NCBI RefSeq assembly: GCF_009741825.1
Contig: NZ_WPCA01000010.1
Span: 1-34,751 of the forward strand
DNA from: Halapricum sp. CBA1109
GTDB lineage: Archaea > Halobacteriota > Halobacteria > Halobacteriales > Haloarculaceae
Reading direction: 5' to 3'
Length of the DNA: 34,751 nucleotides
The first letter of the stretch is position 1. Every line of letters starts with the position of its first letter. Shown in pieces: positions 1-34,751 of the stretch. The position numbers were made by a program, and so were the translations under genes. Under the pieces are notes generated by a model that searched no databases, was not told the origin of the DNA, and was given only the letters and a program-made list of their open reading frames with translations.

Positions 1-6
1 CGCGGA

Positions 7-94
7 GGGAGTTTTTCCCAAGTTTTTCTCGGGAGGGGTGCCCGCAGCGAGCGCTTGTGTGCGCTCGCGAGGACACCCGAGCGAGAAAAAGTGG
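7..94. repeat. Dispersed repeat, copy 1: likely bidirectional terminator element
   Basis: The + strand begins with GGGAGTTTTTCCC followed by GTTTTT, and the other end reads AAAAAGTGG, which gives an oligo-T run on the minus strand. Between them lie GTGCCCG and AGGACACCCGAG flanking an inner hairpin (GCGAGCGC / GCGCTCGC arms). The same outer sequences in the same order recur at 28021-28110 around a different inner hairpin. Oligo-T tracts act as terminators in archaea, so the element could end transcription from both sides. It lies just beyond the stop codon of the minus-strand gene ending at 100. Confidence 0.6.
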
Positions 95-99
95 TAGTT

Positions 100-729
100 C
101 TAGGCTATGTCGCGGGAGGTGTCAATGGAGACCTCTTCGACGAGGTTGAGTTTGATCACGTTCTTGGGGGCGCGGCCGCCGCGGAACTTCGGGATGGCCA
201 GTTGGTTCTCGACCTCGTCGCCTTTGATCTTCGTGTCCATCTGGAAGATGACGTCGGCGAAGTGTTCGGTCGTGTCCCGTAAGGGAGGGACCGACCGGCC
301 GTTGAGGCAGTGGAGGACCGCCAGACTGCCGGTGTTGAAGATGTGGTTCTGGAGGTCGTTCATAAACGAGCGGAACCGCGAGGGGGGTTCCTGCTCTTCG
401 AGGACGTCCAGCGGGTCGATGATGAGGTTCGACGTCTCCGGGAGCGCGGAGACGAGTTTCGAGGCGTTGTCCAGCGGCGCCTCGCCGGAGACGTGTCGGA
501 CAGTCGGCTCGCCGGTCTCGGTCGGGGAGTGCTCTAAGCTATCGCGGATGGCCTGCTCGGAACGGTCGAGCGAGAGGTACAGCGTGCCGCGAGTCGCGGT
601 CAACTCGTAGAGAAACAGCTCGGCCTGACTGGCGGGGCTGGCGTTGAGCGCGACGATGCTGCCGGCCGGCATCCCGCCGTCGAGTTTCCGATCAAGAACG
701 TCGATACCCGTCCGGAGCCGATCTGCCAT
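100..729 (-). CDS. KaiC/RadA-like (RecA-superfamily, HTR-like) protein without P-loop
   Basis: A 209-residue protein that opens like RAD55/KaiC-type ATPases ([20 protein letters not shown]), where a Walker A loop GxxxxGK[ST] normally follows. Here the loop position reads [14 protein letters not shown], with no GK[ST], so ATP binding in the usual way is unlikely. A hydrophobic strand ending in Asp (SNLIIDPLD) matches the Walker B position. Haloarchaeal relatives are annotated as HTR-like or RecA-superfamily proteins; their function is not established. The ATG at 729 was chosen because a TATA-like box lies at 761-769 and the fold begins right after it. The upstream in-frame extension is poor. 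It is divergent from pyrB, and the stop lies next to the terminator-like repeat at 7-94. Confidence 0.75.
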
Positions 730-760
730 ATGCCATTCGGAGACAAAACGGCCCAGCGGA

Positions 761-769
761 TTAAATATT
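761..769 (-). promoter_or_regulatory. TATA-like box for the KaiC-like gene
   Basis: On the minus strand this reads AATATTTAA, 32-40 bases before the ATG at 729. That spacing suits a leaderless or nearly leaderless haloarchaeal transcript. No comparably clear box is seen for the divergent pyrB start at 874; the nearest T-rich stretch is around 788-798. Confidence 0.55.
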
Positions 770-873
770 GCGCTCACCCGCTCTACGGCGATTTTTGCCC
801 CACCCACCGTTTCGACTGGAGGTGTCTCGTCGTGTCGGGAGATTCAAGAGCGTTCGGAGCGCCTGTGCAAGCG

Positions 874-1788
874 ATGCGGCACGATCACATCATCAGTGCG
901 AAACAGCTCTCCCGGGCGGACATCGAGGAGGTGCTGGATCGGGCTGCCGACATCGCGGCCGACCCGTCGGCCTACGCCGACCGGCACGCGGAGACGCTGC
1001 TCGGCCTGCTCTTTTTCGAGCCGAGCACGCGGACGAAGATGAGTTTCACCGCCGCGATCAAACGCCTCGGTGGCGACGTGGTGGATATGGGGCCCGTCGA
1101 GTACTCAAGCGTCAAGAAAGGCGAGAGCCTCGCCGACACCGCGCGTGTCGTCGAGGGCTACGCCGACGCGTTGGTGTTGCGCCACCCCAGCGAGGGGTCG
1201 GCGAAGATGGCCAGCGAGTTCGTCGACGTCCCCCTGCTCAACGCCGGTGACGGAGCCGGTCAACACCCCACACAGACGCTGTTGGACCTGTACACCATCC
1301 GGGAGAACGCAGGACTGGACGATCTGAACATCGGTATTATGGGCGATCTGAAGTACGGGCGGACGGTCCACTCGCTGGCCCACGCCCTGACGAACTTCGA
1401 CGCCCACCAGCATTTCATCAGCCCCGAGTCGCTGCGGTTGCCGCGGTCGGTCCGGTACGACCTCCACGAGGAGGGCGCGACCATCCGCGAACACACCGAC
1501 CTCGACGATGTCCTCGACAGCCTCGACGTGCTGTACGTCACCCGGATTCAGGAGGAACGGTTCGCCGACCAGAGCGAGTACCGGAAGGTCGCCGGGGAGT
1601 ACCAGATCGACGCCGAGACGCTGGAGAGTGCGCGCGAGGACCTGACCGTGATGCACCCGCTCCCGCGGGTCGACGAGATAGACCACGACATCGACGACAC
1701 CGACCACGCGAAGTACTTCGATCAGGCCCACAACGGCGTCCCAGTCAGGATGGCGCTGCTCGACCTCGTCCTCGGAGGTGACCAATGA
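874..1788 (+). CDS. pyrB: Aspartate carbamoyltransferase catalytic subunit
   Basis: A 304-residue protein of normal length for the family. It condenses carbamoyl phosphate and aspartate to carbamoyl aspartate, the committed step of pyrimidine synthesis. The carbamoyl phosphate site [12 protein letters not shown] is at residues 48-58 (Ser51-Thr54). The second active-site segment [12 protein letters not shown] is at about 78-89, [10 protein letters not shown] begins at His131, and [10 protein letters not shown] lies near the C-terminus. The start at 874 gives the typical haloarchaeal N-terminus [20 protein letters not shown]; the in-frame extension upstream runs into the divergent promoter region. 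The stop overlaps the start of pyrI by four bases (ATGA), so the two chains of the holoenzyme are co-translated. Confidence 0.97.
1774..1781 (+). promoter_or_regulatory. Strong Shine-Dalgarno site for pyrI
   Basis: GGAGGTGA inside the 3' end of pyrB matches the anti-Shine-Dalgarno sequence at the 16S rRNA 3' end and lies three bases before the pyrI ATG. Leaderless first genes in this window lack such sites. This one supports re-initiation at the overlapping pyrB/pyrI stop-start. Confidence 0.6.
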
Positions 1789-2249
1789 CCGACGATCAGA
1801 GTCTCCGCGTCTCGAAAATCGAGAACGGCACCGTCATCGACCACATCACCGGCGGACAGGCGCTGAACGTCCTCGCCATCCTCGGTATCGACGGCACCGA
1901 CGGCGAGCCGATCTCTATCGTGATGAACATCCCCAGCGATCGTTTGGGCCGCAAGGACATCGTCAAGGTCGAAGGCCGGGAGCTGAGCGAGGAGGAAGTC
2001 GATGTCCTCTCGCTTATCGCGCCCGCCGCGACCATCAACATCATCCGGGCGTACGACGTGGTCGAGAAACACCGCGTCACCAGCCCCGACGCCGTCTCCG
2101 GGGTACTCGAGTGTCCGAACCACAACTGCATCACGACCGAGAACGAACCGGTCGAGTCCCACTTCGAGGTGCTCGAGGACGGCGTCCGCTGTACCTACTG
2201 CGACACCATTATCCGCGAGGACCTCGCGGCGCACATCCTGGCGACGTGA
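1785..2249 (+). CDS. pyrI: Aspartate carbamoyltransferase regulatory subunit
   Basis: A 154-residue protein matching the usual PyrI length. The N-terminal allosteric, nucleotide-binding domain (about 1-100: [33 protein letters not shown]) is followed by a small zinc domain with ligands Cys110, Cys115, Cys136 and Cys139 (CPNHNC, CTYC). It binds PyrB through the zinc domain and confers feedback control by nucleotides, as in E. coli. Its ATG overlaps the pyrB TGA and has a strong Shine-Dalgarno site, so coupled and roughly equal synthesis of both chains is likely. Confidence 0.97.
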
Positions 2250-2336
2250 TCGGTTCGGTCGGAGTTCCGTAGGCCGCCGTCGTCGGGGCCGTCCAGCGCT
2301 CCACGAGTGGTCAGTTTCCACACGCAGGGAGAAACG

Positions 2337-2344
2337 TTTTATTT
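2337..2344 (+). promoter_or_regulatory. TATA-like box for the 24-residue microprotein
   Basis: TTTTATTT lies 23-30 bases before the ATG at 2367, the spacing expected of a leaderless haloarchaeal gene. This is a main reason for accepting the tiny ORF that follows. Confidence 0.5.
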
Positions 2345-2366
2345 CGGTGGCCCCTCAGTTCGTTCG

Positions 2367-2441
2367 ATGTCATCGAAAGCCAAAGCGCTGCTTGCCCTGT
2401 TCGCCGTGGTTCTCGCGTACAAACTCCTCACGCGGGAGTGA
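2367..2441 (+). CDS. 24-residue single-span membrane microprotein
   Basis: A complete ORF of 25 codons from ATG to TGA. After a basic start (MSSKAK) it has one hydrophobic stretch of about 14 residues (ALLALFAVVLAYKLL) and ends TRE, so it looks like a very small membrane peptide with its N-terminus inside. Support comes from a well-placed TATA-like box and from the fit to the otherwise empty gap between pyrI and the next gene. Function is unknown. It could be a chance ORF; conservation in other haloarchaea would decide. Confidence 0.5.
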   Translation: MSSKAKALLALFAVVLAYKLLTRE

Positions 2442-2486
2442 CGCGGGGTCCGTGAGCCACTTGCCCGTGGAGTCCCCAACGGGCGT

Positions 2487-3314
2487 ATGGCCGGTATCGT
2501 CACCAGAGAAGAACCCGAAGTGTCCTGGTCGGAGTTCGACCGGGCCTTTTACGAGTGTAAGTCCGTCAGCGGCCGCGCCAGCGAACCGATCCCGGACGCG
2601 ATAAACACCCTCTCCTGTTTCGCCGACAACGCTGCTGCCCGGGAGAACCCTGATCTGGTGCCGGTCAGCGACACCGGCGAGGCGGCCACCGCCGAGCGCC
2701 CGTACTTCGACTGGTCGCACGTCTGTCCCACCCACGAGGAGTACCGCGAGGGGCTGCTGGAGATGATCGAGTCGGCCGGCGACACGAGCGGGGATGTCAG
2801 ACTCGACGATGTGGGGTTCCCGCGGGCGGAGTACTGCCACTGCGACCGGTGTGATGCCGCCTTCACGGCCAGCGAGTACGACGACCGGGCGGAGTGGCGG
2901 GCGGGCGTGATCACTGACTTCCTCGCGGCCGCCCGCGAACGCGTCCCCGGGGACCTCTATCTCGCGCTGTACCCCGACCCGTATCCCGGGCATCTCCACG
3001 AGCGCAGCGGTATCGACCTCGCGGCGGTCGAACGACTCGCCGACGAGGTGGTGGTTCCACTGTACGACACCTCATACGGGACGACCTACTGGCTGGAGGC
3101 GCTGGCGGGCGGGTTCGTCGACGCCGTCGACCTGCCGGTGACCGTCGAACTGTACGCCGTCGACGTGGACATCGACGCGTTGCTGGGCGCCGTCGAGGTG
3201 GCGGAGTCGGTGGCCGACCACGTCTGTTACGGCTACGACGCCAGCACCGCGCGGGCGGCGATCAGGCGGCGCGGGGCCGACAGCCGCGAGGGCGTCGACC
3301 ACCGCCCGGAGTGA
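2487..3314 (+). CDS. Putative TIM-barrel glycosidase-like protein
   Basis: A 275-residue protein that I cannot place in a named family with certainty. Visible features are YFDWSHVCPTHEEYREGLLEMI, then DVRLDDVGFPRAEYCHCDRCDAAF (a Cys-x-Cys-x2-Cys cluster after an Asp-Asp motif), a strand LYLALYPDPYPGH, and VVVPLYDTSYGTTYWLEAL. This pattern resembles glycoside-hydrolase-like TIM barrels in which Y-C-x-C-x2-C follows a beta strand; that assignment is inference from pattern. There is no signal peptide, so it is probably cytoplasmic. Its TGA directly abuts the TCA that is the stop of the convergent Nudix gene, with no gap. Confidence 0.7.
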   Translation: MAGIVTREEPEVSWSEFDRAFYECKSVSGRASEPIPDAINTLSCFADNAAARENPDLVPVSDTGEAATAERPYFDWSHVCPTHEEYREGLLEMIESAGDTSGDVRLDDVGFPRAEYCHCDRCDAAFTASEYDDRAEWRAGVITDFLAAARERVPGDLYLALYPDPYPGHLHERSGIDLAAVERLADEVVVPLYDTSYGTTYWLEALAGGFVDAVDLPVTVELYAVDVDIDALLGAVEVAESVADHVCYGYDASTARAAIRRRGADSREGVDHRPE

Positions 3315-3872
3315 TCACCAGACGGCGTCGGTACACCACGCTCGGAGGACCTCCCGGTCGCGGGTGTCCTCGGGGAGGGACTGGACCCACCGGGCGGCGG
3401 TTATCTCGCCGTCCGGGTCCTCGACGGCGAGGTCAGTCGTCTCGGCGCGGGCGTGGTAGATGGGGAGGACGCCCCACGTCGAGTGGTCCTCGAAGTGAAA
3501 CTCCACGCGTCCGAGCAGCGCCAGTCCGTCCACTGACGCCTCGACACCGGCCTCCTCGCGCATCTCCCGGCGGGCCGTCTCCCGGAATGACTCCTCGCCG
3601 TCGACTTCGCCGCCGGGGAGGACCCACATATCGACCTGCTCGTGACGGACGAGGAGGACGGCCCCGTCCTCGCGGGTGACCACAGCATGGGCGCCGTAGG
3701 GGAGGCCGTTGTCGGTGACGCGGTTGACGATGGTCCGGAACCGCGGGCGGGACACCCACCGCGATTTGGAGAACTCCCGGGCGTCCTCGGCGCTCTCGGT
3801 GAGGCGGTGGTAGGTCTGTTGGGCCTGCTGGTCGGCCTCGCTGGCGAGATACCACAACCGGTCGACCGTCAT
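3315..3872 (-). CDS. Nudix hydrolase
   Basis: A 185-residue protein. The Nudix box is complete at residues 88-110: Gly88, five residues, Glu94, seven residues, then REMREEAGV, matching GX5EX7REUXEEXGU. These residues bind the metal that activates water for cleaving nucleoside-diphosphate-X substrates. The substrate cannot be read from sequence. The N-terminal ~45 residues (MTVDRLWYLASEADQQ and a basic helix) form the extra leader seen in haloarchaeal members. The ATG at 3872 was chosen because that leader starts there. An in-frame ATG at 3962 would add 30 low-complexity residues. The gene ends at a shared TGATCA with the convergent neighbour. Confidence 0.88.
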   Translation of the reverse strand: MTVDRLWYLASEADQQAQQTYHRLTESAEDAREFSKSRWVSRPRFRTIVNRVTDNGLPYGAHAVVTREDGAVLLVRHEQVDMWVLPGGEVDGEESFRETARREMREEAGVEASVDGLALLGRVEFHFEDHSTWGVLPIYHARAETTDLAVEDPDGEITAARWVQSLPEDTRDREVLRAWCTDAVW

Positions 3873-4024
3873 CTGTCGTGCCACCGGCCGCGGTGTCGCT
3901 GTCCGCCCGGTCGCACGGTGGAGAGAGGGTCCATTGGCCGTCCGTTTGTCGGAGAGAGGCATAAGTCTTCGACTGTCGGCGGCGAATCAGTCCCTTTTTG
4001 AGACGCCCACAAGTACCGCTGCGT

Positions 4025-4207
4025 ATGAGCTTCGAAGAGGACGACGAGGTCGTACTTCACGACGAACACAGCGATTTCGACGGCGAGACCGGGACCGTCA
4101 CCCAGAAGATAGAGACGATGTTCGGCGACGCGAACTACATCGTCAGCTTCGAGGACGGCCAGGAACAGGGCGTCCCCGAGGACAACCTCGAAGCGGCCGA
4201 GGAGTAG
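4025..4207 (+). CDS. Small SH3-barrel-like acidic protein
   Basis: A 60-residue protein (MSFEEDDEVVLHDEHSDFDG, then GTVTQKIETMFGDANYIVSF and a short acidic tail). The alternating beta pattern with a central Gly resembles KOW or DUF1918-type small barrels; that is a fold guess. The ATG at 4025 is favoured over the upstream in-frame codon because a T-rich TATA-like stretch at 3995-4002 lies about 25 bases before it. It is the first gene of a tight plus-strand run that includes RNA-binding, RNase P and proteasome genes. Only seven bases separate it from the next gene, so co-transcription is likely. It may bind RNA, but nothing in the sequence proves it. Confidence 0.8.
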   Translation: MSFEEDDEVVLHDEHSDFDGETGTVTQKIETMFGDANYIVSFEDGQEQGVPEDNLEAAEE

Positions 4208-4214
4208 CGGCGCG

Positions 4215-4640
4215 ATGTCGTCGGTCCCGTTTCACTACGTCGACCTGCGGACGTTCTGTTACGCCACCGAGGACGAGAAACGCGTCACGGCGGCTCTGGA
4301 GACGTTTCTCCCCGAGGAGACGGAGCTCCAGCGGGTCGAGAACGAGGGCCACCACGGCGACCGTATCGTCACCCTCTCGGCCAGACTGGAGAACGCCGAC
4401 GACGTGCGGTACGTCCTCGATAGGGTCGGGGAGTTGACCGACGACGAACACGAGCGGCTGCTTTCGGAACTCGACCAGCGAGTCGACGACAACTGCTCGT
4501 TTTTCCTGACGCTCTCGAAACAGGCGGCCTTCGAGGGTCGAGTCGAACTCGGCGACGGCATCACCCTCCGGGGGAAAGTCGAGGCCTACCCCGCGAAGAA
4601 GGCGGCGGCCGTCGAGAACGCCCGCGAGGCGCTGTCCTGA
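4215..4640 (+). CDS. COG1325-type RNA-binding protein (predicted exosome-associated)
   Basis: A 141-residue protein of the archaeal COG1325 family, which is usually encoded next to rnp3 and the proteasome alpha gene and has been predicted to work with the RNA exosome. N-terminal strand VPFHYVDLRTFCYATEDEKRV, then the LENADDVRYVLDRV and NCSFFLTLSKQAAFEGRVEL segments typical of the family. I see no catalytic motif. The stop overlaps the first base of the rnp3 ATG (TGATG), so the two are translationally coupled. An RNA-processing role is inferred from family and neighbours. Confidence 0.88.
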   Translation: MSSVPFHYVDLRTFCYATEDEKRVTAALETFLPEETELQRVENEGHHGDRIVTLSARLENADDVRYVLDRVGELTDDEHERLLSELDQRVDDNCSFFLTLSKQAAFEGRVELGDGITLRGKVEAYPAKKAAAVENAREALS

Positions 4641-5332
4641 TGTACGAGGCCGTCCACGCCCGTCCCGACGGCGACAGCACCGCCGCGCGACTCGCGCTGA
4701 CGGCGGGCGAGTACGGCTACGACGGCGTCGTCCTCCGCAACCACGGCGACGCCCTCCCGGAGTACGACCGCGAGGCTATCGTCGAGAAGTACGGCGTCGA
4801 CGTCGTCGACGGCGTGGAGGTCAGGGCCGAGGACCCCTCACGGGCGAGCGGGTTCGTCGGCAATCACCGCGCCGACCGGACGGTCGTCGCCGTCCACGGC
4901 GGCACCGTCTCGATGAACCGCTTCGCCGTCGAACAGCCACCGGTCGACGTGCTGGCTCATCCGATGACCGGCGACGGCGACGTCAACCACGTGATGGCCA
5001 AGGCCGCCGCCGAAAACAGCGTCCACGTCGAGTTCGCGTTCGGCCGGGTCCTCCGGGCCGACGGCGGCGTCCGCGTGCAGGCCATCCGTGACCTTCGGAA
5101 ACTCCGCGAGATAGTCGCGGCCTACGACGTGCCCTACGTCGTCAGCGCCGACGCGACCAGCCACCTCCAGTTGCGCGCGCCTCGGGAACTCCTCGCCATC
5201 GGCGAGGTGCTTGGCTTCGACGCCGAACAGGTCCGGACGGGACTGGCCGCGTGGGGCGACATCGCCGAGCGAAACCGCGACCGGACGGGCGAGGAGTACA
5301 TCGAACCGGGTGTCCGCCGCGAGGACCGCTGA
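4640..5332 (+). CDS. rnp3: Ribonuclease P protein component 3 (Rpp30)
   Basis: A 230-residue archaeal Rpp30 homologue, a TIM-barrel protein subunit of RNase P that helps the catalytic RNA remove 5' leaders from pre-tRNA. Family features are MYEAVHARPDGDSTAARLAL, YGYDGVVLRNHGD, VDVLAHPMTGDGDVNHVMAKAAAENSVHVEF, and VPYVVSADATSHLQLRAPRELLAI. In other archaea Rpp30 pairs with Pop5, and here Pop5 (rnp2) lies 0.7 kb downstream in the same operon. The start overlaps the previous stop. The acidic composition fits its neighbours, and nothing appears missing. Confidence 0.95.
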   Translation: MYEAVHARPDGDSTAARLALTAGEYGYDGVVLRNHGDALPEYDREAIVEKYGVDVVDGVEVRAEDPSRASGFVGNHRADRTVVAVHGGTVSMNRFAVEQPPVDVLAHPMTGDGDVNHVMAKAAAENSVHVEFAFGRVLRADGGVRVQAIRDLRKLREIVAAYDVPYVVSADATSHLQLRAPRELLAIGEVLGFDAEQVRTGLAAWGDIAERNRDRTGEEYIEPGVRREDR

Positions 5333-5371
5333 ACCGCGTCCTTCTTTGTCCGGCCGCCGGAACACACGGCT

Positions 5372-6013
5372 ATGACCGACGATGTCGACGACCACGCGGC
5401 CCGCTTCGACGAGATAGCCGCGAGTTACGACGAGGACCACAGCGCCGAGTACGAGCGGACGGTCGAACTCGTCGTCGACTACGCCGCCGTCGACGCCGAG
5501 GACACCGTCCTCGATCTGGGTGCCGGCACGGGCGCTATCGCCCTCGCTCTCGCGCCCCACTGTGCCCGCGTGATCGGTCGGGACCCGAGTTCGGGGATGC
5601 TCGAACAGGCACGCGAGAAGGCCCAGAGAGAGGGCATAGAGACCGTCGAGTTCGGCCACGGGACCTTCCGGGAACCGAACGTCCCCGAAGACGCCGACGT
5701 GGACGTGGTCGTCTCGAACTTCGCGATGCACCACCTCGACGACGCGGCGAAACGGGAGGCAATCGACGCCATCGCGGCGCTGGGGCCCGAGCGGTTCGTC
5801 CTCGGTGACGTGATGCTGTTCGGGGAACCGGATCCCGCGGAGCCGTTCTACTCCCCCGAGGTCGACGACCCGGCGACGGTGGGTGACCTCGCGGACGCCT
5901 TCACCGACGCCGGGTTCGTGCTGACGGCCGTCGACCGGGTCCACGAGCAGGTCGGCGTCCTCGTGGGCGAGCGCGCACCGGACTCGGCGGCCGAGGGGGC
6001 GGAGACGCGGTGA
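5372..6013 (+). CDS. Class I SAM-dependent methyltransferase
   Basis: A 213-residue Rossmann-type methyltransferase. Motif I (VLDLGAGTGA, residues 46-55) binds S-adenosylmethionine. An acidic motif II follows about 20 residues later (GRDPSSGMLEQA), and VVVSNFAMHHLDD matches the motif IV region of small-molecule or RNA methyltransferases. The substrate is not evident. It sits between two RNase P protein genes, and its TGA overlaps the GTG start of rnp2 by four bases, so a link to RNA processing is possible but unproven. The 5' gap from rnp3 is 39 bases. Confidence 0.88.
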   Translation: MTDDVDDHAARFDEIAASYDEDHSAEYERTVELVVDYAAVDAEDTVLDLGAGTGAIALALAPHCARVIGRDPSSGMLEQAREKAQREGIETVEFGHGTFREPNVPEDADVDVVVSNFAMHHLDDAAKREAIDAIAALGPERFVLGDVMLFGEPDPAEPFYSPEVDDPATVGDLADAFTDAGFVLTAVDRVHEQVGVLVGERAPDSAAEGAETR

Positions 6014-6486
6014 AACACCTCCCGAAGTATCTCCGCCAGCGGTGGCGGTATCTCGCCGTCACCGCCGAGACGTGGCCGGACGCGACGGTAGAGCGCGGGG
6101 AGTTCCAGCGCCACCTCTGGTACGCCGCCCAGAACCTGCTGGGCGACGCCGGCAGCGCCGAGGTGGACCTCTCGGTGGTCCGCTTCGAGACGGGCGCGGC
6201 CGGGTTCGAGGCTATCGTCCGGACCCGCCGGGGCGAGAGCGACCGGGCGCGGGCCGTGCTGGCCTGTCTGGACGGTGTCGCGGGCGACCCGGTCGGGCTC
6301 AGGGTGGCCGGCGTCTCCGGCACCGTCCGGGCGTGTGAGGAAAAGTATATGCGTGGAGGGCCGGAAGGAATCGAGCAGAGCCACGTCGCCTTCGAGGGCC
6401 GCGAGCGGACGGCCGAGACGCGCGGTGAGCGCGTCGACGTCCGCGTGGACGACGCCTTCGTCGGGGCGGCGACACTCGACATCTAA
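6010..6486 (+). CDS. rnp2: Ribonuclease P protein component 2 (Pop5)
   Basis: A 158-residue Pop5 homologue with the typical haloarchaeal opening KHLPKYLRQRWRYLAV. In archaeal RNase P, Pop5 and Rpp30 form a heterotetramer that supports RNA cleavage. It starts with GTG at 6010, overlapping the methyltransferase stop; no earlier in-frame ATG keeps this N-terminus. The middle (FQRHLWYAAQNLLGDAGSAEVDLSVVRFE) and the GVSGTVRACEEKYM segment are family-like. It is two bases from psmA, so it is co-transcribed with the proteasome gene, a common archaeal arrangement. Confidence 0.93.
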   Translation: MKHLPKYLRQRWRYLAVTAETWPDATVERGEFQRHLWYAAQNLLGDAGSAEVDLSVVRFETGAAGFEAIVRTRRGESDRARAVLACLDGVAGDPVGLRVAGVSGTVRACEEKYMRGGPEGIEQSHVAFEGRERTAETRGERVDVRVDDAFVGAATLDI

Positions 6487-6488
6487 CT

Positions 6489-7304
6489 ATGCAAGGAAGT
6501 CAACAACAGCAGGCCTACGACCGGGGGATCACCATCTTCTCCCCGGACGGTCGCCTCTATCAGGTCGAATACGCCCGCGAAGCGGTCAAGCGCGGCACGG
6601 CGAGCATCGGCGTGCGGACGCCCGAGGGCGTCGTCCTCGCCGTCGACAAGCGCATCCGCTCGCCGCTGATGGAGCGGTCCTCCGTCGAGAAGATACACAA
6701 GGCCGACGACCACATCGGCATCGCCAGCGCCGGCCACGTCGCCGACGCCCGGCAGTTGATCGACTTCGCGCGCCGGCAGGCACAGGTCAACCAGCTACGG
6801 TACGACGAGCCAATCGGCGTCGAGACGCTGACGAAGGCCGTCACCGACCACATCCAGCAGTACACCCAGGTCGGCGGCGCGCGCCCGTTCGGCGTCGCGC
6901 TGATCATCGCCGGCATCGCCAACGGGGAACCCCGCCTCTACGAGACCGACCCCTCGGGGACGCCCTACGAGTGGAAGGCGCTGGCCGTCGGGGCCGACCG
7001 CAACGACATCCGGGCGTACCTCGAAGAGCACTACGACGACGAGATGTCCCTCGAGGACGGCGTCGGACTGGCGCTGTCGGCGCTTGCCTCCGTCACCGAG
7101 GACGGCCTCACGCCGGAGGGCATCGGCGTCGCCACCATCCACGTCGACGACGAGCAGTTCACCGTCCTCGACGAGGCGACGAAGGTCGATATTCTCGAAG
7201 CGAACGGCATCCTCGACACCGGCGAGGACGACGAAGACGACGCGGAGGAAGACGAAGATGCGGCCGACGAGGCCGATGCGGACGCAGACGAAGACGAGTC
7301 CTGA
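6489..7304 (+). CDS. psmA: Proteasome alpha subunit
   Basis: A 271-residue alpha-type 20S proteasome subunit. The N-terminal signature YDRGITIFSPDGRLYQVEYA forms the gate region and H0 helix of the outer ring. Further family segments are GTASIGVRTPEGVVLAVDKR and GGARPFGVALIIAG. The last ~35 residues are almost entirely Asp, Glu and Ala, the acidic tail known in haloarchaeal alpha subunits. Alpha rings cap the proteolytic beta rings and bind PAN-type ATPases. The stop TGA directly abuts the stop of the convergent gene at 7305, forming TGATCA. Confidence 0.97.
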   Translation: MQGSQQQQAYDRGITIFSPDGRLYQVEYAREAVKRGTASIGVRTPEGVVLAVDKRIRSPLMERSSVEKIHKADDHIGIASAGHVADARQLIDFARRQAQVNQLRYDEPIGVETLTKAVTDHIQQYTQVGGARPFGVALIIAGIANGEPRLYETDPSGTPYEWKALAVGADRNDIRAYLEEHYDDEMSLEDGVGLALSALASVTEDGLTPEGIGVATIHVDDEQFTVLDEATKVDILEANGILDTGEDDEDDAEEDEDAADEADADADEDES

Positions 7305-8086
7305 TCAGTCGTCGTAGGAGATGCGCTTCACGCGGCCGGGAGTCGTCCGGAAGCGCCATATCTGGCCGCCGTCCCGCGCCGGGACGACCCGGTCGACCTG
7401 CTGGAGTCCCTCTTTGATGCACTCCCACCAGGCGCTCTCGCTGTCGTAGCCCGCGGGGTACTCCTCGTAGAGGGCGTCGAGGAAGTCCTGCCGTTTCGCC
7501 TCTTCGAGGTCACGCAACAGCGCCAGCGCCGCCCCGACCGCGCGGCGTCGGCGGGCGATCTCCTCCTCGTCCCAGCCTTTGACCTCGATGTCGTCGAGGT
7601 CGGCGATGTCCTCGCCGATGCGGCGGTCGTCGTCGATGGCCCGCGAGGAACTGTACCGGATGCCGACCCGACGCCGTCGCCGAGTTGCTCGCGGGTGTCC
7701 GCGACCGCGCGGCGGGCGAACTCGTCCAAGCGCGCGCCCTCGACGTTCGAGAGAGCGTCGGCGCTGTCGTTCAGTCGGTCGTCCTCGATGCGGTCGACGG
7801 AGGGCGCGAGGTTTGTCTCCAGAGCGTCGCCGACGCTGTCGGCCGGCGGGTCGGTGTCGACGTCGGCCTCGATCGGCGGCGTCTGGACGTTCGAGAGGTC
7901 CATCTCGGCGGCCCGGTCGGCGTACGCGTCGAGCAGACCCGCACGCTCGCCCCCGTCGTCGATGTCGAACCGCCGCGTGACTAGCCACCGGAGGTACGCC
8001 TCGCGGGTGTCGAACCCGAGCAGGTCGGCCTCGACGGCGAGACCACGGGCGGTCTCCTCGTCGACCGACACCTCGAAAGTCGGCAT
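7305..8086 (-). CDS. Ribbon-helix-helix-like putative DNA-binding protein, frameshifted
   Basis: One gene of about 260 residues read in two frames. The N-terminal half (MPTFEVSVDEETARGLAVEA, then LGFDTREAYLRWLV) looks like a ribbon-helix-helix domain and runs to DTREQLGDGVG. The C-terminal half continues one frame over (VGIRYSSSRAIDDDRRIGED, then WDEEEIARRRRAVGAALALL, YPAGYDSESAWWECIKEGL, IWRFRTTPGRVKRISYDD). Inserting one G between 7667 and 7668 restores a perfect GACGCC repeat and one open frame, so a missing base is the simplest explanation. Function is unknown; DNA binding is inferred from the N-terminus. The ATG at 8086 begins the recognisable domain. The gene is convergent with psmA. 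Confidence 0.7.
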
Positions 8087-8178
8087 TCGCTTTCCTATAC
8101 CGGGTACGCGACGATAAAAGTACCCGACGGCGTCTGACGCCCCGAACCACCCCAACGGAGGGCCGAACGCCAGCGCGG

Positions 8179-8961
8179 TTACGAACTGCTGTCCTGTGCG
8201 ACGATCAGGTCGAAGCTCTCGTCGGCGGGTTCGTCGTCCGGCGTGAGGTAGCCGGCGGCGAAGGCGGTGTAGACGGTGCCGCCGTTGAGGCTCACGTCGA
8301 AGTCGGCGACGACCTCGCCGTCGTTGCTCTCGGTGTCGCCGCGGATCTGGACGGTGTAGTCGTTGGCCTCGACGGTGGTGTAGCCGGATTCGCCGTAGGG
8401 GACGTTGTCGAACAGCACCACGTCGCCGCCGGCGGCGGTCACGTCGACGTTCGGCGCGTCGGGCGAGACGTGGACGACTCGCAGGCGGGACTGGTTGCCG
8501 CCGACCTCGGAGTTGTCGTCTTCGAGCACCAGTGGCGCGAACGCCTCGTCGGCCATATCTCCGATCTCGCCGCTGGCGACGATACTGTAGTCAGTGTCGG
8601 CCTCGACGGTGACCGGCCCCTCGAACACCGACGTCTCGGCGTCGCCCGCCGCCGTTATCTCGACGGTCCGCTCGCCGGCGGGCACCTCGAGGTAGTCGCT
8701 GACGGTCGTGAACGGCACGTCCTCCAGCACCGCGTCGCCGTCGACGTAGACGTCGACGTTCGGCGCGTTGGGTGACATATGAGCGACGCGGACGTTCGCC
8801 GTCCCGCCGTCCATCCCGTCACCGGTGGTCATTCCGTCGTCGCCGTCGTCCCCGCCGTCGGCGGTAGTCGTCGAGTCGGTACCCCCACACCCGGCGAGGG
8901 CGATTGTCGCTGCGGTTCCGGCGCCGTACAGGAGTCGCCGTCGCGTCGTCTGGTCCGTCAT
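8179..8961 (-). CDS. DUF4397 Tat lipoprotein with two repeats
   Basis: A 260-residue secreted protein. The N-terminus has a twin-arginine motif (TTRRRLLYGAG) and a lipobox (IALAGC), so it should be exported folded and lipid-anchored at Cys. A Gly/Asp/Thr-rich linker (TTTADGGDDGDDG...) is followed by two DUF4397 repeats: NVRVAHMSPNAPNVDVYVDG and LRVVHVSPDAPNVDVTAAGG, each followed by a beta-rich segment. The ATG at 8961 was preferred over an upstream in-frame ATG because it begins the Tat signal and has a TATA-like GGTTATC (8991-8997) 30-36 bases upstream. DUF4397 domains are found in cell-surface proteins; the function here is unknown. Confidence 0.88.
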   Translation of the reverse strand: MTDQTTRRRLLYGAGTAATIALAGCGGTDSTTTADGGDDGDDGMTTGDGMDGGTANVRVAHMSPNAPNVDVYVDGDAVLEDVPFTTVSDYLEVPAGERTVEITAAGDAETSVFEGPVTVEADTDYSIVASGEIGDMADEAFAPLVLEDDNSEVGGNQSRLRVVHVSPDAPNVDVTAAGGDVVLFDNVPYGESGYTTVEANDYTVQIRGDTESNDGEVVADFDVSLNGGTVYTAFAAGYLTPDDEPADESFDLIVAQDSSS

Positions 8962-9161
8962 ATGGCGTCCGATGCTGAGGATGACAGCCTGATAACCATT
9001 TGTGCAACTTGGGCTCAATTTCGCCGTAATTGTCCCGCAGATAGTGGCCAGAGTTGCGCCGGAATTACCACAACGCCTATTCAGACGGTCCGGCTAGGCC
9101 GAGGTAGATGCCACACTCGCCGTCCGGTTCGGTCCGCGCGCAATCGCCCGAGACCAGTGGC

Positions 9162-9183
9162 TTATTTGCCTGCGGGGGGCAAA
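9162..9183 (+). promoter_or_regulatory. TATA-like box overlapped by inverted repeat, candidate operator
   Basis: CTTATTT (9161-9167) lies 28-34 bases before the winged-helix start at 9195. Overlapping it is a perfect inverted repeat, TTTGCC (9165-9170) and GGCAAA (9178-9183), separated by seven bases. That geometry suits a dimeric winged-helix protein on one face of DNA, and its position over the TATA box would allow autorepression. The regulatory role is inference. Confidence 0.45.
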
Positions 9184-9194
9184 CCCGCTGGTGT

Positions 9195-9473
9195 ATGGAG
9201 GCGGTACTGTGGCAGACGCTAGCCGGGACTCGGGGGGGACCAAACAGGGTCCGGATCCTCCGCGCACTCGACGACCGGCCGCGCAACGCCAATCGCCTCG
9301 CCGAGGACCTCGACCTCGCGTACAACACCGTTCGCCATCACCTCGACGTCCTCGAGGACAACGGCATCGTCACGAGTCCCGACGAGGACTACGGTGCGGT
9401 GTACCTCCCCAGCGACCGAGCGCGCGCCAACTGGGATACTATCGAGGAGATACTCTCGCAGGTGGATTCATGA
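9195..9473 (+). CDS. Winged helix-turn-helix transcriptional regulator
   Basis: A 92-residue ArsR-like winged helix: GPNRVRILRALDDRPRNANRLAEDL (helices 1-2), DLAYNTVRHHLDVLEDNGIV (recognition helix and turn), and a short wing DEDYGAVYLPSD. No metal-binding cysteines are present, so it is not a classic metal sensor. The ATG at 9195 fits the TATA-like box; the longer in-frame ORF upstream would cover the promoter. It is translationally chained to a membrane protein through ATGA overlaps, a regulator/membrane-protein pair that I recall as common in haloarchaea. It probably controls its own operon. Confidence 0.88.
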   Translation: MEAVLWQTLAGTRGGPNRVRILRALDDRPRNANRLAEDLDLAYNTVRHHLDVLEDNGIVTSPDEDYGAVYLPSDRARANWDTIEEILSQVDS

Positions 9474-9523
9474 ACCAGCACAGACACGGCCACGACAGCG
9501 AACCAGACGGAGGAGACAGATGA
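9470..9523 (+). CDS. Possible 17-residue linking ORF
   Basis: ATG at 9470 overlaps the TGA of the winged-helix gene, and its own TGA (9521-9523) overlaps the ATG of the membrane protein. The peptide (MNQHRHGHDSEPDGGDR) is His-, Asp- and Arg-rich with no fold. It may only carry ribosomes across the gap, or it may be chance; a good Shine-Dalgarno GGAGGA at 9509-9514 already serves the next gene. Confidence 0.25.
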   Translation: MNQHRHGHDSEPDGGDR

Positions 9524-9810
9524 CCGACGTGACGCTCCTGTTGGACGCCGCTCGCGTCGCCGCGGCGGTGAACGTGGTCCTGCTGTCGGTGTTGATCGGT
9601 CTGTGGGGGCGGCTCTACCGGGAGATCAAATCGACATTCACGCTCGGCTCTATCGTCTTCGCCGCCTTCCTGCTGGCGGAGAACGCCGTCGCGCTGTGGT
9701 TTTACTTCAACGCCCCCGCGATGCCCGGTATCGCCGTCGAGGTGATGATGCTCCTCCAGATTCTGGAGACGTTCGGTATCGCCGTCCTGTTGTATATTAC
9801 GTGGCAGTAG
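9520..9810 (+). CDS. Small three-span membrane protein
   Basis: A 96-residue protein with three hydrophobic segments: AARVAAAVNVVLLSVLIGLW, LGSIVFAAFLLAENAVALWF and EVMMLLQILETFGIAVLLYI. Small proteins of this kind follow winged-helix genes in haloarchaea (I recall the label DUF7521, not verified here). Function is unknown. The start at 9520 is set by the GGAGGA Shine-Dalgarno at 9509-9514 and by the ATGA overlap upstream. As a partner of the regulator it could sense a membrane signal, but this is speculation. Confidence 0.82.
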   Translation: MTDVTLLLDAARVAAAVNVVLLSVLIGLWGRLYREIKSTFTLGSIVFAAFLLAENAVALWFYFNAPAMPGIAVEVMMLLQILETFGIAVLLYITWQ

Positions 9811-9831
9811 CGCCCTCCGTTTCGGAAACAC

Positions 9832-9838
9832 CTTTTAG
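9832..9838 (+). promoter_or_regulatory. TATA-like box for the SBDS gene
   Basis: CTTTTAG lies 23-29 bases before the ATG at 9861, fitting a leaderless transcript and fixing the start of the SBDS gene within a much longer open frame. Confidence 0.5.
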
Positions 9839-9860
9839 CCGTGACCCGGTAGCAGGCAGT

Positions 9861-10586
9861 ATGATATCGCTTGACGAAGCCGTCACCGCTCGCCTGGAGT
9901 CCCACGGCGAGCGATTCGAAGTGTTGGTCGACCCCGACGCCGCCTTGGCCATCAAGCGCGGCGAGTTCGACGGCGAACTGGAGGACGTCATCGCCGCCGA
10001 GGACGTCTTCGAGAACGCCTCCCGCGGGGACCGCCCGCCGGAAAACGCCTTGGAGGAGGTGTTCGGCACCACCGACCCGATGGAGATTATCCCCGAAGTG
10101 ATCAGGGAGGGTGAGATCCAGATCACCGCCGAACAGCGCCGCGAGATGCAAGACCAGAAGCACAAGCAACTGGTCCAGCGCATCACGCGCAACGCCGTCA
10201 ACCCACAGATGGACGACGCCCCTCACCCCCCCGAACGAATCGAGTCCGCCCTCGAGGAGGCGGGGTTCACGGTCGACCCGATGGAACCCGTCGAGAATCA
10301 GGTCGACGACGCGCTGGAGAAGCTTCGCCCGGTCATCCCCATCCGCTTCGACGAGATGACCGTCGCCGTCCAGTTGCCGGCGGACTTCGCCGGCAGCGGG
10401 CAGGCCAAAATCCGGGAGTTCGGCGACTTGGAGCGCGAGGAGTGGCAGGCCGACGGCTCGTGGGTCGGCGTCGTCACCTTCCCCGCCGGCCTCCAGAACG
10501 ACTTCTACGACCTCGCCAACGAAGTCTCGGAGGGCAACGCCGAGACGCGCATCATCAAAGACGAAGACGACATCGCGACGCGGTAA
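9861..10586 (+). CDS. Ribosome maturation factor SBDS (Sdo1)
   Basis: A 241-residue SBDS-family protein, the normal archaeal length. Domain I (about 1-95) has RLESHGERFEVLVDPDAALAIKRG, then EVFGTTDPMEIIPEVIREGE. Domain II helices include QKHKQLVQRITRNAVNP, and domain III is the ferredoxin-like C-terminal part (IPIRFDEMTVAVQLPADFAG). In eukaryotes SBDS works with EFL1 to release eIF6 from the large ribosomal subunit; archaea have SBDS and aIF6, so a large-subunit quality-control role is expected. The ATG at 9861 is supported by the TATA-like box. The longer in-frame ORF upstream overlaps the previous gene and is not credible. Confidence 0.95.
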   Translation: MISLDEAVTARLESHGERFEVLVDPDAALAIKRGEFDGELEDVIAAEDVFENASRGDRPPENALEEVFGTTDPMEIIPEVIREGEIQITAEQRREMQDQKHKQLVQRITRNAVNPQMDDAPHPPERIESALEEAGFTVDPMEPVENQVDDALEKLRPVIPIRFDEMTVAVQLPADFAGSGQAKIREFGDLEREEWQADGSWVGVVTFPAGLQNDFYDLANEVSEGNAETRIIKDEDDIATR

Positions 10587-10634
10587 GGCGTCGTCACCTC
10601 TTTCTCGACTCGTCGGAAAAAGGTCGCCGCGTCC

Positions 10635-13328
10635 TCAGACCTGTTCGAGCGTCCAGCGCTGGTGAGCGCCACCGGAATCGCTGTTCTGCTGGACGGTGTC
10701 GCCGTTGTTCGTGCCGGCGCTGGCGACTTCCAGCACTTTCCCGCTGTGGCGGGCGACGAGGCGGACGCCGTCGCTCGTCTCCTCGATTGCCCACTGCTGG
10801 TTCGTGTTGCCGAGGTAGTCCCACTGGTGGACGTTCGCGCCGTCCTGGGTCGCGTTCGGGCCGCCGGAGACGTCCAGAGCCTTCCCGCTGTGGGTCGGCG
10901 TCAAGCGGTAGTAGCCGTCGCCGGTCGCTTCCGCGGTCCAGCGCTGGTTGGATCCGCCGTTTACGTCCCACTGGATGACGTCGGCACCGTTGTCCTGTGA
11001 GGCAGCGTAGACGTCCAGCGCCTTTCCGCTGTTTTTGTTCCGGATGACGTAGGTCGCGCCGTCCTGCACCGTCGTCTCCGTGGTGCTGGTGGACGTACTG
11101 CCGGTGAAGCCGTCCTCCCAGCCGTTGTGGCTCGGGGAGAGGGTGTCGCTGGTGTGGTTGTCCCCGGCCTCCCACACGTCTCCGGCGTCTCCGGACGGCC
11201 CGCGGCGAGTCTTCCACTCGAAGCTACCGGTCTCTTGGATAGTGACCTCCCAAGCACCGTCGACGAGCGTTCCCTCGATACCGGTGCTCCAGTTGGTGAG
11301 ACTGGACGTGCTACCGGTGAAGTACACTGACTCTCCGTCGGCCGTCGGCGCGGATATCCGAAGGGTCGTGCCACCACTTGAGATGTCGACGGTCGCCGAC
11401 TGGCTGTCGTCGGGCGTCGCAACCTCGATAGAGACGGTGTTGGCTTCCGTCCCGGTCGTGTCGTAGTCAAAGGAGACAGCCGTCGTCGCGTCGACACTCA
11501 GACTCACGTCCGTCGACTGCACGACGGTTCCGTCGACGACGAAGTCGACAGTTTTCGTCCCGTCGGCGTCGCCGCTGTTCGTGACATCCGCCGAGACGGT
11601 AATCACATCGCCCGTCGTCGCCGAGGAGGGGTATCCGAGGTTGGCCACGCTGAAGACGGCAGAGCCGCTCGTGCCCTCGAAGCCATCCTCCCAGCCATTG
11701 TGGCTCGGGGTGAGGTTCGAACTGGTGTGGTTGCTGCCGGCCTCCCAGACTTCGCCAGCGGACCCGGACGGGCCGCGGCGGGTCTTCCACTCGAAGCTAC
11801 TGCCGGGGTCCTCGATGGTGACCTGCCAGACGCCGTTGTTCTCGGTACCCTCGACGCCGCTGCCCCAGTTTGTTAGACTGGACGTGCTGCCGGTGAAGTA
11901 CACGGACTCACCGCTTGCGGTCGGAGCCTCCATCTTGAGGGTGAGGCCGGTGGTGTCGTCGCCGCCACTACTCCCGTCGTCGCTACCGCCGTCACTGCCA
12001 CCGCCGTCGCCAACACAGGCTGTCGAATAGACGACGTACTCTTGGGCGGGGACCGATACGTCGAGCGAGCCGTCACCGTTGGTCGTGGTGTTGCTCACTG
12101 TGCCCGTACAGTCCGACACGTCGGTATTGGCGCCGAAGTTCGTCTGGACCTGCTGGCTGCGACTGCCGCTTCCGATGTTGATGGCGACGACGCCGTCGCC
12201 GCGCTCAAAGATGTAGAGGTCGTTGTCGACGTAGCGTGTCGTCGCCGCGCCCGAGAGGACGTTGCGTCGAATCCACAGCAGATTCGAGATGTCGCTGTCG
12301 CCGGCGCCCCGACGGTGGTTGTACACGCGCGGGTACCCCTCGTAGGTCAGGATGTAGGCGTACGCGAGGCGTTCGTACTCCGGCGGGGCGCTGTCGTGGT
12401 TCGAGACGAACGTCAGCGCTCGCGTCGGGTCTTGGTTGACCAGCCCAGCCCCGTCGAGGGCGTTCATATCGCCGCCCGATTTGAACACCTGCTCTTTCAT
12501 CACGAAGTACAGCGCGTAGTCGGTGACGGACATCCCGGTGTCGGCGTACCCCTGATTGACCGCCGTCGAGCCGTCGAGCACTTCGCCAACCGTGTACAGC
12601 CCCAGTTCGTCGGTCCACTGGTTGGCGTACTGACTGAAGAAGGACTCGGGGACGTGTTTGACCGCGTCGAAGCGGATGCCGTCGACGCCAAGGTTGGCGT
12701 ACTTCTCGACGTAGTTCCGAAGCTGCGTGCGGACGTACGACGAGTCCTGATCGAGGTCCCGCAGGCCGACGAGCCAGCAGTCCTCGACCGATTCCGGGTC
12801 GCTGTAGTCGATGGAACACGACGGGTGGAAGTCCTGACTGGAGAACTGCGGAATGTCGTCCAGCGTGACTTTCCGGTCGAAGTAGTCACCGCCGGCCGCC
12901 ATATGGTTGATGACGGCGTCGGCGATGACGTCGAGGCCTTGGTTGTGGGCCTCCTCGACCATCGCCGCGTACTCCTCCTCGGTGCCGAAGACGCTGTCGA
13001 AGTTCGTGAAGTCGATGGGCTGGTAGCCCAGCGGCTGTGAGTACGTGAGGGAGTCCGACTGCCGTTCGTACTCGTAGAGGCGGCTGAACTGTGCCGGCGG
13101 TACCTGTATCGCGTCGTAGCCGGCGTCGGCGACCGCCGCGAGGTTGTCCGTGATCTGCGTCCAGTCCGTGTGGTAGTACTGATACACGGCGCTGTCGCCG
13201 ATCTGTGCCGCCGCCGATCCGCTCATCGACGTACCCGCGACCGCTGCCGCCCCGAGCGCCCCGATCCCCTTCAGGACACTCCGACGGGAGTGTGTGCCGC
13301 TACTACCGCTGTTGTTGTTCCCCAACAT
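10635..13328 (-). CDS. Secreted multidomain alpha-amylase (GH13, two CBM20-like, CARDB-like, ricin-B)
   Basis: An 897-residue Tat-exported glycosidase (SRRSVLK at 14-20, cleavage near AAAQ, 39-42). The GH13 barrel spans about 46-360 with conserved motifs DVIADAVINH (133-142), GIRFD (nucleophile Asp221), VGEV (acid/base Glu249) and VSNHDS (Asp312). A C-domain follows to about 438, then a Ser/Gly/Asp linker, a starch-binding CBM20-like module (461-552), a CARDB-like beta domain (555-650), a second CBM20-like module (655-742), and a ricin-type beta-trefoil (755-897) with three QxW motifs (QRW, QQW, QRW). It should degrade starch outside the cell. The ATG at 13328 has a TATA box 23-32 bases upstream; the TTG just before it is less likely. 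Confidence 0.93.
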   Translation of the reverse strand: MLGNNNSGSSGTHSRRSVLKGIGALGAAAVAGTSMSGSAAAQIGDSAVYQYYHTDWTQITDNLAAVADAGYDAIQVPPAQFSRLYEYERQSDSLTYSQPLGYQPIDFTNFDSVFGTEEEYAAMVEEAHNQGLDVIADAVINHMAAGGDYFDRKVTLDDIPQFSSQDFHPSCSIDYSDPESVEDCWLVGLRDLDQDSSYVRTQLRNYVEKYANLGVDGIRFDAVKHVPESFFSQYANQWTDELGLYTVGEVLDGSTAVNQGYADTGMSVTDYALYFVMKEQVFKSGGDMNALDGAGLVNQDPTRALTFVSNHDSAPPEYERLAYAYILTYEGYPRVYNHRRGAGDSDISNLLWIRRNVLSGAATTRYVDNDLYIFERGDGVVAINIGSGSRSQQVQTNFGANTDVSDCTGTVSNTTTNGDGSLDVSVPAQEYVVYSTACVGDGGGSDGGSDDGSSGGDDTTGLTLKMEAPTASGESVYFTGSTSSLTNWGSGVEGTENNGVWQVTIEDPGSSFEWKTRRGPSGSAGEVWEAGSNHTSSNLTPSHNGWEDGFEGTSGSAVFSVANLGYPSSATTGDVITVSADVTNSGDADGTKTVDFVVDGTVVQSTDVSLSVDATTAVSFDYDTTGTEANTVSIEVATPDDSQSATVDISSGGTTLRISAPTADGESVYFTGSTSSLTNWSTGIEGTLVDGAWEVTIQETGSFEWKTRRGPSGDAGDVWEAGDNHTSDTLSPSHNGWEDGFTGSTSTSTTETTVQDGATYVIRNKNSGKALDVYAASQDNGADVIQWDVNGGSNQRWTAEATGDGYYRLTPTHSGKALDVSGGPNATQDGANVHQWDYLGNTNQQWAIEETSDGVRLVARHSGKVLEVASAGTNNGDTVQQNSDSGGAHQRWTLEQV
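11103..11366 (-). repeat. Second CBM20-like module of the amylase (internal duplication)
   Basis: It encodes residues 655-742 and closely matches 11673-11948: both contain GESVYFTGSTSSLTNW, SFEWKTRRGPSG, VWEAG.NHTS and PSHNGWEDGF. The similarity is visible at the DNA level too, so the duplication is fairly recent or kept similar by recombination. Confidence 0.75.
11673..11948 (-). repeat. First CBM20-like module of the amylase (internal duplication)
   Basis: It encodes residues 461-552, the partner of the module at 11103-11366. The two copies flank the CARDB-like domain. The starch-binding assignment rests on the family-like W-E-A-G-x-N-H segment and on linkage to GH13. Confidence 0.75.
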
Positions 13329-13350
13329 CAACTATGATGAATAGTGGGGG

Positions 13351-13360
13351 TTATAAAATA
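13351..13360 (-). promoter_or_regulatory. TATA box for the amylase gene
   Basis: TATTTTATAA on the minus strand, 23-32 bases before the ATG at 13328. This is among the strongest TATA matches in the window and indicates a leaderless mRNA. The rest of 13361-13510 holds no gene that I can support. Confidence 0.65.
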
Positions 13361-13510
13361 GTTTCTCAGGACGAAATAAAGGTACCCTGTCAGTGACAAC
13401 GAACTGTGTTCCAAACTCACACGGGTCAGTGCCCGGGACCGACTAGCGGGCCGGTCGGTTGCCGGCGGATGCCCGCCGCGGGAGCGACACTGTCGACGCC
13501 GACGGGAAGC

Positions 13511-13520
13511 TTTTTATAAC
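13511..13520 (+). promoter_or_regulatory. TATA box for leuA
   Basis: TTTTTATAAC lies 25-34 bases before an ATG at 13545 and 38-47 bases before the in-frame GTG at 13558. It rules out the far-upstream in-frame ATG at 13459, because that codon precedes the promoter. Confidence 0.6.
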
Positions 13521-13557
13521 ACGAGCGGACTACTGTAGGTACAGATGTCTCACAACA

Positions 13558-14775
13558 GTGAGGGCACGTCGGGATCCCCGGCGGATCGAGTTCTTCCAGG
13601 GCACACTCGATAGCACCTCTGAAATCGACGAGGCACGAATTTTCGACACGACGTTGCGTGACGGCGAGCAGTCGCCGGGCACGTCGTTCAGTTACGAGGA
13701 CAAACGGGAGATAGCGGCGGTACTCGACGAGATGGGCACTCACGTCATCGAGGCGGGGTTCCCGGTCAACTCCGACGCGGAGTTCGAGGCCGTCCGCGAC
13801 ATCGCCGACTCGACGTCCTCGACGGTCTGTGGGCTCGCCCGCGTCGTCGAGGAGGACGTCGAGGCCGCACTGGAGAGCGGCGTCGAACTGGTCCACGTGT
13901 TCGTCTCGACCAGCGACGTCCAACTCCAAGACTCGATGCACGCCACCCGCCAAGACGCACTCGACCGCGCGGTCGAGTCCGTCGAACGGGTCAAGGCGGC
14001 GGGCGTCGAGTGTATGTTCTCGCCGATGGACGCCACCCGGACCGAGGAGGCGTTCCTGATCGACGTGGTCGAAGCCGTCAGCGACGCAGGCACAGACTGG
14101 ATCAACATCCCGGATACGACGGGCGTTGCGACCCCCGGTCGATTCCAGAAACTGGTCTCGAACGTGGTCGCACATACGGACGCTCGCGTCGACGTCCACA
14201 CCCACGACGACTTCGGGCTGGCGGCCGCGAACGCCCTCTCGGGCTACGAGGCCGGCGCGGCCCAGAGCCAGGTGTCGGTCAACGGCATCGGCGAGCGGGC
14301 GGGCAACGCCGCCTACGAGGAAGTCGTGATGGCGTGTGAGTCGCTGTACGACGTCGACACCGGGATCGACACGACGCAGATCACGGAGTTATCGCGGCTC
14401 GTCGCCGAGAAGAGCGGAATGGACGTTCCCGGCAACAAACCGGTGGTCGGCCAGAACGCCTTCTCCCACGAGAGCGGCATCCACGCCGCCGGTGTCATCG
14501 AGAACTCCGACACCTTCGAACCGGGCGTGATGACCCCCGAGATGGTCGGGGCCTCCCGCCAGTTGGTCCTCGGCAAGCACACCGGGACCCACTCCGTCCG
14601 GGAGCGACTCCTTGACGCGGGCTACGACCCGACCGACGAGGAGGTCCGACAGGTGACCCGCCGCGTCAAAGACTACGGCGCGGAGAAGCGGCAGGTCACG
14701 ATGGAGATTCTCGAGCGGTTCGCCAACGAAGTCGGCGTTGACCGCACCGATGCTCACGAGGAGGCCAGTGCCTGA
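13558..14775 (+). CDS. leuA: 2-isopropylmalate synthase, short form
   Basis: About 405 residues, a TIM-barrel DRE-metallolyase that condenses acetyl-CoA with 2-oxoisovalerate in leucine synthesis. Family motifs: IFDTTLRDGEQSPGTSFS (metal and substrate site), IEAGFPVNSDAEFEAV, DVHTHDDFGLAAANAL (metal His pair) and GQNAFSHESGIHAAGV. It ends shortly after the helical subdomain and lacks the ~120-residue LeuA allosteric domain of longer enzymes, so leucine feedback may not act on this form. The start is uncertain. GTG 13558 is in frame. ATG 13545 fits the TATA box better, and removing one C from the run at 13576-13579 would fuse it as MSHNSEGTSGSRRIEFFQG. A homologous citramalate-synthase role cannot be excluded. 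Confidence 0.9.
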   Translation: MRARRDPRRIEFFQGTLDSTSEIDEARIFDTTLRDGEQSPGTSFSYEDKREIAAVLDEMGTHVIEAGFPVNSDAEFEAVRDIADSTSSTVCGLARVVEEDVEAALESGVELVHVFVSTSDVQLQDSMHATRQDALDRAVESVERVKAAGVECMFSPMDATRTEEAFLIDVVEAVSDAGTDWINIPDTTGVATPGRFQKLVSNVVAHTDARVDVHTHDDFGLAAANALSGYEAGAAQSQVSVNGIGERAGNAAYEEVVMACESLYDVDTGIDTTQITELSRLVAEKSGMDVPGNKPVVGQNAFSHESGIHAAGVIENSDTFEPGVMTPEMVGASRQLVLGKHTGTHSVRERLLDAGYDPTDEEVRQVTRRVKDYGAEKRQVTMEILERFANEVGVDRTDAHEEASA

Positions 14776-14840
14776 GATGGTCCCTCGTGGTGTCGCCACT
14801 CCCGGCCAGCGGCAGGTGTGTCCGTCGCTGTCACGGAACC

Positions 14841-14848
14841 CTTATGTA
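14841..14848 (+). promoter_or_regulatory. TATA-like box before the ilvB leader
   Basis: CTTATGTA lies 26-33 bases before the leader ATG at 14874 but more than 200 bases before ilvB. If used, it gives a nearly leaderless start for the leader peptide and a long leader RNA before ilvB. Confidence 0.45.
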
Positions 14849-14873
14849 CGGGGCCGTCCAGAGATTCGTACTG

Positions 14874-14957
14874 ATGACACGGACCGCTGGCGCTCGGGAA
14901 CGCCCCGCCGACAGCGGTTCCCTTCTCCTCCGCAGCGGTATTGTAGGGGCTCTATAG
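14874..14957 (+). CDS. Candidate leader peptide of the ilvB operon (27 residues)
   Basis: A 28-codon ORF, ATG to TAG, in the 282-base gap between leuA and ilvB. Its end reads SLLLRSGIVGAL-stop: six of the last eleven residues are Leu, Ile or Val, the end products of the operon. Several use codons that look rare in this GC-rich genome (CTT, ATT, GTA, CTA). The stop codon lies inside a GC-rich hairpin (14945-14962), and upstream segments can form competing stems. This is the layout of bacterial leu/ilv attenuators. It could be a chance ORF in AT-richer spacer; no such archaeal attenuator is established to my knowledge. Confidence 0.4.
   Translation: MTRTAGARERPADSGSLLLRSGIVGAL
14883..14939 (+). 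promoter_or_regulatory. Mutually exclusive RNA stems in the ilvB leader
   Basis: ACCGCTG (14883-14889) can pair with either of two identical CAGCGGT copies (14912-14918 or 14933-14939). GGGAAC (14896-14901) pairs with GTTCCC (14917-14922), which excludes the first of those options but can nest within the second. Alternative pairings of this kind are what an attenuator needs; energies were not computed. Confidence 0.4.
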
Positions 14958-14962
14958 CCCCT
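14945..14962 (+). promoter_or_regulatory. GC-rich hairpin over the leader stop codon
   Basis: A perfect 7-bp stem AGGGGCT / AGCCCCT with a four-base loop (CTAT). The leader TAG falls at 14955-14957, so a ribosome finishing the leader would cover or melt the stem. A short T run (TTTT) follows about ten bases later, so terminator function is possible but weak. Confidence 0.5.
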
Positions 14963-15057
14963 CACACCTGCATTTTCGACTCGGCCGGTACTGCACTCGA
15001 CCAGCGACAGACACCAGCGACAATGACGCCACCAACACAACACACACGTGATCGAAC

Positions 15058-16820
15058 ATGAGCGAACGCGCATCAATATCCAAGCCAGCGGACGAGACTG
15101 ACGACGAACGGGACGACGGGATGGAGACCGTCGAGACGGGCGCACAGTCGGTGATCGCGGCCCTCGAACAGGCCGGCGTCGACCACGCCTTCGGCGTGCA
15201 GGGCGGGGCGATTATGCCCGTCTACGACGCGCTGTACGACTCCTCGATCACCCACGTCACGATGGCCCACGAGCAGGGCGCGGCCCACGCGGCCGACGCC
15301 TACGGCATCGTCACCGGGGACCCCGGACTGGCGATGGCCACCTCCGGGCCGGGCGCGACGAACCTCGTCACCGGCCTCGCCGACGCGGCGATGGATTCGG
15401 ACCCGATCATCGCTCTCACGGGGCAGGTGCCGACGGAGTTCGTCGGCAACGACGCCTTCCAGGAGGTCGACACCACCGGCATCACGATGCCGGTCACCAA
15501 GGAGAACTACTTCGCCGACCACTCGGACACGGTGGGCGACGACGTCAGCGAGGCGTTCGCGCTGGCCAACGAAGGCCGGCAGGGGCCGACGCTGGTCGAC
15601 CTCCCGAAGGACGTCACGCAGGGCGACACCGAGCAGTGGCCGGGCAAGCCCGAGACGCCGTCGACCCATCAGGCGCCGGTCGAGGCCGAGGAGACGGCCG
15701 TCGAGCCGCCGCGGAGGCGCTCCAGCGCGCCGAGCGACCGGTGATTCTCGCCGGCGGCGGCGTGATCAAAAGCGAGGCCTGCGACGAACTCCACAGCTTC
15801 GCCACGGAGTACGAAATCCCCGTCATCACGACGATGCCGGGGCTCGGAAGCTTCCCCGAGACCGAGGACTTGGCGCTCGGGATGGCCGGGATGCACGGCA
15901 CCGGCGCGGCGAATATGGCCATCACGAACTGTGATGCGCTGGTCGGCGTCGGGACCCGCTTCGACGACCGCCTGACCGGCGGCGTCGACAGCTTCGCGCC
16001 GGACGCGGACATCATCCACGTCGAAATAGACCCCGCCGAGATATCCAAGAACATCGAGGCGGACTTCCCGCTGATCGGCGACGCCGAACGCGTCCTCGAA
16101 CAGCTAGACGACACGCTGACGCGGCCGCCCGAGGCCGACGCGTGGCGCGAACAGTGTGCCACGTGGGAAGAGGAGTATCCGCTGGCCTACGAGATGCCCG
16201 ACGACGAACCGCTCAAGCCCCAGTACGTCGTCGAGACGTTCGACGAGATGGCCGACGACGACGCCATCGTCACGACCGGTGTCGGCCAACACCAGATGTG
16301 GGCCGCCCAGTTCTGGACGTACACCCACCCACGCACGTGGGTCTCCAGCAACGGGCTGGGGACGATGGGGTACGGCGTCCCCTCGGCCATCGGCGCGAAA
16401 CTCGGCGCGCCCGACACCGAAGTCGTCTGTTTCGACGGCGACGGTTCCTTCTTGATGACGGTCCAGGAGCTGTCGGTCGCGGTGCGGGAGAACCTCGACA
16501 TCACCTACGTCGTCCTCAACAACGAGGCGGTCGGGATGGTCCGCCAGTGGCAGGACGGCTTCTACGAGGGCCGTCGGATGGCAAGCGAGTACCCGTGGAT
16601 CCCCGAGTTCGACAAACTGGCCGAGGCCTTCGGCGCTCGCGGCTTCCGCTTGGAGGACCCCGAGAACGTCCAAGAGACCATCGAAGCGGCCCGCGAGTAC
16701 GACGGTCCCGCGGTGATCGACGCGATAATCGACCCCGGCGAGAACGTCTACCCGATGGTCCCCAGCGGCGGGGACAACGGGCAGTTCGCGCTGTCGGAAG
16801 CCCATCTGGAGATGCTCTAA
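15058..16820 (+). CDS. ilvB: Acetolactate synthase large subunit, frameshifted
   Basis: One gene of about 587 residues in two frames. It makes acetolactate or acetohydroxybutyrate from pyruvate using thiamine diphosphate (TPP) and FAD, the first common step of valine and isoleucine synthesis. The N-terminal Pyr domain contains GVQGGAIMPVYDAL and HEQGAAHAADAY (catalytic Glu). The central domain begins ERPVILAGGGVIKS. The C-terminal TPP domain has GDGSFLMTVQELSVA and VVLNNEAVGMVRQWQ. Frame 1 ends at 15744 and the second frame takes over at about 15706, where GAG CCGCCG should read GAG GCCGCC. Inserting one G restores EAAAEALQRAERP. A lost base in the sequence is more likely than a dead gene, given the intact partner ilvN. 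Confidence 0.93.
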
Positions 16821-16822
16821 CG

Positions 16823-17437
16823 ATGACTGGCAAACTACCCGGCCCGGCCCCGGACGAGCGGATGCGTCCGCAGGGACGGCGCAACTCCCAAGGTATCCGT
16901 ATCGACCCCGAAGTGGAAGCGACACACGAGCCCCGTCTGGCGGTGTTGTCGGCGCTGGTCAAACACGAACCCGGCGTCCTCTCGGAGGTGTCGGGGCTGT
17001 TCAGCCGCCGGCAGTTCAACATCGAGAGCCTGACTGTCGGCCCCTCGAAAGACGAGGACGTCGCGCGGATGACCATCGTCATCGAGGAGCCCGAACCCGG
17101 CGTCCAGCAGGCCAAAAAACAGCTGAAGAAGCTCATCTCGGTCATCGAGGTCGAGGAGCTAGAGCCGGAGGCGATGCGGCGGGAACTGGCGCTGCTGAAG
17201 GTCGCCGGCGAGAAGCCCGACGACATCCAGTCGGTCGCGGAGATGTACGGCGGACAGGCCGTCGACGCCTCCCGGGACGCGGTCACCGTCGAGATAACGG
17301 GGAGCAAACAGAAGATAGACGCCGCCGTCGACGCCTTCGAGCAGTTCGAGGTGCTCGAAGTGGTCCGGACGGGCGCGGCGGCGCTCGAACGCGGGTCGAT
17401 GACGATGGACCCGTCGGCAATGGAAAGCGATAATTGA
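16823..17437 (+). CDS. ilvN: Acetolactate synthase small (regulatory) subunit
   Basis: A 204-residue ACT-domain protein. The ACT domain begins near residue 35 (EPRLAVLSALVKHEPGVLSE) and contains the valine-site-like VSGLFSRRQFNIESLTVG. The C-terminal ALS_ss domain follows (MRRELALLKVAGE, then VTVEITGSKQKIDAAVDAFE). It binds the large subunit, raises its activity and confers valine feedback inhibition in bacteria. The ATG at 16823 lies two bases after the ilvB stop. The first ~30 residues are a basic, disordered leader typical of haloarchaeal IlvN. Confidence 0.95.
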   Translation: MTGKLPGPAPDERMRPQGRRNSQGIRIDPEVEATHEPRLAVLSALVKHEPGVLSEVSGLFSRRQFNIESLTVGPSKDEDVARMTIVIEEPEPGVQQAKKQLKKLISVIEVEELEPEAMRRELALLKVAGEKPDDIQSVAEMYGGQAVDASRDAVTVEITGSKQKIDAAVDAFEQFEVLEVVRTGAAALERGSMTMDPSAMESDN

Positions 17438-17458
17438 GGCGTTCCCGAGGATTCACCC

Positions 17459-18472
17459 ATGAGTGACGAATTCACGACGACAGTCTACTACGACGACGAT
17501 GCCGACGAATCGGTACTGGCAGACCGCACGGTAGCCGTCTTGGGCTACGGGAGTCAGGGCCACGCCCACGCGCAGAACCTCGCGGACAGCGGGGTCGACG
17601 TGGTCGTCGGCCTGCGCGAGGGGTCGTCCTCGCGGGAGGAAGCCCGGACCGACGGGCTGGAAGTCGCGACGCCCGTCGAGGCCGCCGCACAGGCCGACAC
17701 CGTCTCCGTGCTGGTGCCCGACACGGTCCAGCCGGATGTCTACGAGGCCATCGCCGACGAGATGGAGGCGGGCGACACGCTCCAGTTCGCCCACGGGTTC
17801 AACATCCACTACGGTCAAATCGAACCCGACCCCGAGGTCAACGTCACGATGGTCGCGCCCAAGTCACCGGGTCATCTGGTCCGACGGACCTACAAGCGCG
17901 GCGAGGGGACGCCCGGTCTCATCGCCGTCTACCAGGACCCCTCCGGCGAGGCCAAAGACCAGGCGCTGGCCTACGCGAAGGCCATCGGCTGTACCCGCGC
18001 AGGCGTCATCGAGACATCTTTCGCCGAGGAGACCGAGACGGACCTCTTCGGCGAGCAGGCGGTCCTCTGTGGCGGCGTCACGGAACTGATGAAACAGGGC
18101 TACGAGACGCTGGTCGACGCGGGCTACTCCCCGGAGATGGCCTACTTCGAGTGTCTCAACGAGATGAAGCTGATTGTCGACCTCATCTACGAGGGTGGCC
18201 TGATGGAGATGTGGGATTCGGTTTCGGACACCGCCGAGTACGGCGGGCTGACCCGCGGGAAGATGGTTGTCGACGACGACGCCCGCGAGAACATGGAGGA
18301 GGTCCTCCGGCAGGTCCAGGACGGCGAGTTCGCCAAGGAGTGGATCAGCGAGAACCAGACGAACCGACCGAGCTACAAACAACTGCGGCAGGCCGAACAG
18401 GAACACGACGCCGAAGTCGTCGGCGAGCGCCTGCGTGACCTGTTCGCCTGGGACGAGCAAGCGAGCGAGTAA
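17459..18472 (+). CDS. ilvC: Ketol-acid reductoisomerase
   Basis: A 337-residue class I KARI, of normal length. The Rossmann motif [15 protein letters not shown] binds the nicotinamide cofactor, and the following loop [11 protein letters not shown] carries the Ser residues usual for NADPH preference. The knotted C-terminal domain holds the metal ligands in [18 protein letters not shown] and [17 protein letters not shown]. It isomerises and reduces acetolactate to dihydroxyisovalerate. It is 21 bases downstream of ilvN in the same operon. Confidence 0.97.
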
Positions 18473-18475
18473 CAT

Positions 18476-18735
18476 ATGACAGACAACACGATGGACGATG
18501 TCGACCACACCAACCCCTACACCGGCGGTGCCTTCGGCGACGCCGTGGCTTTCCGCCGCGGTGCCGTCGCGGCCGACGGCGGGGAGCGGTCCAACGGAGC
18601 GCCGTCGACCGGTCCGACGGTGGCGACAGCGACACGGACAGCACACAGACGATGCGTGACGTTTCACACACCGCCCCGGGCGGCCCACAGCGGGCCTTCG
18701 AGCGGGGCACCGAAGGACGGACTGACACAGTATGA
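18476..18735 (+). CDS. Small uncharacterised protein of the ilv-leu operon, frameshifted
   Basis: It starts three bases after ilvC (MTDNTMDDVDHTNPYTGGAF, then GAVAADGGERSNGA) and after a one-base frame change near 18597-18606 continues as VDRSDGGDSDTDSTQTMRDV, then SHTAPGGPQRAFERGTEGRT, ending in a TGA that overlaps the leuC ATG. Both halves have the acidic haloarchaeal composition only in these frames. As with the other broken genes here, one base seems to be missing. The product would be about 86 residues with no recognised fold. Its fixed place between ilvC and leuC suggests an accessory role, possibly regulatory, but I cannot name one. Confidence 0.55.
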
Positions 18736-20198
18736 GCGAAGGAACTCTGTACGACAAGGTATGGGACAAGCACAAGGTAACCGAACTGCCGAACGGACAG
18801 GATCAGCTGTTCATCGGCCTGCATCTGGTCCACGAGGTGACCAGCCCCCAAGCGTTCGCGATGCTCCGCGAGCGGGATATCGAAGTTGCCTACCCCGAGC
18901 GGACGTTCGCGACCACCGACCACATCGTCCCAACACAGGAGGAAAAACGCAAGCGGCCCTTAGAGGACGAGAAGAGCGAGGAGATGCTGGACGCCCTGAC
19001 GACCAACACGGGCGACAACGGCATCACCTTCTTCGACTTCGAGTCGGGCAAGCAGGGTATCACCCACGTCGTCGCCCCCGAACTGGGCCTCTCCCAGCCG
19101 GGGATGACGGTCGCCTGTGGTGACTCCCACACCGCCACCCACGGCGCGTTCGGCTCTATCGGCGTCGGCGTCGGGACCTCCCAGATCCGGGACATCCTCG
19201 CCACCGGTTGCATCGCCGCCGAGAAACAGCAGGTCCGTCGCATCAACGTCGAGGGTAGCCTCGGCGAGGGCGTCTTCGCCAAGGACATCATCCTGAAGAT
19301 CATCCAGGAACTGGGCGTCGACGGCGGCGTCGGCCACGTCTACGAGTACGGCGGTCCCGCCATCGAGGAACTGGACATGGAGGGCCGACTGGCCATCTGT
19401 AATATGTCCATCGAGGGCGGCGCCCGCGCGGGGTACATCAACCCCGATCAGACGACCTACGACTACTTGGAGGGTCGAGAGTACGTCCCCGAGGGCGAGG
19501 CGTTCGAGGAACTCAAGTCCTACTGGGGGTCGGTCGCGTCCGACGAGGACGCCGTCTACGACGACGAGGTCACTATCGACGTCGACGACATCGACCCGCT
19601 GGTCACGTGGGGCATCAACCCCGGGCAGGTCGTTGAGATATCCCAGCCCGTTCCCTCGCCCGACGACTTCGACGCTCGGACCGATCGCGAGGCCGCCGAG
19701 CAGGCCCTCGAACACATGGACATCGAGGCCGGGCAGTCGATGCTGGGCTACGACGTCGACGTCGCCTTCCTCGGTACCTGCACGAACGGCCGCGTGACGG
19801 ACTTCGCCCGCGCCGCCGAGATTCTGGAGGGCAACACCGTCGACGACGACGTGCGAGCGCTCGCGGTCCCCGGATCGGAGACGGTCCGCGCCGAGTGTGA
19901 GGCCCGCGGCATCGACGAGACGTTCATCGAGGCCGGCTTCCAGTGGCGCCGCGCCGGGTGCTCGATGTGTCTGGCGATGAACGAGGACTCGCTGGAGGGC
20001 GACGAGGTCTGTGCCTCCTCGTCCAACCGGAACTTCATCGGTCGACAGGGATCCAAGGAGGGCCGGACGGTCCTGATGAGTCCCGTGATGGTCGCCGCGG
20101 CGGCCGTCGAGGGCGAGGTCACGGACGTCCGCCGGTTCTACGACGACGACCCGGCCGACGCTCTGACCGCCGACGACGTCTCGGAGGTGGCCGACTGA
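18732..20198 (+). CDS. leuC: 3-isopropylmalate dehydratase large subunit
   Basis: A 488-residue aconitase-superfamily protein. It carries the [4Fe-4S] cluster ligands: Cys in FLGTCTNGRVTDF and the Cys pair in RRAGCSMCLAMN. The N-terminal substrate region has DHIVPTQ, and VACGDSHTATHGAFGSIGVG is conserved. With LeuD it isomerises 2-isopropylmalate to 3-isopropylmalate. Its ATG overlaps the stop of the small upstream gene (ATGA) and its TGA overlaps the leuD start, so translation is chained through the operon. Confidence 0.96.
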   Translation: MSEGTLYDKVWDKHKVTELPNGQDQLFIGLHLVHEVTSPQAFAMLRERDIEVAYPERTFATTDHIVPTQEEKRKRPLEDEKSEEMLDALTTNTGDNGITFFDFESGKQGITHVVAPELGLSQPGMTVACGDSHTATHGAFGSIGVGVGTSQIRDILATGCIAAEKQQVRRINVEGSLGEGVFAKDIILKIIQELGVDGGVGHVYEYGGPAIEELDMEGRLAICNMSIEGGARAGYINPDQTTYDYLEGREYVPEGEAFEELKSYWGSVASDEDAVYDDEVTIDVDDIDPLVTWGINPGQVVEISQPVPSPDDFDARTDREAAEQALEHMDIEAGQSMLGYDVDVAFLGTCTNGRVTDFARAAEILEGNTVDDDVRALAVPGSETVRAECEARGIDETFIEAGFQWRRAGCSMCLAMNEDSLEGDEVCASSSNRNFIGRQGSKEGRTVLMSPVMVAAAAVEGEVTDVRRFYDDDPADALTADDVSEVAD

Positions 20199-20815
20199 TG
20201 CCCGCCGTCGACCCCGAAGCCGACGACAACCACATCACCGAGGTCGGTGGCACCGGCGTCCCCATCCCGGGCGACGACATCGACACCGACCAGATCCTGC
20301 CGGCGCGGTTCATGAAGGAGGTCACCTTCGACAACATGGCGGAGTACCTCTTCTACGACGCCCGGCGGGACGACGACGACGAACTCAACGACCACCCGCT
20401 CAACCGCTTCGAGGGCGCGAACATCGCCGTCGTCAACACGAACTTCGGCTGTGGCTCCTCCCGCGAGCACGCTCCCCAAGCGTTGATGCGCTGGGGTATC
20501 GACGGGATGATCGGTGAGTCCTACGCGGAGATATTCGCGGACAACTGCAAGTCGCTGGGCATCCCCGCGGCGACGACCGACCACGAGACCGTCACCGAGA
20601 TCCAGCAGTGGATCGAGGACAACCCCGATGGGAACATCGACATCGACGTCGAGGACGAGACGGTCACCTACGGCGACACCACCGTCGACGTCGACATCGA
20701 CGACGCGATGCAGGAAGCGCTGGTCGAGGGCATCTGGGACACGACCGCGCTGATGTACTCCAACATGAGCAAGGTCGAGCAGACCGTCGCCGACCTGCCC
20801 TACGCCGACGACTAG
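20198..20815 (+). CDS. leuD: 3-isopropylmalate dehydratase small subunit
   Basis: A 205-residue swivel-domain partner of LeuC, with the family motifs DDIDTDQILPARFM near the N-terminus and NTNFGCGSSREHAPQALMRWG in the middle (substrate loop). The ATG overlaps the leuC stop (TGATG). The last ~60 residues are an Asp-rich extension (DIDVEDETVTYGDTTVDVDI) followed by a helical tail. leuB, which often follows leuD in haloarchaea, is not present downstream. The bases to 20931 hold only a short T run (CTTTTCC), possibly a terminator. Confidence 0.95.
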   Translation: MPAVDPEADDNHITEVGGTGVPIPGDDIDTDQILPARFMKEVTFDNMAEYLFYDARRDDDDELNDHPLNRFEGANIAVVNTNFGCGSSREHAPQALMRWGIDGMIGESYAEIFADNCKSLGIPAATTDHETVTEIQQWIEDNPDGNIDIDVEDETVTYGDTTVDVDIDDAMQEALVEGIWDTTALMYSNMSKVEQTVADLPYADD

Positions 20816-20931
20816 ACGACCGCGAGCCTCTTTTCCGGTAGCTTCCCGACGCGTCGGACGCGAATGGCCCGCTGCCCTGCCCGACGCGTTCATCGAACGG
20901 GCGCGTTCGGGGCTGGACGACTGATTCTCGC
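20816..20931. other. Gap between leuD and the Cys-repeat protein gene
   Basis: A 116-base gap between convergent genes. A frame ending at the TGA near 20922 reads PAALPDAFIERARSGLDD without a start codon. It could be the tail of a decayed gene, but this is too short to judge. CTTTTCC near 20830 may serve as the leuD terminator. Confidence 0.3.
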
Positions 20932-22317
20932 CTACTCGAAGCGACAGTCGAAGTCCTCTGGCGGCGTCGCGTCGTCGGGCGTCACGTCGCCGATCAGATC
21001 GACGCCGTCGATCCGGATCTGTTCGTCTCCCGTGGCTAACTCGTTCCGGCCGATGGTAAGCGGGAGCGTGGGGTTCTCGAACGTCGCCTGCGCGCCGTCC
21101 GGACACCCCTCGCCGGGGTCCTCGAAACAGCGCTGGTAGTAGACGTCAATTCCATCGAGGTCCGTGTCGTCGCCCGTCAGGGTGACCGTCTCACAGTCCT
21201 CGAACGTGACGTCGATGTCCTCGCCCGTGTCGAAGGAACAATCGAGGTCGTCCGGTGGCGTCGCGTCGTCGGGCGTCACATCGCCGAACAGGTCGACCGC
21301 GTCGATGCGATACACCTCGTCACCGACGGCCAGTTCGTCCCGACCGAGGGTCAGCGGGAGGTCGGGGTTCTCACGCGTGACGATCTGTCCGTCCGGACAC
21401 CCCTCGCCGGGGTCCTCGAAACAGCGCACGAGATAGAGCTCTATCTTCTCGAGGTCCTCGTCCGGCCCGCTCAGCGTGACGGTCTCGCAGTCCTCGAACG
21501 TGATTTCGATGTCGTCCGTCTCGAAGCCACAATCGAGGCTGTTTGGCTTACCGAAGGTGTCCTGCTCTACGTCGCCCCGGAGTTCGATCCCCGCGATGTA
21601 GTAGGGCACGTCGTCGTCGACGGCCAGATACCGGTGGTCGATTGTCAGCGGGAGGGTCGGGTTCTCGATGTTCCTCCCGCCCGGGACGCCGTCGGGGCAC
21701 GGGCCGTCGCCGGGGAAACAGCGGAGGGGATGGAAGATAATCTCGTCCAGCCCCTCCCCCGAACCCGTCACCGAGACGGTCTCACAGTCCTCCCACGTGA
21801 CCTCGATCCCGCCGCCGTCGTCGTCACACGGGGGCGACCCGCACGCGTCGCCCGACTCGCCCGCCGGTCGCTCGTGGGTCGAATCCAACTGCTCGCGTTC
21901 CGCTTCGAGGGCCGCTTGGGCGCATTCGTTCGGGTTCACCCACCTCGTGCCCGCCACTTGGAGGCCGATAATCTGCCCGTCTGGGATCCCCTCGCTCTCG
22001 GTGGACACACAGAAGTCGCCGCTGTAGCGTGGCTCCCCCGTCGGATAGGGGTCTATCTCGCCGTCGCCGACGAGAAACCCGACCTCGTATCCGCCGTCGT
22101 CGGTCTCCCGTGCCACGAGTACGTCAGCGTTCCCCTCCACACAGACACAGAGCCGGTCACAGCCACAGAAGACCGGTTCTCCTCGGACTCGGTGGGCACT
22201 CGCGGTGCCCGTGAGGCCGACGCCGGCAATCGCTCCGGCCCCGACCCCCTTGAGCACAGTTCGGCGGTTCACACCACGGTCGGTACCATCTCCGAGTGAC
22301 GAATTCCAACTCGCCAT
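20932..22317 (-). CDS. Tat-exported protein with three cysteine-bearing repeats
   Basis: A 461-residue secreted protein. Tat signal NRRTVLKGVGAGAIAGVGL at 18-36, cleavage near SAHR. A Cys cluster CGCDRLCVC (Cys51, 53, 57, 59) follows, then a linker to about 165. Three tandem ~95-residue repeats occupy 171-263, 270-360 and 368-458. Each runs from (W/F)EDCETV through RCF, GxCPDG, LPLT to LDC-like ends, with four cysteines in fixed spacing (for example 277, 299, 307, 360), suggesting two disulfides per repeat. I know no named family. A surface-binding or structural role is a guess. The ATG at 22317 has TAATACC 29-35 bases upstream. Confidence 0.82.
   Translation of the reverse strand: MASWNSSLGDGTDRGVNRRTVLKGVGAGAIAGVGLTGTASAHRVRGEPVFCGCDRLCVCVEGNADVLVARETDDGGYEVGFLVGDGEIDPYPTGEPRYSGDFCVSTESEGIPDGQIIGLQVAGTRWVNPNECAQAALEAEREQLDSTHERPAGESGDACGSPPCDDDGGGIEVTWEDCETVSVTGSGEGLDEIIFHPLRCFPGDGPCPDGVPGGRNIENPTLPLTIDHRYLAVDDDVPYYIAGIELRGDVEQDTFGKPNSLDCGFETDDIEITFEDCETVTLSGPDEDLEKIELYLVRCFEDPGEGCPDGQIVTRENPDLPLTLGRDELAVGDEVYRIDAVDLFGDVTPDDATPPDDLDCSFDTGEDIDVTFEDCETVTLTGDDTDLDGIDVYYQRCFEDPGEGCPDGAQATFENPTLPLTIGRNELATGDEQIRIDGVDLIGDVTPDDATPPEDFDCRFE
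20944..21807 (-). repeat. Three tandem ~290-bp coding repeats
   Basis: Units at 21529-21807, 21238-21510 and 20944-21216 encode the cysteine-bearing repeats. Units 2 and 3 share long identical stretches (for example the segment encoding CFEDPGEGCPDG and GDVTPDDATPP), so they arose by recent duplication. Unit 1 is more divergent. Confidence 0.75.
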
Positions 22318-22634
22318 AGCTGGGCCTCCGAGGGGGGAATTGATAGGTATTAGCGGCTTACGCAGTGGGTGTGTGGTCTGTATCACGTCGGATCACGAGG
22401 GGCGGATAGTGTACACGAATTCTAAGAACATTGATTTTTTCTGGCAGTAACTCTTCCATTTCAGCCGTCGACTGATTGTTATTTCAGTGAAAATTTCCGG
22501 ACGGCACGCTGCCCTGCTGTCCACTGACTGATGGGGATGGCTGTATCGTCGGTAATCTGTCGCTACCACCCCAGCCATCGACGGAAACGGGGTTGGGCCG
22601 GTCGTTTATACCGACGGACCGCCACAGTGGAACT
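22318..22634. other. AT-richer divergent intergenic region
   Basis: A 317-base gap between divergent genes. It contains the TATA-like boxes of both, and a notably AT-rich stretch (about 22410-22500) with a T6 run near 22434. I see no ORF, tRNA or repeat that I can support. Its base composition differs from the rest of the window. Confidence 0.5.
22605..22610 (+). promoter_or_regulatory. TATA box for cbiX
   Basis: TTTATA lies 25-30 bases before the ATG at 22635. This selects that ATG over the upstream in-frame codon at 22593, which precedes the promoter. Confidence 0.6.
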
Positions 22635-23564
22635 ATGGCAACGTTGGTCATCGCGGCGCACGGGTCACACCTGAATCCGGGGTCGAGCAGTCCGACGTAC
22701 GCCCACGCCGACACCATCCGGGACGTGGGTGGGTTCGACGCCGTCCGGGAGACGTTCTGGAAGGAGGAACCGCACTTCCGTGAGGTCCTGCGGACCGTCG
22801 ACGACGACGAGGTGTACGTCGTCCCTCTGTTCATCAGCGAGGGGTACTTCACGGAGGAGGTCATCCCCCGGGAACTCCGACTTGAGGAGTGGGACCCCGA
22901 GATGTGGGATTCCGACGGCACCGACGCGAGTCAGGCGACACTGACCGCCGCCGACACGGGCCAGACAGTCCACTACTGCGGGCCGGTCGGGACCCACGAG
23001 GCGATGAGCGACGTCATCGTCCGCCGGGCCGAGAGCGTCACCGGCGACGACGAGGTGGGCGAGGGGTTCGGCGTGGCCGTCGTCGGTCACGGCACCGAGC
23101 GAAACGAGAACTCCGCGAAGGCTATCAAGTACCACGCCGACCGCATACGCGACCGCGACCGATTCGAGGAGGTGAAGGCGCTGTTTATGGACGAAGACCC
23201 CGAGGTAGACGACGTGACAGAGTTCTTCGAGAGCGAGGACAGCGAGGCGCTACGCGCCTCGGGCCGTTCGCACGGGCGACGCCCGTGCGAAGACATCGTG
23301 GTCGTCCCCCTGTTCGTCGCCGACGGGTACCACACCCAAGAGGACATCCCCGAGGATATGGGGTTGACCGACGACTACCGCGAGGGGTGGGCGACCCCGG
23401 AGACGGTCGACGGCCACCGCATCTGGTACTCCGGGGCCGTGGGGACCGAACCGCTGATGGCCGACGTGATACTCGAACGGGCGGCGGACGCGGGCGCGCC
23501 GGTCGGCGATGCGCTCGACCGGGTCCGCGAGGTCACCGGTGGGGCGGCGCTGGCCGGGGACTGA
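22635..23564 (+). CDS. cbiX: CbiX-family sirohydrochlorin cobaltochelatase
   Basis: A 309-residue protein with two CbiX-like halves: VIAAHGSHLNPGSSSPTYAH (residues 4-23) and VAVVGHGTERNENSAKAIKY in the middle. The His-Gly-Ser/Thr motifs carry the metal-binding histidines. CbiX inserts Co2+ (or in some systems Ni2+ or Fe2+) into sirohydrochlorin for cobalamin synthesis. Residues 204-219 (EALRASGRSHGRRPCE) are encoded by a double palindrome of 48 bases that looks like an in-frame insertion just before the strand DIVVVPLFVADGYH. The DR2241-type Fe-S protein downstream is the usual partner. The metal cannot be told from sequence. Confidence 0.88.
   Translation: MATLVIAAHGSHLNPGSSSPTYAHADTIRDVGGFDAVRETFWKEEPHFREVLRTVDDDEVYVVPLFISEGYFTEEVIPRELRLEEWDPEMWDSDGTDASQATLTAADTGQTVHYCGPVGTHEAMSDVIVRRAESVTGDDEVGEGFGVAVVGHGTERNENSAKAIKYHADRIRDRDRFEEVKALFMDEDPEVDDVTEFFESEDSEALRASGRSHGRRPCEDIVVVPLFVADGYHTQEDIPEDMGLTDDYREGWATPETVDGHRIWYSGAVGTEPLMADVILERAADAGAPVGDALDRVREVTGGAALAGD
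23244..23291. repeat. Double palindrome inside cbiX
   Basis: Two adjacent perfect hairpins: GAGGCGC-TAC-GCGCCTC (23244-23260, 7-bp arms) and TTCGCACGGGC-GAC-GCCCGTGCGAA (23267-23291, 11-bp arms). Together they span 48 bases, a multiple of three, and keep the frame open. This looks like a palindromic element inserted into a surface loop, comparable in principle to Rickettsia palindromic elements. Confidence 0.65.
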
Positions 23565-23634
23565 TCGACTGCCACGCGAGCCTCACCCGAGCATTTACTG
23601 TCTGTCACCCGATATCTGGTCGTGAGCGATATCT

Positions 23635-24048
23635 ATGAGTGCCCTCTCGAAGCTCTCGGGCGACGACCACCCAGTCAGTTTTGCCGCCGGTGCCGTCGCG
23701 GCCGCCATCGGGTTCCTCGCGCTCGGACTGGCGTGGTACTTCGCGCTGATACTCGGGATGGTCGTCTCCGGCCTGCTGGAGTTCGGGATCAGGGAGGTCC
23801 CGCCGGACACCGACGACTACGACGCCGAGCAGTACGAGTTGTGGGACGCGATGACCGACGACGACCCGAACCACGGCGGGGATGGCGAGTCCGACGAGGT
23901 GGCGCGCCTCCGCGAGCGGTACGCCCGTGGTGAGATAGACGAACAGCAGTTCGAGCGCGAACTCGAAGCGGCCTTGGACGCCGAGATGCCGGATGCGACG
24001 GCGGAGCCGTCCGAACAGCGCGAGCCCCTCCGGGAGCGGGAGGGCTGA
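23635..24048 (+). CDS. SHOCT-domain membrane protein
   Basis: A 137-residue protein. The first ~50 residues form a hydrophobic hairpin (SFAAGAVAAAIGFLALGLAW, then YFALILGMVVSGLLEFGI). After an acidic linker comes a short C-terminal SHOCT motif (VARLRERYARGEIDEQQFEREL, about residues 90-111). SHOCT motifs occur as small terminal modules in many membrane proteins and may mediate oligomerisation; their biochemical role is unclear. It lies between cbiX and its Fe-S partner, but nothing in the sequence ties it to cobalamin synthesis. A TATA-like TTTAC lies at 23594-23598. Confidence 0.85.
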   Translation: MSALSKLSGDDHPVSFAAGAVAAAIGFLALGLAWYFALILGMVVSGLLEFGIREVPPDTDDYDAEQYELWDAMTDDDPNHGGDGESDEVARLRERYARGEIDEQQFERELEAALDAEMPDATAEPSEQREPLREREG

Positions 24049-24057
24049 ACCGGCCCG

Positions 24058-24064
24058 CTTTACA
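24058..24064 (+). promoter_or_regulatory. TATA-like box for the DR2241-type gene
   Basis: CTTTACA lies 23-29 bases before the ATG at 24087, suggesting that this gene has its own leaderless promoter rather than relying only on cbiX. Confidence 0.45.
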
Positions 24065-24086
24065 CGTCCGCGCCCCAACGGCTTCT

Positions 24087-25172
24087 ATGGACACGTCGCC
24101 GTACGAGGCGTTCGCGGAGGCGGCCGCCGACGGCATCGCGTTCGACGGGCTGTCGGCGACCACCAGCGACGGACAGGTCGAGGTGACGACGCCGGAGACG
24201 AGCGTGACGGCACCCGTCTCGGCACCGCGGGGTGGTCTCGCGCCGGTCGAGGAGTACATCACCGACTGGTTCTTCTGGCACCAGCACGCCCCACAGGCCG
24301 AGGACCGCTGGGCGTTCCTGCGGTGGCTAGAGAGCGCCGAGGAGCGCTCCGTGCCCGACCGCTACGAGGCCCTCGGGGACGGCCACACGCGGTCGTGGGG
24401 CCAGCTCGCGGTCACGGTGACGCTGGGCGAGGGCGGCGAGCGCCGGTACGACCTCCGCCACGAGGCCGACGCCGGCACGCCCGCCGCCGAGTTGACCGGT
24501 CACGACGACCCCCGCGAGATGCGGGACATCGTCGAGGCCGACGAACGCGGCCGCTACCGGCCGCTGAAAACCGCGCCGACGCTCGTCGACGGCTGGGTGT
24601 TCCACGACATCGACGCGGCGACGCTACTGGAGGCAATCGAGTACTGTTACCCGGCGACGGTCGCCAACTGGCACCGCGAGCGTGAGGGCGAACTGGATAT
24701 CTCCCACTGGCGGGAGACGATGGAGCGCCAGACCGGTATCTACGGCGTGATCCAGACGTGGGACCGCGGAGAGGGTCACGACCACGTCGAGTGGGTCGCG
24801 GAGGCCTGTTGTGCGGACTCACAGTGTCTCAAGCGCCGGGAGTGGCAGTACGACGGCGAGACCGACCTCTCGACCGACGGCGGCGACGGGGCGTTCCCCT
24901 GTCGGGAGCCGTGTTCGGTCGTCGTCTCGGCGGCCCGCCAGTGGACGAAACTGGAGGGCGAGCAGTCTCGGACCTACGAGTTCGAACTCACGCCGAGCGA
25001 GAAAGAGCAACTGGAGGCGCTCGTCGACGCCGTCGCCGACGGCCGGGCGGCGGAGATACGCGAGGCCGACCTCTACGACGGGGCCAACCGCTACCGGACG
25101 CGCTTCCTGCGGGCGAAACTGTTCGACGACGAGGGCAACCTCTGTGGGGTCCCCACGTCACCGGAGGAGTAG
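24087..25172 (+). CDS. DR2241-family Fe-S protein (CbiX partner)
   Basis: A 361-residue protein resembling the non-chelatase part of Deinococcus DR2241. An N-terminal stabilising domain (about 1-180: EEYITDWFFWHQHAPQAEDR, RWAFLRWLE) is followed by a cysteine-rich region (Cys241, 242, 247 and Cys272, 276: EACCADSQCLKRREWQYDG, FPCREPCSVVVSAARQW) matching a 4Fe-4S ferredoxin-like domain. In DR2241 these domains are fused to a CbiX chelatase; here CbiX is a separate gene 0.5 kb upstream. An electron-transfer or scaffold role in corrin metallation is inferred. The last 15 bases overlap the 3' end of the convergent gene. Confidence 0.82.
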   Translation: MDTSPYEAFAEAAADGIAFDGLSATTSDGQVEVTTPETSVTAPVSAPRGGLAPVEEYITDWFFWHQHAPQAEDRWAFLRWLESAEERSVPDRYEALGDGHTRSWGQLAVTVTLGEGGERRYDLRHEADAGTPAAELTGHDDPREMRDIVEADERGRYRPLKTAPTLVDGWVFHDIDAATLLEAIEYCYPATVANWHREREGELDISHWRETMERQTGIYGVIQTWDRGEGHDHVEWVAEACCADSQCLKRREWQYDGETDLSTDGGDGAFPCREPCSVVVSAARQWTKLEGEQSRTYEFELTPSEKEQLEALVDAVADGRAAEIREADLYDGANRYRTRFLRAKLFDDEGNLCGVPTSPEE

Positions 25173-25763
25173 GGCGACGGCGACGAGGACGCCGGCGACG
25201 ACGACCAGCGATCCGAGGACGACAATCACGTTCTGGAGGACGACGGCGGCGAGGACGGCGACTGCCAGCGCGACGCCGCCGAACCCGAGGACGGCTATCT
25301 CCGGGCGCTCGACCAACAGGCCGCCCGCGGACTCGTTCGGACCGCCGCCGGAGGGGCCACCGCCGGACGGGCCGGGCGACTGCCGCGGCTTCGGCTTGTT
25401 GAGCGATTCGTCTACCTGCACGGGGTCTTTCTCTCGTTTCGGGCGGTCGACGACGAGGTCGATGTAGCGTGTGGTCGCGCCGTAGGCGGTGACGACCTTG
25501 AGTTTGCCACGGACCGCCTCGCGCGGGTCGACGGCCACCTCGACGCGGCGGGTGCTCTCGGCGTCGACGTGGTGGTTGCTCGCCTCCAGTCTCGCCACTT
25601 CCGAGAGCGCGTCGTCGAGGTGGAGGTGGACGTGCAGCGGTTCGCCGTGGTTGGTTATCTCCACGACGAACGAGCCGGTCACCTCGAAGCTGTTGGGCAC
25701 GTCCAGCCCGTGGAGTTCCGTCCGGTTTACGTGCACCGCCAGTGTGTCCGACACGTCAGTCAC
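25158..25763 (-). CDS. Membrane-anchored protein of unknown function (DUF7524-like)
   Basis: About 201 residues. The N-terminal ~115 residues are beta-rich (LAVHVNRTELHGLDVPNSFE, FVVEITNHGEPLHVHLHLDD, RRVEVAVDPREAVRGKLKVV), like an immunoglobulin-type fold. A Pro/Gly/Ser linker (SPGPSGGGPSGGGPN) leads to two C-terminal membrane spans (EIAVLGFGGVALAVAVLAAV, then VIVVLGSLVVVAGVLVAVALL). I recall haloarchaeal relatives as DUF7524 but cannot verify this. The start is likely GTG at 25763, with a T-rich box at 25781-25788; the first in-frame candidate at 25781 is TTG. It probably follows the Trm112-like gene in an operon (24-base gap). Confidence 0.78.
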   Translation of the reverse strand: MTDVSDTLAVHVNRTELHGLDVPNSFEVTGSFVVEITNHGEPLHVHLHLDDALSEVARLEASNHHVDAESTRRVEVAVDPREAVRGKLKVVTAYGATTRYIDLVVDRPKREKDPVQVDESLNKPKPRQSPGPSGGGPSGGGPNESAGGLLVERPEIAVLGFGGVALAVAVLAAVVLQNVIVVLGSLVVVAGVLVAVALLLR

Positions 25764-25787
25764 TGCGCGCGGACGGGTCAAAAAGAT

Positions 25788-25985
25788 TCAGGCTGGCGAC
25801 TCTTCGCGCATATCCGGCGGGAGGAGATTCGGGATGCCGTCCTCGATGGGGTACTCCTCGCCACACTCCGTACAGACGAGTCGGCCCTCGATAATCTCGT
25901 CGTCCTCGTCCCGCTGGATCACTTCGAGGTCGAGGTCGTGTTTGTCCAGCGGACAGCAGATGATCTCTAGCAGGTCCTCTTGCAT
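25788..25985 (-). CDS. Trm112-like zinc-binding protein
   Basis: A 65-residue Trm112/UPF0434-type protein: EDLLEIICCPLDKHDLDLEV, then GRLVCTECGEEYPIEDGIPN. Two Cys pairs (CCPLDK and CTEC) fit a small zinc domain. Trm112 activates several methyltransferases acting on tRNA, rRNA and release factors in eukaryotes and in Haloferax. The ATG at 25985 fits a TATA-like GGCTTTTTGCC at 26008-26018. It is co-oriented with purA and the membrane protein gene, but the promoter in the gap suggests independent expression. Confidence 0.9.
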   Translation of the reverse strand: MQEDLLEIICCPLDKHDLDLEVIQRDEDDEIIEGRLVCTECGEEYPIEDGIPNLLPPDMREESPA

Positions 25986-26036
25986 ACCTCCCTCTGGGGA
26001 CCGTGTCGGCAAAAAGCCACCTCTTGCGGACGGGGT

Positions 26037-27414
26037 TCAGTACTGGGGGTCTTCGAGGACGAGTGACTGCTCGCGGCCGGGACCGATGCCGACGGCGTAG
26101 ATGGGCGTGTCCAGTTCGTCGCTGACGTACTCCAGATACGCCCGGGCGTTCTCGTGGAGGGCGTCGTAGCCTTCGGCGGCGACGGCGTCCCAGTCCTGTT
26201 CGGGCCAGCCCTCGAAGGTCCGGAACGTCGCCTCACACCGCTGCCACGCCTCGGTGGTGGCTGGGATGGTCGTCAGTTCCTCGCCGTCGAGGCGGTAGCT
26301 GTGACCGACCTTCAGTTCGTCGAGGCCCGAAAGGGTGTCGACGTGGTTGACCGCCAGTCCGGTGAATCCGGAGACGCGCGCGGCGTGGCGGAGCATCGGC
26401 ATATCCAGCCAGCCGACCCGTCGCGGGCGGCCGGTAACCGTTCCGTACTCGTCGCCCTCCTCGCGGATGTAGGTCGCTATCTCCTCGTCGTCCCCTTCGC
26501 CCTGTTCGTCGTAGCCGGGGGTGTCGCCGACGACGCCGCCGAGTTCCGTCGGGAGCGGGCCGCTGCGACCCGCGTCAGGTAGGCCTTGACGATGCCGACG
26601 ACCTCGCCGTCGCCGACGACGCCCGGCGCGAGGCCGCTGCCGACGCAGGCGCGCCGGCCGTCGGGTTCGAGGACGTGACGTAGGGGTAGTTGCCGTGGTC
26701 GATGTCGATGAGCGTCCCCTGTGCGCCTTCGAGCATCACGTTCTTGCCGTCGGCGCGCGCGTCGGCGAGGAACTTGCTCGCGTCGACGGCCATCCCGTCG
26801 GCGAAGCGGCGGCCGTACTCGCGGTACTCCTCGAACAGTGCATCGACGTCGAAGGCGTCGGGGTACTCCTCGATGTCGTCGACGTCCAGCCCGTAGACGT
26901 CCTCGGCGAGCGCGCGCTTCTGGGGGACGACGTACGCCAGCTTCTCCCGCAGAACGTCCTCGTCAAGCAGGTCACCGACCCGGAGCCCTCGACGGCCGGC
27001 CTTGTCCTCGTAGGTGGGGCCGATGCCGCGGCCCGTCGTCCCGACCTCGTCGTCGGTCTCGCTTTTGACGTCCTCTTCGATACCGTCGAGCACGCGGTGG
27101 AACGGGAAGATGACGTGGGCGCGTCGCGCGACGCGGACGTCGGGGTCGATACCGCGCTCGCGGAGTCCGTCGAGTTCTTCGAACAGCGTCCGCGGGTTGA
27201 TCACACAGCCGTTGCCGAGCACACCGATCTTGCCGCGGATGGCGCCGCTCGGCACGAGCGAAAGCTTGTACTCCTCGCCGTCCTCGACGACGGTGTGGCC
27301 GGCGTTGTCCCCGCCCTGATACCGCACGACGAGGTCGGCCGCGTCGCCGTAGAGGTCGACGACGCCGCCCTTGCCCTCGTCGCCCAGCTGGGCACCGACA
27401 ATCGTGACAGTCAT
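26037..27414 (-). CDS. purA: Adenylosuccinate synthetase, two frameshifts
   Basis: One gene of about 459 residues. It converts IMP and aspartate to adenylosuccinate using GTP. The N-terminus has the phosphate loop GAQLGDEGKGG, then GGDNAGHTVV and TTGRGIGPTYEDK. The first frame runs to SSNPTAG. Adding a base near 26652 gives GACVGSGLAPGVVGDGEVVG, then IVKAYLTRVG, and adding a second near 26565 gives SGPLPTELGGVVGDTPGYDE, leading to the C-terminal part (TVTGRPRRVGWLDMPMLRHA, GWPEQDWDAV, PIYAVGIGPGREQS). All three segments are perfectly PurA-like, so two bases are missing from the sequence. ATG 27414 is preferred to GTG 27417; a TATA-like CTGTTTACC lies at 27438-27446. Confidence 0.94.
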
Positions 27415-27554
27415 CACGGCAGAATTCCACCCACCCGGGTAAACAGATTACGGTCCGGCCAGCCGCCGCGCTCCCTAGTCAACACATCCCAAGGATTATT
27501 TACCCCCTATCTCGTATCTTTCTGTGGCGATTCGGCGGCCGCGCAGACAGCAAC

Positions 27555-27561
27555 TTTTAAA
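27555..27561 (+). promoter_or_regulatory. TATA box for the winged-helix gene
   Basis: TTTTAAA lies 28-34 bases before the ATG at 27589, identifying that start inside a much longer open frame that runs antisense to purA. Confidence 0.55.
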
Positions 27562-27588
27562 CCGTGGGCACACAAGTTAACAAGTGCC

Positions 27589-27894
27589 ATGATAGATCGC
27601 CTTGAGAAAGAAGTCGATATGCTCGAACGCCATCTGCAGGTTCTCCGGATGGTGATCGAGAACGAGCCGATCGGTATCGTGAAGATGTCCAACGAGACGG
27701 GCTACCCCCACCACAAGGTTCGCTACTCGCTGCGCGTCCTCGAGGAGGAGAACCTCATCGAGCCGTCGAGCCAGGGTGCGATCACGACCGACGAGACCGC
27801 GGAGTTCGTCGACGACCTCGACAACAAGATCGACCACATCGTCGAGAAACTCGACGGGATGAAGATAGACGACGCTGCCGAGATAGAGGGCTGA
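27589..27894 (+). CDS. Winged-helix regulator with C-terminal coiled coil
   Basis: A 101-residue protein. An N-terminal helix (MIDRLEKEVDMLERHLQVLR) precedes a winged helix (IENEPIGIVKMSNETGYPHH, KVRYSLRVLEEENLIEPSSQ, GAITTD), and the C-terminal helix (FVDDLDNKIDHIVEKLDGMK) is likely a coiled-coil dimer interface. It resembles small haloarchaeal transcription regulators of unknown target. A TTTTT run just after the stop (27897-27901) and the terminator-like repeat beyond it would end transcription. The first ~30 residues are highly charged, and no ligand domain is present. Confidence 0.85.
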   Translation: MIDRLEKEVDMLERHLQVLRMVIENEPIGIVKMSNETGYPHHKVRYSLRVLEEENLIEPSSQGAITTDETAEFVDDLDNKIDHIVEKLDGMKIDDAAEIEG

Positions 27895-27988
27895 GCTTTT
27901 TCCGGTTCGAACGTCTGTTCTTCCCGTCGTGAGTGGCGACCGTGCGGTGCGGTAATGACGACCATACGCCGAGCGTAGCGAGGCGTTT

Positions 27989-28019
27989 CACTGCTGGCGA
28001 AGCCGAAGGCTGAGCCAGC
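27989..28019. repeat. Hairpin upstream of repeat copy 2
   Basis: CTGCTGGC and GCCAGCAG form an 8-bp inverted repeat around an inner AGCC/GGCT pair. It directly precedes the terminator-like element and may be part of it. No gene lies in 27895-28112. Confidence 0.5.
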
Positions 28020-28020
28020 A

Positions 28021-28110
28021 GGGAGTTTTTCCCCACGTTTTTGCGACGAGTGGTGCCCGAAGGGCCGGAGGCCCGAGGACACCCGAGGAGTAAAAAGTGG
28101 TAAAAAGTGG
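28021..28110. repeat. Dispersed repeat, copy 2: likely bidirectional terminator element
   Basis: It shares GGGAGTTTTTCCC, GTTTTT, GTGCCCG, AGGACACCCGAG and AAAAAGTGG with copy 1 at 7-94, in the same order and spacing. Its inner hairpin differs (GGGCC / GGCCC). The AAAAAGTGG end is doubled. It lies between convergent genes (ends at 27894 and 28113), with oligo-T runs reading outward on both strands. Confidence 0.65.
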
Positions 28111-28112
28111 CT

Positions 28113-30623
28113 TTACAGTTCCGGCACGGCGAGGTGGAACTTCTCGTCGCGGGCCTCGACCAGACAGAGGTGGAAACCTTGCTTGCGCGAGAGGCGGACG
28201 AAGCTCTCGCGCTTGTCGCGGCTGAGCAGGCCGCCGCCGGTCGCTTCGGCGGCCGTCTCCAGCGCGTCGGGGTCGAAGAAACTCGCCGTGACCTGGAACG
28301 CGCCGGCGAGGGTGTCGCTGGTCTCGCCCACGCGGGTCGCGGCCGTCACCAGCGAGGTCATCATCTCGTCGGTCGCGGCGTCGCGAGTGTCGTTGATGTT
28401 CGCCACCGCGAGAGGGTTGCCCATCCGGTCCCGGAGGACGATGTCGAACGCCTCTTGGGTCCGGTGTTCCTCGCCGTCCTCAGTGTAGACGACGCTTGCG
28501 GCCCCGTTGAGTTCCGCCCGGTCGAGCCGCGGGAGCGCGTCGTAGAGGTCCTGTAACCCCGCGTCGTGGCCTGTGTCGCTGATCTCGTACAGCAGGTCGT
28601 GGACGACCCAGTGGACGAACCGGTACTGGATTGTCGACTCGAGGAACGCCTCGAAAGGCTGGCCGTTCACGGCGGCGTCGTCGCTGTCGAACTGGGTGTG
28701 ACACTCCAGTTCGAGGTTAGCCTCGACGGCCTCGCGGTCGGCGCGCCCGTCGTGGGCGGCCTCGAGGGTCGCCTCGCCTTTCGACCCGTAGCGCACGAAG
28801 AGGTTCGTGCCGTCGATTGCTTCCTGTGGACTCAACTCCACCGACGCGTCGACGCCGGCGGCCCCGCCCTCGGATTCGAGCCGCGTCTCCAGTCGCTCGA
28901 CTTCCGACCGTAGCCGTTCGACCTCCTGTCGTAGGTCCTCGCGCTCGGCCTCGACCTCCTGGAGTTCGGCGGTCAGTTCCTCGTTCTCGGCGACCAGTTC
29001 GTCGTTCTCCGTCAGGAGTTCCTCACGCTCGCGTTCGAGAGCCGCGAGGTCGTCCTCGAGGGCTTCGATCTCACGCTCGCGCTCGCGGACCGCCGCCGTC
29101 GGCTCGGACTGCTGGGCGGTCCCGCGGCCACTGGGCTCCGGATCGGCACGCTCGCGCCCGCTCATCTCCCGGGGGCTGTTCGAGGGCTGGGCTTGGGACT
29201 GTGACTGGGCGGTGGACTGCGCTTGGGACGTGGCCTGTGTCCCGGAGCCGGACTCCTCGGGGCCGCTGTCGAACGCGACGCCGGCGTCCGGCCCGCTCTC
29301 GTCGCCGGTCCACGACCGGCCCGGATCGACCGACGGGATCGACTTCCGCTCGAGGTCGCCCGCCTCGCCGACCGATCCGCCGTCGTCGCTCCCGTCGGGG
29401 TCCGCGAGCGGGTCGGTCGGCGGTTGGTCGCCCGCCCCGGACGCCTGTCCGTCGGCACCGCGGCGCTGGTCGTCCCGCCGTGGCGGTTCGGATCGCTCGC
29501 TGTCCCGCTGCGCTGAGTCGTTCCGCTCGCTGTCCCGCTGTGGGGGGTCGGCCCGTTCGTCCTCCCGGCGCGCCGGTGCCGCTCCGCTCCTGTTCGGCGC
29601 CGCCTGTTCGTCGTCCCGGTGTCGGGGCGCCTCGCGGTCCCGTCGCTCGGACGGTCGGTCGTTGTCGGCCGTCGAGCGTGTGCGCCGGTCTCGCGTCGCT
29701 GCCGGGATCCATCGCGGTCCTGCCGTTCGGGCGACCGGTTACCCTCGGCTGTCGACTGTGTCTCCCGACGGTGCCGCCGGCGGTCGGACTCCCGGTCCGT
29801 CGAGCGCTCGGACGCGTCGTCGGGGTCGTCGGCCGCCGCCGTCGCCGGGGCGGTCGACGTGGTTCGTCGTCGTCCTCGGTCGAGTCCACGGGGGCGGCCT
29901 CGCGGTGTGCGACGCCGCCGCTCGGGCCGTCCTCGTCGGCGTCGGCCTCGTCGGCCGCCGGTTCGTCCCCCTCGCGTTCCGCCGTCGGTCGGTCCTCCGC
30001 CGTCGCCGTCGGTTCGCTTTCCGTCGACTCCGCCGGCTCTGTTTCGCCCGCAGCGGCGACAGCGCCGGCGTCGTCGTCCTCGGGCGGGTCCGGGATCTCG
30101 ACTGGTTCGATCTCCGCCGGATAGACTTCGTAGATGCCGACCTCGTCGTCGGCCTGTTCGAAGGCTTCGTCGTCGGTGAGCAGGCGACTGCTCTCGCCGA
30201 CGAAGGCGACGCTCATCGAACGGCCGCCGTGGTAGACGACGTAGTAGTCGCCGCTGAGGACGTTCTCCGAGAGTTCGACGTAGCCGGTGAAGCCGCCGTC
30301 GGATAGCTTGTGGTCGGCCGCCGACAGGGCGGTCTCCTCGCTGTAGTACTTCGCCCGGACCTCGTCGCTCCGGTCCTGCATCACCAGCAACAGCGGGAGG
30401 GCAGGCGACGGTGCGTCCCTGATCGTCCCCTCGGCGTCCTCGAAGTCCTCGATGTCCCCGTCGAGGACGCGACGACCGTCCCGTTGAGGAACGCGGCCGT
30501 CGCGCGCCCGGCGGTGACGATGCCGGAGAACTCCTCGTCGGCGAGGGCGTGGAGGCCGGCGTAGCCGTCGGTGAACGGTCTCGAGGACCACTCGTCGGTG
30601 CGGTCCGCGACGCGTGTGGTCAT
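28113..30623 (-). CDS. Long coiled-coil protein of unknown function (DUF7527-like), three frameshifts
   Basis: One gene of about 837 residues in three frames. N-terminal domain: TTRVADRTDEWSSRPFTDGY, then GLHALADEEFSGIV and, after a missing base near 30470, VLDGDIEDFEDAEGTIRD, LPLLLVMQDRSDEVRAKYYS, DYYVVYHGGRSMSVAFVGES. A long acidic low-complexity linker follows, with two further one-base losses near 29860-29872 and 29690-29705. Then comes a coiled coil (EREREIEALEDDLAALEREREE and onward) and a C-terminal globular domain (FVHWVVHDLLYEI, LAVANINDTRDAATDEMMTS, FVRLSRKQGFHLCLVE). No catalytic motif is recognised. The start at 30623 fits AAAGTATTT at 30650-30658. Three same-sign losses restore the frame overall. 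Confidence 0.72.
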
Positions 30624-30649
30624 TTTGTGAACCATAGCCCAAACGGGGG

Positions 30650-30658
30650 AAATACTTT
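30650..30658 (-). promoter_or_regulatory. TATA-like box for the coiled-coil gene
   Basis: AAAGTATTT on the minus strand, 27-35 bases before the ATG at 30623; a second in-frame ATG at 30635 would be too close to it. Confidence 0.45.
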
Positions 30659-30705
30659 GCGGCGGCGACCGGTGGGCCTTTTGCGGTCGACCCACAAGCA
30701 CGGGT

Positions 30706-31116
30706 ATGGCAGAACAGGCGGACGTCGGCGACAGGTTCCCGACGGCGAGTCCGTGGCCGCTGTTCGTCGCGGTCGGGTTCACCGTCACGGAGCTGGGGCT
30801 GTTCATCGGCATCTTCCCCGTCGCGGTGGCGGGCGTACTGTTGTTCGGCGCGAGCGTCGCCGGTATCCTCACCGAGGCCGAGTACGTCGGCCACCTCTGG
30901 AAGACGATGGGCGTGTTCGGCGCCGTGTTGGCGGCTATCGGTCTCGCGATGGTCGTCTACGGCGGTGGCGTAGGCGTCGAGGCGGCCCTCGGTGCCATCG
31001 ACGCGCCGAACGTCGTGGGCAACCGGCTGGTGAGCCGCGGACTGGCGGTCGGTGCCGCCGGAATCATCCTCGCCGTGACGGCGGCGACGGGCGAACTGCT
31101 CGAACCGGCACGGTAA
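30706..31116 (+). CDS. Four-span membrane protein at the oxidase locus (DUF7541-like)
   Basis: A 136-residue protein with four hydrophobic segments (about 17-36 PWPLFVAVGFTVTELGLFIG, 37-57, 68-88 MGVFGAVLAAIGLAMVVYGG, 108-128 RGLAVGAAGIILAVTAATGE). I recall such proteins upstream of oxidase subunit I genes in haloarchaea under the label DUF7541, unverified. A TATA-like CCTTTTGC lies at 30677-30684, 22-29 bases before the ATG. It may be an assembly factor or minor subunit of the terminal oxidase; this rests on location only. Confidence 0.82.
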   Translation: MAEQADVGDRFPTASPWPLFVAVGFTVTELGLFIGIFPVAVAGVLLFGASVAGILTEAEYVGHLWKTMGVFGAVLAAIGLAMVVYGGGVGVEAALGAIDAPNVVGNRLVSRGLAVGAAGIILAVTAATGELLEPAR

Positions 31117-31133
31117 CGCCGTCGAACCAACAG

Positions 31134-31142
31134 TCTATTTAG
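31134..31142 (+). promoter_or_regulatory. TATA-like box for the DUF6684-like gene
   Basis: TCTATTTAG, 23-31 bases before the ATG at 31165. Confidence 0.5.
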
Positions 31143-31164
31143 CTGCCTCCACTAGGACCCAGAT

Positions 31165-31527
31165 ATGTCGTCGCGCACATTCGACCGGGATACGATCCTC
31201 GACCTCACGGTCAACGTGATCCCGCTGGCCATTCTCGGGGTGTTCATCGTCACATTCGTCCTGTACAGCCCGGGCCCGTTCGCCTTCGACAGCGTGGCAT
31301 CGACACTCCAACTTTCCATCATCGGAACGACGTTCGTCGGCCTACTGGCGCTGACCTACTACATGGGGAAAGCCGTCGCCGGCGCCGAGAAACGGCTCGG
31401 CATCCACGCGGAGACGACGACCTACGACCCCGAGACTGGCAGTTCGATCCCCGGAGGTCACGACGAGGCGGACGAGGCCGAACTCGACGCGGACGCCGAC
31501 GACCCCGAACTTCCTGACGAGGAGTAA
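31165..31527 (+). CDS. Two-span membrane protein at the oxidase locus (DUF6684-like)
   Basis: A 120-residue protein with two membrane spans: LTVNVIPLAILGVFIVTFVL (14-33) and LQLSIIGTTFVGLLALTYYM (48-67), then a basic turn and a long acidic cytoplasmic tail (DEADEAELDADADDPELPDE). The two-span shape with a soluble tail recalls small oxidase subunits, but no copper-binding motif is present, so it is not subunit II. I recall the family as DUF6684, unverified. It lies 59 bases upstream of the oxidase subunit I gene, each with its own TATA-like box. Confidence 0.82.
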   Translation: MSSRTFDRDTILDLTVNVIPLAILGVFIVTFVLYSPGPFAFDSVASTLQLSIIGTTFVGLLALTYYMGKAVAGAEKRLGIHAETTTYDPETGSSIPGGHDEADEAELDADADDPELPDEE

Positions 31528-31558
31528 GCGCTCGTCCGGGCGCACGTATCCTAGGTTT

Positions 31559-31581
31559 CTTTATCCCCCAGTACTGAGGGG
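31559..31581 (+). promoter_or_regulatory. TATA-like box and palindrome before the oxidase gene
   Basis: CTTTATC (31559-31565) lies 22-28 bases before the ATG at 31587. Directly after it is a near-perfect palindrome, CCCCCAGTACTGAGGGG (31565-31581, core CAGTACTG). A protein bound there would block transcription initiation, so it is a candidate operator. Confidence 0.45.
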
Positions 31582-31586
31582 TACTT

Positions 31587-33371
31587 ATGGCAGGCGAACA
31601 GCTCGCGTTGACGGTACTGATGGGGCTTCTCCTCGTCGGCGTGGCTGCGCTTCTCACCCGGATCGAAGACTGGCAAGCGTACACACCGTTCGGCGGTGGG
31701 TCGGTCACGGGGGAGGAAACCAGCTACGGCCACAGCGAGAAGCCGGGCGGCGTGATCCGCTGGCTCACGACGGTCGACCACAAGGACATCGGCATCCTCT
31801 ACGGGGCGTACGCGCTCGTCGCGTTCGCCGTCGGTGGCATTATGGTGATGATTATGCGGCTGGAACTGCTCTTCCCCGCGGAGGACTTCATCACGACGGG
31901 GTTCTACAACTCCCTGTTGACCAGCCACGGGATCACGATGTTGTTCCTGTTCGGGACGCCGATAATCGCGGCGTTCGGGAACTACTTCGTCCCGCTTTTG
32001 ATCGGCGCTGACGATATGGCGTTCCCGCGGATCAACGCCATCGCGTTCTGGCTGCTCCCGCCGGGGGCGCTGCTGGTTTGGGGCGGCTTCCTCATCCCCG
32101 GTATCGCGCCGGCACAGACCTCCTGGACGATGTACGCGCCGCTGTCGGTCGAACAGACCCACCTCGGCGCCGACCTGATGATCATCGGGCTTCACCTCAC
32201 CGGCGTCTCGGCGACGATGGGGGCGATAAACTTCATCGCGACCATCTTCACCGAACGGGCCGACGACGTCTCGTGGGCGAACCTCGACATCTTCTCGTGG
32301 ACGATGCTCACCCAGTCGGGACTGATCCTGTTCGCCTTCCCGCTTCTGGGGAGCGCGCTGGTGATGCTGTTGCTCGACCGGAACCTCGGGACGCTCTTCT
32401 TCGCCGTCGAAGGGGGGAGCCCGATACTCTGGCAACACCTGTTCTGGTTCTTCGGCCACCCCGAAGTGTACATCCTCGTGTTGCCGCCGATGGGGCTGGT
32501 CAGCTACATCATCCCGCGATTCGCGGGCCGGAAGCTGTTCGGGTTCAAGTTCGTCGTCTACTCGACGCTGGCCATTGGCGTCCTGAGTTTCGGCGTCTGG
32601 GCCCACCACATGTTCACGACCGGGCTCGACCCGCGACTGCAGGCCTCGTTCATGGCAGTCTCGTTGGCTATCGCGATACCATCCGCGGTGAAGACGTTCA
32701 ACTGGATCACCACGATGTGGAACGGGAAGATCAAGCTGGCGACGCCGATGCTGTTCTGTATCGGCTTCGTCGCGAACTTCATCATCGGCGGCGTGACCGG
32801 CGTCTTCCTCGCGGCGGTTCCCGTCGACCGACTGCTGCACGACACCTACTACGTCGTCGGTCACTTCCACTACGTTATTATGGGGGCCATCGCGTTCGCC
32901 ATCTTCGCGGGCATCTACTACTGGTTCCCCATCTACACCGGCCGGATGTACCAGAAGTCCCTCGCGAAGATGCACTTCTGGCTGACGATGATCGGGACCA
33001 ACCTGACGTTCTTCGGGATGTTGATCCTCGGGTACCTCGGGATGCCCCGCCGGTACGCGACCTACAACATCACCATCGGTCCCATCGACGCCATCACGCT
33101 GCTCCACCAGCTAGCGACCGTCGGCGCGGTGGTCCTGCTGATCGGGCAGATCATCTTCGTCTGGAACATCGTCTCCTCGTGGCGCGAGGGCCGCCGCGTC
33201 GAGAACGGTGACCCGTGGAACCTCAAAGACGACGACCTCTACAGCCGCGAGTTCCACTGGTTCGACGAGCGACTCGACGACGACCTGGCGCTCGCAGACG
33301 GCGGCGACGAGGACAAAGCGATGACGGACGGCGGTGAGGAATCCACGGATGTGGATTCCGAACGACAGTAG
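31587..33371 (+). CDS. Heme-copper oxidase subunit I (cytochrome c oxidase type)
   Basis: A 594-residue membrane protein with about twelve spans, the catalytic subunit of an aa3-type terminal oxidase that reduces O2 and pumps protons. Heme and copper ligands are all visible: His114 (low-spin heme, SHGITMLF), His291 with the cross-linking Tyr295 (FGHPEVYI), His340 and His341 (AHHMFTTG), His426 and His428 (GHFHYV). The HPEVY form marks an A-type oxidase. Residues 540-594 are an acidic cytoplasmic tail, and about the last ten plus the stop codon come from the palindromic array that begins at 33338. Subunit II is not in this window. Small membrane proteins flank it. Confidence 0.96.
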   Translation: MAGEQLALTVLMGLLLVGVAALLTRIEDWQAYTPFGGGSVTGEETSYGHSEKPGGVIRWLTTVDHKDIGILYGAYALVAFAVGGIMVMIMRLELLFPAEDFITTGFYNSLLTSHGITMLFLFGTPIIAAFGNYFVPLLIGADDMAFPRINAIAFWLLPPGALLVWGGFLIPGIAPAQTSWTMYAPLSVEQTHLGADLMIIGLHLTGVSATMGAINFIATIFTERADDVSWANLDIFSWTMLTQSGLILFAFPLLGSALVMLLLDRNLGTLFFAVEGGSPILWQHLFWFFGHPEVYILVLPPMGLVSYIIPRFAGRKLFGFKFVVYSTLAIGVLSFGVWAHHMFTTGLDPRLQASFMAVSLAIAIPSAVKTFNWITTMWNGKIKLATPMLFCIGFVANFIIGGVTGVFLAAVPVDRLLHDTYYVVGHFHYVIMGAIAFAIFAGIYYWFPIYTGRMYQKSLAKMHFWLTMIGTNLTFFGMLILGYLGMPRRYATYNITIGPIDAITLLHQLATVGAVVLLIGQIIFVWNIVSSWREGRRVENGDPWNLKDDDLYSREFHWFDERLDDDLALADGGDEDKAMTDGGEESTDVDSERQ

Positions 33372-33553
33372 CCCAGCGGGCTACTGGAAGTCGAGAATTG
33401 CGGTTTGATTCTCGAACCGAGGCGGTCCGCTGACGCGGACTCCGAACGACGATAGACACAGTCTATCGGAATCGAGGAATCCACGGACGTGGATTTCGAA
33501 CGACAGTAGCCCGGCGGGCTACTGGAAGTCGAGAATTGCGGTTTGATTCTCGA
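33338..33553. repeat. Array of eight hairpins in two near-identical units
   Basis: Unit A (33338-33416) and unit A' (33476-33554) are 79 bases long and differ at three positions. Each has three hairpins: GGAATCCAC/GTGGATTCC, CAGTAGCCC/GGGCTACTG (9-bp arms, 3-base loop) and TCGAGAAT/ATTCTCGA. Two more hairpins lie between: GTCCGC/GCGGAC (33425-33440) and CGATAGAC/GTCTATCG (33450-33468). The linker CGAACGAC recurs three times before a hairpin. Period 138 bases. The array overlaps the 3' end of the oxidase gene and ends just before the promoter of the next gene. Confidence 0.8.
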
Positions 33554-33570
33554 AACGATTGGCGGCACCT

Positions 33571-33577
33571 TTTTATA
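33571..33577 (+). promoter_or_regulatory. TATA-like box after the hairpin array
   Basis: TTTTATA lies about 56 bases before the ATG at 33633 and would give a short 5' leader. A weaker CTATTACA at 33597-33604 fits a leaderless start better. Either one serves the membrane/HTH gene. Confidence 0.4.
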
Positions 33578-33632
33578 CAAGCGATCCGGACAGCAACTAT
33601 TACACTTCTCGCGCGCAAACAGCGCTCTACCG

Positions 33633-34304
33633 ATGTTCGCAGACGCTGTAGAGGCGATCAGCCGACGCCTCTCTTCCGGGAGCCTGCTCGGGTGGGTGGT
33701 GACGCTGGTCGCGGTGTACGTCATCACGGATAGCGTCCTCGCCACCGCTGGGGCGGCCGCGGGGGTCGCGCTGGTGTCGGCACTCGACGTTGCCGAGGTA
33801 GCGTACGGCGTCGACCAGCGGTGGACGAAGGCGGTGTTCGGCGCGGTGGTCGTCGGGGCGAGTGCGGTGTGGTTCCTCGCGAGCACCGGCGAGACGGGCG
33901 TTGCCCGGGTACTTCCTGTGTTCGGGGTTGCTGCGGGGGGCTGGATACTGCTCGACGCTCGCGCCGACTTCAGCGACGGGCGAGGTGCGACGGGCGGCGA
34001 CGAGTGGGACCCCGACGCCGGGGAGGCGATGCTCGCGATGCAACACACCAGTCTGGTCGCCCGGACGCTGCGGGACGGGCCGAAGACGGTCCCGGAGATA
34101 GCCGCGGCGTGTGACCTCACGGAGTCACGTGTCCGTGAGGCACTGGCGATAGCCTGCGAGGACGATACGGTCTACCGGGTCGCGGTAGACCCGCCGACGT
34201 ACGCACTCGACGAGCGGAAGGTTGGAGTCAGTGGGTTTCTGGGGGTGGCGGCACGCGGCACGCGTCGCCTCGTATCCCGACTCGCTCGCCCTTTCGGTCG
34301 GTGA
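33633..34304 (+). CDS. Membrane protein with C-terminal helix-turn-helix
   Basis: A 223-residue protein. Hydrophobic segments occur at about 18-50 (LGWVVTLVAVYVITDSVLAT, AGAAAGVALVSALDVAEVA), 64-82 (AVFGAVVVGASAVWFLAS) and 90-107 (VLPVFGVAAGGWILLDA). The C-terminal half has a winged-helix-like domain (TSLVARTLRDGPKTVPEIAA, ACDLTESRVREALAIACEDD, TVYRVAVDPPTYALD) and a basic tail (GTRRLVSRLARPFGR). A membrane-bound regulator is a reasonable reading. The ATG at 33633 was chosen over a TTG-initiated frame at 33543 that would start within the hairpin array. It may regulate the adjacent oxidase genes, but that is inference from position. Confidence 0.8.
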   Translation: MFADAVEAISRRLSSGSLLGWVVTLVAVYVITDSVLATAGAAAGVALVSALDVAEVAYGVDQRWTKAVFGAVVVGASAVWFLASTGETGVARVLPVFGVAAGGWILLDARADFSDGRGATGGDEWDPDAGEAMLAMQHTSLVARTLRDGPKTVPEIAAACDLTESRVREALAIACEDDTVYRVAVDPPTYALDERKVGVSGFLGVAARGTRRLVSRLARPFGR

Positions 34305-34305
34305 C

Positions 34306-34392
34306 TCACCCGATTACGAGCGCGAACCCGGCCACGAACATCAGCAGCGCGACGCCGGCGAGAACGACGAAGAGCAGTTCCTTGTCGGACAT
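34306..34392 (-). CDS. 28-residue single-span membrane microprotein
   Basis: A complete ORF of 29 codons: MSDKELLFVVLAGVALLMFV, then AGFALVIG-stop. The short polar N-terminus and one ~23-residue membrane helix resemble single-helix accessory subunits of oxidases (such as subunit IIa of ba3 oxidase or CydX of bd oxidase), but the similarity is of form only. A TATA-like GCTTTTCACC (34413-34422) lies 21-30 bases upstream on the minus strand. It is convergent with the preceding gene (one base apart) and divergent from the next. Location in an oxidase locus makes a minor-subunit role worth testing. Confidence 0.55.
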   Translation of the reverse strand: MSDKELLFVVLAGVALLMFVAGFALVIG

Positions 34393-34451
34393 ACGTCGGC
34401 GTACGGACCCGAGGTGAAAAGCCTAATCGGTCCCGGCACGTAGGGATGACA

Positions 34452-34724
34452 ATGAGCACGCAGACGTCGACAGTTGGCTGGGAGGGACGGCGCGTCGTCT
34501 ACGCTATCTACGCGGGTGTCGTCGGCATCGCGGCGTTGATGGGATTCGTCATCGGCCTGATACAACCGGAGAACCTCGACCCGGAACTGTTCGGTGTGAT
34601 CCAGCTGCCGCCGACGCCCGTCGGGATGGTCGTCTTTGGCGTCGTCTACGTCGGTCTGGGTGTCGGTATCCTGTTGTTGGCAGTCGCCGTCGTCGCCGAC
34701 CGTTTCGACGACGCCGCGAAGTAA
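34452..34724 (+). CDS. Two-span membrane protein near the oxidase locus (DUF7520-like)
   Basis: A 90-residue protein with two spans (RRVVYAIYAGVVGIAALMGF, then VGMVVFGVVYVGLGVGILLL) joined by a short loop with LIQPENLDPELFGVIQLPPT. The end DRFDDAAK is acidic. I recall the family as DUF7520, unverified. Two in-frame ATGs exist (34446 and 34452). The CCTAATCGG box at 34422-34429 is 23-30 bases before 34452, so that one is preferred. Function is unknown. The last 27 bases of the window hold nothing that I can support. Confidence 0.78.
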   Translation: MSTQTSTVGWEGRRVVYAIYAGVVGIAALMGFVIGLIQPENLDPELFGVIQLPPTPVGMVVFGVVYVGLGVGILLLAVAVVADRFDDAAK

Positions 34725-34751
34725 TTCATAGTGTTTCTTGTCGGTCATTTC

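Follow-up and report, generated by a model that had tools for sequence, protein, structure and literature searches.

Does the gap between a leuA-like gene and ilvB in a haloarchaeon encode a leader peptide through which branched-chain amino acid supply governs the genes that follow? The question is posed by a 34,751-nt stretch of Halapricum sp. CBA1109 (contig NZ_WPCA01000010.1; here termed the window), in which a short ORF lies between these two genes, with ilvN, ilvC, leuC and leuD following (Table 1). An earlier note, made from the letters of this DNA, had proposed that translation of the ORF senses leucine, isoleucine and valine, by way of an attenuator in which two repeat copies compete for one partner. 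Comparative data strongly support a branched-chain amino acid-sensing leader before ilvB, and do not support the detailed two-copy attenuator.

Table 1. Features of the leuA–ilvB region and the downstream genes in the window.
Feature	Position	Strand	Remarks
leuA-like gene	13549..14775	+	HMGL and HCS_D2 domains, without LeuA_dimer; start codon approximate
TATA-like box TTATGTA	14842..14848	+	TTTATTA in relatives
Leader ORF (uORF1), 27 codons and TAG, MTRTAGARERPADSGSLLLRSGIVGAL	14874..14957	+	Frame kept across relatives
P1 stem, 5' arm ACCGCTG	14883..14889	+	Compensatory changes within the window's family
P1 stem, 3' arm CAGCGGT, first copy	14912..14918	+	Compensatory changes within the window's family
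Second CAGCGGT copy	14933..14939	+	CGGCGGT or CGGCGCT in 4 of 5 congeners
Ile-Val codons ATT GTA, proposed stall site	14940..14945	+	Conserved residues
Stop-codon hairpin AGGGGCU-CUAU-AGCCCCU, 7 bp	14945..14962	+	Folding z; relatives
G-poor tract ending TTTTC, candidate termination zone	14963..14977	+	Composition in relatives
Second short ORF (uORF2), MTPPTQHTRDRT	15023..15061	+	Its stop and the start of ilvB share ATGA
ilvB, acetolactate synthase large subunit	15058..16820	+	Frame broken near 15690-15744 in the assembly
ilvN, acetolactate synthase small subunit	16823..17437	+	
ilvC, ketol-acid reductoisomerase	17459..18472	+	
leuC	18732..20198	+	
leuD	20198..20815	+	

The TATA-like box, the ATG at 14874, the 27-codon ORF, the ATT GTA pair and the stop-containing hairpin were all confirmed letter by letter in the window. 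The centre of the TATA-like box lies 29 nt from the leader ATG, and a spacing of about 29 nt recurs in relatives, a placement that suggests an almost leaderless start at this ATG. In the window, ilvB is read as two overlapping frames (15058-15744 and 15636-16820); as congeners have one open frame, the split is probably an assembly error of the draft genome. Small ORFs also occur between ilvC and leuC, at 18476-18735 (MTDNTMDDVDHTNPYTGGAFGDAVAF..., with a second frame containing ...MRDVSHTAPGGPQRAFERGTEG...), for which no Pfam match was found. A similar small protein is encoded after a second, real-looking copy of the IVGA leader in another genome (L114, genome G147).

Whether the leader is a coding sequence at all was a concern of the earlier note, since an ORF of 27 residues can arise by chance. 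This worry was dispelled by the recurrence of its terminal pattern and the conservation of its frame. The pattern ATYGTAGGGGCN{2,9}GCCCC occurs, about once per genome, in 196 of 293 genomes from the order, and its reversed control gave only a handful of matches. Upstream of ilvB, 195 haloarchaeal loci carry GTAGGGG, and in 189 of them the Ile-Val frame is opened by an ATG and runs uninterrupted to this core, compared with 3 and 20 for the other two frames. The upstream regions sampled come from congeners, from the window's family and from most of the order's remaining families, and a leader ORF with the tail I-V-G-A/V, or near to it, was present at 194 of about 205 haloarchaeal ilvB loci. The ORF, the Ile-Val codons, the stop hairpin and their position are thus kept in nearly all Halobacteria.

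A nonredundant set of 116 representatives (less than 75% identity over 140 nt; some species are present twice in the full set) was used to describe the leader further. Because an IVG-like tail and GTAGGG were the criteria for inclusion, these letters are partly fixed by selection; the 293-genome pattern count and the 195-locus frame test are independent of that choice. The residue preceding GTA is Ile in 115 of the 116, encoded by ATT in 87 and ATC in 28, and Val is GTA in every one with Gly (GGG) next, as the preselection would partly dictate. The residue after I-V-G is Ala (91), Val (24) or Pro (1), and the stop follows three or four codons past GTA in 112 leaders, with TAG, TAA and TGA all occurring, giving a tail consensus of I-V-G-A/V(-X)-stop. 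Across the 116, Leu, Ile and Val account for 57% of the final eight leader codons against 12% elsewhere in the leader. With its ATT GTA core, this short ORF ahead of the operon that makes Leu, Ile and Val is thus rich in codons for the regulating amino acids. The codons that had been thought rare are so, by usage over the 1652 codons of the window's five leu-ilv genes: ATT serves for 7% of Ile, GTA for 3% of Val, and CTT and CTA for 1% and 2% of Leu. Exceptions are few: Leu, Met, Phe or Ser stands in the place of Ile at loci L147, L143, L146 and L148, the stop has been lost in L117, and the core has decayed in L245 and L246. Two repeat copies with ATTGTAGGGGC (L198 and L199, genome G151) lie upstream of thioredoxin-like genes and have no leader ORF.

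Among other Halobacteriota, 20 ilvB loci were searched and none had the leader. Within the Halobacteria it is missing from two basal families (f9 and f11), in which ilvB adjoins a leuA encoding the allosteric LeuA_dimer domain. This adjacency was seen only in those leaderless families (genomes G009, G011, G025 and G037, against the rest). A wholesale loss of the LeuA_dimer domain in haloarchaea was considered and proved wrong: a single protein with this domain persists in most genomes, away from ilvB, and the leader-bearing genomes that were searched encode it at another locus. The relation between leader presence and LeuA_dimer context is a correlation only, because it may reflect a single evolutionary event.

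An analogous leader was found upstream of pheS. At about 20 of 30 haloarchaeal loci, pheS is preceded by a nearly leaderless, Phe-rich ORF, about 24-34 codons long and with a tail such as GFGFFF (21 are listed among regions L274-L300, one of which, L294, is weak), and in 16 of 20 the Phe codons give runs of at least five T. A conserved GTGGAC...GAAACC stretch follows this ORF and could form a stem. In E. coli, the pheST attenuator employs the Phe-rich pheM leader before pheS. The haloarchaeal pheS leader is likewise Phe-rich, belongs to a separate domain of life, and differs in that its Phe codons themselves form a U-rich tract; it looks like an independent archaeal counterpart. A 26-residue uORF before pheS had already been listed in a 2016 start-site study of H. 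volcanii, which also listed one before trpS and none before ilvB (PMC4983044). Consistent matching leaders were not found at hisG (His), trpS and trpE (Trp) or ileS (Ile) among 120 loci, where isolated ORFs with two Trp or three Ile codons were few; because these genes gave none that was consistent, the search does not simply find such ORFs everywhere.

The most regular structure in the leader is the hairpin at its end. In the window (14945-14962) it has a stability of about -12 kcal/mol, and the TAG at 14955-14957 falls within its loop and 3' arm. Across the 116 leaders the stop codon usually lies inside this GC hairpin, the mean folding z is -3.16, with 91% below -2, and the median stability is -12.7 kcal/mol. 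As the GGGG/CCCC part hardly varies, it is uninformative by itself; the fifth pair is C-G in 80 representatives, U-A in 8 and U-G in 9, and two divergent loci carry the variant stems GUAGGGCC/GGCCCUAC and GGGGUU/AACCCC. Beyond the hairpin, relatives have a tract of about 15 nt in which G does not exceed about 8% and U peaks at 63% at position +12, and the following 85 nt fold less than their shuffles (z +0.49). The absence of a strong T run, pointed out previously, was borne out: the window has only TTTTC at 14973-14977, and within 40 nt of the hairpin TTTT occurs in 23% of leaders and TTTTT in 4%. The arrangement is thus a stable hairpin with a short U-rich part some 12 nt away, which is not that of an intrinsic terminator, and a bacterial-type terminator with a U run was looked for, not found and rejected. 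About 28 nt past the hairpin, a G[TC]A[TC]CG element occurs in 64% of representatives against 3% for a control stretch (for example L029 and L173); it has diverged in the window.

Pairings further upstream are less uniform. Both the ACCGCTG and the two CAGCGGT copies of the earlier note are present, and the proposed competition between the copies was rejected, the second being variable within the genus and kept in one of five congeners. Stem P1, formed with the first copy, pairs leader codons 4-7 with 14-16, and four to five of its pairs show compensatory changes among 14 family sequences; it is, with moderate support from these comparisons, the sole leader-internal stem with covariation in the window's family. 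An antiterminator stem common to all lineages was not found.

These conserved elements can be joined into a scheme in which we infer leader translation, ribosome stalling, termination and the amino acid response. The leader would very probably act as an amino acid sensor read by the ribosome, and would probably control ilvBNC-leuCD through the position of that ribosome. Transcription would begin almost directly at this ORF's ATG, giving a nearly leaderless mRNA whose short ORF would be translated by the first ribosome. With charged Ile- and Val-tRNA plentiful (and Leu-tRNA, via the upstream part of the tail), it would reach the stop and leave, whereupon the stop hairpin would fold and operon expression would be cut. 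The cut would most likely come from termination by RNA polymerase in the adjacent downstream tract, poor in G and rich in pyrimidines, aided by aCPSF1/FttA, or at a haloarchaeal terminator of the hairpin type. With Ile or Val in short supply, the ribosome would stall on ATT GTA and cover the 5' arm GTAGGGG, so that the hairpin would be blocked and ilvB transcribed. On balance, we lean towards transcription termination as the output. Its plausibility draws on work in archaea: a hairpin studied in H. volcanii stopped 59% of transcripts in vivo, and a T5C tract stopped 95% (PMC7237163), aCPSF1 uses U tracts (PMC8716108), and in H. volcanii RNA polymerase is recovered together with ribosomal proteins (PMC8576121). 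Several points weigh against the scheme: the U-rich tract is short and displaced from the hairpin, unlike in bacterial terminators; a terminating ribosome would block the stop-containing hairpin until its release; no antiterminator stem is shared by all lineages; and the 2016 start-site study listed no uORF before ilvB.

The weakness of the U tract, and the difficulty of timing raised by a stop within the hairpin, make a translational output a serious rival, if a less likely one. Here transcription would be unregulated, and the leader ribosome would decide whether the start of uORF2 or ilvB is open, the ATGA overlap handing ribosomes on. It gains from the properties of uORF2: 82 of 96 representatives have the first ATG past the leader stop in the frame of the ATGA, the other frames having 10 and 4, and while the TGA of the ATGA is given anyway by ATGAGC, the frame bias of the uORF2 ATG is not so explained. 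The uORF2 products contain 1.9% Leu, Ile and Val in 1519 residues, and T makes up 2.8% of codon position 2 against 8.9% and 9.8% of positions 1 and 3; as the depletion sits at position 2, the bias acts at the level of amino acids. Leu, Ile and Val are likewise scarce in the N-terminal extension of IlvB (3.0%), perhaps as a simple effect of its acidic, disordered nature. Regulated opening of the start would also fit a complementarity that is strong in some lineages, where the segment right before ATT GTA could pair with a stretch before uORF2 (L116, L119, L125, L129, L153 and L163) or with the ilvB start (L077, L080 and L165), the partners changing in step between lineages. Against it, the long-range stem fails to reach significance among the window's congeners and has p<=0.01 in only 6% of the 116 representatives, hence it was rejected as a universal feature and kept as lineage-limited; moreover, the tract beside the hairpin is composed like a termination zone. 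Under transcription termination, uORF2 would retain a part: with almost no Leu, Ile or Val codons, it and the IlvB start would be translatable during shortage, and the ATGA coupling would pass ribosomes to ilvB.

A further alternative moves the sensor into the ribosome tunnel. TnaC, which senses tryptophan, is the model for an arrest peptide, and a C-terminal I-V-G-A/V could by analogy sense free Ile or Val rather than uncharged tRNA. That this sequence is unusually strict beside the stop, and that Ile is kept as an amino acid, by both ATT and ATC, although it lies outside the stem, would suit such a peptide. The Val-Gly letters are fixed by the hairpin arm as well, the outliers replace Ile with four different residues, and the rare codons and the upstream stretch rich in Leu, Ile and Val suit tRNA sensing; an arrest peptide is accordingly improbable. 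More improbable still is that the GTAGGGGC..GCCCC element is a protein binding site in DNA or RNA with the ORF incidental, for while it has a palindromic core of extreme nucleotide conservation, the frame-specific ATG, the three kinds of in-frame stop, the enrichment of Leu, Ile and Val beyond the core and the Phe leader at pheS all speak against it.

As a ribosome-read sensor, the leader looks, from its sequence, to work like a bacterial leader-peptide attenuator. It shares with the enterobacterial leuL, ilvL and ivbL a short ORF before the cognate operon, a hairpin at the leader end and codons for the pathway products near that end, some of them rare. It differs in being nearly leaderless and archaeal, in having its stall codons beside a stop-containing hairpin, in its Ile-Val core in place of a run of Leu codons, and in lacking a proper U run or a common antiterminator. 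The likeness to bacterial leu and ilv attenuators put forward in the earlier note therefore holds for the idea of sensing and fails for the exact logic, since the hairpin encloses the stop codon and has no proper U run after it, and without a U-run terminator the leader is not classed as a member of the leuL/ilvL type. The Corynebacterium ilvBNC operon is likewise preceded by a leader peptide uORF (PMC10272879, PMC11857589, PMC1262725), and one account describes the actinobacterial ilvB leader as a three-hairpin attenuator (PMC11857589). No homology to the latter was found, the haloarchaeal leader having no match in Rfam (at the gathering score, T-box and others), Pfam or NCBIfam. Translational attenuators of the ermC type resemble the proposal in that a ribosome on a uORF governs a downstream start, and differ in that the haloarchaeal signal would be amino acid supply and that a long-range stem masking the start occurs in some lineages only.

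A 2021 study stated that neither transcription attenuation nor antitermination was known in archaea (PMC8448881), and no earlier report of the haloarchaeal ilvB leader was found in the open literature, most subscription journals and bioRxiv lying outside the scope of the search. It seems likely that haloarchaea evolved their own ribosome-mediated attenuation at no fewer than two places, with Ile-Val at ilvB and Phe at pheS, and that at ilvB it replaced the adjacency of ilvB to an allosteric LeuA. Leader-peptide attenuation requires a ribosome close behind RNA polymerase, and, if the proposal is true, a classic bacterial switch would have evolved convergently on a eukaryote-like transcription and translation machinery.

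Follow-up and report, generated by a model that had tools for sequence, protein, structure and literature searches.

Rickettsia provides the best-known cases of in-frame palindromic inserts that supply protein sequence. The Rickettsia palindromic elements (RPE) are described as short palindromic repeats, about 150 bp in length, that lie in frame in unrelated protein genes, where they keep the frame open and encode a conserved peptide (PMC10969869). Several other kinds of small palindromic repeat come close to this description in one respect or another. The PATEs of Haloquadratum are described as palindromic, transposase-free and tiny, with no clear target duplication, and they include 52-bp derivatives of IS605 that retain only the termini (PMC3119063). 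Some REPs, which are multi-copy hairpins, are reported inside coding regions (PMC3733652). MITEs, and small mobile repeats in archaea and in enterobacteria, are likewise described as small, transposase-free and sometimes intragenic (PMC10969869, PMC2759123). Finally, perfect inverted repeats are reported inside the translated genes of Nematomorpha mitochondria (PMC6649704). In its main text, a survey of bacterial and archaeal REPs uses no word that starts with "halo" (PMC12306157). No description of the haloarchaeal in-frame element presented here turned up in the literature searched, from which subscription journals were mostly missing.

The window analyzed here is the whole 34,751-nt stretch of Halapricum sp. 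CBA1109 (contig NZ_WPCA01000010.1). A cbiX-like gene at 22635..23564 of the + strand is the host of the element. Its translation is a two-domain CbiX of 309 aa, with a match to Pfam CbiX PF01903 at E 2.8e-30 and to NCBIfam NF002670 at E 3.4e-165; the best stretch of the latter stops at residue 202. Codon alignment to orthologues with an empty site delimits an in-frame insert of 54 bp at 23235..23288 (+), comprising 18 codons and residues 201-218, EDSEALRASGRSHGRRPC. The preliminary description, made from this DNA alone, had an insert of 48 bp and 16 codons; it was right about the frame, and the orthologues extend the length. A placement at 23241-23294 is equally valid because GAGGAC (23235..23240, +) and GAAGAC (23289..23294, +) flank the insert. 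These are the left and right halves of an imperfect 6-bp direct repeat around the core, seen both in the sequence and in the codon alignment, and the right half overlaps the end of a hairpin. Identical at 5/6 positions, they are a possible target duplication at cbiX. At the inserts in argB described below, inspection by eye found no consistent flanking repeat.

The element proper occupies 23241..23291 (+), whose 51 positions are columns 1-51 of two covariance models, R1 and R2. Hairpin 1 (23243..23261, +) pairs CGAGGCGC at 23243-23250 with GCGCCTCG at 23254-23261, which are model columns 3-10 with 14-21, to give 8 bp closed by a 3-nt loop. A spacer GGCCG (23262..23266, +), similar by eye to that of a second variant of the family described below, separates it from hairpin 2 (23267..23291, +), which reads TTCGCACGGGCG A CGCCCGTGCGAA. 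The arms of hairpin 2 are 12 nt around 1 nt, equivalent to 11 bp with a 3-nt loop. The two perfect hairpins initially reported are thus present, with arms of 8 and 11 bp rather than 7 and 11. Folded as single-stranded DNA, the element reaches -25.4 kcal/mol (z -4.7). We defined a tandem pair as a stem of at least 8 followed within 12 nt by a stem of at least 11. The window holds one instance, and 0/60 dinucleotide shuffles hold any; stems of at least 11 average 0.3 per dinucleotide shuffle, and the window contains 29 stems of at least 8. The palindromic nature of hairpin 2 means that SHGRRPCE is encoded on either strand of 23267-23291 in the listed open reading frames.

In an AlphaFold2 model of the CbiX protein, the mean pLDDT is 89.7 and residues 202-208 and 210-214 fall below 50. 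This low stretch sits between a helix (191-198) and a strand (220-225), a predicted pattern that fits a tolerated, flexible loop. Its frame suggests that the insert is translated, and CbiX would accommodate it as a disordered loop, probably one that has no function. A different insert of 16 residues, around ERSDSPNSRASRTESDGE, occupies another loop of CbiX in G127 (L043, ~1005-1070) and is possibly another type of element.

The 48-mer of the preliminary description has no near-identical second copy in its own genome (2.97 Mb, 79% complete). After its own reverse strand, its best match there is 25 nt at 92%. What the genome does hold is diverged relatives, with 30 full-length R1 matches at E<=1, the majority of the strongest being coding. 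A lack of further copies, named in the preliminary description as a ground for refutation, thus applies to near-identical copies alone. Two other copies in this genome, C66 and C260, encode SEARRASENASGDEPRA and REAPRASEEASGDEPRA, which align residue by residue with SEALRASGRSHGRRPCE of the window. R1 was built from 35 copies, and because some of those are from cbiX, we also built R2 from 31 copies, none of them from cbiX. R2 finds the window copy at 37.3 bits (E 5.9e-8 in 48.7 kb), so its membership of the family is upheld by a model with no cbiX training; R1, whose training set included the copy, gives it 54.9 bits. A typical copy is 51 nt long, with a range of 45-57 bp among the coding copies examined. 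Hairpin 1 comes first, followed by a spacer of ~6 nt and then by hairpin 2, in which a tandem G.A mismatch (CGAG...CGAG) is conserved.

A pattern for the two hairpins, allowing up to 3 mismatches, yields 41 matches in 35/146 genomes of the family, and its reversed control yields 0. At E<=0.1, R1 matches 137/146 family genomes, scoring having been limited to the top 40 candidates of each. In a sample of 294 genomes drawn from the phylum, 47 have a match at E<=0.001, and all 47 belong to the same order. R1 found no match in 6 genomes of that sample listed as the same order or family, nor in 241 more, of which 14 are listed in the same phylum and 227 are listed by neither name nor kinship. The exact pattern picks out 25 stretches in a collection of 84,980 species, every one of them haloarchaeal by record title, from genera that include Haloarcula, Halomicrobium, Halorientalis, Natronomonas, Halomarina, Haladaptatus, Natrialba, Halopiger, Halolamina and Halobium. 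At the sensitivity used, viral contigs gave 0 exact matches to hairpin 2 and phage records gave no match. A search of Rfam at gathering score left the window without a match, and the elements at 8 loci matched no Rfam family either.

A second stretch of the window, 29897-29941 (-), is a weak R2 match (16.9 bits, E 0.0099) and is possibly a decayed copy. Some weaker relatives in the own genome, many of them longer, sit immediately 3' of a gene and in its sense orientation (L123, L126, L128, L129, L132), a position that resembles REPs or terminators. An array of head-to-tail 48-bp units was seen in L294 (G390) at 1411-1600, in frame near the end of an open reading frame, with SEAGSASDETSGDTAS present three times and a partial fourth.

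The hairpin pairs of the family covary across the aligned sequences. The set used for this comprised the 31 non-cbiX copies, which give 28 distinct rows, and 15 named pairs. Standard pairing occupies 97.4% of the cells of the 28 rows, against at most 46.4% in slid controls. Cells changed on both sides number 22, against 4.9 (sd 1.6) in shuffled rows, counts that are not of independent events and are inflated because the rows are partly related. Nearly all copies have the G.A/A.G mismatch (CGAG...CGAG) at columns 30-31/47-48, and the pairs flanking it covary, with G-C, U-A and C-G at 28-50 and C-G and U-A at 36-42. Columns 30-31/47-48 hold a non-standard pair in 29/32 distinct rows. They are paired in 3, all of them cbiX copies: G-C and C-G in the window, A-U and C-G in G031 and G032. 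Where most copies keep CGAG...CGAG, hairpin 2 of the window has CGCA/TGCG and is fully paired. These standard pairs indicate that the window copy drifted to a perfect palindrome with the hairpin retained. It is a diverged member of the family whose second hairpin is now fully Watson-Crick. Inspected by eye, it looks like a second variant found in L288, L289 and its own genome's C46, whose spacer is GGACCRT and whose stem is TTCGAGCGGGC.

The coding copies are read in one frame. A sense frame-0 open reading frame is among the two longest over the element in 28/30 loci from the family (exceptions L063 and L081) and in 22/25 named loci (exceptions L145, L147 and L148). A codon score was also applied; its table was trained on L052-L081, which overlap the first set scored, so that only the set from the order is independent. 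Among the 28 loci of that independent set, the codon score is coding on both sides in 21, on one side in 6 and unclear in 1, and all 27/27 with a coding signal are in sense frame 0. Plasmid matches in Halorussus agree: 5/5 lie inside an annotated CDS, in sense and frame 0, with column 1 of the element opening a codon (phase calculated from the printed coordinates). Their hosts are a thioredoxin-family protein, a glutathione S-transferase-family protein and an FAD-linked oxidase. Other hosts, recognized by eye, include MetRS, LeuRS, IleRS, GlyRS, ArgRS, GlmS and ATP synthase B. The frame-0 peptide of a typical copy is SEARSASESASGDEPRA, and the remaining frames would read as very basic or hydrophobic peptides. 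The own genome has 26 matches at E<=0.05; the codon score is coding on both sides for 4 of them, on one side for 10, and unclear or non-coding for 12, the weaker matches being mostly non-coding. A sample of 13 from G353 divides into 4, 5 and 4 by the same score. Because the models were built from coding copies, non-coding relatives are under-counted.

CbiX was found by protein search in 126/146 family genomes, and the insert site was read in 96 orthologues. The site is empty in 90 and filled in 5; L216 was counted in neither class. The gap that the preliminary description predicted in such an alignment is therefore there, and the segment is not conserved as protein. The five carriers belong to four genera: the window genome G000 (54 bp), G031 (54), G032 (45), G067 (51) and G095 (51); 4/5 of these genomes are incomplete (58-80%). 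A tree of 54 CbiX proteins, made with the insert left out, groups mainly by genus, with carriers beside empty sisters. On this tree the five inserts require five changes of state, as unrooted counts. Since the proteins group mainly by genus, the insert must have undergone either repeated gain or a large number of losses. The copies at this one site are not of one type. R2 gives 53.2 bits to that of G095, which is canonical, and 36.5, 23.9 and 23.1 to those of G067, G031 and G032, and the window copy is diverged. The inserts of G000 and G031 are about 88% alike over the insert, that of G032 is also similar, and that of G067 has spacer and loop letters in common with all three. Sliding identity beside the site is ~0.90 from G000 both to the empty G003 and to the carrier G031, and no transferred tract was seen around the insert in these two comparisons.

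The kinase of ArgB type (NF010661), found in 137/146 family genomes, offers a second site. Of 70 argB loci read, 18 have an insert in one acidic loop (PPMAG...NTDAD) and 52 lack it. In genus g1 the insert comes after PPMAG, in g14 after KD, and in g13 and g10 after AD or ADEG (AD[DE]G); with positions that differ in this way, these appear to be independent events. A quick method counts 17 changes of state on a 54-protein tree built after the loop was taken out. In L399 (G126) and L400 (G125) the same loop has ~10 other extra residues (ADRRSADSETATRK) that are unlike the element. In L374 (G095) and L375 (G072) it is composite, like two elements nested or side by side.

We therefore consider the cbiX insert likely to belong to a family of short, non-autonomous palindromic mobile elements of haloarchaea. 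The family is dispersed over the order, and its strong copies lie in genes that are unrelated to one another, always in sense and with a single frame. Orthologues have clean empty sites, and both cbiX and argB show repeated changes of state at one loop. It is this distribution that points to mobility. The earlier proposal of a palindromic element tolerated in coding sequence in the manner of RPE is supported by the other copies, the frame and the empty orthologues. We would suppose that copies insert at many places, and that genic copies persist only if sense frame 0 gives a hydrophilic, flexible peptide suited to a surface loop. The basic or hydrophobic peptides of other frames would be a poor fit for the proteins of a halophile. 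The insert itself would then be neutral, and purifying selection would leave only the frame with the hydrophilic peptide. We put at about even chances a stronger reading, in which the family is still active across the order and core enzymes receive it again and again in the same surface loops, a hypothetical enzyme reads the G.A hairpin, and new loop peptides are steadily supplied to halophile proteins.

Other histories can be drawn from the same data. A single old insertion into cbiX (and into argB) in an ancestor of the family, followed by many precise deletions, would account for the likeness of the cbiX inserts of G000, G031 and G032 and for the spacer and loop letters of G067, and unrooted change counts do not distinguish gain from loss. 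It demands that most of the 90 empty cbiX genes have had their empty site restored exactly, the argB inserts vary in position within the loop, and the canonical copy of G095 differs from the other cbiX copies; on balance we think it unlikely. The similarity of the G000 and G031 inserts across genera would also be expected if the cbiX segment had moved by gene transfer or conversion, with no mobile element. The flanks have no shared tract, the gene tree is mainly by genus and many genes with no relation to cbiX also contain the element, all of which make this reading very improbable. Selection on a functional, non-mobile RNA or DNA structure (regulatory hairpins, something terminator-like, or a protein-binding site) would explain the strong covariation, the conserved tandem G.A and the non-coding relatives just 3' of genes in sense. 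Presence flips on the trees (5 changes in cbiX and 17 in argB), the host genes are unrelated, and Rfam recognizes nothing in the window or at the 8 loci, so we regard this as improbable, if somewhat less so than gene transfer. That GC-rich codons in low-complexity acidic loops pair by accident or convergence deserves mention because haloarchaeal loops are acidic and GC-rich, and stems of at least 8 are common in the window. The controls already refute it, with the tandem pair in none of the shuffles and 0 control matches against 41 in the 146 genomes, as does the covariation, and we give it almost no weight.

The alternative with the best standing, although we still doubt it, is a palindrome derived from the termini of IS605, that is, a PATE moved as single-stranded DNA by a Y1 transposase. 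The 52-bp terminal-only PATEs of Haloquadratum, described as seemingly mobile without target duplications (PMC3119063), are a precedent; a pair of hairpins and cleanly empty orthologues would be in keeping with this, and tnpB genes are present (7 in G000, 11 in G003 and 25 in G353). Against it, Y1_Tnp was found in only 11/20 relatives. It was not found in the own genome (79% complete) or in G003 and G395, both of which have many copies of the element. R1 at E<1e-3 finds 1 match in 92.6 kb across 28 Y1 loci and 1 in 94.3 kb across 30 TnpB loci of 3 genomes, a density about that of the genome at large and hence no enrichment near either gene. A link to RAYT or IS200-type enzymes is accordingly unsupported. 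The ends of TnpB elements (IS1341-type) were also rejected as a source: most have different palindromes or none, and the stems of those behind tnpB were, by eye, mostly of another kind, with a loop of TTNA type. For the mobile family that we favor, an enzyme acting in trans could recognize the hairpins and move the element as single-stranded DNA, a step we propose with little confidence. Hairpins near L307, L312 and L324 resembled hairpin 1. In L330 and L324 (G003), two close hairpins, GTCGGGC...GCCCGAC and GAGGGA...TCCCTC, lie behind a tnpB open reading frame and are perhaps an inverted relative of the element.

Compared with the described systems, the haloarchaeal element comes closest to RPE. 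Like them, it is palindromic, folds into stem-loops, has several copies per genome and lies in frame in unrelated genes whose orthologues are empty (cbiX, argB and plasmid CDS). It differs in being archaeal and typically 51 bp, where RPE, as described, are bacterial and about 150 bp, and in its two hairpins, its tandem G.A signature and its repeated hits on the same loop in several genera. By analogy of organization, it would work as RPE do, as a shorter, archaeal family. PATEs are the closest published counterparts among haloarchaea, likewise tiny, palindromic and transposase-free. PATE palindromes match the ends of IS605, whereas the element is unlike most tnpB ends examined, and PATEs as described (PMC3119063) include no in-frame peptide inserts. 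Resemblance to REPs and REPINs lies in multi-copy hairpins and in non-coding copies near gene ends. Their GTAG/CGTC tag is absent from the consensus of the 31-35 element copies, the Y1 enzyme is unlinked, and coding copies dominate the strong matches. The two ends of the element, AGCGAGG... and ...CGCGAGCG, are not inverted copies of each other as in a MITE. Its halves are separate hairpins, and comparison with IS605-type ends brought up no terminal inverted repeats that a transposon also has. In the Nematomorpha repeats, as described, both arms encode conserved residues, while the haloarchaeal palindromes form an added loop. Archaeal introns and inteins are removed, which frees their frame and length; coding copies of the element keep one frame and are far shorter than an intein.

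What emerges is an archaeal family of in-frame elements for which the model matches in one genome can number in the dozens. It would explain species-specific loops of SGDEPR type in haloarchaeal enzymes. It also offers a cultivable and genetically tractable system for asking how such elements move, respect the reading frame and feed protein evolution. Elsewhere in the window, 20932-22386 (-) encodes a predicted secreted protein of 484 aa in which three similar repeats of ~85-100 residues (xTFEDCETVTL...) can be made out by eye.
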